Positions 1 through 64,000 of a stretch of DNA of 64,000 nt are shown here, piece after piece. How positions within the stretch are numbered: position 1 is the first letter of the stretch; every line of letters begins with the position of its first letter. The notes under the pieces are model-generated. The model was not told where the DNA came from. It did no database searches and was given only the letters and a program-made list of their open reading frames with translations. The translations under genes and the position numbers were made by a program. This DNA comes from Desulfovibrio sp. TomC. GTDB lineage: Bacteria > Desulfobacterota > Desulfovibrionia > Desulfovibrionales > Desulfovibrionaceae. The DNA is taken from assembly GCF_000801335.2 (NCBI RefSeq), contig NZ_JSEH01000003.1:248001-312000 (forward strand). The letters are read 5' to 3'.

Positions 1-438
1 AAAGCCCATGCCGCCGGTGAAAAGGCCGTAGCCGAGCGCAATCTGCACCACGTCGTCGCGGGACACGCCGGCCGCCACCATGACCCGGGCCACGAGGCGC
101 GACCAAGCCTTGATGTCGTTTCGGGTGTAGCCGGCCACCACGGGTTTGCCCGAGGTGCCCGACGAGGCATGCAGGCGCACCACGTCGCGCAGCGGCACGG
201 CGAAAAGCCCGTACGGATAGGCCTCGCGCAGATCGGCCTTGGTGGTAAAGGGCAGGCGGCGCACATCGGCCAGATCGGAGAAGGTTTCGGGATCGACGCC
301 AAGCTCGGCAAAGCGCTTGCGATACAACGGCACATTGCGAGCCACGCGGGTGAGCGTCTCCTGCAACCGTTCCAGTTGCAGCTGGGCCAAGTCCCGGCGG
401 TCCATGGTCTCGAATTTTGGCTCAAAGCATTCGCGCAT
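1..438 (-). CDS. paaK: phenylacetate--CoA ligase, N-terminal part (runs off the left edge)
   Basis: The first 146 codons of an AMP-forming acyl-CoA ligase of the phenylacetate-CoA ligase family. It would activate an aryl acid (phenylacetate or a related keto-acid product) to its CoA thioester in the cytoplasm. The visible part contains [10 protein letters not shown], the glycine/serine-rich ATP-binding loop of adenylate-forming enzymes, followed by a YTRND segment typical of PaaK. The ATG at 438 is preceded by GGGAG on the minus strand. It lies downstream of the liv transporter genes on the same strand, separated by a 175-bp repeat element. In sulfate reducers such genes often sit with amino-acid uptake and 2-keto-acid oxidation, so a role in aromatic amino-acid breakdown is inferred. 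The C-terminal domain is outside the window. Confidence 0.88.
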
Positions 439-463
439 GGTCAGGCTCCCGTGAGAGAAAGAG

Positions 464-638
464 TGCCTCCGGCGGCTTTTACAAGAGTGCCTCCGGCGGC
501 CAAAGGGGTGACCCCTTTGGAATCCCTCCTGGAAGGCAAGAGGTTTACGGAGGGGCAATACCTGCCGCTGCAACTCCCTGAAAACCCTTCCCATCAAGGG
601 GGTCCGGGGGGGATTATCCCCCCCGGCCGCCGGAGGCA
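464..638 (-). repeat. intergenic repeat element with inverted ends (copy 1, full length)
   Basis: Left end TGCCTCCGGCGGC at 464 and again at 488 (the 16-bp unit from 461 is repeated at 485). The right end GGCCGCCGGAGGCA at 625-638 is the exact reverse complement of the 488 copy. Internal hairpins are CAAAGGGG/CCCCTTTG near 500-518 and the GGGGGG-ATTAT-CCCCCC block near 606-624. The right end is 20 nt past the livF stop codon. The element fills most of the livF-paaK gap. Confidence 0.8.
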
Positions 639-658
639 TCTTCTCTCTTCTCTCTGAC

Positions 659-1378
659 TTAATTCTCTTTCTCTCGCCCCAAATAGGCACGGCGGACGTC
701 GTGGTTGGCGAGCAATTCTTCGGACGTGCCGGAGAGGAGCACCCGGCCCGTCTCCAGCACATAGCCCCGGTCGGCCACGGCCAGGGCGCTCTTGGCGTTT
801 TGCTCGACCAAAAGGACGGTCAGCCCCTTGTCGCGGCGAAGCGTGGCCACGTGGCGGAAGATTTCCTTGCAGATCTGGGGGGCAAGGCCCATGCCGGGTT
901 CGTCCAGAAGCAGACAGCGCGGCCGGGCCATGAGCGCCCGGCCAATGGCCAGCATCTGCTGCTCGCCGCCGGACAGCGCCGCCGCCTGCTGGCCTTTGCG
1001 GTCGAGCAGCACCGGAAACATGGCGTAAATCTCTTCCAGATCGGCCGCCACCTCGCGGCGGCGAAATTTCGTATAGGCCCCAAGGAGCAGATTGTCCTCC
1101 ACCGACATGGGGCCAAAGACCAAGCGCCGCTCCGGCACATGGGACAGCCCCAGGCGGACGATGCGTTCGGGCTTTTCGCTGGCGATGGAGCGGCCGTCAA
1201 ACTCGATGTCGCCGCCGGAGACGCGCATGACGCCGGAAATGGCCGAGAGCAGCGTGGTCTTGCCCGCGCCGTTGGCCCCGATCAGGGCCACGATCTCGCC
1301 CGGGGCGACATGGAGCGACACCCGGCGCACCGCGTGCACCCGGCCATAGTGTATATCGATGTTACGCAGGGTCAGCAT
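659..1378 (-). CDS. livF: branched-chain amino acid ABC transporter, ATP-binding protein LivF
   Basis: 239 aa, the normal LivF length. One of the two cytoplasmic ATPases that drive branched-chain amino-acid uptake through LivHM. Walker A is GANGAGKTT at residues 34-42, the ABC signature is LSGGE at 135-139, and Walker B is LLLDEP at 156-161 with the switch His region further on (LLVEQN). Last of the liv genes in transcription order (livJ, livJ, livH, livM, livG, livF, all minus strand). Unlike the other liv genes, which overlap or nearly abut, it is separated from livG by about 200 bp that hold a repeat element, so its expression may be partly uncoupled. No strong ribosome binding site is visible before the ATG. 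Confidence 0.95.
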
Positions 1379-1403
1379 TGTGGGATGTGCCTAATTTTTT
1401 AGA

Positions 1404-1563
1404 GTGCCTCCGGCGGCCAAAGGGCTGAGCCCTTTGGAATCCCACCTGGGAGGCAAGGGGTTCATACAGGGGCAACATTTGCCACTGCAACGCAGTTCCC
1501 CCTGAATAACTTCTCCCATCAAGGGGGTCCGGGGGGATTACTCTCCCCCCGCCGCCGGAGGCA
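1404..1563 (-). repeat. intergenic repeat element with inverted ends (copy 2, full length, inside the liv operon)
   Basis: Same architecture as the copy at 464-638. The left end is TGCCTCCGGCGGCC at 1404 and the right end GCCGCCGGAGGCA at 1551-1563. Between them are a CAAAGGGCTGAGCCCTTTG hairpin, a middle section resembling the first copy (GAGGCAAGGGGTT, GGGGCAA), and the AAGGGGGTCCGGGGGG block. It sits 13 nt past the livG stop and before the livF start, so a co-transcript would carry it between two cistrons. Confidence 0.8.
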
Positions 1564-1576
1564 TCTTCTCTTCTCG

Positions 1577-2368
1577 TCAATCATCCTCACCCAGATATGC
1601 TTTAATCACGTCCGGGTTGGCCTGGATGGCGTCGGGCGTGCCGGCGGCCAGGGGCTGGCCGAAATGGAGCACGGTGATGTGGTCGCTGACAGCCATGACC
1701 AGCTCCATGTCGTGTTCGACCAGTCCGACGGTGACGTGGCGGCGGTCGCACACGGCCCGGATGAGGTCGCCGAGCTGGGCTGTTTCCTTGGAATTGAGCC
1801 CGGCGGCCGGTTCGTCGAGGAGCAGCAGCTTGGGGTCGGCGGCCAAGGCCCGGGCCATTTCCAGGAGGCGCTGCTTGCCGTAGGGCAGATCGCCGGCCGG
1901 GGTATCGGCCTCGTTTGCCAGCCCGACGAACTCCAGGCAATCCAGGGCTGCCTCGCGGCAGGCGCGTTCGGCCCGGCGAAAACCGGGCGTACGCAGCAGG
2001 CTGGCCGCGATGGAATAGCGGGTGAGGGCATGGCGGCCGGTCATGACGTTTTCCAGGACCGACATGGAGGTGAAGACTTCGAGATTTTGGAAGGTGCGCA
2101 CCACGCCGGCGGCGGCCCGTTTCTGGGGCGGCAGGCCGGCGATGTCGACGCCGTCCAAGCGAATGTGGCCGGAGGTGAGCGGCACCATGCCGGTGATGGC
2201 GTTTAACATGGTGGTCTTGCCCGCGCCGTTGGGGCCAATGAGTGCTGTGACCGAGCCGTGGGCAATGGCGAAATCGGCTTCGGTCAGGGCGTGGATGCCG
2301 CCGAAACGGACGGTGGCGGCGCTGACGTCGAGCAAGGGGGCTGCGGCGGCGTTAGCGGCGGGCATCAT
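1577..2368 (-). CDS. livG: branched-chain amino acid ABC transporter, ATP-binding protein LivG
   Basis: About 263 aa. The second ATPase of the Liv transporter, expected to pair with LivF under the LivHM pore. Walker A GPNGAGKTT is at about residues 45-53, the signature segment LPYGKQRLLEMARAL is the LivG variant of LSGGQ, and Walker B is LLLDEPAAGLN. Two adjacent ATGs (2368 and 2365) follow a GAGG on the minus strand. The second is better spaced, and the open frame upstream to 2413 lies inside livM and is unlikely to be used. The start overlaps the end of livM by 17 nt, which implies translational coupling. Confidence 0.94.
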   Translation of the reverse strand: MMPAANAAAAPLLDVSAATVRFGGIHALTEADFAIAHGSVTALIGPNGAGKTTMLNAITGMVPLTSGHIRLDGVDIAGLPPQKRAAAGVVRTFQNLEVFTSMSVLENVMTGRHALTRYSIAASLLRTPGFRRAERACREAALDCLEFVGLANEADTPAGDLPYGKQRLLEMARALAADPKLLLLDEPAAGLNSKETAQLGDLIRAVCDRRHVTVGLVEHDMELVMAVSDHITVLHFGQPLAAGTPDAIQANPDVIKAYLGEDD

Positions 2369-3326
2369 CGACCTCGGTGCGCCGCAGCTTGCGGGAAAGG
2401 CGCTTGATGCCACCGGCCAGCCCGTCGGGCAGGTACATGATGGTGAGCACCAGGATGGCTCCGTAGACCAGGATGTCGATGTCTTCGAATTCCCGGAGCG
2501 CTTCCGGCAGGGCCGTTAAAAAGAATGCGCCGGCCACCGAGCCCCAGACGCTGGCCATGCCGCCGAGAACGACCATGACCACGAGCTGGACCGAAAAGGA
2601 AAACCCGAACGAGGCCGGGGCGATGAAGCTCAGGTAGTGGGCGTAGAGCACGCCGGCCAGCCCGGCCAGGGCGGCGGACAGGACGAAGACGAAGCGCTTG
2701 TGGGCGGCGATGTCGACTCCGAGGCTGGAGGCGGCCTTCTCGCTGACGTGCAGGGCGCGCAGCGCCCGGCCGGTGCGCGACTTCATGAGGTTCAAGGCCA
2801 GGAGTACGACCAGGGTGAGGACGGCGGCCATGAGATTGTAGTAGCCGCGATCGGAATCGAAGGCGTGGCCCAAAAGGGTCAGGCGGGGGATGCCGACGAA
2901 GCCGGACGGGCCGCCGGTCAGGTCCACGGCCTCGTTAAAGACGATGGAGACGATGATGCCAAAGCCGAGCGTGGCCATGGCCAGATAGTTGCCCTTGAGT
3001 TTGAGCGTGGGCGCGGCCACGATCCAGGCCACGACCGAGGCCAGGGTGACGCCGGCGGCCATGCCGACCGGGATGGGCAGGCCGAAGCGGGTGGTGCAGA
3101 TAGCCGTGGCGTAGGCCCCGAGGCCGTAGAAGGCGGCGTGGCCCAGGGACACCTGCCCGGCATAGCCCATGAGCAGGTTGAGTCCCACGGCGATGACGGC
3201 GTTAAGGCTCCCCAGGATGCAGATGCTTAAATAGTATTCGTTTGGCAACCCGTAGGGCACGGCCAGGAGCAGGGCGAAAAAAAGGGCCGCCTGGGCGGCG
3301 TTTTGGCCAAGGATGGGGCGCTTCAT
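2352..3326 (-). CDS. livM: branched-chain amino acid ABC transporter, permease LivM
   Basis: 324 aa membrane protein of the LivM family (BPD_transp_2), with about 8-10 hydrophobic segments. It contains the conserved GYAGQVSLGHAAFYGLGAY stretch near residues 45-63 and KLKGNYLAMATLGFG further on, both diagnostic of LivM. The ATG at 3326 overlaps the livH stop as ATGA, so the start is set by coupling. An open frame continues upstream to 3773, but that part is a shadow of livH. With LivH it forms the inner-membrane translocation pore. Confidence 0.95.
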   Translation of the reverse strand: MKRPILGQNAAQAALFFALLLAVPYGLPNEYYLSICILGSLNAVIAVGLNLLMGYAGQVSLGHAAFYGLGAYATAICTTRFGLPIPVGMAAGVTLASVVAWIVAAPTLKLKGNYLAMATLGFGIIVSIVFNEAVDLTGGPSGFVGIPRLTLLGHAFDSDRGYYNLMAAVLTLVVLLALNLMKSRTGRALRALHVSEKAASSLGVDIAAHKRFVFVLSAALAGLAGVLYAHYLSFIAPASFGFSFSVQLVVMVVLGGMASVWGSVAGAFFLTALPEALREFEDIDILVYGAILVLTIMYLPDGLAGGIKRLSRKLRRTEVDDARR

Positions 3327-4201
3327 ACCCGTTCCACCCCGGCTTTGCCAAAAAGGCCCGACGGTTTGACGAAGAGCAGGAGCAAAAGGACAATGAAGGC
3401 GAAGGCGTCCTTGTAGCCGGAGGAGATGTAGCCGGCGCCAAACGATTCCAGGACGCCGAGGATCAGCCCGCCGGCAGCCGCGCCAAAGGGATTGCCCAGG
3501 CCCCCGAGGATGCAGGCGGCAAAGCCCTTGAGGCCAAGCATCATGCCGACGTCGTAGGCGGTCATGGTGATGGGGGCCAGGATCGCCCCGGCCGTGGCTC
3601 CGATCAGGCCGCTTATGCCAAAGGACAAAAGGGCCATGCGGGCAACCGAGATGCCGACCAGACTGGCGGCTTTCTTCTGGCAGGCGCAGGCCAGCATGGC
3701 CTTGCCCTGGATGGTGGCCGAGAAAAAGAGCTTGAGCGCGGCCAAAAGGGCCAGGGTCACGGCCAGGACCCACAGGCTTTGGGGCTGGATGGCCGCGCCC
3801 AGGGCCAGGATGGGTTTGACCCCGGAAAAGGCCGGCAGGGCGACGGTGTCCTTGCCAAAGGCCAGCATGGCTCCGCCGCGCAGCAGGATGGAGACGCCGA
3901 TGGTGATGATGACGGCGTTAACGGCCGGCGCGCCGGCCAGGGGCCGGATGGTCAGGCGTTCCATGAGGCCGCCGATGGCGGCCGTGGCCAGGCAGGCGGC
4001 CACTATGGCCAGGGGCAGGGGCAGCCCCGCCCCCAAGAGGCAGACCGAGAGCATCCCGCCGAGCATCACGAACTCGCCCTGGGCGAAGTTGATGATGCCG
4101 GTGGTGTTGAAGATCATGGTGAACCCAAGCCCGATCAGACCGTAGGCGGCCCCCTGGGTGAGTCCCGAAACAAGGTATTGGGGCGCGCCGGCAAACATCA
4201 C
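3323..4201 (-). CDS. livH: branched-chain amino acid ABC transporter, permease LivH
   Basis: 292 aa polytopic permease, typical LivH length. It begins MMFAGAPQYLVSGLTQGAAYGLIGLG and carries the family stretch GIINFAQGEFVMLGG near residues 33-47. Near the C-terminus is GLKGFAACILGGLGNPFGA, the conserved cytoplasmic loop that contacts the ATPases. It is joined by 4-bp ATGA overlaps to the binding-protein gene upstream and to livM downstream. It forms the membrane channel together with LivM. Confidence 0.95.
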   Translation of the reverse strand: MMFAGAPQYLVSGLTQGAAYGLIGLGFTMIFNTTGIINFAQGEFVMLGGMLSVCLLGAGLPLPLAIVAACLATAAIGGLMERLTIRPLAGAPAVNAVIITIGVSILLRGGAMLAFGKDTVALPAFSGVKPILALGAAIQPQSLWVLAVTLALLAALKLFFSATIQGKAMLACACQKKAASLVGISVARMALLSFGISGLIGATAGAILAPITMTAYDVGMMLGLKGFAACILGGLGNPFGAAAGGLILGVLESFGAGYISSGYKDAFAFIVLLLLLFVKPSGLFGKAGVERV

Positions 4202-5340
4202 TGACCAACAATGACCCAGTCGCCCTTCTCGATGCCAAGCATGATGAAGGCGTCGGGACCAAGACCGGCATGGTCCTCGGGGGTAAAGGTGAAGATGCCG
4301 CCGATGCCCGGGAATCCCTTGATCTTTTCCAGGGCGTCGCGGATGGCTTCGGGTTTGTCGGAACCGGCGTCGGCAATGGCTTTGACGGCCAGATGCAGCG
4401 AGTCGTAGCCGTGTCCGCCGAAAGTCGAGACCGGGGCCTTGAAGTGCGCGTCATAGGCCTGGGCATAGGCCACGAGCTGGGCCTTTTGCGGGTCGGCATC
4501 CGGGAGCTTTCCGGCCACGGTGATCTTGCCGGCCGGGAGCAGCAGGCCTTCGGCCGCGTCGCCGGCCAGTTCGATGAACTTTTTCGAGGCCACGCCATGG
4601 CTCATGTAGAGCGGGGTGGTGATGCCAAGCTGGACCCGGTTCTTGGCCACCACCGCCGGTCCGGGGTTGGTGCCCCAGCAGATGACGGCGTCGGGGCTGG
4701 TGCCCTGGATTTTGGTCAGCTGGGCGGTCATGTCCGTGTCCTTGGGACCGAACACCTCGTCAGCGGTCAGTTCGAAACCGTCGGCCGGAATAAGTTCCTT
4801 GAGGACCTCGCGTCCGGCCTGGCCGAAGCCGTCGGACACGGAGAGGATGGCCAGCTTCTTGTATCCCTTGGCCTTGGCGTGGGCCAGGATGCGGGCCACG
4901 GCCAAGCGGTCGGACGGGGCGACCTTGTAGATATACGGACTTACCGGCTTGGTGATCTTTTCGGCGGCAGAGCAGGAAATAAGCGGCACCTTGGCGGCAG
5001 CGGCCTTGCCCATGACGGCCAGCGAGTTGCCCGAGGTGGTGGGGCCGAGGATGGCGGCCACGTTTTCCTTTTTGATCAGGCGATCAAGGGCCAGGACGGC
5101 CTTGTTCACGTCGGTCTCGTCATCGAGGATGACGACTTCCACCGGGCGGCCAAGCACCCCGCCGGCGGCGTTGATCTTCTCGACTTCCATCAGGATGGTG
5201 TTCTTCTCGGGTTCGCCGAGAAACGAGGCCGGTCCGGTGACGGACAATACCGCGCCAAGCCGGATGGGTTCGGCGGCGCGGACCGGGCCGGCGACGGCAC
5301 AAAGGGCGCAAAGGGCCAGGAGGATCGCTTTGATGCGCAT
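4198..5340 (-). CDS. livJ: branched-chain amino acid ABC transporter substrate-binding protein (LivJ-like, copy 1)
   Basis: 380 aa periplasmic type I solute-binding protein. The N-terminus (MRIKAILLALCALCAVAGPVRA-A) is a Sec signal peptide with a likely cleavage near residue 22. The opening of the mature protein, EPIRLGAVLSVTGPASFLGEPE, is the standard start of the Peripla_BP_6 family. The stop overlaps the livH start as ATGA. It is closely similar over its whole length to the next gene upstream (4198-5340 versus 5469-6617), for example both contain VQLGITTPLYMSHGVASKKF. This indicates a tandem duplication. Ligand preference cannot be told from the sequence. Confidence 0.93.
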   Translation of the reverse strand: MRIKAILLALCALCAVAGPVRAAEPIRLGAVLSVTGPASFLGEPEKNTILMEVEKINAAGGVLGRPVEVVILDDETDVNKAVLALDRLIKKENVAAILGPTTSGNSLAVMGKAAAAKVPLISCSAAEKITKPVSPYIYKVAPSDRLAVARILAHAKAKGYKKLAILSVSDGFGQAGREVLKELIPADGFELTADEVFGPKDTDMTAQLTKIQGTSPDAVICWGTNPGPAVVAKNRVQLGITTPLYMSHGVASKKFIELAGDAAEGLLLPAGKITVAGKLPDADPQKAQLVAYAQAYDAHFKAPVSTFGGHGYDSLHLAVKAIADAGSDKPEAIRDALEKIKGFPGIGGIFTFTPEDHAGLGPDAFIMLGIEKGDWVIVGQ

Positions 5341-5468
5341 GGCTCGCTCCTTAAGACGCGTTCCCGCGCGGCGGGTGGAGCCGTCGCGCGGGTAACGTCA
5401 GTGTCATTGATGCGTGTCCCGCCTTGTAGTCGATTCCGGGCGGGAAGGAAACCGGGCGGGACCGGAGA

Positions 5469-6617
5469 TTATTGCTCTTGCGGCAACAGCTTGAAATCGC
5501 CGCCGGCGATGGTGACCATGACAAAGGCGGTCTCGTCAAGACCGTTGTGGTCGGTTGGCGTGAACTTGAAAACACCGGTGATGCCGGGGAAACCGGCGAT
5601 TTTTTCCAGGTTGTCGCGAATGGCGGCCGGGGAAGCGTCGCCGCCGGCCTTGATGGCCTCGGCCACCAGCATGAGCGCGTCGTAGCCGTAGCCGCCAAAG
5701 GCCGAGGCCGGGGCCTTGAAGCGGTCTTCGTAGGCCTTGGAATAGGCGAGGAGCAGGGCTTTTTGGGGATCGGCCTCGGGCAGCTGATCGGCCACGGTGA
5801 GTTTGCCGGCCGGGAGCAGCAGGCCTTCGGCCGCTTCGCCGGCCAGTTCGATGAATTTTTTCGAGGCCACGCCGTGGCTCATATAGAGCGGAGTGGTGAT
5901 GCCGAGCTGGACCCGGTTCTTGGCCACCACGGCCGGTCCGGGATTGGTGCCCCAACAGATAATGGCGTCGGGGTTTGCGCCCTTGAGCTTGGTCAGCTGG
6001 GCGGTCATGTCCGTGTCCTTGGGACCGTAGACCTCGTCGCCGATCAGCTCCAGCCCTCCGGCCGGGACCATTTCCTTGAGCACTTCGCGTCCGGCCTGGC
6101 CGTAACCGTCGGACACGGTGAGGATGGCCAGCTTTTTGTAGCCCTTGGCCTTGGCGTGGGCCAGGATGCGGCCGACAGCCAGCCGGTCGGACTGGGCGGT
6201 TTTAAAGATCCAGGCATTGACCGGCTTGACGATTTTTTCCGCTGCGGCCATGGACACCATGGGGGCCTTGGCGGCTTCGATTTTGGGGGCCACGGCCAGG
6301 GAGTTGCCGGAGACCGTGGGGCCGACCACGGCCACGACGTTGTCCTTTTTGAGCAGCCGGTCGGCCGCCAGCACAGCCTTGTTCACGTCGGTCTCGTCAT
6401 CAAGGATGATGATTTCCACCGGGCGGCCAAGCAGGCCCCCGGCCGCGTTTAGGGCGTCGGCCTGCATTTGCAGGGTGTTTCTTTCGGGTTCGCCAAGAAA
6501 CGACGCCGGACCGGTGGCCGAGACCACGGCGCCGATGCGGATGGGGTCGGCCGCTGCGGCGGGCAGGGCGACGGACAAGGCGGCAACGAGCAGGATTGTC
6601 TGGGACAGCAGGCGCAT
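5469..6617 (-). CDS. livJ: branched-chain amino acid ABC transporter substrate-binding protein (LivJ-like, copy 2)
   Basis: 382 aa. First gene of the liv transcription unit. The signal peptide MRLLSQTILLVAALSVALPAAAA is followed by DPIRIGAVVSATGPASFLGEPE, the same opening as the downstream paralogue. Long identical runs in the central and C-terminal lobes show recent duplication. Differences cluster in the ligand-cleft and hinge segments and in the last 80 residues. The 128-bp gap to copy 1 contains a TCCCGCC/GGCGGGA inverted repeat (about 5427-5454) that could set the relative levels of the two binding proteins. A plausible minus-strand promoter lies at 6668-6696. Confidence 0.93.
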   Translation of the reverse strand: MRLLSQTILLVAALSVALPAAAADPIRIGAVVSATGPASFLGEPERNTLQMQADALNAAGGLLGRPVEIIILDDETDVNKAVLAADRLLKKDNVVAVVGPTVSGNSLAVAPKIEAAKAPMVSMAAAEKIVKPVNAWIFKTAQSDRLAVGRILAHAKAKGYKKLAILTVSDGYGQAGREVLKEMVPAGGLELIGDEVYGPKDTDMTAQLTKLKGANPDAIICWGTNPGPAVVAKNRVQLGITTPLYMSHGVASKKFIELAGEAAEGLLLPAGKLTVADQLPEADPQKALLLAYSKAYEDRFKAPASAFGGYGYDALMLVAEAIKAGGDASPAAIRDNLEKIAGFPGITGVFKFTPTDHNGLDETAFVMVTIAGGDFKLLPQEQ

Positions 6618-6667
6618 GAAACCTCCGGGCGTGAAAGTGGCGACGATTCTTCGTATTGAGGCCCGCC

Positions 6668-6704
6668 CCTATACGACAGTCGCCGCAATTTGACAATAAT
6701 GTCA
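6668..6704. promoter_or_regulatory. divergent promoter region with shared palindrome
   Basis: On the minus strand, TTGTCA (6696-6691), a 17-bp spacer and TATAGG (6673-6668) form a sigma70-like promoter pointing into livJ copy 2. On the plus strand, TTGACA at 6690-6695 with TATTTA 16 bp later faces the gene at 6853. Both -35 boxes lie in the palindrome TGACA-ATAA-TGTCA at 6691-6704, a plausible operator. This is read by eye only. Confidence 0.45.
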
Positions 6705-6852
6705 TAATAACTATTTAGTTTTGCAACTTATTTTCGACCGAAGATGCTGCGCCGGAGAGCCGTTGAGCTGGCGACCCGGCTTGCAAAGGCCCAGGCGGCT
6801 GGGTATGGAATGGATACCAACCTGCTTTTTCCTGCTGCAAGGAGTTTTTCTT

Positions 6853-7365
6853 ATGATTGCTGCTTGGCGTGCTTCATTGTTGGCGGCAACGCTGGTGCTG
6901 CTTTGTGCCGTTCCCGCCCTGGCCCAGGCTCCGGCCCAGGCCCCGACCCAGGACGCCAAGGCCAAGGTTCCGCCGGCCGCCTCCGAACCGGCCCCGAAAA
7001 AGATCGAGGAGGCGGCCGGCAAAAAAACGCCGGTTTCCATCGACCACGACGATTCCGATCCGGTGGGGGCGCGTCTGGCCTACCGGGTAAAGGAACTGCT
7101 TGGCCGCTCGTCGCTCATGGCCCCGACCAACCGGGATGAGAAAAAGATCGTCCTGGTCCTTAAAACCAAGGAAGAATTCCCGGGCCGGCCCAATTTGTGC
7201 TCGATCTATTCGGTGAGTTGGCTTTTTTCCTCCAAGGAAGGATCGCTCAAATATTTTCTGGCCTCCGAGGCCGGCATCGTGGACGCAAGCAGCGTGGACC
7301 AGACGGCCGAAGCGCTCCTTGGCCGCACGGACAAGCTGGCTGCGACGTACGGGTATTTGTTCTAG
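6853..7365 (+). CDS. secreted protein of unknown function
   Basis: 170 aa. The ATG at 6853 follows AAGGAG with 8-nt spacing, and the longer open frame upstream lacks such a site. A clear Sec signal peptide (MIAAWRASLLAATLVLLCAVPALA-Q) is followed by a Pro/Ala/Gln/Lys-rich low-complexity linker of about 45 residues. A compact domain comes next, beginning near PVSIDHDDSDPVGARLAYRVKELL. It contains NLCSIYSVSWLFSS and ends EALLGRTDKLAATYGYLF. I do not recognise the family. It is transcribed alone, divergent from the liv operon and closed by a strong terminator shared with htpG. A periplasmic location is inferred. Confidence 0.75.
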   Translation: MIAAWRASLLAATLVLLCAVPALAQAPAQAPTQDAKAKVPPAASEPAPKKIEEAAGKKTPVSIDHDDSDPVGARLAYRVKELLGRSSLMAPTNRDEKKIVLVLKTKEEFPGRPNLCSIYSVSWLFSSKEGSLKYFLASEAGIVDASSVDQTAEALLGRTDKLAATYGYLF

Positions 7366-7514
7366 GCCCCCCTCCCCCGTGCCACGCCGTGGGGCGAGGG
7401 CCTCCGCCGATGCGCCACCACCTGTGCCGGCCTGATCCGGGCGCAGGCCTTTGAGAGAGGCCGCCAGCCCAATTTCATAGGACGCACCCGGGTTCTCTGG
7501 CCGGGCGCAACCAC

Positions 7515-7557
7515 AAAAAAGGCCGGGAGAGGACGTATCCTCTCCCGGCCTTTTTTT
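7515..7557. terminator. bidirectional intrinsic terminator
   Basis: Perfect 13-bp stem GGCCGGGAGAGGA / TCCTCTCCCGGCC around a CGTA loop, with six A before and seven T after. It can end transcription of the plus-strand gene at 6853 and of htpG arriving on the minus strand. Confidence 0.92.
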
Positions 7558-7570
7558 CGGGGCGGGTTGC

Positions 7571-9481
7571 CTATTTGGCGTGCAGGGCGCTGGCGTCGGA
7601 GAGCAGGTCGTTTATGCGGGCCACCATCTGGTGCGGATCGGACAGGTAGCCGTCGAGCAAAAGCGCCGAGTCGTAGAGCTGCTCGACCGCCTTGCCGATG
7701 AACGGATCGGCTCCGTCGCGGCGGTAGATGGCCAGCAGATTGCGGATAAGCGTGTGGTCGCGGTTGAGCTCCAGGGCCTTTTTCGGGACCGAGGTGTCCT
7801 TGCTGACCAGCCGCATGATCTTTTGCATGCTCGAGGTCATTCGGTCATCCGGGGACACCAGGCACGACGGGCTTTGGGTCAGGCGGGTGGAGACGCGCAC
7901 GTCGGTGACGCGGTCGCCCAGGATCTCCTTGATGGCCTTTAAAAAATCGTCCAGAGAGCCGGACTCCTCAGGGGTCAGCTCCGGGGCCTTGGGCGTCTCG
8001 GCCGTCCCCTCGAAGGCGTCAAGCTCGGCCGCGTCGGCCAGCTCGGCGGATTTCAGCGGCAACTCCTTGTACGTGCCGATGGAATCCATGATGAATTCGT
8101 CCACCGGCTCATAGAGGTAGAGCACTTCCAGGCCCTTGGACCGGAAGATTTCCAAGTGCGGGTTGAGGTCGAGCGCCGCCCGGGAGGGGCCGGAGAGATG
8201 GTAGATGGCCTTTTGGCCGTCGCGCGCCCGGGTGACGTAGTCGTCAAGCGAGGTCAGGCTCGAAGCCTCAACGTCCTCGTCCGTCTTGTCCAGGGCCGAG
8301 GAATCAAAGCGCACCAGCTCGGCAAAGGCGTCGCGGTGGGCGTAGTCGCTGTAGCCGAGCTTGAAGCCCTGGCCGTGGGCCGTGAAAAACGCGTTGTACT
8401 TGGCCGGATCTTCCTTGCCCAGGGCCTTGAGCTTGTCGAGGATCTGCTTGACGAGGATGGTCTGGATCTTTCGCAGCACCAGATTTTCCTGGAGCGTTTC
8501 GCGCGAGAGGTTGAGCGGCAGGTCTTCGGTGTCCACCACCCCGCGCACAAACCCCAGATATTCCGGGATCAGTTCCTTGGTTTCCCTGGAAATGAGCACC
8601 CGGCGCACGTAGAGGTCAAGCCCGTGGTGGAGCTGGTCGCGAAAGGCCATGGGGCCAAGGCCGTGCTTGGGAATAAACAGCAGGGCGGTAAACTGCACCG
8701 GCGCGTCCACGCTGACGTGGATGGTGGCCAGCGGTTCGTCGCTGTCGTGGGTCAGGAACTGATAGAATTCCTTGTACTGCTCCGGGGTGACCGAGAACTT
8801 GGATTCCCGCCACAGGGCCGGGATGGTGTTGGTCTTGTCGCCGTTAAGGAAAATGGGGAAGGAGATGAAGTTGGAGTGGGTGCGAAGGACGGCTTTCAAA
8901 CGCTCGGGATCAGCGTATTCCTTGGTGTCCTCCTTAAGCGTGATCTCGATCACGGTGCCGCGCGGCGCTTCGCCCGCAACGTCTTCCACGGTGAAGCTGC
9001 CCGAACCGTCGGACACCCAGCGGGCCGGGGCGGCGTCCGGGACAAAGGAACGCGAGGTGACGGCCACCTGGTCGGCCACCATGAAGACGGAGTAAAAACC
9101 CACGCCGAAACGGCCGATGAGGTTGGAGGCGGCGTCCTTGTTCTCGGCCACCGAGCGCATGAAGGCTTCGGTGCCGGATTTGGCGATGGTGCCCAGGTGG
9201 TCGATGAGCTCGTCGCGGGTCATGCCGCAGCCGGTGTCGGTGATGGTGATGCGCCCGGCATCCTTGTCGGTGGCGATGCGGATTTCCAGCGGCGTGTCAG
9301 GGTCGGCGATTGTCGCGCCCCGGCTTTGTTCGAAACGCAGCTTGTCCAGGGCGTCGGAAGCATTGGACACCAGCTCGCGCAGGAAGATTTCGCGGTTGGT
9401 GTAAATGGAATGGGTAATGATATCAAGAAGCTTGCGGATTTCAGCGCGAAACTCGTGGGTTTCGCCTTGGGCGGCGGACAT
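7571..9481 (-). CDS. htpG: molecular chaperone HtpG (Hsp90)
   Basis: 636 aa, the usual bacterial Hsp90 length. An ATP-driven homodimeric cytoplasmic chaperone. The N-terminal GHKL ATPase shows [15 protein letters not shown], the TDTGCGMT nucleotide-binding loop, GTIAKSG, and the lid segment [16 protein letters not shown]. The middle domain carries [19 protein letters not shown], the conserved catalytic-Arg region. The start is the second of two ATGs (9481): AAGGAG lies 8 nt before it but only 2 nt before the one at 9487. The open frame reaching 9670 is promoter DNA. It is divergent from two hsp20 genes, which makes a heat-shock locus. Confidence 0.97.
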
Positions 9482-9593
9482 GGGCATGTCTCCTTTCTCC
9501 GTGATGTCGTGCTGTCTGGCCGAAAAAAAGACACCGTCCCGGCAGCCGGGGCGGGTCTGGTGGGGAGATGTCCCCGGGAACAGGATCGAAACA

Positions 9594-9621
9594 GAAATAA
9601 CCCGCCCGGGTGGCCTGTCAA
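9594..9621 (-). promoter_or_regulatory. candidate htpG promoter
   Basis: On the minus strand, TTGACA (9621-9616), a 16-bp spacer and TATTTC (9599-9594), about 110 bp upstream of the htpG start. The -35 is preceded by C (CTTGACA), somewhat like the sigma32 -35 box, but no CCCCAT-type -10 is present. Sigma factor not assignable. Confidence 0.4.
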
Positions 9622-9669
9622 GGTCTGAGCCTGGCCGTGAAACCCGGGTTTTCGGTTTTGTTTCGACCA

Positions 9670-9697
9670 TTGACAGGGGGGCTGGCTTGTTTATGTT
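9670..9697 (+). promoter_or_regulatory. candidate hsp20 promoter
   Basis: TTGACA (9670-9675), a 16-bp spacer, TATGTT (9692-9697), about 37 bp before the first hsp20 start codon. A strong AGGAGG follows at 9721. Confidence 0.45.
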
Positions 9698-9733
9698 TCG
9701 CTCAGATGCGTCGAACTGTCAGGAGGAACCCGT

Positions 9734-10147
9734 ATGGTCATCGATTTAAGCCCGTTTTATGGTACAACGACGCCTTTTGATCGGCTTTTCGAGACGCTTT
9801 GGCCGTCCATGGCCATCAGTCAGCGCAGCGTGGCCTACCCTCCCGTCAATATCGGCGAGGATGACGCCAATCTCTATGTCCGGTGCGAGATACCGGGCAT
9901 GGCCATTGCCGATCTCGATCTGACCCTGACCGACTCCAGTCTGGTCATCAAGGGCGAGCGCAAGGCGGAACGCGGCAAGTACTACAGGCAGGAACGTCCC
10001 ACTGGTGTTTTCCAGCGGGTGGTCAACATCTCGGCCGGCATCAGCCGGGAGAAGGTCACGGCGACCATGCGCGACGGCCTGCTCGAGGTGGTGCTGCCCA
10101 AGGCCAATGAGAACCGGCCCCAAAAAATCAGCATCGAGGCGGTGTAG
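9734..10147 (+). CDS. Hsp20/alpha-crystallin family small heat shock protein (copy 1)
   Basis: 137 aa. An ATP-independent holdase that binds unfolding proteins. The alpha-crystallin domain runs from about residue 35 (PPVNIGEDDANLYVRCEIPG) to the end. It includes the family signature segments LVIKGERK and the late beta-strand motif DGLLEVVLPKA. The C-terminal I-x-I-type tail is ISIEAV. AGGAGG precedes the ATG by 7 nt. It is followed after 161 bp by a second, divergent hsp20 paralogue. Small heat shock proteins commonly occur as such unequal pairs that co-assemble. Confidence 0.93.
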   Translation: MVIDLSPFYGTTTPFDRLFETLWPSMAISQRSVAYPPVNIGEDDANLYVRCEIPGMAIADLDLTLTDSSLVIKGERKAERGKYYRQERPTGVFQRVVNISAGISREKVTATMRDGLLEVVLPKANENRPQKISIEAV

Positions 10148-10308
10148 CCGATTGGGGCGGGCCGTCCCGCCCGGGGAGTTCTTTCGGCGCAGGCCGGCCC
10201 GTCGGTCAGCGGCCGTGTTGCGGCGGCAGGGCGTGGCCGGATCGCCAGTCCGAGGCGTGACGTAACAGCGCCTGCCCCGGGGCAAGCACAGAGGAAAGGA
10301 GAAGGACT

Positions 10309-10680
10309 ATGGCGGATCCAAGTGCACCCAGGCCTGAAGAACGCCGGCTGCCCAGAGTCAAGCCGGCCACGGACATCATCGAAAAGGAAGACGGATTTTA
10401 TATTTATGTGGACATGCCGGGCGTGTCCAAGGAGCATCTGGTCATCGATCTCAACGAGGACGAGCTCAAGGTGTCGGGCAAGGCTGAGTATGTGTTGCCC
10501 GAGGGACAGAAGCTTGGCCACGTGGAATTTGGCGGCGGCGAGTATTTCCGGAGCTTCACGGTGTCCCATATCGTGGACAAGGAGCGCATTCGGGCATCGC
10601 TTCGCGACGGTGTGCTGGAACTGCATCTGCCGCGCCAGGAAAAAGTCCAACCGCGCAAGATCGTGATTCAAGCCGGCTAA
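10309..10680 (+). CDS. Hsp20/alpha-crystallin family small heat shock protein (copy 2)
   Basis: 123 aa. The alpha-crystallin domain starts near residue 19 (KPATDIIEKEDGFYIYVDMPG) and contains LKVSGKAEYV, GEYFRSFTVSHIVDKERIRASL and DGVLELHLPRQEK. It ends in the tail KIVIQAG, which holds the I-x-I-like oligomerisation motif. GGAAAGGAGAAGG lies just upstream of the ATG. It is only distantly similar to the preceding hsp20, so the two are old paralogues rather than a fresh duplication. An intrinsic terminator follows directly. Confidence 0.93.
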   Translation: MADPSAPRPEERRLPRVKPATDIIEKEDGFYIYVDMPGVSKEHLVIDLNEDELKVSGKAEYVLPEGQKLGHVEFGGGEYFRSFTVSHIVDKERIRASLRDGVLELHLPRQEKVQPRKIVIQAG

Positions 10681-10695
10681 AGCGGTTTTCTGATG

Positions 10696-10732
10696 GGTCG
10701 GGGTGCGATAACGCGCCCCGACTCGTTTTTTT
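10696..10732 (+). terminator. intrinsic terminator after hsp20
   Basis: Stem GGTCGGGGTGCG / CGCGCCCCGACT (two G-T pairs) with an ATAA loop, then CG and seven T. It closes the hsp20 pair. Confidence 0.85.
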
Positions 10733-10791
10733 CAAGGCTTGGAAACGAGAGTACTGTGGGGCTGCGGCGCAGGCATATCTCTATTTCAAAA

Positions 10792-10804
10792 ATGTAATTT
10801 ACAT
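10792..10804. promoter_or_regulatory. AT-rich palindrome upstream of the mucR-type regulator
   Basis: ATGTAA-T-TTACAT, a perfect 6-1-6 palindrome within an unusually AT-rich stretch (about 10780-10890) in a GC-rich genome. Ros/MucR proteins bind degenerate AT-rich sites, so this may be an autoregulatory site. Function inferred. Confidence 0.35.
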
Positions 10805-10941
10805 AAAACGTCTGATGGAAAAGTCACTTTAATCTAACAGAACGGGCCAGTGTATATGCAATTCGTTTTTTGCAATTGACAAAAAACAGCCCAGGCAGGA
10901 AAGCTCACTCCTTCGCCAGTATCAGCCACGAAGGAGACAGT

Positions 10942-11346
10942 ATGGACGACCATCTTAAAAGTGCTCTTGAAATCGTGAAAGCCCAAGCGTCAGTGCGCAA
11001 CATGACCGACGAGGAAATCTCCTCCATGGTGCGCCGCTTGGCCCTTGGCATCCGTGATATCTGCCTTGGCCTGGACGTGAGCGTGGGGATGGGTGAGGCG
11101 GCGGAGGGGATGGACCCCAAAAAGGCGGTCAAGGAAAAGTCCATAACCTGCATGGAGTGCGCCAAATCATTCAAGGTTATTACCCGCAAGCATCTCGCCC
11201 TCCACGGGTTGACCCCTGAAGAGTACAAGGCCAAACACGGCTATAAGAAGACCATGCCCCTGGTGTGCAAGTCCCTGCAGCGAGAACGCCGCAAAAAGAT
11301 GAAGGACATGCGTTTGTGGGAGAAGAAGGGGAAAGTTGTGGCCTAA
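10942..11346 (+). CDS. MucR/Ros-family zinc-finger transcriptional regulator
   Basis: 134 aa. The start at 10942 follows AAGGAG with 6-nt spacing. The N-terminal half is helical (DDHLKSALEIVKAQASVRNMTDEEIS). The C-terminal half carries the prokaryotic zinc finger CMECAKSFKVITRKHLALHG, with C-x2-C-x10-H-x3-H spacing. It is followed by LTPEEYKAKHGYKKTMPLVC and a basic tail (LQRERRKKMKDMRLWEKKGK), as in MucR and Ros. Family members are H-NS-like regulators of exopolysaccharide, motility and virulence genes in alphaproteobacteria and are common in Desulfovibrio. Targets here are unknown. An AT-rich upstream region suggests autoregulation. Confidence 0.9.
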   Translation: MDDHLKSALEIVKAQASVRNMTDEEISSMVRRLALGIRDICLGLDVSVGMGEAAEGMDPKKAVKEKSITCMECAKSFKVITRKHLALHGLTPEEYKAKHGYKKTMPLVCKSLQRERRKKMKDMRLWEKKGKVVA

Positions 11347-11467
11347 GGCCGGGGATTTCGGTATAGCTGACCACGAATTCGGGAATCAGCTGCGGCGACT
11401 CCCCCGGACGGGCGATTCGCTCCCGGGCGGACGTGGCGGGTCCCAACGATAAGGAGAGCCCACGCAC

Positions 11468-11743
11468 ATGGCTAAAACAGACATCATTGCCAAGATCCAG
11501 GCGAATGCCGGCATCGCCACGAAGGCCGAAGCGGGAAAAGTCCTCGACGCCGTTTTGAGCGCCATTCAGGAATCCCTGGTCGGAGGCGAAGCCTTGACCC
11601 TGACCGGTTTTGGCACCTTCAAAGTGTCGGATCGGGCGGCACGCACCGGACGTGATCCCCGGACCGGCAACCCCATTGATATCCCTGCCTCCAAAGCCGT
11701 GCGTTTCACTCCCGGCAAAACGCTTAAGGACGCTGTAAAATAG
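11468..11743 (+). CDS. hup: HU-family DNA-binding protein
   Basis: 91 aa, the normal HU length. A nucleoid-associated protein that bends DNA as a dimer. It contains the family motif GFGTFKVSDRAARTGRDPRTG near residues 47-67, with the DNA-intercalating proline in the following arm (NPIDIPASKAVRFTPGK). AAGGAG sits about 11 nt before the ATG, slightly long. It is followed by a strong terminator, so it is probably transcribed alone. Confidence 0.96.
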   Translation: MAKTDIIAKIQANAGIATKAEAGKVLDAVLSAIQESLVGGEALTLTGFGTFKVSDRAARTGRDPRTGNPIDIPASKAVRFTPGKTLKDAVK

Positions 11744-11791
11744 CTTTCCTTCGCGTCCGGCCATTTTTGCTGCAATCGTGGCCGTTTTTTG

Positions 11792-11833
11792 GGCAAACCC
11801 TCTCCCGCTTGCGGGGAAGGGTTTGCCTCTTTT
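11792..11833 (+). terminator. intrinsic terminator after the HU gene
   Basis: Near-perfect 17-bp stem from GGCAAACCC (11792) to GGGTTTGCC (11827) with a TT loop, followed by TCTTTT. It lies between the HU gene and the SGNH hydrolase gene. Confidence 0.8.
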
Positions 11834-11866
11834 GAGCCATGGACCAGCGGTCTGGGCAGGGAGAGC

Positions 11867-13159
11867 ATGGTGAAACGTATTGCATTGGCGCTGGCCGCCC
11901 TGGCCATGACCGCGTTGTGCCTGGAAGGCGTCGGCGCGGCCTGGATGGCGTTGGCCGGCTTGCAGGCCGATGCCTTGCGTCTTGATCTCCTCGATCGGTC
12001 CGGCGGGGAATTGCCCCAGTCTGCGGCCTCCCTGACACGCACCGGACGAAGCCAGAAACAAGGCTACATGATTCACCCGTACCTGGGCTTTGTTTACGAT
12101 GGCCGCGACAGCAAGGCGGTCAATAGCCAGGGGCTTATCGGCCCGGACCTGTTGGACTCCGCCTCGCCGGATGCGTTTAATGTGGTGATCACCGGCGGCT
12201 CGGTGGCCGGCGATTTCTTCGTTCTGGAGTGGGACGCCCTGCGTCAGGCCGTGGCCGCCCTGCCGGGGACCGAGGGCCGCACGGTCAAGCTGTTTTGCCT
12301 TGCCGTTGCCGGGTATAAGCAGCCCCAGTCCCTGCTCGCCGTGGCCTATCTCCTGTCCCAGGGGGCCAAGATTGACCTGCTGATCAATATCGACGGGTTT
12401 AATGAAGTGGTCCTGCCCGGCCATGATCTGGTTCCGGCGGGAATTTCGCCGGCCTATCCCATGTTTTGGCGGGATTTAACCGACGATTTTGTCGACGCCA
12501 AATCCCGCAAGCTGCTTGGCCGGCTGGCTCTGTGGGACGAACTGGGGCAGACCTGGGCCAAGGGCGCGATGCCTTTTTCTTTTTCGCGCACGGCGCTCGT
12601 GCTATGGCATCTGGGCGACAATCTGCTCAAGCGTGGGGAAGATGCGGCCCTGACCCAGATGCGTGACCGGGAGGCGGCGCCGCTGCCCAGCCCGGCCGGG
12701 GTTGATCCCACGATTTCACCGGAGGCGGTCCAGGCCCAGGCGGCGGACATCTGGCTGCGTTCCAGTCTGGCTTTGGCCAAACTGGGCCATGAGGCCGGCT
12801 TTGCCTATCTCCATGTGCTCCAGCCCAACCAGTATCCCGAGGGGGCCAAGCCGCTCTCGGCCTGGGAGCAGGCCAAGGCCGTTTCCCCGGACCCGGCCTT
12901 TGGCGAGGCGGTGCGCAGCGGCTACCGGGAACTCGACAAGCGCATACCGGCGCTGCGTCAAGCCGGGGTCGCCTTTGAGGACGCCACCCGGCTTTTCGCC
13001 GACACGCCTGGCGATGTTTTCCGCGATACCTGCTGCCATTTCAACGAAGCCGGCAATGCCTTGCTGGCCACGCGGGTGATCAAGCGCCTCCCCGAGGTGT
13101 TGACGTCCCCGACCGGCCCGGCCGGCCCGTCCGGCCAGGACGCGCCAGCCCGGCCGTAA
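11867..13159 (+). CDS. SGNH/GDSL-like hydrolase domain protein, membrane-anchored or exported
   Basis: 430 aa. The ATG at 11867 is preceded by GGGAG. The open frame upstream covers the terminator and is not used. An N-terminal hydrophobic helix (MVKRIALALAALAMTALCLEG) is a signal peptide or anchor. SGNH blocks are recognisable: nucleophile region VVITGGSVAGDFF (about residue 106), block II VAGYKQPQS, block III INIDGFNEV, and C-terminal block V DTCCHFNEAGNALLA with the catalytic His in CCHFN. A similar layout occurs in SGNH proteins of surface-polysaccharide acylation. The substrate is unknown. The tail ends in a short Pro/Ala/Gly-rich extension. No neighbouring gene points to a pathway. Confidence 0.72.
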   Translation: MVKRIALALAALAMTALCLEGVGAAWMALAGLQADALRLDLLDRSGGELPQSAASLTRTGRSQKQGYMIHPYLGFVYDGRDSKAVNSQGLIGPDLLDSASPDAFNVVITGGSVAGDFFVLEWDALRQAVAALPGTEGRTVKLFCLAVAGYKQPQSLLAVAYLLSQGAKIDLLINIDGFNEVVLPGHDLVPAGISPAYPMFWRDLTDDFVDAKSRKLLGRLALWDELGQTWAKGAMPFSFSRTALVLWHLGDNLLKRGEDAALTQMRDREAAPLPSPAGVDPTISPEAVQAQAADIWLRSSLALAKLGHEAGFAYLHVLQPNQYPEGAKPLSAWEQAKAVSPDPAFGEAVRSGYRELDKRIPALRQAGVAFEDATRLFADTPGDVFRDTCCHFNEAGNALLATRVIKRLPEVLTSPTGPAGPSGQDAPARP

Positions 13160-13352
13160 CCGCCGTCCCCCTTTGCCCGTTGGGGGCCTCAGGCCCCTCT
13201 TCTCCCGCCCTACTCGGCGGCATTGCCCGGTCGCGGCAAAACCGCTGGTCCCGGTCAAGCACAAACACCAGTGCTCTGGCCCCCGGACGCTTCTCGTCTT
13301 CTTTTTCGCAACTTTCGCGCATCGCCCTGGCAACGCCCACAGTCAAAGCAAA
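13160..13352. other. gene-poor gap between convergent genes
   Basis: No convincing reading frame or RNA. Holds GC-rich sequence only, before the partial repeat element at 13353-13406. Confidence 0.5.
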
Positions 13353-13406
13353 CTCCCCCCAGGAGGGGATTCCAAAGGGACTCAGTCCCTTTGGCCGCCG
13401 GAGGCA
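13353..13406 (-). repeat. intergenic repeat element (copy 3, one arm only)
   Basis: GGAGGGGATTCCAAAGGG...CCCTTTGGCCGCCGGAGGCA is the reverse complement of the left arm of the full copies at 488 and 1404, including the CAAAGGG/CCCTTTG hairpin. The end lies 22 nt past the stop of the minus-strand gene at 13429. Confidence 0.75.
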
Positions 13407-13428
13407 TCTTCTGCCTTCTCTCCCCTCT

Positions 13429-13875
13429 CTACGCCTTCCGGCCGAGCAGTTCGAAGCCTGTTTCCGGGTCTTTGGCCCGGGCCAGGTCCGTGCCGGTGAT
13501 CTCGATGACCACCACCTCAAGGATTTTCCAGACATCCAGGCCCGGGCGCACGCAGCCGGTGCGGGTTTCGCCGGCCCGGCCGAGGGCGGCGTGCATGTGC
13601 AGCCGGGGCATCCCGTCGGCGTCGGGAAAGAGGGTGCCCACGGCTGCGGCCTCGTGCACGGCGTCGATGGCCGTCAGCATGGCCGTTGGCGGCATGGTCG
13701 TGCCGTCTTTTGGACCGGTGACCAGCCGGCCGTTTTCCAGGCCGCCCAAAGCGGCCACCAGGGCCGAGGACACGCCGCGGGTCTTGGCGAAGTCCTCGAT
13801 GGCGTCCGGGATGCGGTCCCCGTCGCCCAGGCGCAAAACGAACACGCGGCCGAGCCGGCCTTCGGAAACGATCAT
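13429..13875 (-). CDS. PPC (DUF296) domain protein
   Basis: 148 aa. The start is placed at the ATG at 13875, which follows GAGGTGG. The open frame runs further upstream, but that part is Pro/Arg-rich and lacks a ribosome site. The single domain matches the plant-and-prokaryote-conserved (PPC/DUF296) fold: FVLRLGDGDRIPDAIEDFAKTRGVSSALVAALGGLENGRL, followed by PRLHMHAALGR and GCVRPGLDVWKILEVVVIEI. The His-rich HMH segment probably binds metal. Bacterial members are small trimers of unclear role, sometimes called DNA-binding by analogy with plant AT-hook proteins. No AT-hook is present here. Function unassigned. Confidence 0.82.
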   Translation of the reverse strand: MIVSEGRLGRVFVLRLGDGDRIPDAIEDFAKTRGVSSALVAALGGLENGRLVTGPKDGTTMPPTAMLTAIDAVHEAAAVGTLFPDADGMPRLHMHAALGRAGETRTGCVRPGLDVWKILEVVVIEITGTDLARAKDPETGFELLGRKA

Positions 13876-14031
13876 ACACCACCTCGCTTGGCTTGGCCCC
13901 AAGGCCGTATGTTGCATCGGAAACCGGTCGCCGGCAGGGACGGCCGGGGCGCCGGACCTTCGCCGGCGCGGCCGAAAAAAAGGGGAACCGGGCAATGTCC
14001 CGATTCCCCCGACAGGTCAGACAGAGGGCGA

Positions 14032-15237
14032 TCAGCCGAGCTTGTCGGCCACCATCTTGCCGATGGTGCGGCCCATTTCCGTGCACACGGCCAGCTGCTC
14101 GTGGGTCGGCACATAGAGCAGGCGCACCGGATCGACGGGCATTTCCATACCCATCTCGGCCAGCCAGCCGGCAATGTCCTTGACGGCCTCGCCGCTCCAG
14201 CCATAGGAGCCGAAGGCCCCGCCGATTTTGCCCTTGGGCTTTAAGCCCTTCATGTAGGTCAGCATGTCGGCCACCTTGGGCAACATTCCGTTGTTGTGGG
14301 TGGCCGAGCCCACAAAGACGGCTGCCGCGTCCCAGACCTCTTCCATGACGTCGGAATGGTCAAAGACGTGCAGGTTCATCAGTTTGACCGTCAGGCCATG
14401 CTCCATGAGTCCGCTGGCAATGGCGTGGGCCATGTGCTCGGTGGAATGCCACATGGTGTCAAAGACCAGCACGGCCTTCTTCTTCTGCTTCTGGCTGGCC
14501 AGTTCCTTGTAGCGTTCGATCACCCAGGCGGCGTCTTCGCGGGTACGGAACAACAGGCCGTGGTCAGGGCAGATGTAGCGGATATCCAGGCCCATGGACT
14601 CGATGGTCTCGATGGTCTTCTGGGCGATGGGGCTAAAGGGCAGGACGATGTTGGCGAAGTAGCGGTCGAGCTGCTTGCGCAGCAGGCTGCGGTCCACTTC
14701 GTCGGCAAAGCGTTCGCTGGTGGCCCAGTTCTGGCCGAAGGCGTCGGAGGAAATGAGCACGCCGTCTTCGGGGATAAACGTGGCCATGTTGTCGGGCCAG
14801 TGGAGCATCCGGGTCTCCAGGAACTGGAGGGTCCGTTTGCCAAGGGAGATGGTGGAACCGGTCTTGACCACTTCGATGGGCCAGTCGGCGCAGGCAAAAT
14901 GCGCGCGCAAGGCCCGTTCGCCCATGGGGGAGGTGAAGATTTTTTCCGGTTTGGTCCGGGCCACCAGTTCGGGCAGGGAGCCCGAGTGGTCCATTTCCAC
15001 GTGGTTGATGATGAGATAGTCGACGTCTTCGGGCTTGACCACGTGGGCCAGGCGACACAACATTTCGTCCCCGTGACCGGCTTTGACCGAGTCAAACAGG
15101 GCGACTTTCTCGTCCTTGATCAGGAAGGCGTTGTAGGTTGTCCCGGTGGGGGCGGTCATGTAGCCGTGAAAATCACGGCATTCCCAGTCGACAGCCCCGA
15201 CCCAGTAGACATCCTTGCATATTTCAACGGGTCGCAT
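14032..15237 (-). CDS. roo: rubredoxin:oxygen oxidoreductase (flavodiiron protein)
   Basis: 401 aa, matching the roughly 402-aa Roo of Desulfovibrio gigas. It reduces O2 to water in the cytoplasm with electrons from rubredoxin, and may also reduce NO. The N-terminal metallo-beta-lactamase-like domain holds the diiron ligands in NHVEMDHSG (H79, E81, D83) and CPDHG. The C-terminal flavodoxin-like FMN domain begins around FDTMWHSTEHMAHAIA, with SATHNNGMLP and GSYGWSG as FMN loops. The ATG at 15237 follows AAGGA by 7 nt. The rubredoxin gene is immediately upstream on the same strand, separated by 47 bp containing a hairpin. Confidence 0.97.
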   Translation of the reverse strand: MRPVEICKDVYWVGAVDWECRDFHGYMTAPTGTTYNAFLIKDEKVALFDSVKAGHGDEMLCRLAHVVKPEDVDYLIINHVEMDHSGSLPELVARTKPEKIFTSPMGERALRAHFACADWPIEVVKTGSTISLGKRTLQFLETRMLHWPDNMATFIPEDGVLISSDAFGQNWATSERFADEVDRSLLRKQLDRYFANIVLPFSPIAQKTIETIESMGLDIRYICPDHGLLFRTREDAAWVIERYKELASQKQKKKAVLVFDTMWHSTEHMAHAIASGLMEHGLTVKLMNLHVFDHSDVMEEVWDAAAVFVGSATHNNGMLPKVADMLTYMKGLKPKGKIGGAFGSYGWSGEAVKDIAGWLAEMGMEMPVDPVRLLYVPTHEQLAVCTEMGRTIGKMVADKLG

Positions 15238-15253
15238 TTGCAAATCCTTGAAA

Positions 15254-15272
15254 CGCCGCATCGGATGCGGCG
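15254..15272 (-). other. stem-loop between rubredoxin and roo
   Basis: CGCCGCAT-CGG-ATGCGGCG, a perfect 8-bp stem in the 47-bp rubredoxin-roo spacer, with no T-run on the minus strand. It could stabilise or process the mRNA so that the small carrier and the oxidase are made in different amounts. Inference only. Confidence 0.5.
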
Positions 15273-15284
15273 AAAAGAGACGGG

Positions 15285-15443
15285 TTAGGCCTTGCTGAAT
15301 TCGCTCTTGGGAGCGCCGCAGGTCGGGCAGACCCAGTCCTCGGGAACGTCTTCGAATTTGGTGCCGGGGGCCACGCCGTTGTCCGGGTCGCCAGCGGCGG
15401 GATCATACACATAGCCGCAGATGTTGCACTCGTATTTGTCCAT
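15285..15443 (-). CDS. rub: rubredoxin
   Basis: 52 aa, the classical rubredoxin size. A one-iron Fe(Cys)4 electron carrier in the cytoplasm. Reading the minus strand gives [19 protein letters not shown], then the middle loop [19 protein letters not shown], then [15 protein letters not shown]. The four iron ligands lie in the CxxCG pairs C6/C9 and C39/C42. The ATG at 15443 follows GGAG by 6 nt. As the first gene of the pair, it would supply electrons to the adjacent Roo. It is the physiological partner in Desulfovibrio. Confidence 0.97.
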
Positions 15444-15709
15444 GCTTGTCTCCGTTGTCTTGATGTTGGCCGGCAGCCAGTCCTTATTTGCCCTCAGCGC
15501 CGGGTCCGCCCGGGGCGCCCTTGCCTGAGCGGCAACAAGGTCATTATCCGTCGGCGCGACAGAGGCCTTCTGGGCCAGGGTCGCGGAATCGCGTCACGGA
15601 ATCGGCCATGCCGACAGGACGCGCGAGGCAAAAATACCGATCGCGCACGGACAAGTCTATCCTTTAGTTTACCCCATATTGTCAAGCGCGCCCGTCACCG
15701 GGTCCTGTC
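15444..15709. other. intergenic region upstream of the rubredoxin-roo unit
   Basis: 266 bp between the rubredoxin start and the stop of the chemoreceptor gene (same strand). It must hold the promoter for rub-roo and any chemoreceptor terminator. The AT-richer patch around 15645-15680 (TTTAGTTTACCCCATATTG) is the likeliest control region. No clear hairpin terminator or coding frame seen. Confidence 0.4.
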
Positions 15710-17722
15710 TTACTCTTCCCGGAACTGCTCCACGAGTTTGGCCAGATGATTGGCCATGGTGCGCACTTCGTGAATGCGTTCCCCGGCTTCGGCAATACGC
15801 CCGGTCAGGTCCTTGGAGAGTTCATTGATGTGGGCCACGCTGCCGGAGACTTCCTCGCTGGTGGCGGACTGCTCTTCCGAGGCAGTGGCGATGTTGCGCA
15901 CCATGTCGGCAATGCGGGTGGCTTGGCCGACGATGCGTCCGAGCACCGCTCCCGATCCCTCGGCCATATCCGCCGTCCGTTCCACCCGGGTCTTGGTTTC
16001 GCCCATGCCGGTGACCACCTGCCGGGTGCTGTCCTGGATCTCGCCGACAGCCGAGGCCACTTCGGCCGTGGCGGTCATGGTTTTTTCGGCCAGTTTGCGG
16101 ACTTCGTCGGCCACCACGGCAAAGCCGCGTCCGGCCTCGCCGGCCCGAGCCGCCTCGATGGCGGCATTGAGGGCCAGGAGATTGGTCTGGTCGGCGATGT
16201 CGCCAATCACCGAGAGCACCTGTCCGATGTTTTGCGCCCGCACCTCAAGCTCGCCCAGGGAAGCGGCCAGATCGGCGGTGCGCTGCGACACCAGCCGGGT
16301 TTCCCGGACGGTCTGTTCGACCTCCCGTCCCCCGGCTTCGGCTTCCTTGGTGGCCGTTTCCGAGGCCCGGGCCGTGTCGCCGGCATTTTTGGCCACTTCC
16401 AGGACCGTGGCGTTCATCTGTTCCATGGCCGTGGCCACCCGCTCGGTCTCCTGGGCGGTGTTGGCCACGCCGGAGGTCAGTTCCTCCATGCGGGCGCTTA
16501 AGACATCCGAAGCGCTGGAAAGCTCCTGGGCCACGGCAGTGACCTCGTCGGCCACGGCCAGCAATTTTTCGCGTTGGGCCTTGATGTGGTCCTTGTCGCG
16601 TTCCTCCTGGGTGAGGTCGATCAGGACGCCGATGACGCCCACAACCGCGCCGGCCGCGTTTTTGAGCGGCGAGATTTCGTAATGCAGCGGGAAGAGCCGG
16701 CCATCGGAGCGGGTAAAACGGGTAAAGCCGCTGGAACACTCGCCGGTGGACAGCACGGCGGCGCAGCCTGAACGGCCGTCCTCGCGCAGGAAGCTGTCAG
16801 TGACCGGTTTGCCGAGCATCTCCTTGGCGGATTTGCCGAGGATGTTGGTCAGCGGCGTGTTGACAAACTCGAAGCGCCGCTCTTTGTCGGCCACGAAGAT
16901 GGGGATGATGACGCCGTTTAAAACGCCCCGGTTGTATTCGAGCTGGTCCTTGATGGTGCCGACCATGGCCGAGAGGTTGCCGGCCAGGGCGGCGATTTCG
17001 TCCTGGCCGGGATCGTCAAAGGTGAGGTCGAGGGCCCCCTTGGCAATCTCGGCCGACAGGGCGGCGATTTTCTTGACCCGGGAGACCACGGCGAATTTCA
17101 TAAACAGGAGCAGGGTGGTCAACAGCGCCGCCAGTCCGCCAAGCGACAACCCGGCGGCCTTGTATTGGTCCGCAGTCAGCCGGGCCATTTCCGGGGCAAC
17201 GTCCTGGACCACCACCATGGCTCCAAGGATGGGCTTGGACACGCCGTGGCAGTGGTGGCAGTCGGGTTCATTGCGCACCGAATTGACGGCCACAAACGAC
17301 GGCACCCCGGCCCAGGACAGGATCTCGCCGCCGTGGAAGTCCTCGGCCAGGGCCTTTTTGACCAACTCGGCCACGGACGGGTCCGACGTCACGCGGGCCA
17401 TGTCCTGGCGCACGGCGGCGCTGTCGGTGGCATAGGTCACGTTGGCCTTGAAATCGGTCAGGAACACCCGGATGTCCTGGTGGGCGGCGGCAACCTTGGC
17501 AAACTGGGATTTGGTCTCGGCGTTTTTGCCAAGCCGCATGGGTTCCTCAATGGCCATGCGCAGCATGTCGCTTGAGCGTTTGGCCGCCCGGTCGATCTGG
17601 GCCACCGCCCCCTGGCGTTGCCAATACGAATTGGCCAGAAACAGTCCGGCAAAGGCCAGTATGGTCAGCCCCGAAACAAGCAGCAGCACCTTGATCCCAA
17701 GCGAACGCGCAACCACATTCAT
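15710..17722 (-). CDS. methyl-accepting chemotaxis protein with a periplasmic heme-c motif and PAS domain
   Basis: 670 aa. TM1 is at about residues 10-30. The periplasmic sensor of roughly 160 residues contains CHHCH (155-159), a c-type heme attachment motif. TM2 is near 197-217, then a HAMP region, a PAS domain (about 265-385), and a full MCP signalling domain with the hairpin tip EVRKLAEKT. The ATG at 17722 follows GAGGAGG by 6 nt, which fixes the start. The arrangement resembles Desulfovibrio DcrA, a heme c chemoreceptor for oxygen or redox potential. A tetraheme cytochrome gene lies just upstream on the same strand. The ligand is not proven. Signalling runs through CheA/CheW encoded elsewhere. 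Confidence 0.93.
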
Positions 17723-17845
17723 CGCCGGCCTCCTCATGGGGCGGCCCGTCAGTCTCCCGGGGCAAACGTCGGGGCAACCTCCTCACACGGATTGTAAAGC
17801 GGGCTTGACTCTCCACCCGAACGCCTCACGGCGCGGCCCTGCTGC

Positions 17846-18337
17846 TCAGTGCGCCCCGGCAAAGAGCATGGGCTTGAAATTAAAGGTCCGGACCCGTTCG
17901 GCGTTGTGGCAGCTCTCGCACATGGACATGGCCAGTTTCGCACGAATGAGCGTGGCGTCGCCGCCGGCGTCGGCATGGGCGGAGCCCGGGCCGTGGCAGA
18001 CCTCGCAGCCGGCGTCGGCCAGTTCCGGGGTTTTTTCAAAGCTGACGAAGCCGCCGGGCTGGCCGTAGCCGGTGGTGTGGCAGGCGAAACAGCCGTTGAG
18101 TTCCTCGGCCGAAAGCTTGGGAGCCATGATCTTGATGGACTGGGAGGAGTGGGCTTTTTTGGAATACCTGGTAAACGACTCGTATTCCTTGGGGTGACAG
18201 TCCATACAGGCTTTGGAGCCGACATAGGAGGCCGTCGTCCCGGCCGCGGCAGGGGGCTGTGCGGTTGCAAATCCGATGGGGCAGGCACAAAGACCCACCG
18301 TGAGCAATGCCTGGCACCAAGCACGCCAACGGACCAT
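17846..18337 (-). CDS. periplasmic tetraheme cytochrome c (cytochrome c554-like)
   Basis: 163 aa. A Sec signal peptide (MVRWRAWCQALLTVGLCACPIGFATA-Q) is followed by four CxxCH motifs: CMDCH, CFACH, CEVCH and CESCH. Distal His candidates are in KKAHSS, GSAHAD and the C-terminal AGAH. The order and spacing recall the cytochrome c554 / c-prime fold. GAGGAG precedes the ATG at 18337 by 6 nt. It is upstream of and co-directional with the heme-MCP gene (123-bp gap), so the two may be co-transcribed. Electron donor and acceptor are unknown. The location is periplasmic by signal peptide and heme attachment. Confidence 0.9.
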   Translation of the reverse strand: MVRWRAWCQALLTVGLCACPIGFATAQPPAAAGTTASYVGSKACMDCHPKEYESFTRYSKKAHSSQSIKIMAPKLSAEELNGCFACHTTGYGQPGGFVSFEKTPELADAGCEVCHGPGSAHADAGGDATLIRAKLAMSMCESCHNAERVRTFNFKPMLFAGAH

Positions 18338-18376
18338 GGCGGTCTCCTCGGTTGAAGTGGAAAGGGGAACTGCATA

Positions 18377-18405
18377 TTCGTAACACAATGACAACTGGGG
18401 TGCAA
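18377..18405 (-). promoter_or_regulatory. candidate promoter of the tetraheme cytochrome gene
   Basis: On the minus strand, TTGCAC (18405-18400), a 17-bp spacer and TACGAA (18382-18377), about 40 bp upstream of the start codon. Moderate match to sigma70; read by eye. Confidence 0.35.
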
Positions 18406-18570
18406 TACGGTTTGCCGAATGGCGCAGGAAGTCACTTTGGCCGGACAATTCGTGCTTTTGGGGGAAAGGCCCTGGATTGGCCTGTCGGCGCAATGTTGCC
18501 TGGCGTATACAGATAGAGCGTTCTTTTCGACTCGGCCTGGGTTCCGGTCGAGGCCAGAGCGCTTTGAAGC

Positions 18571-18603
18571 AAAAAAAACGCCGGGGGAATGGCTCCCCCG
18601 GCG
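18571..18603 (-). terminator. intrinsic terminator after purL
   Basis: On the minus strand CGCCGGGGG-AGCCATT-CCCCCGGCG is followed by eight T, 38 nt past the purL stop. The remaining DNA from 18406 to 18570 shows no coding frame that I can support. Confidence 0.9.
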
Positions 18604-18641
18604 GTATCGGATGGGTTGCGGCCGGCGGTCCGGCGGCAGGG

Positions 18642-21638
18642 CTACCAGTTAAGCGTAGCCTTGAAGGCCTGGGCCAGTTCTTCGGCCGGTTCCCGGCACA
18701 GGAGGGTCTGGCCGCGGCGCAGGAGAAGGGCCGGAGCCTCGGTGACGACGCCGAGCCGGCCGACGGGCTGGCCGGCAAAGAGCGTCTCGAAGGCGGTCTG
18801 GTTCTCCGGGGAGACGCTGACCACCAGACGGCTCTGGGATTCGCTGTAGAGCAGTTCCAGGTCGCTGAGGCGGGCGGCGCCCGGGGCGGCGTCGCAGTCG
18901 AGATCGGCCCCAAGCCGGCCGCCGATGGCCATTTCGGCCAGGGCCACGGCCAGACCGCCGTCGGAACAGTCGTGGCAGGCACTGACCAGCCCGGCCGTGA
19001 TGGCGGCAAAGAGCGTTTGGTAGCGACGACGGGCCGAGAGGGCTTCGACTTGCGGCACGTCCGGAGAGGTGAAGCCCAGTTCGTCAGCCAACTCGGACGC
19101 GCCGAGTTCGGCCGCCGTGGCCCCCAGGATGTAGACGAGGTCGCCCGGGCGCTTGAAGTCGGAGGTGACCACCCGGGAGACGTCGGGCACAAAGCCCATG
19201 ACCGAGAACAGGACCGTCGGCGGGATGGAGATTTTGGCTCCGCCGCCGGAATAGTCGTTTTTCATGGAGTCTTTGCCCGAGATGCAGGGTACCATAAAGG
19301 CCCGGCAGAAATGGGCCAGGGCCTTGTTGGCCCGCACCAGCTGGGCCAGCTTGTAGCGTCCGTCCGGAGTCTTGGCCGACTCCACCGGGTCGCACCAGCA
19401 GAAGTTGTCAACGCCGGCCAGCCGTTCGGGATCGGCGCCCACGCCCACGGCCCCGCGCACGGCCTCGTCAATGGCCGCAGCCATCATCCAGTAGGCGTCG
19501 ATGTCGGAGTAGCGGGGGCAGATGCCATGGGTGAGCGCCACGCCTTCGGGGCGCGAAAGCACCGGACGCAGCACGCCGCCGTCGGACGGGCCGTCGCGGC
19601 GCACGCCGCACAGGGGTTTGACGGCCGAACCGCCCTTGACCTCGTGGTCGTACTGGCGGACCACGTATTCCTTGCTGCAGATATTGAGCCGGCCAAGCAT
19701 CTTTTTGAGCAGCGGCCCATGTCCGCCAGCCGGCAGGACCGGCTCGGTGCGGGCGATGACCGGACGCTTCCACTCGGCCACAAGCGACATGCGCGGCGTG
19801 CCGTTGTGGAGGAAATCCATGTCAATGTAGGCCACGGTGTGCTTGCCGTAGTAGACGCGCAGGTAGCCGGAATTGGTGTACTGGCCAAGCTCCGTGGCCT
19901 CGACCCCCATTTCCTTGGCCAGGGCCATGAACTGGGCGAATTTGTCCGGCGGCACGGCCAGGGTCATGCGTTCCTGGGCCTCGGAGGTAAAGATCTCCCA
20001 GGGGACCAGCCCGTCGTATTTGAGCGGCACCCGGTCGAGGTAGAGTTCGCAGCCGCCGCAGTCCTGGGCCATTTCGCCAACCGAGCTGGACAGGCCGCCG
20101 GCCCCGTTGTCGGTGATGGCGTTGTACAGGCCCATATCCCGGGCGCGCATGAGGAAATCATACATGCGCCGCTGGGTGATGGGATCGCCGATCTGCACGG
20201 CCGTGGCCGGGGAACCTTCGTGGAGTTCTTCCGACGAGAAGGTCGCGCCGTGGATGCCGTCCTTGCCCACCCGGCCGCCGGTCATGACGATGTAATCGCC
20301 GGCCATGGCCTTTTTATAATGGCTGGGTTTGCCGTTTATGACGGCCGGCAGCATGCCGACGGTGCCGCAAAAGACCAGCGGTTTGCCGAGGTAGCGTTCG
20401 TCAAAGACGATGGAACCGTTGACCGTCGGCACGCCGGACTTGTTGCCGCCGTGTTCGACGCCCTCGCGCACGCCTTCGAGCACCCGGCGGGGGTGGAGCA
20501 GGCGCGGCGGCAGCTGGCCTTCGAAAAAGGGCGAGGCAAAGCAGAAGACGTCGGTGTTGCACAGCAAATTCGCGCCGATGCCCGTGCCCATGGGATCGCG
20601 GTTGACGCCGACAATGCCGGTCAAGGCTCCGCCGTAGGGGTCAAGGGCCGAGGGGCTGTTGTGGGTCTCGACCTTGATGCACAAATTGAGATCGTCGGTG
20701 AAACGCACCACGCCGGCGTTGTCGGAAAAGACCGACAGGCAGAAGTCGCGTTCGCCCAGGGCCGCCCGGATGTCGGCGGTTGAGCGCTGAATATAGGTCT
20801 TGTACAGGCTGACGATTTCTTCCTCGTCGCCGGTCTCCAGGTCGCGGTAGGTGATGGCCGCGCTGAAAATTTTGTGCTTGCAGTGCTCGGACCAGGTCTG
20901 GGCCATGCACTCCAGTTCCACGTCGGTGGGGTTGTGGATCAGCCCCCAGGACACGCGGCGCAGCTTGAACCCGGGCAGGCCGAAATAGGCCCGGATGGCC
21001 CACCATTCGTCCAGGGACAGGGCCAGGGTGCGCTCACTACTGAGCGTGAGCATCTGCTCTTCGGTCATGTTGAAGAGATCGGGCACCTCGACCGTGGCGT
21101 TGGCCTTGCCCGTGACCTTGGCCTCCCGGGCCGGGAAGCCGGGTTCGGCTGCCCATTCGTCGCGGGATTTGACGTCATGGCGCTGGAGCAGGTCGTTGGC
21201 GAGCAGGTCCAGGGCCACGTGCTCGGCTGCGGCCCGGTCGGGCAGGCCGGCAATGTGGTACTGGACGGCAGTGTAGACGGCCAGATCCTTCTTGCGGGCA
21301 GCATCCAGGCCAAGGGCCAGGGCAATGGCTTCCTTGGCGGTTCTGGCCTCGTTGTCGGTGACGCCGGGGCGAAAGCCCACTTCGATGACCCAGTCGGCCG
21401 GTTCGCCGTGCGGGTGAAGAGGAACGGCGGCAGCGGTCTGGACGACCGGATCGTGGAGTACGCCGGCGGCGATGACGGCAGCGATCTCGGCGGGGTCAAG
21501 GCCGGCAACGGTGAATATTCTGATAATGGCGACGGCGGCGACCGGCAGATCCAATTCGTTTTGGATCTTGCCGGCCACGCGCTGGCCGACCACGTCCCGG
21601 ACGCTTGGGCGCAGGCCCACGGCGACACGACTGAGCAT
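18642..21638 (-). CDS. purL: phosphoribosylformylglycinamidine synthase, large subunit with N-terminal PurS-like region
   Basis: 998 aa. Catalyses step 4 of purine synthesis (FGAR to FGAM, using ATP and ammonia from glutamine). Recognisable PurL parts include MAQTWSEHCKHKIFSA, SDNAGVVRF, KVETHNSPSALDPYGGALTGIVGVNRDPMGTG, ITDNGAGGLSSSVGEMA and SGKDSMKN. Two AIR-synthase-like halves are present. No C-terminal glutamine amidotransferase domain is seen, so ammonia must come from a separate PurQ. About 160 N-terminal residues (VGFRPGVTDNEARTAKEAIALALG) resemble PurS, which suggests a PurS-PurL fusion. The length is intermediate between small PurL (about 730) and the 1,300-aa PurL. GGAAGG precedes the ATG. 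It is followed by a terminator. Confidence 0.9.
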   Translation of the reverse strand: MLSRVAVGLRPSVRDVVGQRVAGKIQNELDLPVAAVAIIRIFTVAGLDPAEIAAVIAAGVLHDPVVQTAAAVPLHPHGEPADWVIEVGFRPGVTDNEARTAKEAIALALGLDAARKKDLAVYTAVQYHIAGLPDRAAAEHVALDLLANDLLQRHDVKSRDEWAAEPGFPAREAKVTGKANATVEVPDLFNMTEEQMLTLSSERTLALSLDEWWAIRAYFGLPGFKLRRVSWGLIHNPTDVELECMAQTWSEHCKHKIFSAAITYRDLETGDEEEIVSLYKTYIQRSTADIRAALGERDFCLSVFSDNAGVVRFTDDLNLCIKVETHNSPSALDPYGGALTGIVGVNRDPMGTGIGANLLCNTDVFCFASPFFEGQLPPRLLHPRRVLEGVREGVEHGGNKSGVPTVNGSIVFDERYLGKPLVFCGTVGMLPAVINGKPSHYKKAMAGDYIVMTGGRVGKDGIHGATFSSEELHEGSPATAVQIGDPITQRRMYDFLMRARDMGLYNAITDNGAGGLSSSVGEMAQDCGGCELYLDRVPLKYDGLVPWEIFTSEAQERMTLAVPPDKFAQFMALAKEMGVEATELGQYTNSGYLRVYYGKHTVAYIDMDFLHNGTPRMSLVAEWKRPVIARTEPVLPAGGHGPLLKKMLGRLNICSKEYVVRQYDHEVKGGSAVKPLCGVRRDGPSDGGVLRPVLSRPEGVALTHGICPRYSDIDAYWMMAAAIDEAVRGAVGVGADPERLAGVDNFCWCDPVESAKTPDGRYKLAQLVRANKALAHFCRAFMVPCISGKDSMKNDYSGGGAKISIPPTVLFSVMGFVPDVSRVVTSDFKRPGDLVYILGATAAELGASELADELGFTSPDVPQVEALSARRRYQTLFAAITAGLVSACHDCSDGGLAVALAEMAIGGRLGADLDCDAAPGAARLSDLELLYSESQSRLVVSVSPENQTAFETLFAGQPVGRLGVVTEAPALLLRRGQTLLCREPAEELAQAFKATLNW

Positions 21639-21696
21639 GGCGTTCCTTCCGTTTTGGGGTCAGAGGTGTGCGGGCATGCCGCCGGCTGGATGCTTC

Positions 21697-22665
21697 CTAT
21701 TTGTCCCGGGCGAGCATGGGGGCCAGGACATCGCTGATCAGCTCGGCTTCGGGGGAAGGCGGAAACAGGGCCAGGGCGGCCTGGGCCTTGGCCAGATAGT
21801 CGCCGGCCATCTCCCGGGTTTTGTCGGCGTGTCCGCCGGCAACAATGTTGCCGCGCAAATATTCGATATCCTCGGCAGAAAGTTGGTCCTGGCGGAAATC
21901 TTCAGCCAACCGGCGGCGTTCCTCGAAGGGCAATCCGGCGAGATAGAGGAGCAGCGGCAACGTGACTTTGCCTTCCTTGAGGTCGCCGCCGGTGGGCTTG
22001 CCCGACACCGTGGCCGGCGAGGTGTAGTCCAGGGCGTCGTCCACGAGCTGGAAGGCGATGCCGATGGCGTGGCCGAGGTCCCGGGCCGCCTGACACAGGG
22101 TGTCGCTGGCCCCGGCCAACACCGCGCCGCAGTGGCAGGAGGCCTGGATCAGGTAGGCGGTCTTGCCGGTGATGATGGAAAAATAGGTGTCCAGGGGCAG
22201 GTCGATGTCGCGCAGATGGGCAATTTCCAGGATTTCGCCGGTGGCGGTCTGCAGGAGCGCCTCGGACAGGATGCGGGTCAGTTCCGGATTGTCGTATTCG
22301 GCCACCAGTCGGTTGGCCAGGGCGAGCAGGACATCGCCGGCCAGGATAGTGTGGGTCGTGCCGAAACGGACATGGGCGGATTCGCGGCCCCGGCGGAGTT
22401 TGGCACCGTCGACGATGTCGTCGTGCAGCAGTGTTGCCGAGTGGAGGAATTCCAGGGAGCAGGCCAGGGGATGGATGTCGTCCCCAGTGTAGCCCAAAGC
22501 CCTGGCCACCAGAATGGTGAGCAGCGGACGCAGGCGTTTGCCTCCGGCCAGCAGCACATGGCGCACCACCGGCTGCACCAGAGGGTTCAGCGTGCCGGCC
22601 GCGCCCTCCAGGTACCGGTTGATGGCCGGGACTTCCCGAGTAACAATGTCCGCAATATCGCTCAT
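21697..22665 (-). CDS. ispB: polyprenyl diphosphate synthase (all-trans; probably supplies the menaquinone side chain)
   Basis: 322 aa. Condenses isopentenyl diphosphate units into a long-chain prenyl diphosphate. The first aspartate-rich motif is LLHDDIVD and the second is QLVDDALDY, with the GGKRLRP substrate loop near residue 42 and the KTG and GDLKEGK motifs present. It starts 10 nt after the mqnD stop on the same strand, in a run of menaquinone genes, so the product is probably the menaquinone tail. Chain length cannot be read reliably. The purL start follows 58 bp downstream. Confidence 0.92.
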   Translation of the reverse strand: MSDIADIVTREVPAINRYLEGAAGTLNPLVQPVVRHVLLAGGKRLRPLLTILVARALGYTGDDIHPLACSLEFLHSATLLHDDIVDGAKLRRGRESAHVRFGTTHTILAGDVLLALANRLVAEYDNPELTRILSEALLQTATGEILEIAHLRDIDLPLDTYFSIITGKTAYLIQASCHCGAVLAGASDTLCQAARDLGHAIGIAFQLVDDALDYTSPATVSGKPTGGDLKEGKVTLPLLLYLAGLPFEERRRLAEDFRQDQLSAEDIEYLRGNIVAGGHADKTREMAGDYLAKAQAALALFPPSPEAELISDVLAPMLARDK

Positions 22666-22675
22666 CCGCTCGGCT

Positions 22676-23533
22676 TTACCAGCAATCGTCCTGGGCTGGC
22701 AAGGGGGGAAGGGCCTTGAAATGGCGGGCTGGGGCCATTTGCGCCAGTTCGGCCAGGGCCGTGCGCCCGGCGGGTCCCATGTCCAGGCTCAAATCGCCGA
22801 CATAGGCCCGGATATGGGCGGCAATGACGGCTTCGTCGCGTTCCCGGGCAAAAAGCCGCACCAGCGGGGCCACCAGTTCCGGTTCGGCCCGGGCCATGGC
22901 CAAGCTTTGGCGCAACACCTGGCCCAGCGCGGCCAGACGCTTTTCGCCCAGGCTTTTTTTGGCCACGATGACCCCCAGCGGAACCGGGGAGTCCGGGATG
23001 CGCGCCTGCCACCAGGCCCCGAGGTCGAGAACCAGTTCCAGGCCGTGGCTGGCAGCGGCCAGGGCGGTTTCGTGGATGAGCAGCCCGGCCTCGGTGCGGC
23101 CCGACTGCACGGCCTCGACGATTGCGTCGTAGCGCACCGGGACAAAGGCCGCGTCCGGGGGCGGCAGCCCGGGGTCGTCGGCGGCCAGGGCGGCGCGCAG
23201 GAGCGTTGCGGCCGTGGTGCGAAGCCCGGGCACGGCCACGGAGCGGGGCCGGCCGGCAAAACCCTGTTTGACCACCAGCTTGGGGCCGGCCCCAAAGCCG
23301 AAGGCCGCGCCCGAGGGCAGGACCGCATAGGCGTCGGCCAGGGGCGCGGCCATGGCCGCGGAGATTTTGACCACGTCGTAGGCCCCGGCCAGGGCAGCCT
23401 CGTTTAAGGTCTCCACGTCCTCAAAGGCGAATTCCGTCCGAACGCCGGGGAGAGCGACCCGGCCAAGGAGCAGCGCCCCGAAGATGGTCACATCGTTGGG
23501 ACAGGGGGAGATGGCAAAACTGACGACGTCCAT
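22676..23533 (-). CDS. mqnD: 1,4-dihydroxy-6-naphthoate synthase (MqnD)
   Basis: 285 aa. Converts cyclic dehypoxanthinyl futalosine to 1,4-dihydroxy-6-naphthoate in the futalosine route to menaquinone. It opens SFAISPCPNDVTIFGALLLGRV, the MqnD signature, and has a periplasmic-binding-protein-like two-lobe fold: ALAGAYDVVKIS near residue 45 and GRTEAGLLIHE in the middle. The start at 23533 lies 11 nt after the mqnB stop; the longer open frame overlaps mqnB and is rejected. Tight packing with mqnB and ispB indicates one operon. Confidence 0.92.
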   Translation of the reverse strand: MDVVSFAISPCPNDVTIFGALLLGRVALPGVRTEFAFEDVETLNEAALAGAYDVVKISAAMAAPLADAYAVLPSGAAFGFGAGPKLVVKQGFAGRPRSVAVPGLRTTAATLLRAALAADDPGLPPPDAAFVPVRYDAIVEAVQSGRTEAGLLIHETALAAASHGLELVLDLGAWWQARIPDSPVPLGVIVAKKSLGEKRLAALGQVLRQSLAMARAEPELVAPLVRLFARERDEAVIAAHIRAYVGDLSLDMGPAGRTALAELAQMAPARHFKALPPLPAQDDCW

Positions 23534-23544
23534 GCAGGCCTCGC

Positions 23545-24360
23545 TCAGGAAAAAAGACAGGCGGCGGCGCGGCCCAGGGCGGCAAAGGCCCCGGGCAGGT
23601 CCCAGTCGGCCGGTGGGCGCGAACCCACCCGGTTGGAAATGACGCGCACTTCCAGGGCGGGCAGACCCGCCGAGACAGCGCACAGGGCCACGGCAAATCC
23701 TTCCATGGACTCGGCCAGGGCGGCAGTGGTCCGGATCAGACCGGCGGCCCGGTCGGCCGAGGCGGTGACGCCGGCCACGGTCAGGCAGGGACCGATCACG
23801 GCCGTTTCGGGCAGAGTCAGGCCCATGGCCCGGGCCGCCTCGGCTGGCGGGGGCAGGGGCAGGCGGTCGTAAATATCGTGTCCGTCGATGGTGGTCTGGG
23901 GAAAGGCCATGCCCCGGGCGTCGGCCGCTGCCGCGCCGTCCGGGCGGCGCAGGCCATATTCGGGAAAGATTTCAGCCGTTGCCGCAACAACCCCGCCCAG
24001 GGGCAGGGCGTTTAGGTCAAAGCTGCCGGCAATGCCAAGGCCGACGACGCCGCCAAGTTCCCGGCCGGGCGTGGCCTGGGCCCGGCCGATGGCCCGGCCG
24101 GCAGCCATGGCCGCAGCCACCGGTCCGACCCCGGAAACAAGGACGCAATACTCCCGGCCGCCGCGCCGCCAGGCTACGGTTTCACCTGGGGCCGGGGGAG
24201 CCGGCGCGCCCAGGCCCGACAACGCGGCCCGGTATTCCTTGGCCGTGGCCAGGACCAGGAGCAGCCGGCCGGAAGGGGCAGGGGAGACGCTCCCCGGCCC
24301 GGCCGGATGCGCCGCATGGGGCGCGGCGGCCGGGCCGGGGAACGATGCGGGTCTTGGCAT
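23545..24360 (-). CDS. mqnB: futalosine hydrolase (MqnB)
   Basis: 271 aa. Removes hypoxanthine from futalosine to give dehypoxanthinyl futalosine. A nucleoside-phosphorylase-like fold is seen in VLVSGVGPVAAAMAAGRAI, GVVGLGIAGSFD and the late SMEGFAVALCA, which holds the glutamate typical of nucleosidases. The first 30 residues are a Pro/Ala-rich extension that looks non-conserved, and no ribosome site precedes the ATG at 24360. Translation may be coupled to the upstream gene, whose stop is only 8 nt away. The true start is therefore somewhat uncertain. Confidence 0.87.
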   Translation of the reverse strand: MPRPASFPGPAAAPHAAHPAGPGSVSPAPSGRLLLVLATAKEYRAALSGLGAPAPPAPGETVAWRRGGREYCVLVSGVGPVAAAMAAGRAIGRAQATPGRELGGVVGLGIAGSFDLNALPLGGVVAATAEIFPEYGLRRPDGAAAADARGMAFPQTTIDGHDIYDRLPLPPPAEAARAMGLTLPETAVIGPCLTVAGVTASADRAAGLIRTTAALAESMEGFAVALCAVSAGLPALEVRVISNRVGSRPPADWDLPGAFAALGRAAACLFS

Positions 24361-24368
24361 GGAGGCTT

Positions 24369-25682
24369 TTACAAACGCCAGTAGCGGTAGCCGGCGGTTT
24401 CGGCCTCGGTGCGCTCGAACACGCCCTTGACGTCAATAAGGATCGGCTCGACCGTGGGGCGAAACCAGGTGGCGAGTTCTGTCAGGGAGAGCGCCTTGAA
24501 GGCGGCGTGGTTGACGGCGATAATGAGCGCGTCAAGCTCGCGCAGCTCTTCGCAGGGGACGAGCGTCAGGCCGTATTCCTCGCGGGCCTCCTCCGGGGAG
24601 GCCATGGGATCGTGGACCAGCACGTGCATCCGGAAATCGCAAAGCTCGCGGATGATGTCCACGACCTTGGTGTTGCGCAGGTCAGGGACGTTTTCCTTAA
24701 AGGTCAGGCCCAGCACGCCGATGCGGGCGCAGGCAGCCCGGCACTCGGAGCGAATGAGCATCTTGATGGTCACTTCGGCCACATGCTTGGCCATGGAGTC
24801 GTTGATGCGACGCCCGGCCGGGATGACCTGCGGATGCAGGTTGAGGCTTTGGGCCTTGTAGAGCAGGTAGTAGGGATCGACGCCGATGCAGTGGCCGCCG
24901 ACCAGACCCGGGCGAAAGGGCAGGAAATTCCATTTCGTCTCGGCCGCGCGCAACACGTCCACAGTGTCGATGTCCAGGCGTTCGCAGATCATCGACAATT
25001 CGTTCATAAGCGCAATATTGATGTCGCGCTGGGTGTTTTCGATGACCTTGGCCGCCTCGGCCACCTTGATCGAAGCCGCTTTGTGGATGCCGGCGGTGAC
25101 CACGGCTCCATAAAGCTCGGCCAGCAGGTCGGTGACTTCCGGGGTCTGGCCGGCCACGATTTTGACCACGGTGGCCAGGGTGTGGACCTTGTCGCCGGGG
25201 TTTATGCGTTCCGGGGAATAGCCCACAAAAAAGTCCTGGCCGGCGGTCAGGTTGGAACCTTTTTCCAAGAGCGGCAGGCAGATTTCCTCAGTCAGGCCCG
25301 GGTAGACCGTGGACTCGTAGACGACGATGGAGCCCGGGGTGATCCAGCCGGCCAGCAGGCGAGAGGCACTGACCAGCGGGCCGAGGTCGGGCACCCGGTT
25401 GGCGTTTATCGGCGTCGGCACGGCCACGATGAAGACCTTGCAGGCGGCCAGTTCGGCCGGATCGCTGGTATAGCGCAGACTGGCGGCGGCCAGCTCATCG
25501 GATTCGACTTCGAGGGTGCTGTCGCGCCCGGCGATGAGTTCTTCCACCCGGGCGGCCTTGACGTCAAAACCGACCACGTCGAAATGGCGGGCCAGGGCCA
25601 CGGCCAGGGGCAGGCCGACGTAGCCCAGGCCGATGATCGCCACGGCAGCTTTTTTCGTGCGGATGTCTTCAAAGCTGATCAA
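24369..25682 (-). CDS. nucleotide sugar dehydrogenase (UDP-N-acetylhexosamine 6-dehydrogenase type, WbpO/TviB-like)
   Basis: 437 aa. An NAD-dependent oxidation of a UDP-sugar to the uronic acid for surface polysaccharide. The N-terminal Rossmann motif is AIIGLGYVGLPLA. The central helix carries NTQRDINIALMNE, and the catalytic cysteine sits in GLVGGHCIGVDPYYL. A C-terminal nucleotide-binding domain follows (GVLGLTFKENVPDLRNTKV). This pattern matches the WbpO/TviB branch better than UDP-glucose dehydrogenase. The start is taken as TTG at 25682 (AAGGAG 8 nt upstream); the longer frame to 25721 lacks a site. Its link to the menaquinone genes downstream is positional only. Confidence 0.88.
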   Translation of the reverse strand: MISFEDIRTKKAAVAIIGLGYVGLPLAVALARHFDVVGFDVKAARVEELIAGRDSTLEVESDELAAASLRYTSDPAELAACKVFIVAVPTPINANRVPDLGPLVSASRLLAGWITPGSIVVYESTVYPGLTEEICLPLLEKGSNLTAGQDFFVGYSPERINPGDKVHTLATVVKIVAGQTPEVTDLLAELYGAVVTAGIHKAASIKVAEAAKVIENTQRDINIALMNELSMICERLDIDTVDVLRAAETKWNFLPFRPGLVGGHCIGVDPYYLLYKAQSLNLHPQVIPAGRRINDSMAKHVAEVTIKMLIRSECRAACARIGVLGLTFKENVPDLRNTKVVDIIRELCDFRMHVLVHDPMASPEEAREEYGLTLVPCEELRELDALIIAVNHAAFKALSLTELATWFRPTVEPILIDVKGVFERTEAETAGYRYWRL

Positions 25683-25800
25683 TGGTTGTGCTCCTTGATT
25701 GAAAAAAAGGCAGCGGGTCAATGGCCGCGATACCGCAAAGCGCGCCCCCCGGCAAGATAGGCGTCTTTACATGTCGCGGCCAAAACCGTACCCTTGCGTG

Positions 25801-26007
25801 ATGGAATTTAACTGGAAACTGTTCCTGACGGCCCTTGGTCTGGCCTTTATTCTGGAAGGGCTGCCGTACTTCCTGGCGGCGGAAAAGATGCCCACGGTCT
25901 TGAAAGCCTTGGCCGAGCGAAAGCCCGGCGAACTGCGCGGTCTGGGCATGACGGCCATCCTGTCCGGTCTGGCCCTGCTCTTTTTTCTGCGCGCCTCAGG
26001 CGGCTAG
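25801..26007 (+). CDS. DUF2065 family small membrane protein
   Basis: 68 aa with two predicted membrane helices (WKLFLTALGLAFILEGLPYFLA and LGMTAILSGLALLFFL) joined by a short polar loop containing RKPGELRGLG. This is the standard DUF2065 layout. The ATG at 25801 has no clear ribosome site, and a GTG three bases earlier is possible. It is divergent from the nucleotide sugar dehydrogenase. Family function is unknown. Confidence 0.8.
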   Translation: MEFNWKLFLTALGLAFILEGLPYFLAAEKMPTVLKALAERKPGELRGLGMTAILSGLALLFFLRASGG

Positions 26008-26159
26008 TCCGCTTGAGCGGCCGCATGGTTTCCCCAACCAACGGCCGCCGCCTGTTAGTCTCAACATTTCTCCCGGTGCCTGGCCAAAGCAACGCTGTTT
26101 CCCTTCAAGCGCCGCCTTCGCCTGTCCCGGTCCGCTGCCGACCGGCTATCCAGCCAGCG

Positions 26160-26230
26160 CCAAGAGCCCCATAAAAAACTTCTTCCTGTGCAGGGGGCCG
26201 GGGGGATCATCCCCCCGGCCGCCGGAGGCA
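26160..26230 (-). repeat. intergenic repeat element (copy 4, right arm)
   Basis: CAGGGGGCCGGGGGGATCATCCCCCCGGCCGCCGGAGGCA (written here as one block at 26191-26230) repeats the right arm of the full copies, including the GGGGGG-ATCAT-CCCCCC hairpin. It ends 35 nt past the stop of the minus-strand menG. No left arm is seen. Confidence 0.75.
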
Positions 26231-26265
26231 TTTTTCTCTTCTCCCCCTTCTTTCTCCCCCTCGCT

Positions 26266-26985
26266 TTATGCCGCTTTGACCCCGGCGTGGAGAAAGACGA
26301 TGCCGCCGGCCATGGCCCGGTAGCCCACGTCGGCAAATCCGGCCCGGCGCATCTCGTCGGCGAGCACGGCTTCCTGGGGGAAGTCGCGGATGGTTTCGGC
26401 CAGATAGCGGTAGGCCTCGTCGTCGCCGGAGACGATCTTGCCGATGAGCGGCAGCACCTGGCGCAGATAGAAATTATACGCCCCGCCCCACATCCGCCGC
26501 TTGCCGGTGCCAAATTCCAGCACAATGAGCCGCCCGCCCGGCCGGATGACCCGAGCCAGTTCGGCCAGGGCGTCCGGGCGCGGCCGGATGTTGCGGATGC
26601 CAAAGGCGATGGCCGCGCCGGCCACCGAGGCGTCGGGCAGGGGCAGGGTGCGGCCGTCGGCCACCACCGGATGGATCTGCCGGCGGGCGGCGGCGTCGAG
26701 CTTGCCCAGGCCCTTTTGCAGCATGGGGCCGCAGACATCGGCGGCCAGCACCAGCCGGGGGCTTTTGCGGGCAATGGCGATGGAGACGTCGAGGGTTCCG
26801 GCGGCCAGATCGAGGATGGGGCCAAGGGGCAGGCCGGGGGCCAGGAGCGTGCGGACCATGGCCCGCCGCCAGACGATGTCGAGGCCGGCCGAGAGCACGT
26901 GGTTGAGCAGGTCGTACGATCCGGCCACCCGGCCGAACATGCCGGCCACGCGGCGGTTGTCGCCGGGAACAGGCAGATCAGCCAT
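26266..26985 (-). CDS. menG: demethylmenaquinone methyltransferase (MenG/UbiE)
   Basis: 239 aa class I SAM methyltransferase that performs the last step of menaquinone synthesis. UbiE signatures: VAGSYDLLNHVLSAGLDIVWRR at the N-terminus, SAM loop ILDLAAGTLDVSIAIA, and AFGIRNIRPRPDALAELARVIRPGG, followed by LEFG and YLAETIRDFP. The ATG at 26985 overlaps the end of the small upstream gene by 8 nt. It completes a menaquinone theme with mqnB, mqnD and the prenyl synthase 3-5 kb away. Confidence 0.95.
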   Translation of the reverse strand: MADLPVPGDNRRVAGMFGRVAGSYDLLNHVLSAGLDIVWRRAMVRTLLAPGLPLGPILDLAAGTLDVSIAIARKSPRLVLAADVCGPMLQKGLGKLDAAARRQIHPVVADGRTLPLPDASVAGAAIAFGIRNIRPRPDALAELARVIRPGGRLIVLEFGTGKRRMWGGAYNFYLRQVLPLIGKIVSGDDEAYRYLAETIRDFPQEAVLADEMRRAGFADVGYRAMAGGIVFLHAGVKAA

Positions 26986-27187
26986 TGTCGCGCCCGCCCT
27001 TGGCGATGACCCGCACGCCGGCGGGCGTGCCCTGTTCGTCCTGGCCACGGCTGATGACCCGCAGCACTTCCTCGTAGATGGGTCCAAAATGCTCGGTGAA
27101 ATTGCCGGGCGAAATACGGCCGGTCTCGACGAACTTGACCACGATTTCCTTGGTCACCTGCAAGGCCAGATTCTCGCGTTTTTCCAT
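26978..27187 (-). CDS. conserved small protein of unknown function, coupled to menG
   Basis: 69 aa, start MEKRENLALQVTKEIVVKFVE at 27187. Predicted helical, with RISPGNFTEHFGPIYEEVLRVI in the centre, no Cys and no membrane segment. The 8-nt overlap with menG implies translational coupling. The GC-rich tail (GTPAGVRVIAKGGRDNG) is less conserved-looking. The longer frame to 27793 is upstream intergenic DNA. I do not recognise the family with certainty. Confidence 0.65.
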   Translation of the reverse strand: MEKRENLALQVTKEIVVKFVETGRISPGNFTEHFGPIYEEVLRVISRGQDEQGTPAGVRVIAKGGRDNG

Positions 27188-27578
27188 GTTGTTGCGTCCT
27201 TCATGGCCGCTGCCCGGCCCTTGGGGCCGGCGGCCTATCGTCTCGGGAACGGTCCCGGAGGCTTCGAGAAAAAACCCGCCCGGTGGGGGAAATGGCCTTG
27301 GACCGTCCAAGAGCAGGGGCCGGGCGGGAAAAGGGAAAAACCAGGGGAGGCACTCCCCTTTTTGCGCTGGCCCTAGCACGGCCGGGTTCGCGCGTCGAGG
27401 GGGCGTCCGGGGTGGGCGTCCGGCGGCAAAAACGGCCCGGGGCGGGGTGCTGCCTGGAAAATGGCTCTTTGGCGTTGTGATTGGAACCATATTTCCGTAA
27501 GGGGAAGGGGAAATCCGAATCCCCGATGTGCGCCGCGCGCTGTCGCAAGCGGGCTTGCCCGGGAAGGGAGCCTCCCGT
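27188..27578. other. 391-bp divergent intergenic region
   Basis: Lies between the minus-strand small gene/menG pair and the plus-strand bd-like cytochrome unit, so it must hold promoters for both. I see several GC-rich inverted repeats (GGGGCCGGCGGCC near 27222; GGGGAGGCACTCCCC near 27346) but no convincing -35/-10 pair or coding frame. Confidence 0.5.
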
Positions 27579-28625
27579 ATGCCGCCGATCTTGTCCATTG
27601 CCCCTGGAACAGCCATCCCCGGCCCCTGGTGGCTTTTCGACCTGCTGCTCGTGGTTGCCTTTACCGCCCATCTGCTGGTGGTCAACGTGGCCCTGGGCGG
27701 CACGCTCCTGGCCCTGCTCTCGCCGGGGCGCAGCCGTGGCGCTGCCGTGGCCCTGGCCAAGCGCCTGCCCGGGTCCGTGGCCGTGGGCGTCAACCTGGCT
27801 ATTCCGCCGCTGCTGTTTGCCTCGGTGCTCTACGGCCAGTACCTCTATACCGCCGCCATCTTGTCGGCTGTTCCCTGGCTGTCGCTTTTCATGGTGGTCA
27901 TGATCGCCTACGCCCTGCTCTACGTGTTCCAGGCGCGGGCGGCGCGTCCTGGTTCGGGACTGGCGGCGGCGGCGGCCGGGGCGCTGTTGCTGGCGGCCAG
28001 CCTCATTTTGGTCAACGTCTCGGTCCTGTCGCTTACCCCGCAACTGTGGAAGCCCTCCTTGACCGAGAACGGCGGCTTGGCGCTGGCGGTGGGCGATGTG
28101 ACTTTTGTGCCCCGCTGGCTGCATTTCGTGACCGCCTCCCTGGCCGTTGGCGGCCTGTACTTGGCCCTTTTTTCCAGCAAGGCCGCCAGGACCGACGCCG
28201 AAGCGGCTGTCCGCAAACGCACCGGGCTTCGCTGGTTCACCTTCGCCACCCTGGCCCAGATTCCCATCGGGCTGTGGTTTCTCCTGTCGTTGCCGCGCGG
28301 CATCATGGAACGGTTTTTCGGCGCGCACTCCGAAACCACGCTGGCCTTCATGCTCGGCCTGGGGCTGGCTGCGGCGGCGCTTCTTAACGCCGTGCGGGGC
28401 CGGGCCGGCCGGGCGGCATTTTTTATCGTCGTCACCGTCGGGTGCATGGCGGCGGTGCGCGAGCTGGTGCGCCAAGCCTATCTGGCCCCGCAGTTTTCGC
28501 CCGAGTCGCTGCCCGTGGCCTTTCAGGCCGGACCGCTGATCATGTTTTTGGCCAGCTTTGCCGCCACCGCCGCAGCCGTGGTCTGGGCTGTCATGAGCTA
28601 CCGCCGCACGGCGAGAAGGGGATAG
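27579..28625 (+). CDS. CydA-like (CydA'-type) membrane subunit of a bd-like quinol module
   Basis: 348 aa with about eight membrane helices. TM1-2 contain FDLLLVVAFTAHLLVVNVALGG, whose H-x8-GG spacing parallels the heme-ligand helix of CydA. A second similar pattern (WLHFVTASLAVGGLY) opens the C-terminal half. The CydA glutamate pair and GRQPW loop are absent, so it is more like the second, CydA-derived subunit of divergent bd families than CydB. The ATG at 27579 follows AAGGGAG. The next gene begins 4 bp after the stop. It probably forms a membrane complex with that multiheme protein. No experimental family is recognised, and NrfD-like folds are the alternative. Confidence 0.7.
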   Translation: MPPILSIAPGTAIPGPWWLFDLLLVVAFTAHLLVVNVALGGTLLALLSPGRSRGAAVALAKRLPGSVAVGVNLAIPPLLFASVLYGQYLYTAAILSAVPWLSLFMVVMIAYALLYVFQARAARPGSGLAAAAAGALLLAASLILVNVSVLSLTPQLWKPSLTENGGLALAVGDVTFVPRWLHFVTASLAVGGLYLALFSSKAARTDAEAAVRKRTGLRWFTFATLAQIPIGLWFLLSLPRGIMERFFGAHSETTLAFMLGLGLAAAALLNAVRGRAGRAAFFIVVTVGCMAAVRELVRQAYLAPQFSPESLPVAFQAGPLIMFLASFAATAAAVVWAVMSYRRTARRG

Positions 28626-28629
28626 GGTC

Positions 28630-31263
28630 ATGGAATTTCCTGTCTGGCAGCTGGCTTCGACCGGCGGCGGTTTTTGGATCGTGCTTATTGCCGTGCTCCA
28701 TGTCTATGTGGCCTATTTTGCCGTAGGCGGCGGGCTTTTTTTGGTCCTGACCGAAGCCCGGGCCAGAACACTCGGCTCACAGCCGCTGCTGACTTATCTG
28801 CATCGCCACACCCGGTTTTTCCTGCTGCTGACCATGGTCTTCGGCGGCCTTTCCGGTGTCGGCATCTGGCTGACCATCTCCCTGCTCTCGCCCCAGGCCA
28901 CGTTGGTGCTGGTGCGTACCTTCGCCTGGGGCTGGGCCACGGAATGGGCGTTTTTTGCCGGCGAGATCGCGGCCCTCCTGGTCTACTACTACGGCTTTGA
29001 TCGCCTTGCGGCCAAACGCCACATGCTGGTCGGCTGGCTCTATTTCGCCTTTGCCTTCCTGTCGCTCTTTGTCGTCAACGGCATCGTGGGCTTCATGCTC
29101 ACCCCGGGCCAGTGGCCGGCGACCATGGATTTCTGGGATGGCCTGTTTAATCCCACGTTCTGGCCTTCGCTGGTCCTGCGTTTTGCCCTGGGACTGCTTC
29201 TGGCCGGACTGTTCGGTTTTGCCACGTCTCTTGGCATCCCGGACGAAGAAGCGCGGGAGACGATGCTGCGGGCTTCGTGCCGCTGGGTTGTGGCGGCGGC
29301 CCCGGTGCTGCTCCTTTCCGGCTGGTGGTACGCGGGTGTTTTGCCGGCCTCGGTGCAGGATTTCCTGCTGCGTCGTTCAAGTGAGCTGGCGACCTGCCGG
29401 GCGGTCTGGCCGGCGCTGCTGTTGGCTGCCGCCGCCGGTTCGCTGGCCCTGGTCACCCAGCTGCCGCTGGCCCTTCGCCGGGTGCTGGCCGTGGCCTTGC
29501 TCCTGGTTGGGCTTGGGCTGGTCGGAACCTTTGAAACCATGCGCGAGGGAGCCCGCAAGCCCTGGCTGATCGAAGGGATGCTCTGGTCCACGGACATCCG
29601 GCCCAGTCAGGCCGCGCCCTACGATGCACCGCTTTTGCCCCGGGCCAAATGGGCCACGGTCACGGACGTGACCCCGGAAAACCGGCTGGCGGCCGGGCAG
29701 GCGCTTTTTACCCTGGAGTGCGTCAGCTGCCACAGCATCGACGGCCCCATCCGGGACATCAAAAAATTCACCAACCGGGTCGGCATCGAGGGCATGGAGG
29801 CCTATCTCACCGGCCAGGGCAGGATTTTTACCCACATGCCGCCCTTTCTCGGTTCCCCGGCCGAGCGAAACGCCCTGGCCGCCTATGTGGTCGAGGGCCT
29901 AAACGGCCACGCCCCGCAAGTGCAAAAGCCGGTCGACATCACCCCGGCCGAAGTCGCCATTCCTGCCTTTGATCTGGAGAATGCCGGGCATCTGGTCCTG
30001 GCCGTGGGGGAACTGGGCGTGGCGGCCATGGCCGGCTGCGACGGCTCGTTTTCCCTGGCAGTGCCGGGGAACGGCCTCAAAGCCGTGGTCATCAAGCGCG
30101 ACGTCATGCCCGAAGTGGTCACCGAGGGGGCAACCGTGCGCTACGCCGCCCCGGACGGGGCCAAAAAGCCGGACGCCCATCTGGAATTCTGGAAATACGC
30201 CAAGACGCTGGTTGGCAAGGACCTGCCGGCCAACACCTCGACCACGGGCCTGACTCCGGATGGCGCCATGACCCTGGCCGGCAAGGCCTTTACAGCCTCC
30301 GGCATCCCGGTTTCGCCCCTGTCCGACGACGGTAAAATCAATCCGTATCCGGTCTTTACCGTGACGGCCGCCGACGCCGCCGGCGCGGTCCTGGCCCAAA
30401 CCAAGGCCGTGGCCGCCGTGTCCACGGAAATGGGCTGCAAGACCTGCCACGGCGGGAACTGGGCCATCGACGCGGCCACCGGCGTGGCCACGCCCACGGC
30501 CCAGGCGCTCCTGGCCGTCCACGACAAGCGAAACGGCACCAAGCTCGTCCAGAGCGCCGCTGCCGGTGAGCCAGTCGCCTGCTTCGGCTGCCATCCCGAT
30601 GCCGGCCCGAGCGCGGCCGGTTTGCCCGGCCGGCCGGAACTGTTAAGCCTCTCGGCCGCGATCCATGGCTTCCATGCTTCGTACATGACCGGCCTTGGGG
30701 AAGAAGCCTGCAACCGCTGCCATCCGACCGCGCCAAACGGCGTCACCCAGGCCCAGCGCGACAACCACGCCGCCGCCGGCGTCGGCTGTCCCCGCTGCCA
30801 CGGCTTCATGGAAGACCATGCCATTTCGCTTCTGACCTTTGAAAAGGCCGCCGGCAAGGCTGCTGCCGCCCGGCTGCTGGCTCCTCTGGCCCCGCGAAGC
30901 GTGGCCACCACCGCCGCAGTCCATCCCCGGGCCGCCTGGACCCAGCTGCCCGACTGCCTGACCTGCCACAAAGGCTTTACCCGGCCGGCCAAGGACGCCA
31001 CGGCCTTTAACACCTGGACCAAGGACGCAGCCGGGTTGTTTCGCAACCGCACCGAGGACACCGGCAACATCCCGTGCGCCGCCTGCCACGGCAGTCCCCA
31101 TGCCACCTACGTGGCGATTAACGACTACGGCCTGGATGTGAACAACATCGCGCCGATGCAGTACATGGGCGCTCCCGGAGTCATTGCCTCGGGCAAGCGC
31201 TGCGACGTCTGCCATACGGTTGAGATGGAAGGGGATGCCCACCATCCCAATATGATAAAGTAG
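28630..31263 (+). CDS. CydA-like quinol oxidase domain fused to a periplasmic octaheme cytochrome c region
   Basis: 877 aa. Residues 1-320 are membrane helices matching CydA by eye: N-terminal His in LIAVLHVYVAYFAVGGG, TEWAFFAGEIAALLVYYYGFDRL (compare E. coli E99/E107 region and GWDRL), and EGARKPWLIEG (compare EYGRQPW). A short loop replaces the long Q-loop. A class I-like cytochrome domain follows with CVSCH at 364, then a Cys-poor domain (about 420-600), then seven motifs: CKTCH 603, CFGCH 651, CNRCH 694, CPRCH 720, CLTCH 776, CAACH 816, CDVCH 858. Predicted to pass electrons between the quinone pool and periplasmic hemes. The direction and the terminal acceptor are unknown. Confidence 0.8.
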   Translation: MEFPVWQLASTGGGFWIVLIAVLHVYVAYFAVGGGLFLVLTEARARTLGSQPLLTYLHRHTRFFLLLTMVFGGLSGVGIWLTISLLSPQATLVLVRTFAWGWATEWAFFAGEIAALLVYYYGFDRLAAKRHMLVGWLYFAFAFLSLFVVNGIVGFMLTPGQWPATMDFWDGLFNPTFWPSLVLRFALGLLLAGLFGFATSLGIPDEEARETMLRASCRWVVAAAPVLLLSGWWYAGVLPASVQDFLLRRSSELATCRAVWPALLLAAAAGSLALVTQLPLALRRVLAVALLLVGLGLVGTFETMREGARKPWLIEGMLWSTDIRPSQAAPYDAPLLPRAKWATVTDVTPENRLAAGQALFTLECVSCHSIDGPIRDIKKFTNRVGIEGMEAYLTGQGRIFTHMPPFLGSPAERNALAAYVVEGLNGHAPQVQKPVDITPAEVAIPAFDLENAGHLVLAVGELGVAAMAGCDGSFSLAVPGNGLKAVVIKRDVMPEVVTEGATVRYAAPDGAKKPDAHLEFWKYAKTLVGKDLPANTSTTGLTPDGAMTLAGKAFTASGIPVSPLSDDGKINPYPVFTVTAADAAGAVLAQTKAVAAVSTEMGCKTCHGGNWAIDAATGVATPTAQALLAVHDKRNGTKLVQSAAAGEPVACFGCHPDAGPSAAGLPGRPELLSLSAAIHGFHASYMTGLGEEACNRCHPTAPNGVTQAQRDNHAAAGVGCPRCHGFMEDHAISLLTFEKAAGKAAAARLLAPLAPRSVATTAAVHPRAAWTQLPDCLTCHKGFTRPAKDATAFNTWTKDAAGLFRNRTEDTGNIPCAACHGSPHATYVAINDYGLDVNNIAPMQYMGAPGVIASGKRCDVCHTVEMEGDAHHPNMIK

Positions 31264-31289
31264 CTGGCTGGAGACGGGGAGGAGCGGAC

Positions 31290-31622
31290 ATGAAGACGCT
31301 GGTCATACTGGTTGTGCTGGGCCTGCCCGGCTTCGCCTGGGCTGCCGGGGACATTGCGGTGACGCCGCAGATGCGTCAGGCCATGCAAGACAAGATGCAT
31401 GCCCAGTGTCTGGCCAAGGAAGGGGAATTCGCCAGACAAGGCTACACCAAGCCCCAGATTGCCGCGATCTGCAAATGCGCCACCCAGCAGACGGCGGCCC
31501 TGCTCAATTCCCGGACCGTCAACTACATCCTGACCCACGGTTCCATGCCCGAGGAGATGGAGCGCAAGGTGGCCTCGGCCACCGAAGGGTGCATCCGGTC
31601 GAGCACCATGATCCGGAAATAG
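31290..31622 (+). CDS. small secreted four-cysteine protein of unknown function
   Basis: 110 aa. The signal peptide MKTLVILVVLGLPGFAWA is cleaved near residue 18. The mature part has four Cys (C40, C61, C63, C101) and reads as a helical domain (VTPQMRQAMQDKMHAQCLAK, then YTKPQIAAICKCATQQTAALL). No CxxCH heme motif. GGGGAGGAG precedes the ATG, and the gene starts 26 bp after the multiheme gene. It is therefore probably the third gene of that operon and may be an accessory periplasmic factor. Family not recognised. Confidence 0.72.
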   Translation: MKTLVILVVLGLPGFAWAAGDIAVTPQMRQAMQDKMHAQCLAKEGEFARQGYTKPQIAAICKCATQQTAALLNSRTVNYILTHGSMPEEMERKVASATEGCIRSSTMIRK

Positions 31623-31630
31623 CGGCCAGC

Positions 31631-31710
31631 CTGTCCCGGCCAGACGTCTGTTTGGCCGGGACAGCAGCACTAAAACGCCCCGCCGGCCCAGCCGGTGGGG
31701 CGTTTTAGTG
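31631..31710. terminator. double-hairpin bidirectional terminator
   Basis: Hairpin 1: CTGTCCCGGCCA / TGGCCGGGACAG (31631-31664), a perfect 12-bp stem. Hairpin 2: CACTAAAACGCCCC / GGGGCGTTTTAGTG (31668-31710), a 14-bp outer stem with a CCGGC/GCCGG inner stem; its AAAA and TTTT flanks serve both strands. Separates the bd-like operon from the DUF362 gene. Confidence 0.85.
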
Positions 31711-31734
31711 CGCGAAGACAGCCGCAGGCCGGGG

Positions 31735-32862
31735 TCAGACCCGGATAAGTTCGTACTCCGGCCGCCCCAGGCCAATGGCTGCGCCGTGGGCAAAGGTCAT
31801 GTCGCCGCGGGTCCATTGCCACAGGGCCGTGAACTTGTCCTCGCCAGACGGCAGGCCGTGTTCGAGCTTGCACTCGGGACAGGCCGCCTGCTCGTTGACC
31901 AGATCGAGGCAGGCCTTGTCCAGGGCCACCGGGTCGGTCGAAGCCAGAAAGCCGATGTCCGGCACAATGGGCGCGTCGGACCAGGGCACGCAGTCGCAGT
32001 CGGGCGTGACGTTGACCAGGAAATTGATATACCCGACCCGGCCTTCTTTGCCGGTCACGGCACCCAGGGCGTATTCCACCATGCGCTCCATAAAGGGCAC
32101 GATCTCGGTTTTCCAGTCGATGCTCATGGCTTTTTTCGGACACACCGTCAGGCACTCGCCGCAGCCGATGCAGACGTCCTTGCTGATCACGGCTTTTTTC
32201 TCGTCCAGGGCGATGGCCCCGACCGGGCAGACCCTGAGGCATTCGGCGCAGCCGATGCACTTTTTGGGGTCCACTTCGAAGCGTACGCAGTGCTGGTCCT
32301 GTTTGCCGGCCCGGGGGGCGCAGCCCATGGCCAGGTTCTTGACCGCCCCGCCAAAGCCGGCCAGCTCATGGCCCTTGAAATGGGACAGGACCAGCAGGGA
32401 ATTGGCCCGGACGATGTCGCCGGCGATTTTCACGGTCTGGAAATGTTTGCCGGCAATGGGGACGTTTACGATGTTGGTGCTGTCCAGGCCGTCGGCGATA
32501 ATGACCGGCGCGCCAAGCACCGCGTAATCAAAGCCGTGCTCCACCGCCGTTATGAGATGGTCCACGGCGTTGTGCCGGCTGCCGGAATAGAGCGTGTTGG
32601 TGTCGGCGGCAAAGGGCCGGCCGCCGCAGGCCTTGATGCAGTCCATGACCGCCCGGACAGCGGTGGGGCTTATGTGGGTGTCGCAGCCGCGCTCGCCGAA
32701 ATGGACCTTGACGGCGGTCAGGTCGTCCTTGGCCACAACCTCGCCAAAGCCGGCGGCTTTGAAGAGTTTTTTGATCTTGGCCGTACGGTTGCGATTGGCC
32801 GTTCTGGCCCGCAGATCGGCGAAATAGACCTTGGCCGGTTCCTGGTTGGTGTCCTGGGTCAT
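31735..32862 (-). CDS. DUF362 protein with two [4Fe-4S] ferredoxin clusters
   Basis: 375 aa. The N-terminal DUF362 region begins KVYFADLRARTANRNRTAKIKKLF and contains KVHFGERGCDTHISP and LVLSHFKGHELAGFGGAVKNLAMG. An inserted ferredoxin domain has CIGCAECLRVCP and CIGCGECLTVCP, two [4Fe-4S] sites. The C-terminus has a further Cys cluster (TPDCDCVPW, QAACPECKLEHG). Known family members are cytoplasmic iron-sulfur proteins of uncertain role. The ATG at 32862 overlaps the stop of the upstream mechanosensitive channel gene (ATGA) and has an AAGGAAG site. The pairing with a channel gene offers no obvious pathway. Confidence 0.88.
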   Translation of the reverse strand: MTQDTNQEPAKVYFADLRARTANRNRTAKIKKLFKAAGFGEVVAKDDLTAVKVHFGERGCDTHISPTAVRAVMDCIKACGGRPFAADTNTLYSGSRHNAVDHLITAVEHGFDYAVLGAPVIIADGLDSTNIVNVPIAGKHFQTVKIAGDIVRANSLLVLSHFKGHELAGFGGAVKNLAMGCAPRAGKQDQHCVRFEVDPKKCIGCAECLRVCPVGAIALDEKKAVISKDVCIGCGECLTVCPKKAMSIDWKTEIVPFMERMVEYALGAVTGKEGRVGYINFLVNVTPDCDCVPWSDAPIVPDIGFLASTDPVALDKACLDLVNEQAACPECKLEHGLPSGEDKFTALWQWTRGDMTFAHGAAIGLGRPEYELIRV

Positions 32863-35309
32863 GGAATGCTTCCTTTTGGGGCGTCGTCGCCGGCCGGGGC
32901 CGGCCGGCGGTTGGTTTTCTCCAGGGCGTCGAGGCGGGCGCTGATGCTGGTCAGCAGGCGGACGGTCTCCTCCTGCTGGGGCTTGGCCAACGCTTCCAGG
33001 GCCGGGGCCGTGCGCAGGTGGAGATCGGCCTGGGGATAGGCGATTTCGATGCCGGCCCCGCGAAAGAGCCGGTCGATGGCTTCGCGCACCAAGGACATGG
33101 CCGTGACCGCGCCGGCCACGTCGACAAGCCAGATGCGCAGCCGGAAATCCAGGGTGCTGGCCCCGAAATCCCAGTGGAGCACGGCCGGCGGCGGGGTGGT
33201 CATCACGGCAGGACACTCGGCGGCGGCGGCCAAAAGCAGCTGGCGCACCTTGGCCGTATCCGAGCCATAGGCCACGCCCACGCTGATGTCGCGGCGCACG
33301 CTTGGGTCCGTGTGGCTCCAGTTGGTGATTTTGCCGGAGACCAGTTCGGAATTGGGCACGAACACCGTGGCGTTTTCGTTGGTGAGCACTTCCGTGTTGC
33401 GGATATTGACTTCCTTGACCACGCCCTGGCCGTCGCCCAGCTGGATGGTGTCCCCGGCCTGGACGGAGCGGCCAAAGAGCAGAATCAGGCCGCTGACGAA
33501 ATTATTGACCGTGGTCTGGAGGCCAAAGCCGATGCCGACGGACAGGCCGCCGGCCACCACGGCCACGCTGGTCAGGGACAGGCCCAGCACGGCCATGGCG
33601 AACATCGTGTACAGGCCCCACCACAGATAGGTGTTGATGGTGAGGAGCGTGGCCTTGGCCCCGCGCTCCACGGCTTGGCGGTGGCGGGACAACTCGGTGA
33701 TAAATGTCGCCGACAGGGCAATAAGCGCCCGGGCCGCATAGTAGCCAAACAGCAGCAGCACGAGTTTGTTAAGGCTTATGCCCACGGATTCCACCCGGGT
33801 TTCCGTGTTGAGAATTTCCAGGAAGACGTTTTCGCCGCCGAACTGGTTGGACAGCAGCCACAGGAACAGAAACAGAAAGGTCAAAAAGAAAAAAGGGAAG
33901 CCGGCCCCGGTCAGGATGCCGAGGAAGATGGGCGGACGGCCCTGGTGGCGGTCGACTTCCATCTGGCCCAGGGTGCGGGTGGTCATGGCGGCAAAACGCA
34001 GTGCCAGAGCCACATAGAAAAGGCCCGAGGCGCACAGGATGGCTGTCTGGGGCAGGCCGAGCAGGGAGGTTGCGGCCAGGGGCGGCAGGGCAAAGGCCAG
34101 GATACGGGTGATGGACCGGTCCAGACGTTGGGAAACCGGCACGGCCTTGTAGCGTTTCCAGAAGCCCCAGCCGGCCAGTCCCAGCATAATGGCCATGACC
34201 GGACCATCAAGGGTGTCGGGATAACGGCCGGATTCGAGCAGCAGTCCCAGGGCGAAAATCCGCCAGGTTGGCCACAGCACGGCCGGCCGTTTGGCGTCGC
34301 GTTCCAGGTTGCGGCCCAGGCGTGACAGATGGACCAGGGCGGCGGAAAAGAGAATTTCGCCGATGGATATGAGCTGGGTAAACAGGAAAAACGGCGCGAA
34401 CTGGGCCAGGGTGACGAAAAAAGCGCCGGCGGCGGCGCAGCCTGAAGCCTTGAACCCCACCGCCAGCGCGGCCTTTGACGCGCCCCGGCCGGCCGCGAAG
34501 CGTCGGGTCAGCAGCGCCAGACCACCGAGCAGGGCGGCGGCCAGACAGCCCATGCCGATGCCGTCGAGCAGCAGCTCCCCCATGGCCGGAGTCCGCAACA
34601 GCTCCAGGCCAAGGCCGGACCACAGGAGCCAGTCTTCAATGTCTTCACTGGTGTAACGCAGGAACGACGAGGTGAAAATCGTCGGATTGACGTCCTTGTA
34701 GTAGGTCTTCCAGGCTGGGGCCAGGGCAGTTTGGAGCTCATCGGTCGCGGTCTTGAGCTGCTCCGACAGTTCCCGAAGCGGGGCGGCCTGCTCGGCCACC
34801 TGATCGCGCAGGGCGGCGACTTCGGCCCCCAACTCCTGGACGGAGCGCCGGGTGGGCTCCAGGGTGTCGCGGAACCGCTCGGGCACTTGCTGGCGGGAGA
34901 TTTCGCCGAGCTTGTCCCGGTAGGATTCGAGCAGGGCGACGTTTTGCTCCAGGGAGGCCCAGGCCTGCTGCGGCCGTTGGGACAGATGCTCGACATTGAG
35001 CCGGATGCGTTCCAGGCCGGCCAGGACCGTGCGGATCTCCCAGGGGTCGGAGGCCGTGGCCTGCCACAGGGCCAGCCTGGCCCGGTCGCGCAGGAGATGT
35101 TCCAGCTCGATGTTTTGTTCGACGTTTTCAACGGCGTGGCGGGCCTTGAAGGCCCCAAGCCGGCTTCGGATGATGGTGTCCTGTTTGTGCAGGGCGTCGA
35201 GGACCAGGGTCCAGGAGGCGTCGTCGTCGGCGATGGGCGGCACGGCAGCGGCCAGCAGCCAGAGCAGGGCCAGCAGCAAGCCGGCAAGGGGGGCGCGTCG
35301 GGGCGTCAT
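32859..35309 (-). CDS. large MscS-family mechanosensitive ion channel (MscK-like architecture)
   Basis: 816 aa. A signal peptide (MTPRRAPLAGLLLALLWLLAAAVPP) precedes a roughly 240-residue helical periplasmic region rich in Arg, Glu and Leu (probable coiled coil). Next come eight or more membrane helices and the MscS core, with pore helix LSVGIGFGLQTTVNNFVSG and the beta domain RSVQAGDTIQLGDGQGVVKEVNIRNTEVLT. The C-terminal alpha/beta domain ends with a short coil. It releases solutes during osmotic downshift. The start is set at 35309 because the earlier ATG at 35345 would lengthen the n-region and lacks a ribosome site. 47 bp after trmJ on the same strand. Confidence 0.9.
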   Translation of the reverse strand: MTPRRAPLAGLLLALLWLLAAAVPPIADDDASWTLVLDALHKQDTIIRSRLGAFKARHAVENVEQNIELEHLLRDRARLALWQATASDPWEIRTVLAGLERIRLNVEHLSQRPQQAWASLEQNVALLESYRDKLGEISRQQVPERFRDTLEPTRRSVQELGAEVAALRDQVAEQAAPLRELSEQLKTATDELQTALAPAWKTYYKDVNPTIFTSSFLRYTSEDIEDWLLWSGLGLELLRTPAMGELLLDGIGMGCLAAALLGGLALLTRRFAAGRGASKAALAVGFKASGCAAAGAFFVTLAQFAPFFLFTQLISIGEILFSAALVHLSRLGRNLERDAKRPAVLWPTWRIFALGLLLESGRYPDTLDGPVMAIMLGLAGWGFWKRYKAVPVSQRLDRSITRILAFALPPLAATSLLGLPQTAILCASGLFYVALALRFAAMTTRTLGQMEVDRHQGRPPIFLGILTGAGFPFFFLTFLFLFLWLLSNQFGGENVFLEILNTETRVESVGISLNKLVLLLFGYYAARALIALSATFITELSRHRQAVERGAKATLLTINTYLWWGLYTMFAMAVLGLSLTSVAVVAGGLSVGIGFGLQTTVNNFVSGLILLFGRSVQAGDTIQLGDGQGVVKEVNIRNTEVLTNENATVFVPNSELVSGKITNWSHTDPSVRRDISVGVAYGSDTAKVRQLLLAAAAECPAVMTTPPPAVLHWDFGASTLDFRLRIWLVDVAGAVTAMSLVREAIDRLFRGAGIEIAYPQADLHLRTAPALEALAKPQQEETVRLLTSISARLDALEKTNRRPAPAGDDAPKGSIP

Positions 35310-35356
35310 CCCCGCCTGATACGGCCTTGCCCGGCCGGTGTCCATGGGGCGGCTGG

Positions 35357-36109
35357 TCAGTCCTGGCGCTTTTTGGCCGCGCCCTGGCCCAAGGCCCATT
35401 TGATCTGGCGGCATACGCCCATCAGCAGATTGAATTCGTTTCGCCGCAGGCCGACCCGGTCGATGAACCGACGCACCGGCAACATCCAGTACTCCGGGTT
35501 GTCGGCCTTTAAAAAATCGATGGCCAGCAGGCTTTCGCGCAGAGCGGCAAAAAGGGACTCCCGTTCGGCATGGGTGGCGGCCCGGGAGGGGAGCGGTTCG
35601 TCCACTTCCTCGGCCAGCCCCTGGGAGGCCTTGAACACCTCGTAGCAGACCACCAGGACGGCCTGGGCCAGATTGAGCGAGGTGGCCTCGTCGGCAGTCA
35701 CAATGTTGACGAGCCGGCCGCACAGCTGGGTTTCCTGGTTGGACAGCCCGGCATCCTCCGGTCCGAAGACCAGGGCCACGCCGTCGCCGGCGGCCAGGGT
35801 GCGGCAGACGCTGCCGGCCGCCTGTCCCGGGGTGATGACGCCCTTGCGCCAGCCGCCAAGCCTGGCCGTCGTGCCGTAGACGTCCCTGGCCCCGGCCACG
35901 GCCTCGGCCAGGGTGGCGACGATCTCCAGGCGGTCGAGCAGAAGCCCGCCCTTGCTGGTGGCCATGGGCCTGGCCCGCTCCATATCGAAATAGGGCGGAT
36001 CGACCAGTACCAGGCGCGACACGCCCATGTTGGCGCAGGCCCGGGCCGCCGCGCCGACGTTCTCCGAGAACTTGGGCCGAAAAAGGACGATCGTGAGATG
36101 TTCAAGCAT
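35357..36109 (-). CDS. trmJ: tRNA (cytidine/uridine-2'-O-)-methyltransferase, TrmJ-like
   Basis: 250 aa SPOUT methyltransferase. Modifies the ribose at position 32 of the tRNA anticodon loop in characterised members. Motifs: FSENVGAAARACANMG near residue 14, VFGPEDAGLSN (SAM knot), and TSLNLAQAVLVVCYE. The start at 36109 (MLEHLTIVLFRPKF) fits the family; the longer open frame upstream begins with TTG inside an inverted repeat and is rejected. It is first in a minus-strand run with the MscS channel and DUF362 genes. Confidence 0.92.
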   Translation of the reverse strand: MLEHLTIVLFRPKFSENVGAAARACANMGVSRLVLVDPPYFDMERARPMATSKGGLLLDRLEIVATLAEAVAGARDVYGTTARLGGWRKGVITPGQAAGSVCRTLAAGDGVALVFGPEDAGLSNQETQLCGRLVNIVTADEATSLNLAQAVLVVCYEVFKASQGLAEEVDEPLPSRAATHAERESLFAALRESLLAIDFLKADNPEYWMLPVRRFIDRVGLRRNEFNLLMGVCRQIKWALGQGAAKKRQD

Positions 36110-36180
36110 ATTTTTTTCTATGGTGCGGGTGGGAATAGGGACAGACCTCAAATCTCCTGAACAACGGATTCGGGGCGGGA

Positions 36181-36222
36181 GCGTTTGGGCGGCGGCAGGG
36201 TTCTCCCTGTCGCCGCCCAAAC
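36181..36222. repeat. 20-bp inverted repeat upstream of trmJ
   Basis: GCGTTTGGGCGGCGGCAGGG (36181-36200) and its complement CCCTGTCGCCGCCCAAACGC (36203-36222 approx.) around a TTCT loop, one mismatch. It adjoins the repeat element at 36230-36280 and may be part of the same composite element. Confidence 0.7.
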
Positions 36223-36229
36223 GCCGCCG

Positions 36230-36280
36230 CCCCGATCAGGGGGTCCGGGGGGGATGATCCCCCCCGGCCGCCGGAGGCAT
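36230..36280 (-). repeat. intergenic repeat element (copy 5, right arm)
   Basis: CAGGGGGTCCGGGGGGG, ATGAT, CCCCCCC, GGCCGCCGGAGGCA repeats the right arm of the full copies almost exactly, including the trailing TCTTC. It ends 40 nt past the stop of the minus-strand gene at 36321. Confidence 0.78.
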
Positions 36281-36320
36281 CTTCGCCTTTGTCTTCTCTT
36301 TTCTTGCTTGGATCTAATCC

Positions 36321-36848
36321 CTACACCCCTTCCTGCAGCCATTCGGCGAAGTCGGAGAGTTCGCCGGTCCAGCCCTGGCTCAGGCGTACGGCCAGGAACT
36401 GGGTGTAAAGAGCGTCGAAGAAGGCGGCGCATTTTTCGATCAGAAACATTTTTTCCAGCACCTTGGCGTCAGGATCTTCGCCTTCTTCGGTGCGGGTTTC
36501 GGTTTTGGGCGGGCGCAGGGCATTTAAGGCAAAGTCGTCGGCCTTGACCGTGACGGTCCAGGTTTCGCCGTCCTGCTCGAAGCGGATGAGCGCCCGGTCC
36601 ACCCGTTTGCCGCTTTTGACGCCCAGGCGGGCCTCGGCGAACTGGGCGTGGGGACCGGAGACAGTGGCGGTTTCGGCTTCATCGCCAACGCCGCCGCGCA
36701 CGGAAATCTTTTGTTCCAGGTAGACGTTGACCTCGCCGCCGTCGGGCAGCTTGAACAGCCAGCCGCTTTTTTCGCTTTTAAACCAGAGCCAGGTCAGGAA
36801 GTCCTGGCCGAGTATCGGGTTTTTGGCTTCCGCCATGTTCACGTCCAT
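36321..36848 (-). CDS. conserved protein of unknown function, neighbour of rdgC
   Basis: 175 aa, soluble, acidic. Starts MDVNMAEAKNPILGQDFLTW at 36848 with GGAG 5 nt upstream. Contains the aromatic block FLTWLWFKSEKSGWLF near the N-terminus, EVNVYLEQKI, and a C-terminal helical part (VLEKMFLIEKCAAFFDALYTQFLAVRLS). No catalytic motif recognised. It follows rdgC on the same strand after 125 bp and may act with it. I considered whether it is the detached C-terminal half of RdgC, but it has its own start and ribosome site and does not resemble the RdgC C-terminus. Confidence 0.72.
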   Translation of the reverse strand: MDVNMAEAKNPILGQDFLTWLWFKSEKSGWLFKLPDGGEVNVYLEQKISVRGGVGDEAETATVSGPHAQFAEARLGVKSGKRVDRALIRFEQDGETWTVTVKADDFALNALRPPKTETRTEEGEDPDAKVLEKMFLIEKCAAFFDALYTQFLAVRLSQGWTGELSDFAEWLQEGV

Positions 36849-36880
36849 ATCTTCTCCACGGGCAGGCAATTGGTGCAAGA

Positions 36881-36931
36881 TCCCCCGCCTGACGGGGGCT
36901 GGGGGCGAATCGCCCCCCGGCGGGTCCAGGG
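36881..36931 (-). other. G/C-rich hairpins in the rdgC downstream gap
   Basis: CCCCCGCC-TGA-GGGGGC-type and GGGGGC-GAATC-GCCCCC stems in tandem, 43 nt past the rdgC stop. They resemble the hairpin core of the repeat elements but lack the TGCCTCCGGCGGCC ends. Confidence 0.5.
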
Positions 36932-36973
36932 CAGGGGCCTGGCGCAGCGTCAGCCGAGGCAGGTCGCTGCTGG

Positions 36974-37594
36974 TCAGCCGCCGAACTGGCTGGGTTCGAG
37001 GTGTTCGATGGCCAGCGACCGTTCGACGCCGAGGATGCGTTCGGCCAGGAAGGCCGGGGTCTGCGGCTCCAGGCGGAGTTCAAAGGTCATGGTGAAGAGG
37101 TCTTCGAAGAGTTCCTGCACCTTGCCGTTGGTGGAGCACAGCCAGATGACTTGGTCGATGGTGTTCCAGACGACTTCGAACACGGCCGGGATGGGCAGCG
37201 ACCGGGACATGAGCGATAATTTGACGCGCTCGGCGATTTCTTTTTTACGGTCCTTGGACAAAAACGCCTTGCCCTCGCCCTGCATCTGCTGCTGTTTTTC
37301 GATGTCGATGGCCAGACGCAGGTGTTTTTTGAACACGGCCGGGGAGATGCGCCGGGTGTCCAAGCGCAGGGAAAAAGCCATGTAGTGGCCTTTTTCCGGG
37401 GGGGCGCTGTGCCACTCGGCGTCCAGGTAGTCTTCAAACGCGGTCCAGCCGAAGGAGCGTTCATCGGCGGTGCCGTCAATGTCCACGAAGGCGTATTTTT
37501 TGAGCCGTTCCGGGGCCTCGCGCAGAATCTGCTTATCCGCCTCGCCAACAATCCTATATCGGGTGAATCCGCCGCTGGCGGCCAAAAGTCCCAA
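36974..37594 (-). CDS. rdgC: RdgC-family recombination-associated protein
   Basis: 206 aa, shorter than the 303-aa E. coli RdgC. It opens GLLAASGGFTRYRIVGE like the short RdgC branch, and contains FGWTAFEDYLDAEW, KGHYMAFSLRLDTRRISPAVFKKHL and KKEIAERVKLSLMSRSLPIP, where the family's conserved helix and Pro-rich turn lie. E. coli RdgC is a ring-shaped DNA-binding protein that modulates RecA. The start is TTG at 37594, dictated by AAAGGAGG 5 nt upstream; no ATG fits. Pairs with the conserved gene downstream. Confidence 0.85.
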   Translation of the reverse strand: MGLLAASGGFTRYRIVGEADKQILREAPERLKKYAFVDIDGTADERSFGWTAFEDYLDAEWHSAPPEKGHYMAFSLRLDTRRISPAVFKKHLRLAIDIEKQQQMQGEGKAFLSKDRKKEIAERVKLSLMSRSLPIPAVFEVVWNTIDQVIWLCSTNGKVQELFEDLFTMTFELRLEPQTPAFLAERILGVERSLAIEHLEPSQFGG

Positions 37595-37783
37595 GGCGTC
37601 CTCCTTTGCCCGCCGGAATCTCCGGCGCGCGATGGGTTGGGATACGTGCAGGCTTTTAGATCAAAATGGAGCCATGCGCCAGGGGCGACCGAGGCCAGGA
37701 GAAATCGTTTGAATTATAACCAGATGGCAAATTCTGCTTTGGCCCGCCCTATGCAATGGAAGGGAAAAACGGAGGCGACGATC

Positions 37784-37987
37784 ATGGCCGTCTGGAACGT
37801 CAGTCACAACGATGGCAGGATGCGGTTCGGCTCGTACACCCGCAAGGCCACGACGCCCTCCGGGTGCAACGAGCCCTTCAAGAATGCCTACTGGTGCCCC
37901 AAGCGCAAGTGGTTTTCCAAGGAACCGTGCCCCTTTAGCAATCGGTTCGAGTGCATGAGCTTTGCCCGCCTGTGCGGCGGCATCTAG
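37784..37987 (+). CDS. small basic cysteine-rich protein of unknown function
   Basis: 67 aa with five Cys (C28, C38, C49, C57, C64), many aromatic and basic residues, and no signal peptide. GGAGG is 8 nt before the ATG. The Cys pattern in GCNEPFKNAYWCPKRKWFSKEPCPF could bind zinc or iron. A likely intrinsic terminator follows, which supports a real transcript. No family recognised. Confidence 0.55.
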   Translation: MAVWNVSHNDGRMRFGSYTRKATTPSGCNEPFKNAYWCPKRKWFSKEPCPFSNRFECMSFARLCGGI

Positions 37988-38038
37988 CTCCCAACCAATC
38001 GCCGGGCGCGCAGGCGCCCTTGGCAACAGCGCCGTCAG

Positions 38039-38089
38039 ACGGCCGGAAGCTCCCCGGGATGCGGGCGCTGCCGGCCGTTTCCTTTTTTG
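38039..38089 (+). terminator. probable intrinsic terminator after the 67-aa gene
   Basis: ACGGCCGG (38039-38046) pairs with CCGGCCGT (38071-38078) over a GC-rich inner loop and is followed by TTCCTTTTTT. Confidence 0.65.
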
Positions 38090-38179
38090 AAGCCGCGGTT
38101 TGATACGCTGTCGGGGCAGGCGGGCGACAAAACAGTCGGACGCTGCGTCAAAAATGTTGGTCCAGGGGTGTCTTTTCCC

Positions 38180-38210
38180 TTGAATCTGACGTTGCGTCAG
38201 GGTGTACCCT
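38180..38210 (+). promoter_or_regulatory. MerR-type promoter with 19-bp spacer and palindromic operator
   Basis: -35 TTGAAT (38180-38185), exactly 19 bp spacer, -10 TACCCT (38205-38210). The spacer holds the perfect palindrome CTGACG-TTG-CGTCAG (38186-38200). A long 19-bp spacer with a central palindrome is the hallmark of promoters that MerR proteins untwist. It precedes the MerR-domain gene by 20 bp, so autoregulation is likely. Confidence 0.75.
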
Positions 38211-38229
38211 GGGGAAAAGGAGGGCGGCC

Positions 38230-39813
38230 ATGGTGCTTCGTATCGGTGAATTGGCCCGGCGCGCCGGGGTGACGGTCAGGACGCTGCGCCATTATGACGC
38301 CTTGGGGCTGCTTCGCCCGACGACGCGGACCGAGGGCGGAGACAGGGTGTATGGGCAGGCCGAGGCCATGCGGCTGCACGCCGTCCTGGCGCTCAAACAG
38401 TTCGGCTGCTCCCTGGCCGAGATCCGGCGGCTGCTCGATGAAGACGGGGCGACGTTGCCCGACATTCTGGCCCGGCAGATGGCAGTGCTCAAGGAACAGG
38501 CGGACAAGGCCGCGGCCCTTGGCGAAAAGTTGTCGCGGCTTCGCGACCGGCTGCTTCACAACAAGGAGACGGCCTTGGGCGACTGGCTGGACACCCTGGC
38601 GCTCATGCATGTCTGGAGTCGGTATTTCACCGAAGACGAACTGGCCCGGCTGCGCCGCCAGCGCAGCCCGGGCCGGGAGCGGCGCACGGCCTGGGCCGGG
38701 ATTGCCGCCGCCGTTGCCGCGGCCATGGCCGGGCAGGTGGCCCCGGGAAGCGGGGAAGGGCTGGCCCTTGCCCGCCGGGTCGTTGCCCTGGCCCGGACGG
38801 TTGCCGGCGATGACCCGGCTCTCCTTGGCAAGCTGCGCCAACTGGTGCGCGCTGAGGCGGGCGTGCGTCAGGCTGTCGGGATGAGCGAACCCATGCTGGC
38901 CTGGCTGGAAGGGGCCTTGGACGCGGCCCGGGCCGCCTCCCGGCCGGAGGAAACATCCGGGGATGCGGCGGGTCCGCGCCAGACGGCCCTGGGCATGGCC
39001 ATGCTGCGGGCGGCCCATCAACTCCTCGACGCTCCCCTGGTCCTGGACGATCCCCTGGCCCTTCGCATCATTGGGCCGGAGCGGGAGGCAGCCCTTCGGG
39101 CCGACCCAGGACGCTTCGACGGCGGCGAATTGCGCGGCCTTCGCCTGTCCGGGGTCCTGCGCAGCCGGGTGGCCGAGGATGCCTGGAACGAGGCCAGGGC
39201 CGGCGGCGTGGCCCAGTATGTGAGTCTTGGGGCCGGACTGGACACCGCCCCCTGGCGACGGGGGGACGGACAGACCCGCTTTTTCGAGGTGGACCATCCG
39301 GCGACCCAGGACTGGAAACGCCGCCTTCTGGCCGAGGCCGGTCTGGCAGTCGGGGGCAACGTGGTCTTTGTCCCGACCGATTTCGAGTCGTTCCGGCTGG
39401 CCGAGGCGTTGGCTGCCGCCGGATTTGACTGCACCTGCCCGGCCTTTTTTACCTGGCTTGGGGTAACCATGTATCTGGAAGCGGCTACTATTCGGGAAAT
39501 CCTGGGCTGGATCGCCGCCTTGCCGCTGGGGACGCAGATCGTTTTCGACTACGCCGTGGACCCGTCCCTGCTTTCTCCCGGGGAATGCCGGGGCCGGGAG
39601 CGCGTGGCCGCCCGGGCAGCGGCCAGGGGCGAGCCGTGGAAATCGGCCTTTGACCCGGCCGTGTTGGCCGCGACGCTTGAGCAGCTGGGCTTTGGCCGGG
39701 TGGACGATCCGAGTGCGGCGGCCTTAAATGCCCGGTACCTGGCCGGCCGGGCGGACGGACTGCGCAAGAGCGGTGTGACCCGGATCGTTCGGGCTGTGGT
39801 AGCCGCCGAATAA
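38230..39813 (+). CDS. MerR regulator fused to a TipAS-like domain and a SAM-dependent methyltransferase
   Basis: 527 aa. Residues 1-70 are a MerR winged helix (RIGELARRAGVTVRTLRHYDALGLLRP, then RVYGQAEAMRLHAVLALKQFGCSLAEIRRLL). A coiled-coil dimerisation helix follows (about 75-115). Residues 125-235 look like the TipAS ligand-binding fold (YFTEDELARLRRQ, WLEGALDAARA). From about 255 a leucine-carboxyl-methyltransferase-type domain runs to the end: YVSLGAGLDTAPWR (SAM loop), FEVDHPATQDWKR, VPTDF, FFTWLGVTMYL. AAGGAGG precedes the ATG. It lies 146 bp upstream of the RND pump genes, which it may control. The methyl acceptor is unknown. Confidence 0.83.
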   Translation: MVLRIGELARRAGVTVRTLRHYDALGLLRPTTRTEGGDRVYGQAEAMRLHAVLALKQFGCSLAEIRRLLDEDGATLPDILARQMAVLKEQADKAAALGEKLSRLRDRLLHNKETALGDWLDTLALMHVWSRYFTEDELARLRRQRSPGRERRTAWAGIAAAVAAAMAGQVAPGSGEGLALARRVVALARTVAGDDPALLGKLRQLVRAEAGVRQAVGMSEPMLAWLEGALDAARAASRPEETSGDAAGPRQTALGMAMLRAAHQLLDAPLVLDDPLALRIIGPEREAALRADPGRFDGGELRGLRLSGVLRSRVAEDAWNEARAGGVAQYVSLGAGLDTAPWRRGDGQTRFFEVDHPATQDWKRRLLAEAGLAVGGNVVFVPTDFESFRLAEALAAAGFDCTCPAFFTWLGVTMYLEAATIREILGWIAALPLGTQIVFDYAVDPSLLSPGECRGRERVAARAAARGEPWKSAFDPAVLAATLEQLGFGRVDDPSAAALNARYLAGRADGLRKSGVTRIVRAVVAAE

Positions 39814-39959
39814 TTCTGACAAAATTGAAGGACGGCACTCCGGGCTGGCCCGGAGAAGGTTCTCGCTGTAACCTTTGCCGCGTCGCTTACGACGTGGCCC
39901 AAACGGCGGCTTCTTCGGCCCGGACCGGGATGGCCGAAACGAGAGACAAGGATGTTGCA

Positions 39960-41156
39960 ATGCATATGACTGCTTCCGGTCCCCTGCGCAGGGGACCGTT
40001 TCGCTGGCTGGCCCTGGGTGTGCTGCTGCTCATTGCTGCCGGGGCTTTTTGGTGGCAGGGGGCCGGAAACGGCCAGGCCCAGGGACCCGGCGGCCCGGGC
40101 GGCCCTCCGGGCCTGACTGGCCAGCCGGTGTCCGTGACCACGGCCGTGGCCCGCACCGGCGTGGCCCGGGTGACGCTTTCCGGCATCGGCACGGTGACGC
40201 CGCTGCGCACGGTCACGGTCAAAAGCCGGGTGGACGGCGAACTCATGGACGTGCGTTTCACCGAAGGCCAGCTCGTCAAAGAGGGCGAGCTGCTGGCCCA
40301 GATCGATCCCCGGGCCTTTGCCGCCCAGCTGGAACAGTATCAGGGCCAGTTGGCCAAGGACACGGCCCTGTTGGAAAACGCCCAGGCGGATCTGGCGCGC
40401 TACAACAATCTGGCCAAAAAGGACATGCTGGCCGGCCAGACCAAGGATACGCAGGGGTCCCTGGTGCGCCAGTACGAGGCGGCCATCCGCACGGACAAGG
40501 GGCTTATCGACAACGCCAAACTGCAGCTCGAATACAGCCGCATCACCGCCCCGATCACCGGCCGGGTGGGGTTGCGCAAGGTCGATGCCGGCAACATGGT
40601 CAAGGCGAGCGAGTCCACGACCATTTGCGTCATCACCCAGGTTTCGCCCATAAGCGTCCTTTTCACCCTGCCCGAGGACCAGCTGCCGGCAGTCCTGGCC
40701 CGGTATCGGGCCGGCGAGACTCTCTCTGTCGCCGCCTACGACCGCACCATGTCCAAGCGGCTGGCCCTGGGCAAACTGACCACCGCCGACAACCAGATCG
40801 ACACGGCAACCGGCACGGTCAAGCTGCGGGCGGTCTTTGACAATGCCGACGAAGCCCTGTTCCCCAACCAGTTCGTCAATGCCGAGCTGCTCCTGGAAGA
40901 GCGCAAGGGCGTGGTCCTGGCGCCGGCGGCGGCGGTGCAGCGCGGCTCCAAGGGGGCGCGGATCTATGTGGTCGACGCCGAGGGCGTGGCCCGGTCCAAG
41001 CCGGTGACGGTCGGCCTGGCCGTTGGCGAGGATGTGGTGGCGGATGCGGGCCTGGCCGCCGGCGAGATCGTGGTGGTCGAGGGGGCGGATCGGCTTCGCG
41101 ACGGCGCCAAGGTGGCAGTGCGCAACCCCGGCCCGGGGATTGCCGGCAAACCATGA
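39960..41156 (+). CDS. mdtA: RND efflux periplasmic adaptor subunit (MdtA-like)
   Basis: 398 aa. An N-terminal anchor or signal helix ([17 protein letters not shown]) is followed by a Gly/Pro-rich linker, then the membrane-fusion-protein layout. The first barrel-sandwich strand contains [25 protein letters not shown] short helical hairpin ([28 protein letters not shown]) and the returning lipoyl half ([25 protein letters not shown]) follow. No lipobox cysteine, so it is held by the helix. The ATG at 39960 follows AAGGA by 7 nt; the longer frame to 39825 is not used. It connects the RND pumps to an outer-membrane channel, which is not encoded nearby. Confidence 0.92.
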
Positions 41157-44100
41157 ACCTGTCGCGCCCGTTTATTGTGCGGCCGGTCGCCACCACGCTC
41201 ATTATGGTGGCGGTGATCCTGGCCGGAGCTGTGGCCTATTTCCAGTTGCCGGTCTCGGCCCTGCCGCAAGTGGACTACCCGACCATCCAGGTCCGGACCT
41301 TTTACCCCGGGGCCAGCCCCGACGTCATGGCCTCGGCCGTGACTGCGCCGCTCGAGCGCCAGTTCGGCCAGATGCCGGGTCTGGCCGAAATGACCTCGGT
41401 CAGTTCGTCCGGGGCCTCGGTCATCACCCTGCAATTTTCCCTGAGCTTAAGCCTCGACGTGGCCGAGCAGGAGGTCCAGGCCGCAATCAACACGGCCTAC
41501 AGCCTGCTCCCCGACGATCTGCCCACGCCCCCGGTCTACAGCAAGGTCAACCCGGCCGACGCGCCCATCCTGTCCCTGGCCCTGACCTCGGACAGCCTGG
41601 ACCTGACCGTGGTTCAGGATCTGGCCGATACCCGGCTGGCCCAGAAAATTTCCCAGCTCTCCGGCGTCGGTCTGGTCAGCGTGGCCGGCGGGCAGCGTCC
41701 GGCCGTGCGCATCGACGCCAACCCGACGGCCCTGGCCGCCTACGGCGTGAGCCTCGAAGACGTGCGCACGGCCATTGCCGCCGCCAACGTCAACAAGGCC
41801 AAGGGCGGCTTTGACGGGCCGCGCCAGTCCTCGATTCTGGAGACCAACGACCAGCTCCTCTCCAGCGACGAGTACAAGCCGCTTATCGTCTCCTACCGCG
41901 ACGGCCGGCCGGTGCGGCTTTCCGACGTGGCCGACGTCCATTCCGGTCCGGAGGACGTGCGCCAGGCCGCCTGGGTGAACGGCAAGCCGGCCATCGTCTT
42001 GAATATCCAGCGCCAGCCCGGGGCCAACGTCATAAACGTGGTGGACCGGGTCAAGGCCATCATGCCCCAGCTGCGCGCCGCCCTGCCGGCCGCCGTCAAC
42101 CTTGCCGTCCTGACCGACCGCACCGTCACCATCCGGGCCTCCATCGACGATGTGCAGATCGAACTGCTCCTGGCCGTCGTCCTGGTGATCGGGGTCATCT
42201 ACCTGTTTTTGCACGACCTGCCGGCCACGCTCATTCCGGCCACGGCCGTGCCCCTGTCGCTGGTCGGCACCTTTGGCGTCATGTATCTGCTCGGCTATGG
42301 GTTAAACAACCTGACGCTCATGGCCCTGACCATCGCCACCGGCTTCGTGGTGGACGACGCCATCGTCATGATCGAAAATGTGGCCCGCCATGTGGAAGAG
42401 GGCGTTTTGCCCCTCAAGGCCGCCCTGGACGGGGCCGGCCAGATCGGCTTCACCATCCTGTCGTTGACCGTCTCCCTGGTGGCGGTGCTCATTCCGCTCC
42501 TTTTCATGGGCGACGTAGTGGGCCGGCTGTTTCGGGAATTCGCCGTGACGCTTGGCGTGGCCATTTTGCTCTCAGCCGTGGTGTCGCTGACCCTGACTCC
42601 GATGCTGTGCGCCCGGCTGCTTGGCCGGGGCAAGGCCTCCGGGGCCTCGGGCGGCTTCGTGGCCCGGGGCTTCCAGGCCTTTTTTACCGGTCTGGCCCGT
42701 TTTTACGCCCGGACCCTGACCGTCGTGCTGCGCCATCAGCCCTTGACCCTGCTCATTGCCGTGGCCACGGTCGCGGCCACGGTATGGATGTACGCCGTCG
42801 TGCCCAAAGGTTTTTTCCCGGTGCAGGATACCGGGGGCCTGACCGGCGTCTTTGAGGCCCCGACCTCGGCCTCCTTTGCCGCCGTGTCCGAAGCCCAGGC
42901 CGGGCTGACCGAGATCCTGGCCGCTGATCCGGCCGTGGCGTCGGTGGCCGCCTATGTCGGCGTGGACGGCATCAACCCCAGCCCCAACGTCGGCCGCCTT
43001 GCCCTGGAGCTGGTCCCCAAGGCCGCCCGCACGGCCGACGCCGCCGGCGTGGCCCGGCGTCTCGAAGAAAAAGTCCGCAGCCTGCCGGGGCTGACGACGG
43101 CCCTGTCGCCGGTCCAGGATCTGTCCGTGGACGCCAGGGCCGGGCGCGCCCAGTACCAATACACGCTGGAGACCCCGAGCACCCGGGAGCTTGGCCAATG
43201 GACGCCGCAGTTTGTGTCCGCCCTGGCCGCCCGGCCCGAGATGCGAAACGTCTCCCACAATCTGGCCCTGGGCGGGCTTCGCCTCAATGTGCACATCGAC
43301 CGGGTGGCCGCCGCCCGCTACGGGCTGACCCCCGAGGACGTGGACAACGCGCTCTACAGCGCCTTTGGCCAGCGCCAGATTTCCACCATGTTTACGGAAC
43401 TGAGCCAGTACCGCGTGGTCCTTGGCGTGTCCCCGGCCATGGCCCAGGGACCCGAGGCGCTTTCGCGCATCCGCCTGACCGGCACGGGCGGCGGGCAGGT
43501 GCCCCTCTCGGCCGTGGCCACGGTCACCCAGGGGGAAGCGCCGCTGGTCATAAACCGCCAGGGCCAGTTCCCGGCCGCAACCGTATCCTTTGACGTGGCC
43601 CCGGGCCATTCCCTGGGCGACGCCGTGGCGGCGGTGCGCACGGTGTCGGCCGCGCTCGGCCTGCCGGACAGCATTGCCGGGGCCTTTACCGGCGCGGCCC
43701 GGGCCTTTATGGACTCGCTTCAAAACGAGCCGCTCCTGATCCTGGCCGCCCTGATCACCGTCTATATCGTCCTTGGCGTCATGTACGAGAGCTTCATTCA
43801 CCCGATCACCATCCTCTCCACCCTGCCTTCGGCCGGGGTCGGGGCGGTCGGGGCCTTGTGGCTGTGCGGCGAGGACCTGGGCATCATGGCCGTTATCGGC
43901 ATCATTTTGCTGATCGGCATCGTGAAGAAAAACGGCATCATGATGGTGGATTTCGCTTTAAGCGCCGAGCGCGAGCGGGGACTCCCCCCGGGCGAGGCCA
44001 TTTACGAAGCCTGCCTGCTGCGGTTTCGGCCCATCATGATGACCACCATGGCGGCGCTTCTTGGCGCGTTGCCCCTGGCCCTTGGCACGGGGGTCGGCAG

Positions 44101-44254
44101 CGAGCTGCGCCGCCCCCTTGGCATTGCCATTGTCGGCGGGCTGGTGGTCAGTCAGGTCCTGACCCTCTATACCACGCCGGTCATCTATCTCTTCTTTGAA
44201 CGCCTGGCCGGTCGCGGCCGCGGCCCCGGGGCCGGGGAGTCGGCCCAGTCATGA
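41153..44254 (+). CDS. mdtB: RND multidrug efflux transporter, MdtB-like
   Basis: 1033 aa, standard RND length. A proton-driven inner-membrane pump. It opens [25 protein letters not shown] and has the TM4 proton-relay pair in [19 protein letters not shown] and the TM10 lysine segment in [15 protein letters not shown]. Two large periplasmic porter loops lie between TM1-2 and TM7-8. It overlaps mdtA and mdtC by 4 bp each. Two consecutive RND genes after one adaptor is the MdtABC arrangement, in which a B2C heterotrimer forms. Confidence 0.95.
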
Positions 44255-47200
44255 ATCTGCCTGAAATCTGCATCCGTCGCCCGGTCGGCACGGCGCTGTT
44301 GACCCTGGCCCTCATGCTGGCCGGGGCCATCGCCTTTCGGCTCTTGCCGGCCGCCGCCCTGCCGCAGGTGGATTTCCCCACCATCTCGGTCCAGGCCCAG
44401 CTGCCCGGGGCCGAACCCGAGACCATGGCCACCTCGGTGGCCGCCCCCCTGGAGCGCCAATTCGCCCGCATCGCCGGGATCACGGAAATGACTTCGTCGA
44501 GTTCCCGGGGGTCGGCCCAGATCAACCTGCAATTCGAGCTGTCGCGCGACATCAACGGCGCATCCCGCGACGTCCAGGCGGCGATCAACGCGGCCCGGGG
44601 CTTTTTGCCGTCCACCCTGCGGCAAAATCCCACCTACCGCAAAATGAATCCGGCCGACGCCCCGGTCATGGTGTTGGCCCTGACCTCGCCCACCGTGCCC
44701 CGGGCCGACATGTACGACGTGGCCGCAACCGTGCTCCAGCAGAAGCTGGCCCAGGTCGAGGGCGTGGGCCAGGTGTTCGTGGGCGGCGGGGCCTTGCCGG
44801 CCGTGCGGGTGAGCGTGGATCCGGCCAAGCTGGCCCAAAACGGGCTGAGCCTTGAAAACGTGCGCGGGCTTATTACCAAGACCACGGTCAACCGGCCCAA
44901 GGGCCGCATCGAGTCGGACGGGGCCGCCTATGAGATCGACGTCAACGACCAGCTGCACAAGGCCCGGGAATACCAGCCGCTGATCTTGTCGTACAAAAAC
45001 GGCGCGGCCGTGCGTCTGTCCGACGTGGCCACCGTCACCGATTCCGTGGAGGACGTGCGCACGGCCGGCGTGGTCGGCGGCACTCCGGCGGTCATGATCA
45101 TCGTCTTTCGCCAGCCCGGGGCCAACATCATCGAGACCGTGGACAATGTCCGGGCGCTGTTGCCGCAGCTCACGGCCTCGCTGCCCGGGGACGTGAACAT
45201 TTCGGTCGAAATGGACCGCAGCCCGCCGATCCGGGCCTCGTTGTCGGAAGTGGAGTGGACGCTGGCCCTGTCCTGCCTGCTGGTCATCGCCGTGGTCTGG
45301 ATGTTTCTGGGCACCCTGACCGCCACGGTGATCCCGGCCGTGGCCACGGTGGCCTCGCTGGTCGGCACCTTTGCCGTCATGTATCTGCTCAATTACTCGC
45401 TCGACAATCTGTCGCTCATGGCCCTGACCATCGCCACCGGCTTTGTGGTGGACGACGCCATTGTGGTGCTGGAAAACGTCTCGCGCCACATGGAGACCGG
45501 GCAGACGCCGCGAGCTGCGGCCATTGCCGGCTCCCGGGAGGTGGCCTTCACCGTCGTCTCCATGAGCATCTCGCTGGTGGCGGTTTTCATCCCCATCTTT
45601 TTCATGGGCGGCATGGTGGGCCGGCTGTTTCGGGAATTTGCCGCGGTGCTGTCCATTGCCATCATGCTGTCCTTGGCCTTGTCCCTGACCGCCACGCCGA
45701 TGCTGTGTGCCGTGCTGCTGCGGCCGGGCCGGTCGTCTGGAACATCTGGAACATCTGGAACATCTGGGGAGTCTGGGGCAACCGACGCCAAAGGCCCGGG
45801 GCTTGGCCGGCGGTTTTTCGCCGCCCTGACCCGGGGCTATGCCCGCGGCCTGGACGTGGCCCTGTCCCATCCCCGGCTCATGCTCACGGTCACGGCCGGC
45901 GCGCTGGCCGGCGCAGTCTGGCTCTATATTGCCATTCCCAAGGGTTTTTTCCCGGAACAGGACAACGGCCGGCTCATGGGGTTTGTCCAGGCCTCGTCAG
46001 ACAGTTCGTTTCAGTCCATGGCCGGCAAGCTTGAACACGTGGTCGCCGTCGTCAAGGCCGATCCCGATGTGGAATCCGTCACCGGCTTTACCGGCGGCGG
46101 CGGCGGGCCTGGCGGCGGCGGCACCAACTCGGCGCAGATGTTTGTGACACTCAAGCCCCAGGCGAAGCGGCCACCCCTGGTCGTGACGCTTTCGCGGCTG
46201 CGCCAGTCGCTCGCCGCCATCCCCGGAGCCCAGGCCTTTCTCATGCCGGCCCAGGAACTGCGCCTGGGTGGCCGGCCGGGCAAGGCGCTTTACCAGTTTA
46301 CGCTCCTTGGCGACGGTTTTGCCGAACTGCTCGCCTGGGTTCCCAAGGTGGAGGAGCGCCTGCGCGGGGTGCCCCTGCTCACCGACGTGGTGGCCGACCA
46401 GCAGGCCAAGGGGCTTATGACCTCGGTGGTCGTGGACCGTGACGCCGCCGCCCGCCTGGGCGTCTCCATGGCGTCCATCGACGCCGTGCTCTACGACGCT
46501 TTCGGCCAGAGTCTGGCCGGGGTATCCTATGCCGAGGTCAACCAGTACCGGGTGGTGCTGGACGCCGAGGCCCGCATCTGGGCCTCGCCCGAGGGCCTGC
46601 GCCACATCTATGTGCCGGCCGCTGACGGCAGCCAGATCCCCCTGGCCTCCCTGGCCACGGTGCGAAGCGCCCTGACCCCGCTTTCGGTCTCACACCAGGG
46701 CCAGTTTCCGGCCGCCACCATTTCCTTTAATCTGGCCCCCAAGGTCTCGCTCTCCCAGGCCTCGGCCGCTATTGATGCGGCTGTGGCCGAAATGGGTCTG
46801 CCCTCGTCGATTCGCACCACCTTTGCCGGTACGGCCCAGGCCTTTGGCGAATCGCTCAAAAATCAGCCCTACCTGCTCCTGGCCGCGCTGCTCGCCGTCT
46901 ACATCGTCCTTGGCGTGCTCTACGAGAGCACCATCCATCCCATAACCATCCTGTCCACCCTGCCCTCGGCCGGCCTTGGGGCCGTGGCCGCCTTGTGGGT
47001 GTTCGGCCTCGACCTTTCCATCATCGCTGTTATCGGCATCATTTTGCTCATTGGCATCGTCAAGAAAAACGGCATCATGATGGTGGATTTCGCCCTGGAG
47101 GCCGAGCGCACCCGGGGCATGGGTCCCAGGGAGGCCATCACCGAAGCCTGTCTCAAACGCTTTCGGCCCATCATGATGACCACCCTGGCCGCCCTCCTTG

Positions 47201-47403
47201 GGGCTTTGCCCCTGGCCCTTGGGCATGGATCGGGCTGGGAGCTGCGACGCCCCTTGGGCATCGTCATTGCGGGAGGGCTGGTGGTCAGCCAGATCATGAC
47301 GCTTTTCACCACGCCGGTGATTTATCTGTATTTGGACCGGCTGCGCTGGCGCGTAACCGCCAGGAAGCGAGGCCGAAACGCTGCGGCAGTCAAGGCGTTG
47401 TAG
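44251..47403 (+). CDS. mdtC: RND multidrug efflux transporter, MdtC-like
   Basis: 1050 aa. Start [25 protein letters not shown]; proton-relay [19 protein letters not shown] in TM4; [19 protein letters not shown] in TM10. Partner of the preceding MdtB-like pump. The central cytoplasmic loop between the two halves carries a Ser-Gly-Thr tripeptide repeat (residues 496-510) encoded by a 9-bp tandem repeat, absent from the MdtB-like copy, which has a Ser/Gly stretch there instead. A second Gly-rich insertion ([14 protein letters not shown]) lies in the second porter loop, a site where MdtC proteins often carry glycines. No terminator is evident before the kinase gene 159 bp on. Confidence 0.95.
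45736..45780 (+). repeat. 9-bp tandem repeat inside the mdtC-like gene
   Basis: Three perfect copies of TCTGGAACA (45736-45762) then two degenerate copies (TCTGGGGAG, TCTGGGGCA), all in frame, encoding [15 protein letters not shown]. Copy-number change would alter the linker by three residues per unit without a frameshift. Confidence 0.9.
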
Positions 47404-47562
47404 ACACGGCCAAACGGATTCCAGGTATCCACTGTCGTGTTTTTGCCGACGCCAGTGCCTGGCCTTGCCTCATAACGGCTTCTCAGTATAGTACAACGTC
47501 AGGACACATACCACCGGGGATGGCGCAATGGGGCCACGCCGCGCCGCGCGAAAGGACATCGC

Positions 47563-49233
47563 ATGCCCGAGCCTGACACGACGCTATCTGCCGACCTAAT
47601 TGACCCAGATCTGACCGGCCGTCCTGCGCCAGCCGGCCAGGCTCCCAGCCACGTTGCTCCAGGATCGGATACAGTCGTTGCGGAGCTTGAGCGCGAACTG
47701 GAGGCCTGCCGTCGCCGTCTGGGCCTTCTGGCCGACCACGGTTCCACGGCCATGCTGATTTTCGACGTTGCCGGCCGCATTCTGGAAACCAATCCTGCGG
47801 CCCGCACGGTCTTGGGCTTGGCGCCGGGCCAGGAGCGCGACATGCTCTTGGACGATCTGGCCGCGCCGCTCCTGCCGGGAACAGGGCTTTTCCCCGAATC
47901 CTGGGGCAAGGGCAGCGAGGACAGCGGGAGCGGCCTGCCGGTGGGCTGGCGGCTGAAGCGGGCCGACGGGGAATGGGTGTCGGCCGTTGTGCAGGTGGCC
48001 CGGCTAAGTGGAGTCGATTCGGGCCGGCTCATGGCCCTCTTTGAAGATACCGGCGATATGTATGACCTGATTGCCGCTTTGGAGGCCGCCAAGGAGGCGG
48101 CCGAGGCCGCCAACCAGACCCGGGAAGCCTTCCTGGCCAATGTGAGTCATGAAATCCGCACGCCCTTAAATGGCGTCCTTGGCATGCTGCAGCTCTTGCA
48201 GGGCACGCCGCTTGACCGGGAACAGGGCGAATTCGTGGCCACGGCCTTGACCTGCGGCCGGGACCTCCTTGGCGTCATGAACACCATTCTCGATTTTTCC
48301 AATGTCGCAGACGGCAGTCTGATCCTGTGCCGCACGTCCTTTTCCCCGCTGGCTGTCTTGCGCGGCGTGGTGGACGCCTATGCGCGCCAAGCCAAGGCCG
48401 CCGGGCTGGAGTTGACCCTGGCCGCCGACCCCGGGTTGGCGGAACCGGCCTGCGGCGATGCGGCCAGGTTGCGGCAGGTGGCGGCCAACCTTGTCTCCAA
48501 CGCCGTCAAGTTCACTACCGCCGGGTCCGTGCATGTCCGGGCCGATCGCCTGGACGATGTTCAGGCCGGACCACTCCTGCGCCTGGTGGTGTCCGACACG
48601 GGCATTGGCATCCCGGCCAAGCAGCGCGAACGCATTTTTGAGCCGTTTACCCAAGTGGACGGTTCGCTGACCCGTCGCTACCAGGGCACGGGCCTGGGGT
48701 TGGCCATTGTCGACCGGCTCACGGCCCTCATGGGCGGTTCGGTGCGCCTGGAAAGCCAGCCCGGCGTCGGCACCAGCGTCACCGTGGACATCCCGCTGCC
48801 CGGGTCCGGGAGTCTGGCCGCGCCCGCCCAGAGGGCGGACAGGGACGGCCTGCGCGTCCTGGTGGTCGAGGACGAGCCGGTGTGCGGCGTGACGGCCGTG
48901 CGGCTGCTCGCCTTCCTCGGCCACAACCCGGTCTGTGCCGGCAGCGGCGTCGAGGCCTTGGAATTGCTGGCCCGGGAAGTCTTCGATGTCGTCTTCATGG
49001 ACATCTGCATGGCCGGCATGGACGGTCTGGCCACCACCCGCCACATCCGGGCCTTGCCGGGCAGGACCGGTCGGATACCCATCGTGGCCCTGACCGCCCG
49101 GGCCCAGGCTACGGATCGCCGGGCCATTGCCGCCGCCGGCCTGGACCATTTTCTGGCCAAGCCGGTGGAGACGTCGGAACTGGTGCAGGTGCTGGCCAAG
49201 GTGGCCGAAAATCGTCCTGGCGCGGAGAATTAA
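47563..49233 (+). CDS. hybrid sensor histidine kinase with PAS and receiver domains
   Basis: 556 aa, soluble, with no membrane helix. A PAS-like sensor (about 50-165) opens HGSTAMLIFDVAGRILETNPAARTVLG. The HisKA phosphoacceptor is H196 in FLANVSHEIRTPLNG. The HATPase region has NLVSNAVKF, SDTGIGIP and GTGLGLAIV. A C-terminal receiver has phospho-Asp D480 in VFMDICMAGMDG and the late Lys in LAKPVE. AAAGGA precedes the ATG. No HPt or output domain, so phosphotransfer to another protein is expected. It follows the pump operon on the same strand but may be separate. Its stop shares TTAA with the convergent gene. Confidence 0.92.
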   Translation: MPEPDTTLSADLIDPDLTGRPAPAGQAPSHVAPGSDTVVAELERELEACRRRLGLLADHGSTAMLIFDVAGRILETNPAARTVLGLAPGQERDMLLDDLAAPLLPGTGLFPESWGKGSEDSGSGLPVGWRLKRADGEWVSAVVQVARLSGVDSGRLMALFEDTGDMYDLIAALEAAKEAAEAANQTREAFLANVSHEIRTPLNGVLGMLQLLQGTPLDREQGEFVATALTCGRDLLGVMNTILDFSNVADGSLILCRTSFSPLAVLRGVVDAYARQAKAAGLELTLAADPGLAEPACGDAARLRQVAANLVSNAVKFTTAGSVHVRADRLDDVQAGPLLRLVVSDTGIGIPAKQRERIFEPFTQVDGSLTRRYQGTGLGLAIVDRLTALMGGSVRLESQPGVGTSVTVDIPLPGSGSLAAPAQRADRDGLRVLVVEDEPVCGVTAVRLLAFLGHNPVCAGSGVEALELLAREVFDVVFMDICMAGMDGLATTRHIRALPGRTGRIPIVALTARAQATDRRAIAAAGLDHFLAKPVETSELVQVLAKVAENRPGAEN

Positions 49234-50126
49234 AGCCGCACGAAGGTCAGCTCGTGCTTGTTGTGGCTTAAGTGCAACAGTCGGCTGCCCGGCACGGCCC
49301 GAAACCGGTTTAATAGCGAAAAATCCGTCTCGCCCTGCAATTTGACCGTCAGCACGTAGCGGCGGCATTCGCCCAGTTCCAGCCAGCGGCTTAGCCACTC
49401 GAAAAGCCGCTCGGGATAGCAGATCACATCGGAAAAAAGCCAGTCCACGGCCCCGGCATGGCGGGGGTCGAGGCCAAAGGCGCTGCCCGGACACCAGGAC
49501 ACCAGCGGATTTCGGTCCACGTTTTCGGCCAGCGGCGCTTTGTCGATGCAAAAGACCCTGGCCGAAAGCGCGGCCAGGACAAACGACCAGCCCCCGGGAC
49601 TGCCGCCCATGTCCAGGCACAGCTCCCCCGGCCCGGGATGGACGCCAAGACGCGTAAAGAGCTCCCACAGCTTGAGATAGGCCCGGCTCGGCGGGCCGGT
49701 CCTGTCTTCCTCGAAGCGGTAGACGCCCTCCGGCACGGGCTGGCTGGTCTGCGCCGAGGCCAGCAGCACATTGTCTTCCCACAGGGTAAAGGCCCCAAGC
49801 GGGGCCGTCGGCAGCCCCCGGCCGTAGACGAGCGGTTTGGCCGACACCCGGGGCAGCTTTTCGGCGATGAGAGCAGCCCGGCGGAAGTGGCCCGACGGCA
49901 CAAGCGACCAATTGCGCTGGATGGCGGTCAGCTTTCGGGCGGCGTCGCCGATGGATTCAACGGGGATGAAGTCCGGCGTGAGCCAGACATTGGCGGCAAA
50001 GGCGCAGTCGATGGGCGCGCCGTCGGCCACGACCAGCGGATCGCGCACGGCGGTGACGGCGCTGCCGAGTTCGCCGGTCAGTTCGGACAAAAGCCCGGGC
50101 GGGGCCTGATAAACGGTAAAGGGCAT
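49230..50126 (-). CDS. RlmM-like FtsJ-family SAM-dependent methyltransferase
   Basis: 298 aa. The C-terminal Rossmann domain has the SAM loop ELCLDMGGSPGGWSFVLAAL and the D/K residues expected of 2'-O-methyltransferases (SDVICYPERLFEWL, VLTVKLQG). The N-terminal part (TVYQAPPGLLSELTGELGSA, then NWSLVPSGHFRRAALIAEKLP) matches the RlmM layout, with a shortened N-terminal RNA-binding region (E. coli RlmM is 366 aa and acts on C2498 of 23S rRNA). The ATG at 50126 is used, because the longer frame is intergenic. Its TAA overlaps that of the kinase as a shared TTAA. Confidence 0.85.
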   Translation of the reverse strand: MPFTVYQAPPGLLSELTGELGSAVTAVRDPLVVADGAPIDCAFAANVWLTPDFIPVESIGDAARKLTAIQRNWSLVPSGHFRRAALIAEKLPRVSAKPLVYGRGLPTAPLGAFTLWEDNVLLASAQTSQPVPEGVYRFEEDRTGPPSRAYLKLWELFTRLGVHPGPGELCLDMGGSPGGWSFVLAALSARVFCIDKAPLAENVDRNPLVSWCPGSAFGLDPRHAGAVDWLFSDVICYPERLFEWLSRWLELGECRRYVLTVKLQGETDFSLLNRFRAVPGSRLLHLSHNKHELTFVRL

Positions 50127-50209
50127 GGGTGGTTGCGCCAGGGTTGCAGGTGGCAGGTCGGGCGGCGCGGGCCGCTTGCCGGCGGACGGCCCGCCGGTAA
50201 GGAGAGGCC

Positions 50210-51763
50210 CTACCCTTTTGGCCGCACGAATTCCACCCCGAGCATGCTCACATCGTCGCGGGGCGGGGCCGCCTGGCAAAACTCCCAGGCCGACTGGCGC
50301 AGCGCGGCGAGCAGTTCGCCAACCGGTTTGGCGGCATACCGGGCCACCACCGCATCGATGCGCTCTTCGCCAAAATAGTCGCCGGCAGCGGAGCGGCTGT
50401 CGGCCAGCCCGTCGCTGAGCGACAGGATCTTGTCGCCCGGGGCCAGGGTCAGTTCCCCGGGCGGCACGGGACCAAGGCCGGACAGGCCGATGATGGTGCC
50501 GCGCATGGGGAGCGGGGTGATGCCTCCCTCGGCCGTAATGAGCAGGGGCGCGGGATGCCCGGCATTGCCATAGCGGGCGTAGCCGGAGCGCAGATCAATG
50601 GTCATGAAGAAAATTGTGAAAAATTTCTGGAATTTGGTGAAGGGGAATTCGTCGTTGAGCCGCTCCAGCACCACTTCCGGCGGCACCACGTCGATGTGGC
50701 CTTCCGAGCGGTCGATGAGCGTCGAGCGCTGGTAGTGCATGAAGTTGTAGACCGAATGGGCCACCAGCGACGAAGCCACGCCGTGCCCGGACACGTCGAG
50801 CATGTAGAGGCCGACGTGGTTTGGACCCAGCGGAAAGACGTTGAAGATGTCGCCGCCGATGTTGTCGCAGGGCAGGAACTCCCAGGCAAACCGCAGCGAG
50901 TCGGACATGGTGAAGCGCCGGGGCAACAGGCTCTGCTGGATCTCGGCGGCCGCGTCCAGGTCTTTTTGGTGCCGGGTGTGCTTTTTGACCAGATCTTCCT
51001 TTTGCTTCTCAAAAAGGGTCATGTCCTGGATATTGAGGATGAGATCGCCGCTTGGCATGGTGGAAAAATGGATCTGGCAGACCCTGCCCTGGCCGTTCTT
51101 GTCGGCAAAGGGATACAGCCGCCGCCAGACATGGCCCGGGGCCGGGCGCGAGCTGAAGATGTCGGCCAGATCGGCCCGGGCGGCCTCGTTGGGAAACACG
51201 ATGTCCAACCAGCGGTCGGCCGTGGTGTAGGTGTCGGCCGGCAGGCCGAAGATGCGTTCCATGCCCGGCGAGACAAAGGTGAAGCGGCCGCCCGGACCGG
51301 CCACGGCAATGCCGTCATGGGAATATTCCAGGATGGCGGCAATGTAGGCTTTCTCGGCTTTGAGATCCCGTTCCCGGGCCTTGCGTTCGTCAATGGCGCG
51401 CTTGAGGCGCAGGGCGGAATCCACCCGGGCCAGCAACTCGGGGCGGCACGGCGGTTTTTTGATGTAGTCCATGGCCCCGGCGGCAAAGGCCTCGGCCAGC
51501 GAGGCGTCGTCCTCGGCCACGGTGATGACGATGACCGGCACGTCGGCCATGGCCGCATCGGCCTTGAGGCGCCGGGTGGCGGCCAGACCGCCCATGCCGG
51601 GCATGATCAGGTCCATGAGGATGAGGTCCGGGGCTTCCCCGGCGGCCAGGGCCGCCAGGCAGTCTTCGCCCGAAGCATGGAGGCAGGTCTCGCCGCAACC
51701 GGTCAGCAGTCCCGATAGGTAGGCCCTGAAGGTTTCGGAATCGTCAACGATGCTGATACGCAT
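50210..51763 (-). CDS. REC-PAS-PP2C (SpoIIE/RsbU-type) phosphatase
   Basis: 517 aa. Residues 1-120 are a response-regulator receiver (SIVDDSE, phospho-Asp in LILMDLIMPGMGG, Lys in YIKKP). A PAS domain follows at about 135-250 (ILEYSHDGIAVAGPGGRFTFVSPGMERIFG). Then come a short coil and a PPM serine phosphatase with metal-ligand motifs GGDIFNVFPLG, LDVSGHG and the late SDGLADSRS...DDVSML. It dephosphorylates STAS antagonists. The adjacent upstream gene is exactly such a STAS protein, 9 bp away, so this is half of a partner switch. The kinase is not encoded here. Confidence 0.92.
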   Translation of the reverse strand: MRISIVDDSETFRAYLSGLLTGCGETCLHASGEDCLAALAAGEAPDLILMDLIMPGMGGLAATRRLKADAAMADVPVIVITVAEDDASLAEAFAAGAMDYIKKPPCRPELLARVDSALRLKRAIDERKARERDLKAEKAYIAAILEYSHDGIAVAGPGGRFTFVSPGMERIFGLPADTYTTADRWLDIVFPNEAARADLADIFSSRPAPGHVWRRLYPFADKNGQGRVCQIHFSTMPSGDLILNIQDMTLFEKQKEDLVKKHTRHQKDLDAAAEIQQSLLPRRFTMSDSLRFAWEFLPCDNIGGDIFNVFPLGPNHVGLYMLDVSGHGVASSLVAHSVYNFMHYQRSTLIDRSEGHIDVVPPEVVLERLNDEFPFTKFQKFFTIFFMTIDLRSGYARYGNAGHPAPLLITAEGGITPLPMRGTIIGLSGLGPVPPGELTLAPGDKILSLSDGLADSRSAAGDYFGEERIDAVVARYAAKPVGELLAALRQSAWEFCQAAPPRDDVSMLGVEFVRPKG

Positions 51764-51772
51764 GGGGGACCG

Positions 51773-52105
51773 CTAGACCGGGGCCGTTTGGCCTGGCGCG
51801 GAAGATACGGCGAAATATTCGGAAAGCCGCAGCATATCGAGGAGTTTTTTGATGGGCGGGGCAGGGTTGGCCACGGCCATGGTCTTGCCCCGCTCCTGGC
51901 ACAGCCGGCGCAGGCCGATCAGAAAGCCCACGCCCGAACTGTCCATGAAGCTCACGCCGGACAGATCGACAACGACGCCGGCCGCTGCGGTTTCCAGGGC
52001 CAGTCGTTCGACCTCGGCCTTGTTCTCGCTGACGGCGTCCATGATGATTTCGCCCGACAGGCTCACGACCATGGCTTGATCCGTTTCGCTTACTGTGAAC
52101 TGCAT
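51773..52105 (-). CDS. STAS-domain anti-sigma-factor antagonist
   Basis: 110 aa single STAS domain: MQFTVSETDQAMVVSLSGEI, LETAAAGVVVDLSGVSFMDSSGVGFLIGL, with the conserved phosphorylatable Ser in MDSSG. The start at 52105 follows GAGGAG by 7 nt. Probably the substrate of the PP2C phosphatase encoded 9 bp downstream. When dephosphorylated, such proteins bind an RsbW/SpoIIAB-type kinase. The kinase and target sigma or effector are not in the window. Confidence 0.92.
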   Translation of the reverse strand: MQFTVSETDQAMVVSLSGEIIMDAVSENKAEVERLALETAAAGVVVDLSGVSFMDSSGVGFLIGLRRLCQERGKTMAVANPAPPIKKLLDMLRLSEYFAVSSAPGQTAPV

Positions 52106-52250
52106 CGGCCAGCTCCTCAGGACCATGCGGCCCGAAATCTGTTCAGGAACAGGCTACCAGCCTTGCGGGAAAAAACCAATGCTTCGCGGGGGGATTTTGC
52201 CGGCTTCCCGGTATTCCCACTGAATTGATACGGAGAATTCCAATCCTCCG

Positions 52251-53717
52251 TCAAGAAGTCTGTGCCAGGGGCGCAACCCGGCCGGACAAGTCCTGGGCCA
52301 GCCGTCCCAGCGTCGCCAGCGCCTGTTCCACCGCCGGGGTCCAGGCGTTGCCGTAGCTTAAGCGCAGGAAATGCTTGAACTGGTCGCAGCCGGAAAAGAT
52401 GTTGCCCGGGGCCACGCCGATGTCGAACTTCTTGGCCTCGTAAAAAAGGGCGATGGAGTCCACATTGTCGGGCATCTGTACCCAGATCACCGTGCCGCCG
52501 CTTGGATGGGTGACCCGCGTGCCTTCGGGGAAATGGCGCAGAACGCGCTCCTCGGCCATGCGGGCCTGGCGCTCGATCACGGCACGGAGCTTTCGCAGAT
52601 GGCGGTCGAAGCTGCCCTGGGCCAGATACATGGCCGCCGCGATCTGGGTGGGGGTGGCGCAACAGACGTTGGTGGTGGCTTTTATTTCAAAGGCCCGGGC
52701 GGCGTAGCGGCCGGGCAGCATGTAGCCCAGGCGAAAGCCCGGGGCCAGGGTCTTGGAAAACGACGAGCAATGCAGCACGTTGCCGCTGGCGTCAAAGGAG
52801 CGCAGGCAGCGCGGCCGCCGCTCGGAGAAGTGCAGGTCGCCGTACACGTCGTCCTCGATGACCGGCACGCCGCGTTCGGCCAACAGCGCGGCCATCTCGG
52901 CCTTGGCTTCGTCGGGAATAAGCGAGCCGTCGGGATTGTTGAAATTGGGCGTCAGGATCACGGCCCGCAGATCGAAGCGGTCCAGGGCGGAGCGCAGATC
53001 CGCCGGGCGCACTCCGCCGTCCGGGTAGGAGGGCAGCTCCACGGCCCGCAGACCGAGATTTTCCAGCAGTTGCAGGAAGCAATAATAGGTCGGGGCCGGG
53101 ATGGCCACGTTGTCCCCGGGTCGGGTCACCGAGCGCAGGGCCAGATAGAGCGCCTCCATGGCCCCGCCGGTGATCATGACGTCCTCGGCGCTGGCCGTGA
53201 TGCCGGCCTCGGCCAGTCGCCAGGCGATCTGACGGCGCAGCTCCATATTGCCGCACACGGCTTCGTACGACGTCACCCGGTCGTCGCCGGCCGCCACCTT
53301 GGCCAGCAGACGCCCCAACTGCTTGGTGGGCAACAACGCCTCGTCGGTACGGGCCACGCCCAGGGGCACGATGTCGCGTCGGGCCATGCCGTCGAGCACC
53401 TCCCGGATAAGCGCCCCCCGGGCCACGGTGGCCGGCGCTTGGGCTGGCCGGGTCGCGCCCCGCGGCGCCGCCCGCCGGGCCGGCATCTGGCGGACGAAAA
53501 ATCCCGATTTGGGCCTGGCTTCCACAATGCCGCGCCGCTCCAGCTCCAGATACGCCTGGTTGACCGTGGAGACGCTCACTCCAAGCCGGTTCCCCAGGGC
53601 CCGCAGCGACGGGATGCGCTCCCCGGCTTTCAGTTCCCCGGACTCGACGAGTCCGAGAATATGTTTCTCCACGGTGACATAGCGAAAAACTCCGGCAGCG
53701 GTTTCCGGCAGCGTCAT
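52251..53717 (-). CDS. MocR-family transcriptional regulator (GntR HTH plus aminotransferase-like domain)
   Basis: 488 aa. The N-terminal GntR winged helix is HILGLVESGELKAGERIPSLRALGNRLGVSVSTVNQAY. Next comes a fold-type I PLP domain with the Lys in CSSFSKTLAPGFRLGYM, FNNPDGSLI and EDDVYGDLHFS. The start is placed at the ATG at 53717 (AGGAG, 6-nt spacing) rather than 53735, where spacing is poor. It is divergent from a DUF2917 gene, an association common for MocR regulators. The intergenic region holds TCTGTA repeats that could be its operator. The effector may be PLP or an amino acid. Confidence 0.9.
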   Translation of the reverse strand: MTLPETAAGVFRYVTVEKHILGLVESGELKAGERIPSLRALGNRLGVSVSTVNQAYLELERRGIVEARPKSGFFVRQMPARRAAPRGATRPAQAPATVARGALIREVLDGMARRDIVPLGVARTDEALLPTKQLGRLLAKVAAGDDRVTSYEAVCGNMELRRQIAWRLAEAGITASAEDVMITGGAMEALYLALRSVTRPGDNVAIPAPTYYCFLQLLENLGLRAVELPSYPDGGVRPADLRSALDRFDLRAVILTPNFNNPDGSLIPDEAKAEMAALLAERGVPVIEDDVYGDLHFSERRPRCLRSFDASGNVLHCSSFSKTLAPGFRLGYMLPGRYAARAFEIKATTNVCCATPTQIAAAMYLAQGSFDRHLRKLRAVIERQARMAEERVLRHFPEGTRVTHPSGGTVIWVQMPDNVDSIALFYEAKKFDIGVAPGNIFSGCDQFKHFLRLSYGNAWTPAVEQALATLGRLAQDLSGRVAPLAQTS

Positions 53718-53837
53718 GATGCTCTCCTGGGTCATGCTCCGTCGTCGCCCGGATGTCTGCCGGGCCGCCTCTGGCCTCATGGGGCGTTGGTTTGACGTCT
53801 TGTCGGGCCAAGGCTGTTATGCACGTTTTTTTTGAAA

Positions 53838-53860
53838 TCTGTATCTGTAATGGTAACAGA
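53838..53860. promoter_or_regulatory. candidate MocR operator
   Basis: Two head-to-tail TCTGTA hexamers (53838-53849), the second forming TCTGT-N7-ACAGA with the inverted half at 53856-53860. Located between the divergent mocR-type gene and the DUF2917 gene. Mixed direct and inverted half-sites are typical of MocR operators. Confidence 0.5.
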
Positions 53861-53923
53861 GAATGTGGTCCAAGGGAAGCGCGCCGGAGGCCGTCGCCGC
53901 CGGGCAAGGGAAAGGAGCAGGCC

Positions 53924-54286
53924 ATGTTTGCAGATCGTGTGCGGGAAGACAGGGCGCTTGACGCCGCGCGGGTGGGGATCATCGACGAATGGCTGTCACG
54001 GTGGCGGGACAACCGGATGCTTCGGGTGCTGGCCGAGGCCGGGTCCAAACTGTTTTCGCCGGGAAAAAGCCTCTATTTCCGGCTGGGCCAGGGCAAGTAT
54101 CTGGCGCTGACCGGCGTGCGCTACTGCCGGGTGACCTGCGCCAAGGGCGTGGTCTGGGTGACGGCCTCGGGCGACGGGCGCGACACGGTGTTGACTCCGG
54201 GCGAGAGCCTGACCCTGGGTCAGGCCGGCAAGGTGATCATTTCCGGGCGCGGCGAGTCCTCGGAAGTCAAGGTGCGCTGGGACTAG
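53924..54286 (+). CDS. DUF2917 domain protein
   Basis: 120 aa, soluble. The C-terminal two thirds is a beta-rich DUF2917 domain (SLYFRLGQGKYLALTGVRYCRVTCAKGVVWVTASGDGRD, followed by TVLTPGESLTLGQAGKVIISGRG), cupin-like in look. AAAGGAG lies 6 nt before the ATG. Divergent from the MocR-type regulator, which may control it. Family function is unknown. Confidence 0.8.
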   Translation: MFADRVREDRALDAARVGIIDEWLSRWRDNRMLRVLAEAGSKLFSPGKSLYFRLGQGKYLALTGVRYCRVTCAKGVVWVTASGDGRDTVLTPGESLTLGQAGKVIISGRGESSEVKVRWD

Positions 54287-54429
54287 CGGTATGCCTGGTC
54301 ATTGCCGCAGGGGGGGCGGCGGCAACGGCGCAGGGCGGGACGAGGCCGCGATTTCGTCGGTTTGTCGCCGGCCCGTGTTGCTGCCGGGGGCGCAAGCTGG
54401 TAGGCCTTGACCGGGTCAAGGAGGACGCC

Positions 54430-55767
54430 ATGGAAGACCGCTGCCCTGTCTCTGACGCCGATACCGCCATCACCGTGCTCGGGCCGGCCAAGATTCCCTC
54501 GCCGCTGCCCTACTGCCGGTTCGACGACGACGCGGCCCGGGTGCGCCTGGAACTCGACGCCAGTGATTTCGGTTCCGGACGCGGCCCGTGCCTGGCCGAT
54601 TTCGAACTGGCCGGCCCGCGCGGACGCATCTATTTCGATTCCTCCAAGGTCAAGGTGGCCATTGTCACCTGCGGCGGGCTGTGCCCGGGCTTAAACGACG
54701 TCATCCGGGCCATCGTCATGGAGTGCCACCACAACTACCATGTGGCCGGGGTGCTCGGCATCCGGTTCGGCCTGCAAGGCTTTATCGAGTCGTATGGCCA
54801 TGCCCCGATGGATCTGACCCCCCAAAGCGTTTCCGACATCCACCAGTTCGGCGGCACCATGCTCGGTTCGAGCCGGGGACCGCAAAAGCCCGAAGATATT
54901 GTCGATTCGCTGGAACGCCTGAACGTCGGCATCCTCTTTGTCATCGGCGGCGACGGCACCATGAAGGCCGCCCGGCGCATCCAGGAGGAAATCGCCCGGC
55001 GTCGGTCGAAAATAAGCGTCATCGGCGTGCCCAAGACCATTGATAACGACGTCAATCTGGTCACCAAGTCCTTTGGCTTCGACACGGCCGTGGAAAAGGC
55101 CACCGAGGCCATCCGCTGCGCCCATACCGAGGCCATAGGCGCGCTCAACGGCGTCGGCGTGGTCAAGGTCATGGGCCGGGAATCCGGATTTATTGCCGCC
55201 CAGGCCACCTTGGCCCTCAAAGAGGTCAACTACGTCCTGGTGCCGGAATGTTCCTTTACCCTGACCGGGGAGCAGGGGCTGCTCCCGTCCCTGGAAGAAC
55301 GGCTTAAGGCCCGCAAGCACGCGGTCATCGTGGTGGCCGAGGGGGCAGGACAAAATCTGCTGCCCGATACCGGCGCGCGCGACGCCTCGGGCAATCCTGT
55401 GCTCGGCGACATCGCCCAATATCTGTGCGGGGAGATCGAGGCCTATTTCCGGGACCGGCAGATGCCGATCACGCTCAAATTTATCGACCCGAGCTACATC
55501 ATCCGGTCCGTGCCGGCCAATGCCAACGACCGGGTCTACTGCGGCTTTCTGGGCCAGAATGCGGTCCATGCCGCCATGGCCGGCAAGACCGGCATGGTGG
55601 TGTCCCGGCTCTTTGACCGCTACGTCCACCTGCCGCTCGATCTGGTCACGCTCAAGCGCAAAAAACTCAATATCTCTTCGGATTACTGGCGTTCCGTGCT
55701 CGAATCCACCGGCCAGCACGAGGTGACGCCCTTTACCGACGACCCGGTGGTGTTTTGTCCGGTGTAG
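54430..55767 (+). CDS. pfkA: ATP-dependent 6-phosphofructokinase (G104/K124 type)
   Basis: 445 aa, longer than the 320-aa bacterial PfkA. The catalytic core begins near residue 78 (VAIVTCGGLCPGLNDVIRAIV). The cofactor-determining motif is GGDGT at 173-177, which points to ATP rather than PPi. The substrate loop is PKTIDND at 201-207, with Lys where short PfkA has Gly. This combination matches the 'group X' branch known from plants and trypanosomatids. ESGFIAA and GFLGQNAVHAAMAG complete the site. The roughly 75-residue N-terminal extension is not recognised. Commits fructose 6-phosphate to glycolysis. Closed by a bidirectional terminator. Confidence 0.92.
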   Translation: MEDRCPVSDADTAITVLGPAKIPSPLPYCRFDDDAARVRLELDASDFGSGRGPCLADFELAGPRGRIYFDSSKVKVAIVTCGGLCPGLNDVIRAIVMECHHNYHVAGVLGIRFGLQGFIESYGHAPMDLTPQSVSDIHQFGGTMLGSSRGPQKPEDIVDSLERLNVGILFVIGGDGTMKAARRIQEEIARRRSKISVIGVPKTIDNDVNLVTKSFGFDTAVEKATEAIRCAHTEAIGALNGVGVVKVMGRESGFIAAQATLALKEVNYVLVPECSFTLTGEQGLLPSLEERLKARKHAVIVVAEGAGQNLLPDTGARDASGNPVLGDIAQYLCGEIEAYFRDRQMPITLKFIDPSYIIRSVPANANDRVYCGFLGQNAVHAAMAGKTGMVVSRLFDRYVHLPLDLVTLKRKKLNISSDYWRSVLESTGQHEVTPFTDDPVVFCPV

Positions 55768-55790
55768 GCCGGGACGGCGATTGTCCGCTC

Positions 55791-55827
55791 AAAGCGGCAG
55801 GGGTGGCCAGCCTCTGCCGCTTTTTTT
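55791..55827. terminator. bidirectional intrinsic terminator between pfk and tamB
   Basis: AAAGCGGCAGGGG / CCTCTGCCGCTTT stem, loop TGGCCAG, T-run of seven. Serves both convergent genes. The tamB stop codon overlaps its T-run. Confidence 0.88.
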
Positions 55828-58800
55828 AATAGTCCCACTTCCAGTTGACGCCGACGCCCTGCTTGTTGTCGGTCCCCACCCGGCTGTCCACGGTGATGTT
55901 GGGCGTGACCTGCACCTCCACGGACACGGCCCCGCTTTGCGCCCCCATGCCCTGCTCGACCCCGACCGTGACCCCCTTGAAGATCTCTTTGCCGGCCTTG
56001 AGCACGGAGCCGGCCATGCCGGCCTTGCCCGGGACAATGGTCAGCTGGTCCAGGCCGATGATGCGCCGGGTGCGGGCCAGGATGCTGGTCGGCGTGCCGC
56101 CGGCATAGAGGGAGGCGGCGGCCTGGGCCAGCTGGGCGGCCTGGAGGGGCGAGAGGGAGCCGGCGCTTTGGCCAAAGAGCAGGCGCGAGAGAATTTCGTC
56201 CCGGGGCAGGGGCGGGGTGGAGGTCAGGGTGATGCTCGGAGCCCCGGCGTCGCCGGTGATGGCGATGCCGGCGGTGATGTTGTTTTTGGTGGTTTCCGCC
56301 CGGATATCAAAGGCCGGGGTGGGCGGGGACGCGCCGGTGAAGGCCAGCTCGCCCTTGGTGATTTCCAGCGTGCTGCCCAGCAGATCCAGGCTGCCCTTGG
56401 CCACGCTGTATTTGCCGATCACCACCGGTTCGGCGGCGGTCCCGGTGATGGCCAGCTGGCCGGTCCAGCGCGATTCCAGGCCCATGCCCCGGACATAGAC
56501 GGCCTGCCCCAGGACGACCTTGAGGTCGAGGTCGATATGGCGGGCCGCAGCCGGTGGGGCGACCTTGGCCGGTTTTTTGGGGGCGGCCGGGTCATTGATG
56601 TAGGTGACCGGGATGACGGCCACATCCGGGGGCAGCGAGGTCGGCAGGTTGATGTCGGCCGGGCCGATGGCGATGGTCCCGGCGGCCCGCATGTGGTCAA
56701 GGGTGCCGGACACGGCCACGGAGCCGTCGGCCACGGCCGTGGCCAGATCGAGGCCGACCACGCGCAGCCGGGCCAGGGTGAGCTTCAGGTCCACCGGGTC
56801 TTTGGCCGGATTGGCAAAGCCGCAATGGCCGGCCAGGGTGAAACGGCCGCCCCGCCCGTCCTCGCCCGAGGCCTTGGCTATGGTCAGGACGCCGCCGGCG
56901 GCTTCGGCCTGAAGGGTCACGTTGGTGAGGACCAACCCGGCGTCGGCGTTTTCCACCCGATTGGCGGCCAGGGCCAGAGCGCCGGTCGCGGTCGGGGCGG
57001 CCACCGAGCCGCCAAGGGCCAGATCGGCGGTCAGGCGGCCGGTGAGGCGGGTATTGAAGCGGGCCAGCACGGCGGCCAGATCGGACAGGTCGGAATCGGC
57101 TGTCATCCGGCCGGACAGCGCGCCGTTTGGCGGCAGATCGAAGGCGGCCGGGGCCAGGGACAGGCGCACCGGCACTCCGGCCTGGACCGTGATGGCGTCA
57201 CCCCCGCTTTTGCCGCCCTTGCCGCCCTTGCCGGTCAGGCCGGCCGTGATGTCCAGGCGGGTGGCGGTACAGGCGGCCTTGGCCCAGAGGCCGACGCTTG
57301 GCAGGCCCTTTCCCTGTTCCGCCGCCAGCCGCAGGCCCGAGAGTGTGGCCTGGGCCGTCACCTGTGGTTTGGCCGGGCTGCCGGACAGGGTGGCGCTGAC
57401 ATCCGCCGTGCCGTCGATGCCGGCCAGACCGAAGAGGGTGAGCAGGGGCAGGGGAAAGTGCTCCACACTGACCTTGCCCGAGGCTTCAGTCGGGCCGTAG
57501 CCGCCGGCGGCAGTCACCCGGGCCTTGTCAAAGGTCAGGGCCAGCGTGTCCACTCGGGCCACGCCGCTGCCGAAATTCAGGGTTGTCGGGGCGTTTAGGG
57601 CAAAGGGATGGCCTTCCAGGCTGCCGGACAGGGTTTGCAGGGTCAGACGCTGGCGGCCGGCCTCAGCCGGGGCCAGATTGCCGCGCACCGAGGCGTCCAG
57701 GCCCATCTGGCCGTTTAGGCGTCCCTTGGCGTCGGCGGCCAGGGCCAGGGTCCGCCCGTCGCCCGAGGCTGTGGCGGAAAGGCTGGCCAGGGAGAGGCCC
57801 GAGGCTTCGATGGTCTTGCCGGCGAGGCTGGCCTTGCCCCGGGGCCGGCCGGCCAGGTCGTCGAGATTGGCCGTGGCGGTCAGGGTGCCGGCGGTCAGGC
57901 CGGGCAGGCGCAGGCCGGTTCCGGTCAGGTCAAGGGTCAGGGACTGGGTCGCCCCTTTGGCGGCCGAGGCCGAAATCTTCAGGCTGCCGCCAAGCGGCAG
58001 GCCGACAAAGCGGCCAAGTCCGGCCAGATTGGCGGCATTGCCCGATAATTTGCCGGCCACGCGCCCGGTTGCGGTGTCGATGTCGGCTTCGCCGGCAAAG
58101 GCCGCCTCCGGAGCGGTCAGCCGCAGGTCGGCCACGGTCAGGCGCGTCCCGGCCAGGACATAAGTGGTTTCCAACCGGGCCGCTTCGCCCTCGCGACGGG
58201 CCGTGAAGGTGAGTTTGCCGGCCGGACGGGTGGCGGCGTCGGCCATGGTCAGGTCACAGGCCGCGTCGGTCAGGGCCAGTTCGCCCAGGTGCAGGCGGTC
58301 GGCCTTGGCCGAGAGGGCCAGATGGGGCGAGACGAGCGGTCCGGACAGGGTGACGCCCGCCTCCAGGGACCCGGAGCAGGGTTGCCCCAGGGCCGGAGCC
58401 AGCAGGGAAAGGTCGGCCGCCTTGAGGCTGGTTTTGGCTTCGAGGTGCCCGGTTGCGGCCACAAAGCGGCCTGTGCCGGCGAGGCTGACTCCTTTGCCGG
58501 TCAGGGAGAGTTCGGACAGGGTTGCGCCGTCCGGGGAAAATGCGCCGTCGACAGACAGCCCCGGGGCCGGGCCGAGCAGGGCGGCCAGGGCAGCGGCGGC
58601 GGTATCGGCCGGGTCCGGGGCGGCCAGCCGGGCCAGGGACACGACCGCCTTGGCCGTGCCGTGGCCGTTTGGATCGGAAGCGATGTCGGCGGCCACGGTG
58701 GCGCTGCCGCCGAGGCGCAGGCCGCCCAGGGAGGCGGCTCCGGCCACGTCGCCAAGGGCCACGGCCACATGCCCGGCCAGGGTTTCGCCGCTGATCCGTC

Positions 58801-60283
58801 CGCCGCCCAGGGTGGCCGAACCGCCGGCTCCGGTCAGGGCGGCGTTCTCGATGGCCAACGCGCCGTCCGGGGCCAGGCTGCCGTTGGCGGCAAGCTCCAG
58901 GGACTGGCCCAGAAGCGTTGTGCCGTCAGGACCGGCCAGACCGCGCAAGGTGCCGGAAACGGCCAGGATTGCGCCGGGAAAATCGTTGGTCATGGGCCGG
59001 GGTGTCTGGGCCGTGGCGGTCAAAGCGGCGTCAGCCAGGGTGACCGGACCGGCGTGGAAATTGTGCGCGGTGATGCTGGCCGCCAGGTTTGGCTGCAACA
59101 GCGTGCCCGAGGCCGTCATATCGGCTCCAAGCGTTCCACCGAGCGTCCCGTCCAGGCGGGAGGCGTCGGTTATAGCCAGCTTGGCCGTGGCCGACAGGGC
59201 GTTGCCGACCGGGTCCAGGCGGGCGGCCAGGGCCAGGGAGCCGGCGGCGGCGTCCAGCGTGAGCTTGTCCAGGAACAGGGCGTCGGTGGTGATGCCCACC
59301 CGGGCGGCTACGGAACAATGGGGCCGCGGGCCAAGCAGGCCCTCGAAAAAGGCCGGGAGCAGGCCCGGCGGCGGCGCGGCACGAGCCTCCAGGGTAAAGG
59401 CGGCCAGGGCGTCCTTGGCCAGGGGCACGGCCAGCCCCAGGTCCATGGCCAAAAGCGGCGTGGTCCCGAGTTTGGCGCTTAAGCGTCCTTTCCAAGCGTC
59501 CAGCGGACCGTCGCCGGTCAGGGCCGCATCCAGGGCCGGGGCATTCGGGCCGGCCAGGGCGCAGCACAGGAGGCCCCCGGCCGCGTCGTTTAAGTGGGCC
59601 TTCACCGCCAGCCGCCAGTCGGCGTAATTGAGCGCCGCGCCCACATTGAGCGTCAGCGGCATGTCGCCGTCCAGGCGCTTGGCGTCAAGGGCCAGAGCCA
59701 CGGCTCCCTGGCCGGATTCGGCCAGCCGGCCATTGATGGACAGGACGGCGGCCTGTCCGGCCAGTTCTTTGTCCAGCATTAGCCGGTTGACGGCGAGGCG
59801 GTCCAACAGAATGGGCGGCAGGGAGGGGAAACGCGGCGGCCACGTAAGCGGCGTCGGGGTGGAATGGGTGTCCGGAACCTGGGGGGCGCGCAGCAGGCGC
59901 ACCACATCGGCGGCGATTTCGCGGATCTCGATGCGCCCGCGCAACAGGGCCGCCGGCGACCAGGACACGGCCGCGTCGCCGATGACCAGCCAGGGACCCT
60001 TGGCATCGGCCAGGGCAAAGCGCCCGACCCGCAGGGAAAAGGGCAAGACGCCGGAGACGTCCTCGATGCGGGCCTCAAAGCCGCTGCCGGCGGCGATGCC
60101 GCGTTCGGCCAGTCGTGCGGCGGTGCGCAGGCCGACCGGGGTCAGCAAAAAAGCCCACAGGCCGGCCAGAATCACGGCTGCTGCGGCCAGACCCCGCAAT
60201 AGGGAGCGGGTCCAGGGCCGGTGCGGGACGGGAGCCGGGGACGGCCTAGAAGGATTGTCCGATGCTGCAGTAGAATTGGGCAA
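55826..60283 (-). CDS. tamB: TamB-like translocation and assembly module protein (AsmA-like/DUF490)
   Basis: About 1485 aa, within the TamB range. An N-terminal membrane anchor (SLLRGLAAAAVILAGLWAFLL) precedes a very long run of repeating beta segments rich in Ala, Gly, Leu and Thr, which build the hydrophobic groove of a periplasm-spanning lipid-transfer or OMP-assembly bridge. The C-terminal DUF490 part is recognisable (TPAFDIRAETTKNNITAGIAITGDAGAPSITLTS, RDEILSRLLFGQSAG) and ends in WKWDY. It pairs with TamA upstream. The start is unclear: TTG at 60283 overlaps tamA by 38 nt with a distant AAGGA, and no ATG is available before the anchor. Confidence 0.9.
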   Translation of the reverse strand: MPNSTAASDNPSRPSPAPVPHRPWTRSLLRGLAAAAVILAGLWAFLLTPVGLRTAARLAERGIAAGSGFEARIEDVSGVLPFSLRVGRFALADAKGPWLVIGDAAVSWSPAALLRGRIEIREIAADVVRLLRAPQVPDTHSTPTPLTWPPRFPSLPPILLDRLAVNRLMLDKELAGQAAVLSINGRLAESGQGAVALALDAKRLDGDMPLTLNVGAALNYADWRLAVKAHLNDAAGGLLCCALAGPNAPALDAALTGDGPLDAWKGRLSAKLGTTPLLAMDLGLAVPLAKDALAAFTLEARAAPPPGLLPAFFEGLLGPRPHCSVAARVGITTDALFLDKLTLDAAAGSLALAARLDPVGNALSATAKLAITDASRLDGTLGGTLGADMTASGTLLQPNLAASITAHNFHAGPVTLADAALTATAQTPRPMTNDFPGAILAVSGTLRGLAGPDGTTLLGQSLELAANGSLAPDGALAIENAALTGAGGSATLGGGRISGETLAGHVAVALGDVAGAASLGGLRLGGSATVAADIASDPNGHGTAKAVVSLARLAAPDPADTAAAALAALLGPAPGLSVDGAFSPDGATLSELSLTGKGVSLAGTGRFVAATGHLEAKTSLKAADLSLLAPALGQPCSGSLEAGVTLSGPLVSPHLALSAKADRLHLGELALTDAACDLTMADAATRPAGKLTFTARREGEAARLETTYVLAGTRLTVADLRLTAPEAAFAGEADIDTATGRVAGKLSGNAANLAGLGRFVGLPLGGSLKISASAAKGATQSLTLDLTGTGLRLPGLTAGTLTATANLDDLAGRPRGKASLAGKTIEASGLSLASLSATASGDGRTLALAADAKGRLNGQMGLDASVRGNLAPAEAGRQRLTLQTLSGSLEGHPFALNAPTTLNFGSGVARVDTLALTFDKARVTAAGGYGPTEASGKVSVEHFPLPLLTLFGLAGIDGTADVSATLSGSPAKPQVTAQATLSGLRLAAEQGKGLPSVGLWAKAACTATRLDITAGLTGKGGKGGKSGGDAITVQAGVPVRLSLAPAAFDLPPNGALSGRMTADSDLSDLAAVLARFNTRLTGRLTADLALGGSVAAPTATGALALAANRVENADAGLVLTNVTLQAEAAGGVLTIAKASGEDGRGGRFTLAGHCGFANPAKDPVDLKLTLARLRVVGLDLATAVADGSVAVSGTLDHMRAAGTIAIGPADINLPTSLPPDVAVIPVTYINDPAAPKKPAKVAPPAAARHIDLDLKVVLGQAVYVRGMGLESRWTGQLAITGTAAEPVVIGKYSVAKGSLDLLGSTLEITKGELAFTGASPPTPAFDIRAETTKNNITAGIAITGDAGAPSITLTSTPPLPRDEILSRLLFGQSAGSLSPLQAAQLAQAAASLYAGGTPTSILARTRRIIGLDQLTIVPGKAGMAGSVLKAGKEIFKGVTVGVEQGMGAQSGAVSVEVQVTPNITVDSRVGTDNKQGVGVNWKWDY

Positions 60284-62108
60284 TGTCGTCGATGTCCTTG
60301 CGCCGGGCCAGCGGGGTGGCCACGTCGATGCGCACCGGGCCGACCGGGGTAAATATCCGCAGGCCAAGGCCCGCGCCGAGCATGATGGGCTGGTCGTAGG
60401 GCGGCAGGGCGCTCGTGAAGGCTGTGCCGCCGTCCAGGAAGGGGACGATGCCGACCAGTTCCGTGACGCGCAGGCGCAGTTCCGTGGAAAAGGTCAGCAC
60501 CGAGCCGCCGCCGATGGGCGTTTTGCCGCGGGTGGGACCGACGCTCTGGTAGGAATAGCCCCGGATGGAACCGCTGCCGCCGGCGTAGTAGCGCAGGTCC
60601 GGGGACACGTCGTCGCGCTCGGCCCCGGCGTTGGCCCCGCCGGAAACGCGGGTGGCCAGGACCACGCCGGGCTTGTCCATGAGCTTTAAGTAATGGGCCA
60701 GGGAGAGTTCCGGCCGGATGAAATTCGCGCCGCCGGCCAGGGTGCCCCAGTACGGGGCCACCGAGGCGCTGGCCAGAACGCCTTTCTGGGGGTCAAGAAC
60801 GTCGTCGCGGCCGTCGTAGGTGGCTTCCACCGGCACGAACACAAAGCCGTACCGGGCGTCGTCCTCCCAGGGGCGCGACTGATCTTCTTCAATGCGCGAG
60901 GCCCGGTAGCCAAGACCGGCCCCGGCGGACAGGGAATCGGTGAACTGGCGGCGTAGCGTGGCCGTGGCCGTGGCGTTTTGGCCCTTGTACGCCTTCTTGT
61001 CCTCGTTTGCGATCCTGGCCTTGGCTCGGAAGAGATCCTTGGGCGTGATGGCGTCGGGCTTGTCAAAGGACGCCTCGCCGAATTGTTCGATGCCCGAGGC
61101 GCTGGCCGTAACCGCCATCTTTTCGCCGCCGCCAAAGAGGTTGCGGTTTTCCCAGCCGAGGTTGGCCCCGGGGCCTTCGTCGGTCTTGTAGTCCACGCCG
61201 CCTTTGATCGTGCGGTGCTTGCGTTCGACCAGGGCCACCTGGATGGGGGCTTGGCCCGTGGCCGGGTCCACCGGACCGGTTTCCACCTGCACGGCGTTAA
61301 ACAGCTCAAGGCCAGTCAGTTTGCGGCGATAGCGCTCCACGGTCCGGGCGTCGTAGGGTTCGCCGCGCAGCCAGGGCACAAGCCCGGCCAGATAGCTTTC
61401 CTTGACCGTGGTCAGGCCGGAAAAGACCACCGGGCCAAAGGCCGTGCGGGGTCCCGTGTCCACGGTCCAGACCACGCTGACGGCGTGGTTGGCGAAATCA
61501 GCCGTGACCTGCCGGTTCTCCACCTTGACGAAGGGGTGGGCGTCGTTGCGAAGCAGTTCGGTGATTTTTTCTTCGGCCTCGAGGATGGCCTTGGCCGTAA
61601 ACGGTTCTGGCACGGTCAGGCCGATCTGTCCGGGGCCGGGCAGGGCCGGGGCGTCGCTGCCGCTGGTCGGGGTCAGGACCACCCGGCGCAGGTCGAACTG
61701 CGGGCCGGCGTCGATGCGGTAGGTGAGGGCGGCCGGTGTCGCGGCGGTGTCCAGGCTGGCGGCGATGGTGGCGGCAAACCGGCCCTGGGACTGGAAGACC
61801 TTGGCAAAAGCGGCCTTGTCTTCTTCGGCCCGGCGTTCGAGCAACAGCGGCGAATCCGGCGGCGTGTCGCGCAGGGTTTCGGCCTTGGACACGCGGTGCA
61901 GCAGATCAAGGGTTTCCGGGGCGACGTCGCCTTCGTAGCGCACCACGTAGGCCAGCCCGGCCGGAACCTTGGCCGGCTCCACCCGGCTGCCGGCCAGGGC
62001 CGAAACGGCCAGAACCAGGACAAACCCGACCGGAAGCGCGAGGCCCCCGGCGGCTTTTAGAAAACGCTCCCAGTGCGCTATGCGAAGAGAAATAACTGCC
62101 ACGATCAC
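60246..62108 (-). CDS. tamA: TamA-like outer-membrane protein of the Omp85 family
   Basis: 620 aa. An N-terminal hydrophobic segment (LALPVGFVLVLAVSALAG) is a probable signal peptide. Two or three POTRA domains (about 45-290) contain YRIDAGPQFDLRRV and TVDTGPRTAFGPVVFSG. A 16-strand barrel follows with the Omp85 motif GSGSIRGYSYQSVGP and FLDGGTAF. It ends VATPLARRK...FYCSIGQSF, with the C-terminal Phe used in outer-membrane insertion. The start is GTG at 62108 (or GTG at 62102); neither has a strong site. Overlaps tamB and works with it in outer-membrane assembly. 43 bp after the P-type ATPase stop. Confidence 0.9.
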   Translation of the reverse strand: MIVAVISLRIAHWERFLKAAGGLALPVGFVLVLAVSALAGSRVEPAKVPAGLAYVVRYEGDVAPETLDLLHRVSKAETLRDTPPDSPLLLERRAEEDKAAFAKVFQSQGRFAATIAASLDTAATPAALTYRIDAGPQFDLRRVVLTPTSGSDAPALPGPGQIGLTVPEPFTAKAILEAEEKITELLRNDAHPFVKVENRQVTADFANHAVSVVWTVDTGPRTAFGPVVFSGLTTVKESYLAGLVPWLRGEPYDARTVERYRRKLTGLELFNAVQVETGPVDPATGQAPIQVALVERKHRTIKGGVDYKTDEGPGANLGWENRNLFGGGEKMAVTASASGIEQFGEASFDKPDAITPKDLFRAKARIANEDKKAYKGQNATATATLRRQFTDSLSAGAGLGYRASRIEEDQSRPWEDDARYGFVFVPVEATYDGRDDVLDPQKGVLASASVAPYWGTLAGGANFIRPELSLAHYLKLMDKPGVVLATRVSGGANAGAERDDVSPDLRYYAGGSGSIRGYSYQSVGPTRGKTPIGGGSVLTFSTELRLRVTELVGIVPFLDGGTAFTSALPPYDQPIMLGAGLGLRIFTPVGPVRIDVATPLARRKDIDDIAQFYCSIGQSF

Positions 62109-62151
62109 CCTGTATCACGAGGTCTGGCGGCCAAGCAACCGCCAGGGTGGC

Positions 62152-64000
62152 CTAAGCCCGGTTCTCCAATGTTTTTTGGGCTTCGACCAGGAAAAAACCG
62201 GCCACGGCCACGCCAAGAATCCGTACCCAGGCCATGGGCGCGATGGCGGCCGAACCGAACAGCTTCTGCATCAACGGGGCATAGGTGAAAAGTCCTTGCA
62301 GGGCCACGGCTCCGAGCATGCCCCAAAGCACCCAGGGATTGCCGGTCAGGCGCAGGGACAGGGCCGGCCGCGTCAGGGAGCGGCAGTTTAAGAGATAGAG
62401 CGCCTCCATGGCCACAAAGACATTGACCGCCACGGTCCGGGCCTCGGCCACGCCGGCTTCGTGGCCCAGTTCCCAGGCGTACAGGCCAAAGGCGGCGGCC
62501 AAGAGCACCCCGCCGACAAGGACCACGCGGCGCAGCAGTCCGGCGTCGAGGATCGGCCGGCCAGGGGCGCGGGGCGGCCGATCCATCACACCCGGTTCGC
62601 GCGGTTCAAAGGCCAGCATGAGCCCGAGGCTGCCGGCCGTGGTCATGTTGATCCACAAAATCTGCACCGGCGAAATGGGCAGGTCCAGGCCAAAGAGCAC
62701 AGCCGCCAGGATGACCAGCCCCTCGCCCAGGTTGGTCGGCAGGGTCCAGACGATGAACTTGGTGAGATTGTCGAAAACGCCGCGTCCTTCCTCCACCGCC
62801 GCCTCGATGGTGGCGAAGTTGTCGTCGGTGAGCACCATGTCGGCGGCTTCCTTGGCCGCTTCGGTGCCGCCCCGGCCCATGGCCACCCCGATGTCGGCCT
62901 GCTTGAGCGCCGGGGCGTCGTTGACCCCGTCGCCGGTCATGGCGCACACGTGGCCAAGTCCCTGGAGCGCCTTGACCAGACGGAGCTTTTGTTCCGGGGA
63001 GACCCGGGCGAAGACGTGGGCAGCCTCGGCCAGCCGGGGCAAGTTTTCAGGCGGAGCCGCGTCGATGTCGCGTCCGGTCATGGCCACGATGGGGTTGTCG
63101 CCGGACAGGCCGATGTCGGCTCCGATGGCGGCGGCGGTGGCGGCGTGGTCGCCGGTAATCATCTTGACCATGACGCCGGCCCGGCGGCAGGCGGCCACGG
63201 CGGCCACGGCCTCGGGCCGGGCCGGGTCGATCATGCCGACAAGCCCAAGGAAGGTCAGGCCGCTGTCGTGGTCGGCGGCCGCAATGGCGGTCCTGCCCGG
63301 GGGCAGCTTCCGTCGGGCCAGGGCCAGGACCCGAAGCCCGCGCCGGCCCATGTCCTCCACGGTCCGGCGGATGGCGGCCGCATCCAGGGGCGCGCCTGCG
63401 GCAGCGTGGCAGCGGGGCAGGGTGGCCTCCACGGAACCCTTGAAAAAGAGGTGCGAAGCGGCCTCCCGGCCCGGGGCATGCAGGGTGGCCATGTACATGC
63501 GTTCGGAAGCAAAGGGCTCGTCAGCCAGCCGGGGGAGGGCCTGGGCCAGACTGGCGAGGTCGAGTCCGGCCCGTTTGGCGGCGACGAGCAGGGCGGCCTC
63601 GGTGGGATCGCCGGCAAAACCGCTGCCGTCGGCGTCCAGGACCGCGTCGTTGCACAGGGCGGCGGCGGTCAGCGTGTCGGTGAGTTCCCGACGGTCTGCC
63701 CCGGCGTCTCCGGCTGTCGGGGCAAAGCCGTCCGGCCCGACCGTCCAGACGCCGCCCGGCAGGACCAGCTCACTGACCGTCATGCGGTTTTGGGTCAGGG
63801 TCCCGGTCTTGTCGGTGCAGATCACCGTGGTCGAGCCAAGGGTCTCAACCGCCGGCAGGTGGCGCACCACGGCCCGGCGTCCGGCCATGCGCGAAACGCC
63901 GATGGCCAGGATGACGGTGACGGCGGCCGGCAGGCCTTCGGGGATGGCCCCGACGGCCAGGGCCACGGCGGCCATGAACATGTCGGTGGTCGGCTGGCCC
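62152..64000 (-). CDS. cation-transporting P-type ATPase, C-terminal part (runs off the right edge)
   Basis: The last 616 or so residues of a P2A-type (Ca2+/Mn2+-like) ATPase. Present: the TM4 ion-site motif GAIPEGLPAAVTV, the phosphorylation site ICTDKTGTLTQNRMTV, the nucleotide-binding KGSVEATLPRC, MITGDHAATAAAIG, GDGVNDAPALKQADIGVAMG, and the C-terminal six-helix Cation_ATPase_C domain. No metal-binding CPC motif, so it is not a heavy-metal P1B pump. The exact ion is not assigned. The frame is open to the window end; the ATG at 63981 is internal. Followed by tamA and tamB on the same strand. Confidence 0.93.
   Translation of the reverse strand, partial: GQPTTDMFMAAVALAVGAIPEGLPAAVTVILAIGVSRMAGRRAVVRHLPAVETLGSTTVICTDKTGTLTQNRMTVSELVLPGGVWTVGPDGFAPTAGDAGADRRELTDTLTAAALCNDAVLDADGSGFAGDPTEAALLVAAKRAGLDLASLAQALPRLADEPFASERMYMATLHAPGREAASHLFFKGSVEATLPRCHAAAGAPLDAAAIRRTVEDMGRRGLRVLALARRKLPPGRTAIAAADHDSGLTFLGLVGMIDPARPEAVAAVAACRRAGVMVKMITGDHAATAAAIGADIGLSGDNPIVAMTGRDIDAAPPENLPRLAEAAHVFARVSPEQKLRLVKALQGLGHVCAMTGDGVNDAPALKQADIGVAMGRGGTEAAKEAADMVLTDDNFATIEAAVEEGRGVFDNLTKFIVWTLPTNLGEGLVILAAVLFGLDLPISPVQILWINMTTAGSLGLMLAFEPREPGVMDRPPRAPGRPILDAGLLRRVVLVGGVLLAAAFGLYAWELGHEAGVAEARTVAVNVFVAMEALYLLNCRSLTRPALSLRLTGNPWVLWGMLGAVALQGLFTYAPLMQKLFGSAAIAPMAWVRILGVAVAGFFLVEAQKTLENRA

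Follow-up and report, generated by a model that had tools for sequence, protein, structure and literature searches.

The window, by which we mean the whole stretch of 64,000 nucleotides that we analysed, lies on contig 3 of the 5.07 Mb genome of Desulfovibrio sp. TomC. A check of the reading frames returns three genes, just where the preliminary description had placed them, and domain scans, profiles and fold comparison divide them as follows.

27579..28625, + strand: partner subunit, CydA'-like, a polytopic membrane protein of 348 aa (ORF, profile and fold comparison)
28630..31263, + strand: fusion of 877 aa, CydA - cytochrome c - beta domain - heptaheme (ORF, domain scan)
28630..29589, + strand: CydA-fold membrane domain, residues 1-320 (H24, E105, E112, R184, E302, E306, R309)
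29662..29919, + strand: class I monoheme cytochrome c domain, residues 345-430, CVSCH at 364
29977..30429, + strand: beta-sandwich-like linker domain, residues 450-600
30430..31260, + strand: heptaheme module, residues 601-877, seven CxxCH
31290..31622, + strand: small secreted-looking protein of 110 aa with four Cys

By the 877-aa protein, the closest named relative is Desulfovibrio sp. DV (91%); other named loci with relatives of this protein include Solidesulfovibrio magneticus and S. alcoholivorans, and on this basis we class the genome as Solidesulfovibrio-type. The gene for the 110-aa protein turned up only in loci of the genus. We rejected it as a core part on this ground, and its product is probably outside the core of the system. 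A UbiE-type gene likewise adjoins the operon only in genus loci (L034-L037 and L043, which is the window itself). We give little weight to a menaquinone link through this neighbour, since we see it within the genus only and many of the other loci were compared with flanks of just 1.5 kb. In the 5' region of the operon, a block at 27270-27409 is strikingly conserved in five genus loci, above its flanks, and it includes a terminator-like hairpin on the - strand. The Rfam scan of the window has no match at gathering for this block, and we take two Rfam matches in 26900-27600 (E 2.4 and 3.8) to be chance. A sigma-70 promoter scan of 27000-32000 finds none, with 0.4 expected.

The membrane domain of the fusion has the CydA fold, by predicted structure together with profile, as the preliminary description had read it. 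The score against Cyt_bd_oxida_I (PF01654) lies close to the cut-off of 26.2 bits, at 23.6 bits (E 2.3e-5) in the scan of the protein and 26.5 bits in the genome search. In the comparison with the NrfD fold, bd chains score 23-27 and the chains that we take to be NrfD-like score 15.6-17.8. Residues H24, E105, E112 and E306 are the equivalents of the H19/E99/E107/E445 residues of the di-heme site. Across the wider family, H24, E112 and R184 are each found in 36 of 37 rows and E105 in 35 of 37 (counted without the fragment row L088), and E302/R305/E306 in 37 of 38. Judged from these positions, the CydA-fold domain keeps the residues of the di-heme active site. The heme-b558 ligands (His186/Met393) and the Q-loop are absent in both the profile alignment and the model, in agreement with what had been seen by eye for the His and the loop. 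The label of a quinol module given at that stage does not survive, as the canonical quinol/b558 features are the ones lost and the di-heme residues the ones kept. The predicted structure of the fusion is of low quality in the heme arm (mean pLDDT 65.7, with residues 766-856 below 50), and we therefore draw no heme distances from it.

Eight c-type heme sites do stand in one frame with the CydA domain. Besides PF01654, the scan of the 877-aa protein matches Cytochrome_C7, MtrC/MtrF domain II/IV and monoheme cytochrome c models. In the 30 rows compared, window included, 29 have eight CxxCH and one (L029) has seven. M403 of the monoheme domain is invariant across 24 rows and is likely the Met ligand of the class I c heme. 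The heptaheme module has eight conserved His outside the motifs (631, 679, 682, 713, 730, 824, 871 and 872), six of them present in 57 of 57 heptaheme copies, H871 in 55 and H872 in 54. With eight His to spare for seven hemes, the module suggests bis-His ligation and a role of these hemes in carrying electrons. The beta domain has weak fold matches to p53 and sugar hydrolases, from which we draw no reading.

The partner is a second CydA-fold protein, paralogous to the membrane domain of the fusion. Fold comparison gave no decision between CydA and CydB, and we compared profiles instead; these do not recognise the partner as CydB, which bears out the earlier view of it as CydA'-like. It has a conserved H31 (TM1) and H182, and neither the acid pair nor the E445 equivalent is seen. 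Among 36 partner rows, counted without two spurious L080 rows and the outlier L090, H182 is found in 36 and H31 in 35. A profile alignment, which is not significant (E 0.057), places H182 opposite the b558 His. The subunit is probably structural. H182 may hold a heme, and it may leave room for a quinol-linked heme there, a point against a cytochrome c-fed reading. A match of the partner to TrbL_5 (E 0.0029, below the cut-off, in 1 of 25 members) we take to be chance. Murali, Gennis and Hemp reportedly described, in 2021, the cytochrome c-fed bd families OR-C and OR-N/CydAA'. The second subunit here is paralogous to the CydA subunit, as in CydAA', and the fusion joins CydA to a c-type heme domain and has no quinol site, as OR-C is reportedly defined there; OR-C is our best guess for its class label.

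The 877-aa protein has matches in 41 of 59 near genomes. Of 297 genomes sampled from the phylum, 53 contain the partner and 31 the seven-heme module at a threshold of E 1e-20; within the order, 146 of 247 genomes contain this module. We scanned 89 loci together, many of which had been fetched by a partner or heptaheme search and some of which overlap (L040 and L135 are one contig). In this set, the CydA part is found in 76 loci and the partner in 73 of these, never without a CydA part; it is missing from three CydA-part loci, two of them near a contig end (L033 and L148) and the third L078. The heptaheme module is found in 58 of the 89, in frame with CydA in 40, as a separate reading frame in 6 and with CydA absent in 12. 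The wider core is CydA with one c heme (about 450 aa) plus the partner. Octaheme fusions occur within the order and, outside it, in L053, L054 and L058-L060, and a few more families have long frames that suggest such fusions. Mono-heme relatives occur in Thermus, Agrobacterium and Methylosinus.

In a 76-row tree, in which some joins between long branches are unsure, all c-heme CydA parts form one clade of 50 rows (100/99) with three branches. Canonical CydA, a group that we label OR-N-like and the partners are all separate from it, and the fusion falls in the c-heme clade, apart from canonical CydA. In a further branch it is the partner that carries two c hemes (L072-L077, and L089 in the tree).

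Several loci show other arrangements. A different CydA-like type, 620-740 aa long and lacking a c heme, is found in L124-L127 and L131; 10-13 TM are predicted for it, and it looks OR-N-like. Partner-like proteins of 334-351 aa at L129:2195-3196 and L130:1565-2617 give matches to canonical CydA as well; a partner of the main type is present in the same genomes. In L055, a CydA part that bears three cytochrome c domains is encoded with its partner, and after them (L055:7933-9435) comes an eight-heme cytochrome with a Cytochrome_cB domain (PF11783). The mono-heme pairs at L092:8001-12545 (Agrobacterium) and L093:7983-12925 (Methylosinus) are plasmid-borne, and an ATP-binding protein and a response regulator, likely a two-component system, come next.

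The six loci in which the CydA part and the heptaheme module are separate reading frames bear most directly on the electron donor. In five of them (L082, L138, L139, L140 and L147, from the sister genera g20 and g234) a class III cytochrome c3 domain forms the C-terminal end of the heptaheme protein; it was detected by Pfam in L082 and L138 (E about 1e-16) and by a local two-sequence model in the other three. This heptaheme-c3 protein has ten CxxCH and an eleventh heme site, CxxxxCH, checked in L082 and L040. The genes of these five loci follow one another on the same strand in the order partner, CydA-cytochrome c, heptaheme-c3, FdhA, FdhB. To the eye the start of FdhA is TAT-like, and its coding sequence includes an in-frame TGA. 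FdhA passes the formate dehydrogenase alpha cut-off in L138, L139 and L082, where it was scanned (1094-1114 bits against 814), and FdhB, scanned in L138 and L082, resembles the beta subunit below cut-off (146-160 against 335 bits); in L140 and L147 the formate dehydrogenase is named by sequence likeness alone. Two observations here count against a c-fed reading: in the sixth split locus, L079, neither c3 nor formate dehydrogenase is seen, and the formate dehydrogenase link belongs to the sister genera and the split form and is absent at the window.

The heptaheme-c3 protein also stands beside FdhA with no CydA part in the stretch examined (L134, L135, L136, L145 and L146, with all five FdhA above the formate dehydrogenase alpha cut-off). 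In two of these loci (L136:9022-12806 and L145:9366-13208) heme-copper oxidase genes lie close by on the other strand, divergent from the formate dehydrogenase and heptaheme-c3 genes. Both include COX1 and COX2, with c-heme domains; COX3 was scanned in L136 only. In six further loci (L081, L137 and L141-L144) the stretch examined encodes an eight-heme cytochrome c-heptaheme protein and lacks a CydA part, so that the heptaheme arm also serves other uses. The presence of cytochrome c3 is uninformative as a test of the donor, as 52 of 53 partner-positive genomes have it. Among genomes of the order, 138 of the 146 with the heptaheme module have Qrc, as do 35 of the 101 without it; the genomes are related, so that these counts are not independent. 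We rejected the fusion as a replacement of Qrc, which nearly all heptaheme-positive genomes keep.

By sequence, the protein belongs to the bd superfamily as a c-type, CydAA'-like member that carries an octaheme arm. We consider it probable that cytochrome c feeds this enzyme of the cytochrome bd superfamily, and that the reaction it catalyses is most likely the reduction of oxygen. The flow formate to c3 to CydA is downhill and the opposite direction is not, and it is mainly for this reason that a terminal reductase fed by cytochrome c is our preferred reading. In the periplasm, formate dehydrogenases and hydrogenases would pass electrons to cytochrome c3, from which they would enter the heptaheme arm and then the class I heme. 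Next would come two b/d-type hemes, lying toward the periplasmic face of the CydA domain, and here O2 would be reduced to water with protons drawn from the cytoplasm past the kept Glu pair. Such an enzyme could be electrogenic without oxidising quinol. We infer O2 as the acceptor from the kept di-heme residues, the relatives in Thermus, Agrobacterium and Methylosinus, and the heme-copper oxidase neighbourhood of two sister modules. Against the c-fed reading, two canonical CydA genes are present in the same genome, and a CydB gene accompanies each of them.

The donor side would also fit a c3:menaquinone oxidoreductase, in which c3 would reduce the c hemes and these menaquinone at the CydA/CydA' pair, in the manner of Qrc. 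We find this unlikely, as the di-heme residues would then have no cause to stay conserved, the canonical quinol site is lost, a second such enzyme is less needed where Qrc is already present, and the UbiE adjacency was seen in no locus outside the genus. Alternatively, the wiring could be the same and the substrate different, with the di-heme site reducing nitric oxide, peroxide or some other small molecule. Hemes of this kind bind ligands other than O2, NO and peroxide are encountered by strict anaerobes as well, and the c-heme clade is far from characterised CydA in the tree. The mono-heme relatives and the heme-copper oxidase genes beside two heptaheme-c3 loci fit O2 at least equally, and we give this substrate change little credence. 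Very improbable is the menaquinone-to-periplasm conduit of the preliminary description, with menaquinol oxidised at the CydA/CydA' pair and electrons leaving through the c hemes to periplasmic or extracellular acceptors: the position of H182 in that non-significant alignment and a heptaheme match to the Pfam MtrC/MtrF model just above cut-off (30.9 against 30 bits) speak for it, whereas the co-encoded formate dehydrogenase and fused c3 of the relatives point into the CydA protein and would demand uphill flow from menaquinol, and the Q-loop is lost with the O2-site residues kept. The other option offered there, a divergent reductase, is the one that our results favour.

More tentatively, and with slightly more doubt than confidence, we propose that the cytochrome c-fed reductase may complete a quinone-independent periplasmic respiratory chain in one operon, made of formate dehydrogenase, heptaheme-c3 arm and bd-type oxygen reductase, with the arm fused into the reductase in the window. 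If so, sulfate reducers could oxidise formate or H2 at the expense of O2 and generate a proton gradient, leaving the menaquinone pool untouched. PMC4383621 reports that the donors with which sulfate reducers reduce O2 include H2, formate and lactate, that H2 is the fastest donor for several Desulfovibrio species, and that in D. vulgaris a quinol bd oxidase is accompanied by a cox oxidase that receives electrons from c553. The system described here is a candidate membrane route for H2- or formate-driven O2 consumption in Desulfovibrio-type bacteria. Gene linkage and fusion name a likely donor for the c-heme CydA clade, formate dehydrogenase with cytochrome c3, and the prediction is therefore testable in culturable sulfate reducers.

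The statement that known bd oxidases have no c hemes, made in the preliminary description, is out of date. According to PMC9266656 (2022), all biochemically characterised bd enzymes are quinol oxidases and cytochrome c-fed ones are suggested by phylogenomics only; PMC10839748 has them as proposed, not characterised, and PMC13189123 uses the OR-C name. Our literature search found no characterised member of the c-heme CydA clade, and no CydA-multiheme fusion in a body of papers outside which most subscription papers and the 2021 classification lie. With OR-C and OR-N/CydAA' the system shares the CydA di-heme core, the lack of a quinol site, the c-type electron entry and the CydA'-like second subunit. 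It differs from them in having eight c hemes in the catalytic chain, or in the split form one plus a heptaheme-c3 protein, and in the formate dehydrogenase operon link of the sister genera. With canonical CydAB (qOR) it shares the CydA fold and the H19/E99/E107/E445-type residues, whereas the fusion lacks the b558 His/Met and the Q-loop and carries c hemes, and the partner is not recognisable as CydB. Qrc, like Hmc, Tmc and Ohc, is a c3-linked membrane complex of sulfate reducers. Tmc, Hmc and Ohc are so described in PMC4287179, and PMC6303296 gives a duplicated four-helix bundle as common to CydAB and QrcD. These complexes and the periplasmic formate dehydrogenases with a multiheme subunit resemble the present system in the multiheme c arms that collect periplasmic electrons, a likeness extended to the formate dehydrogenases by the heptaheme-c3 protein of loci without CydA. 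The membrane part sets it apart from Qrc, Hmc, Tmc and Ohc: there it is an NrfD-like subunit, and here a CydA with a di-heme site.
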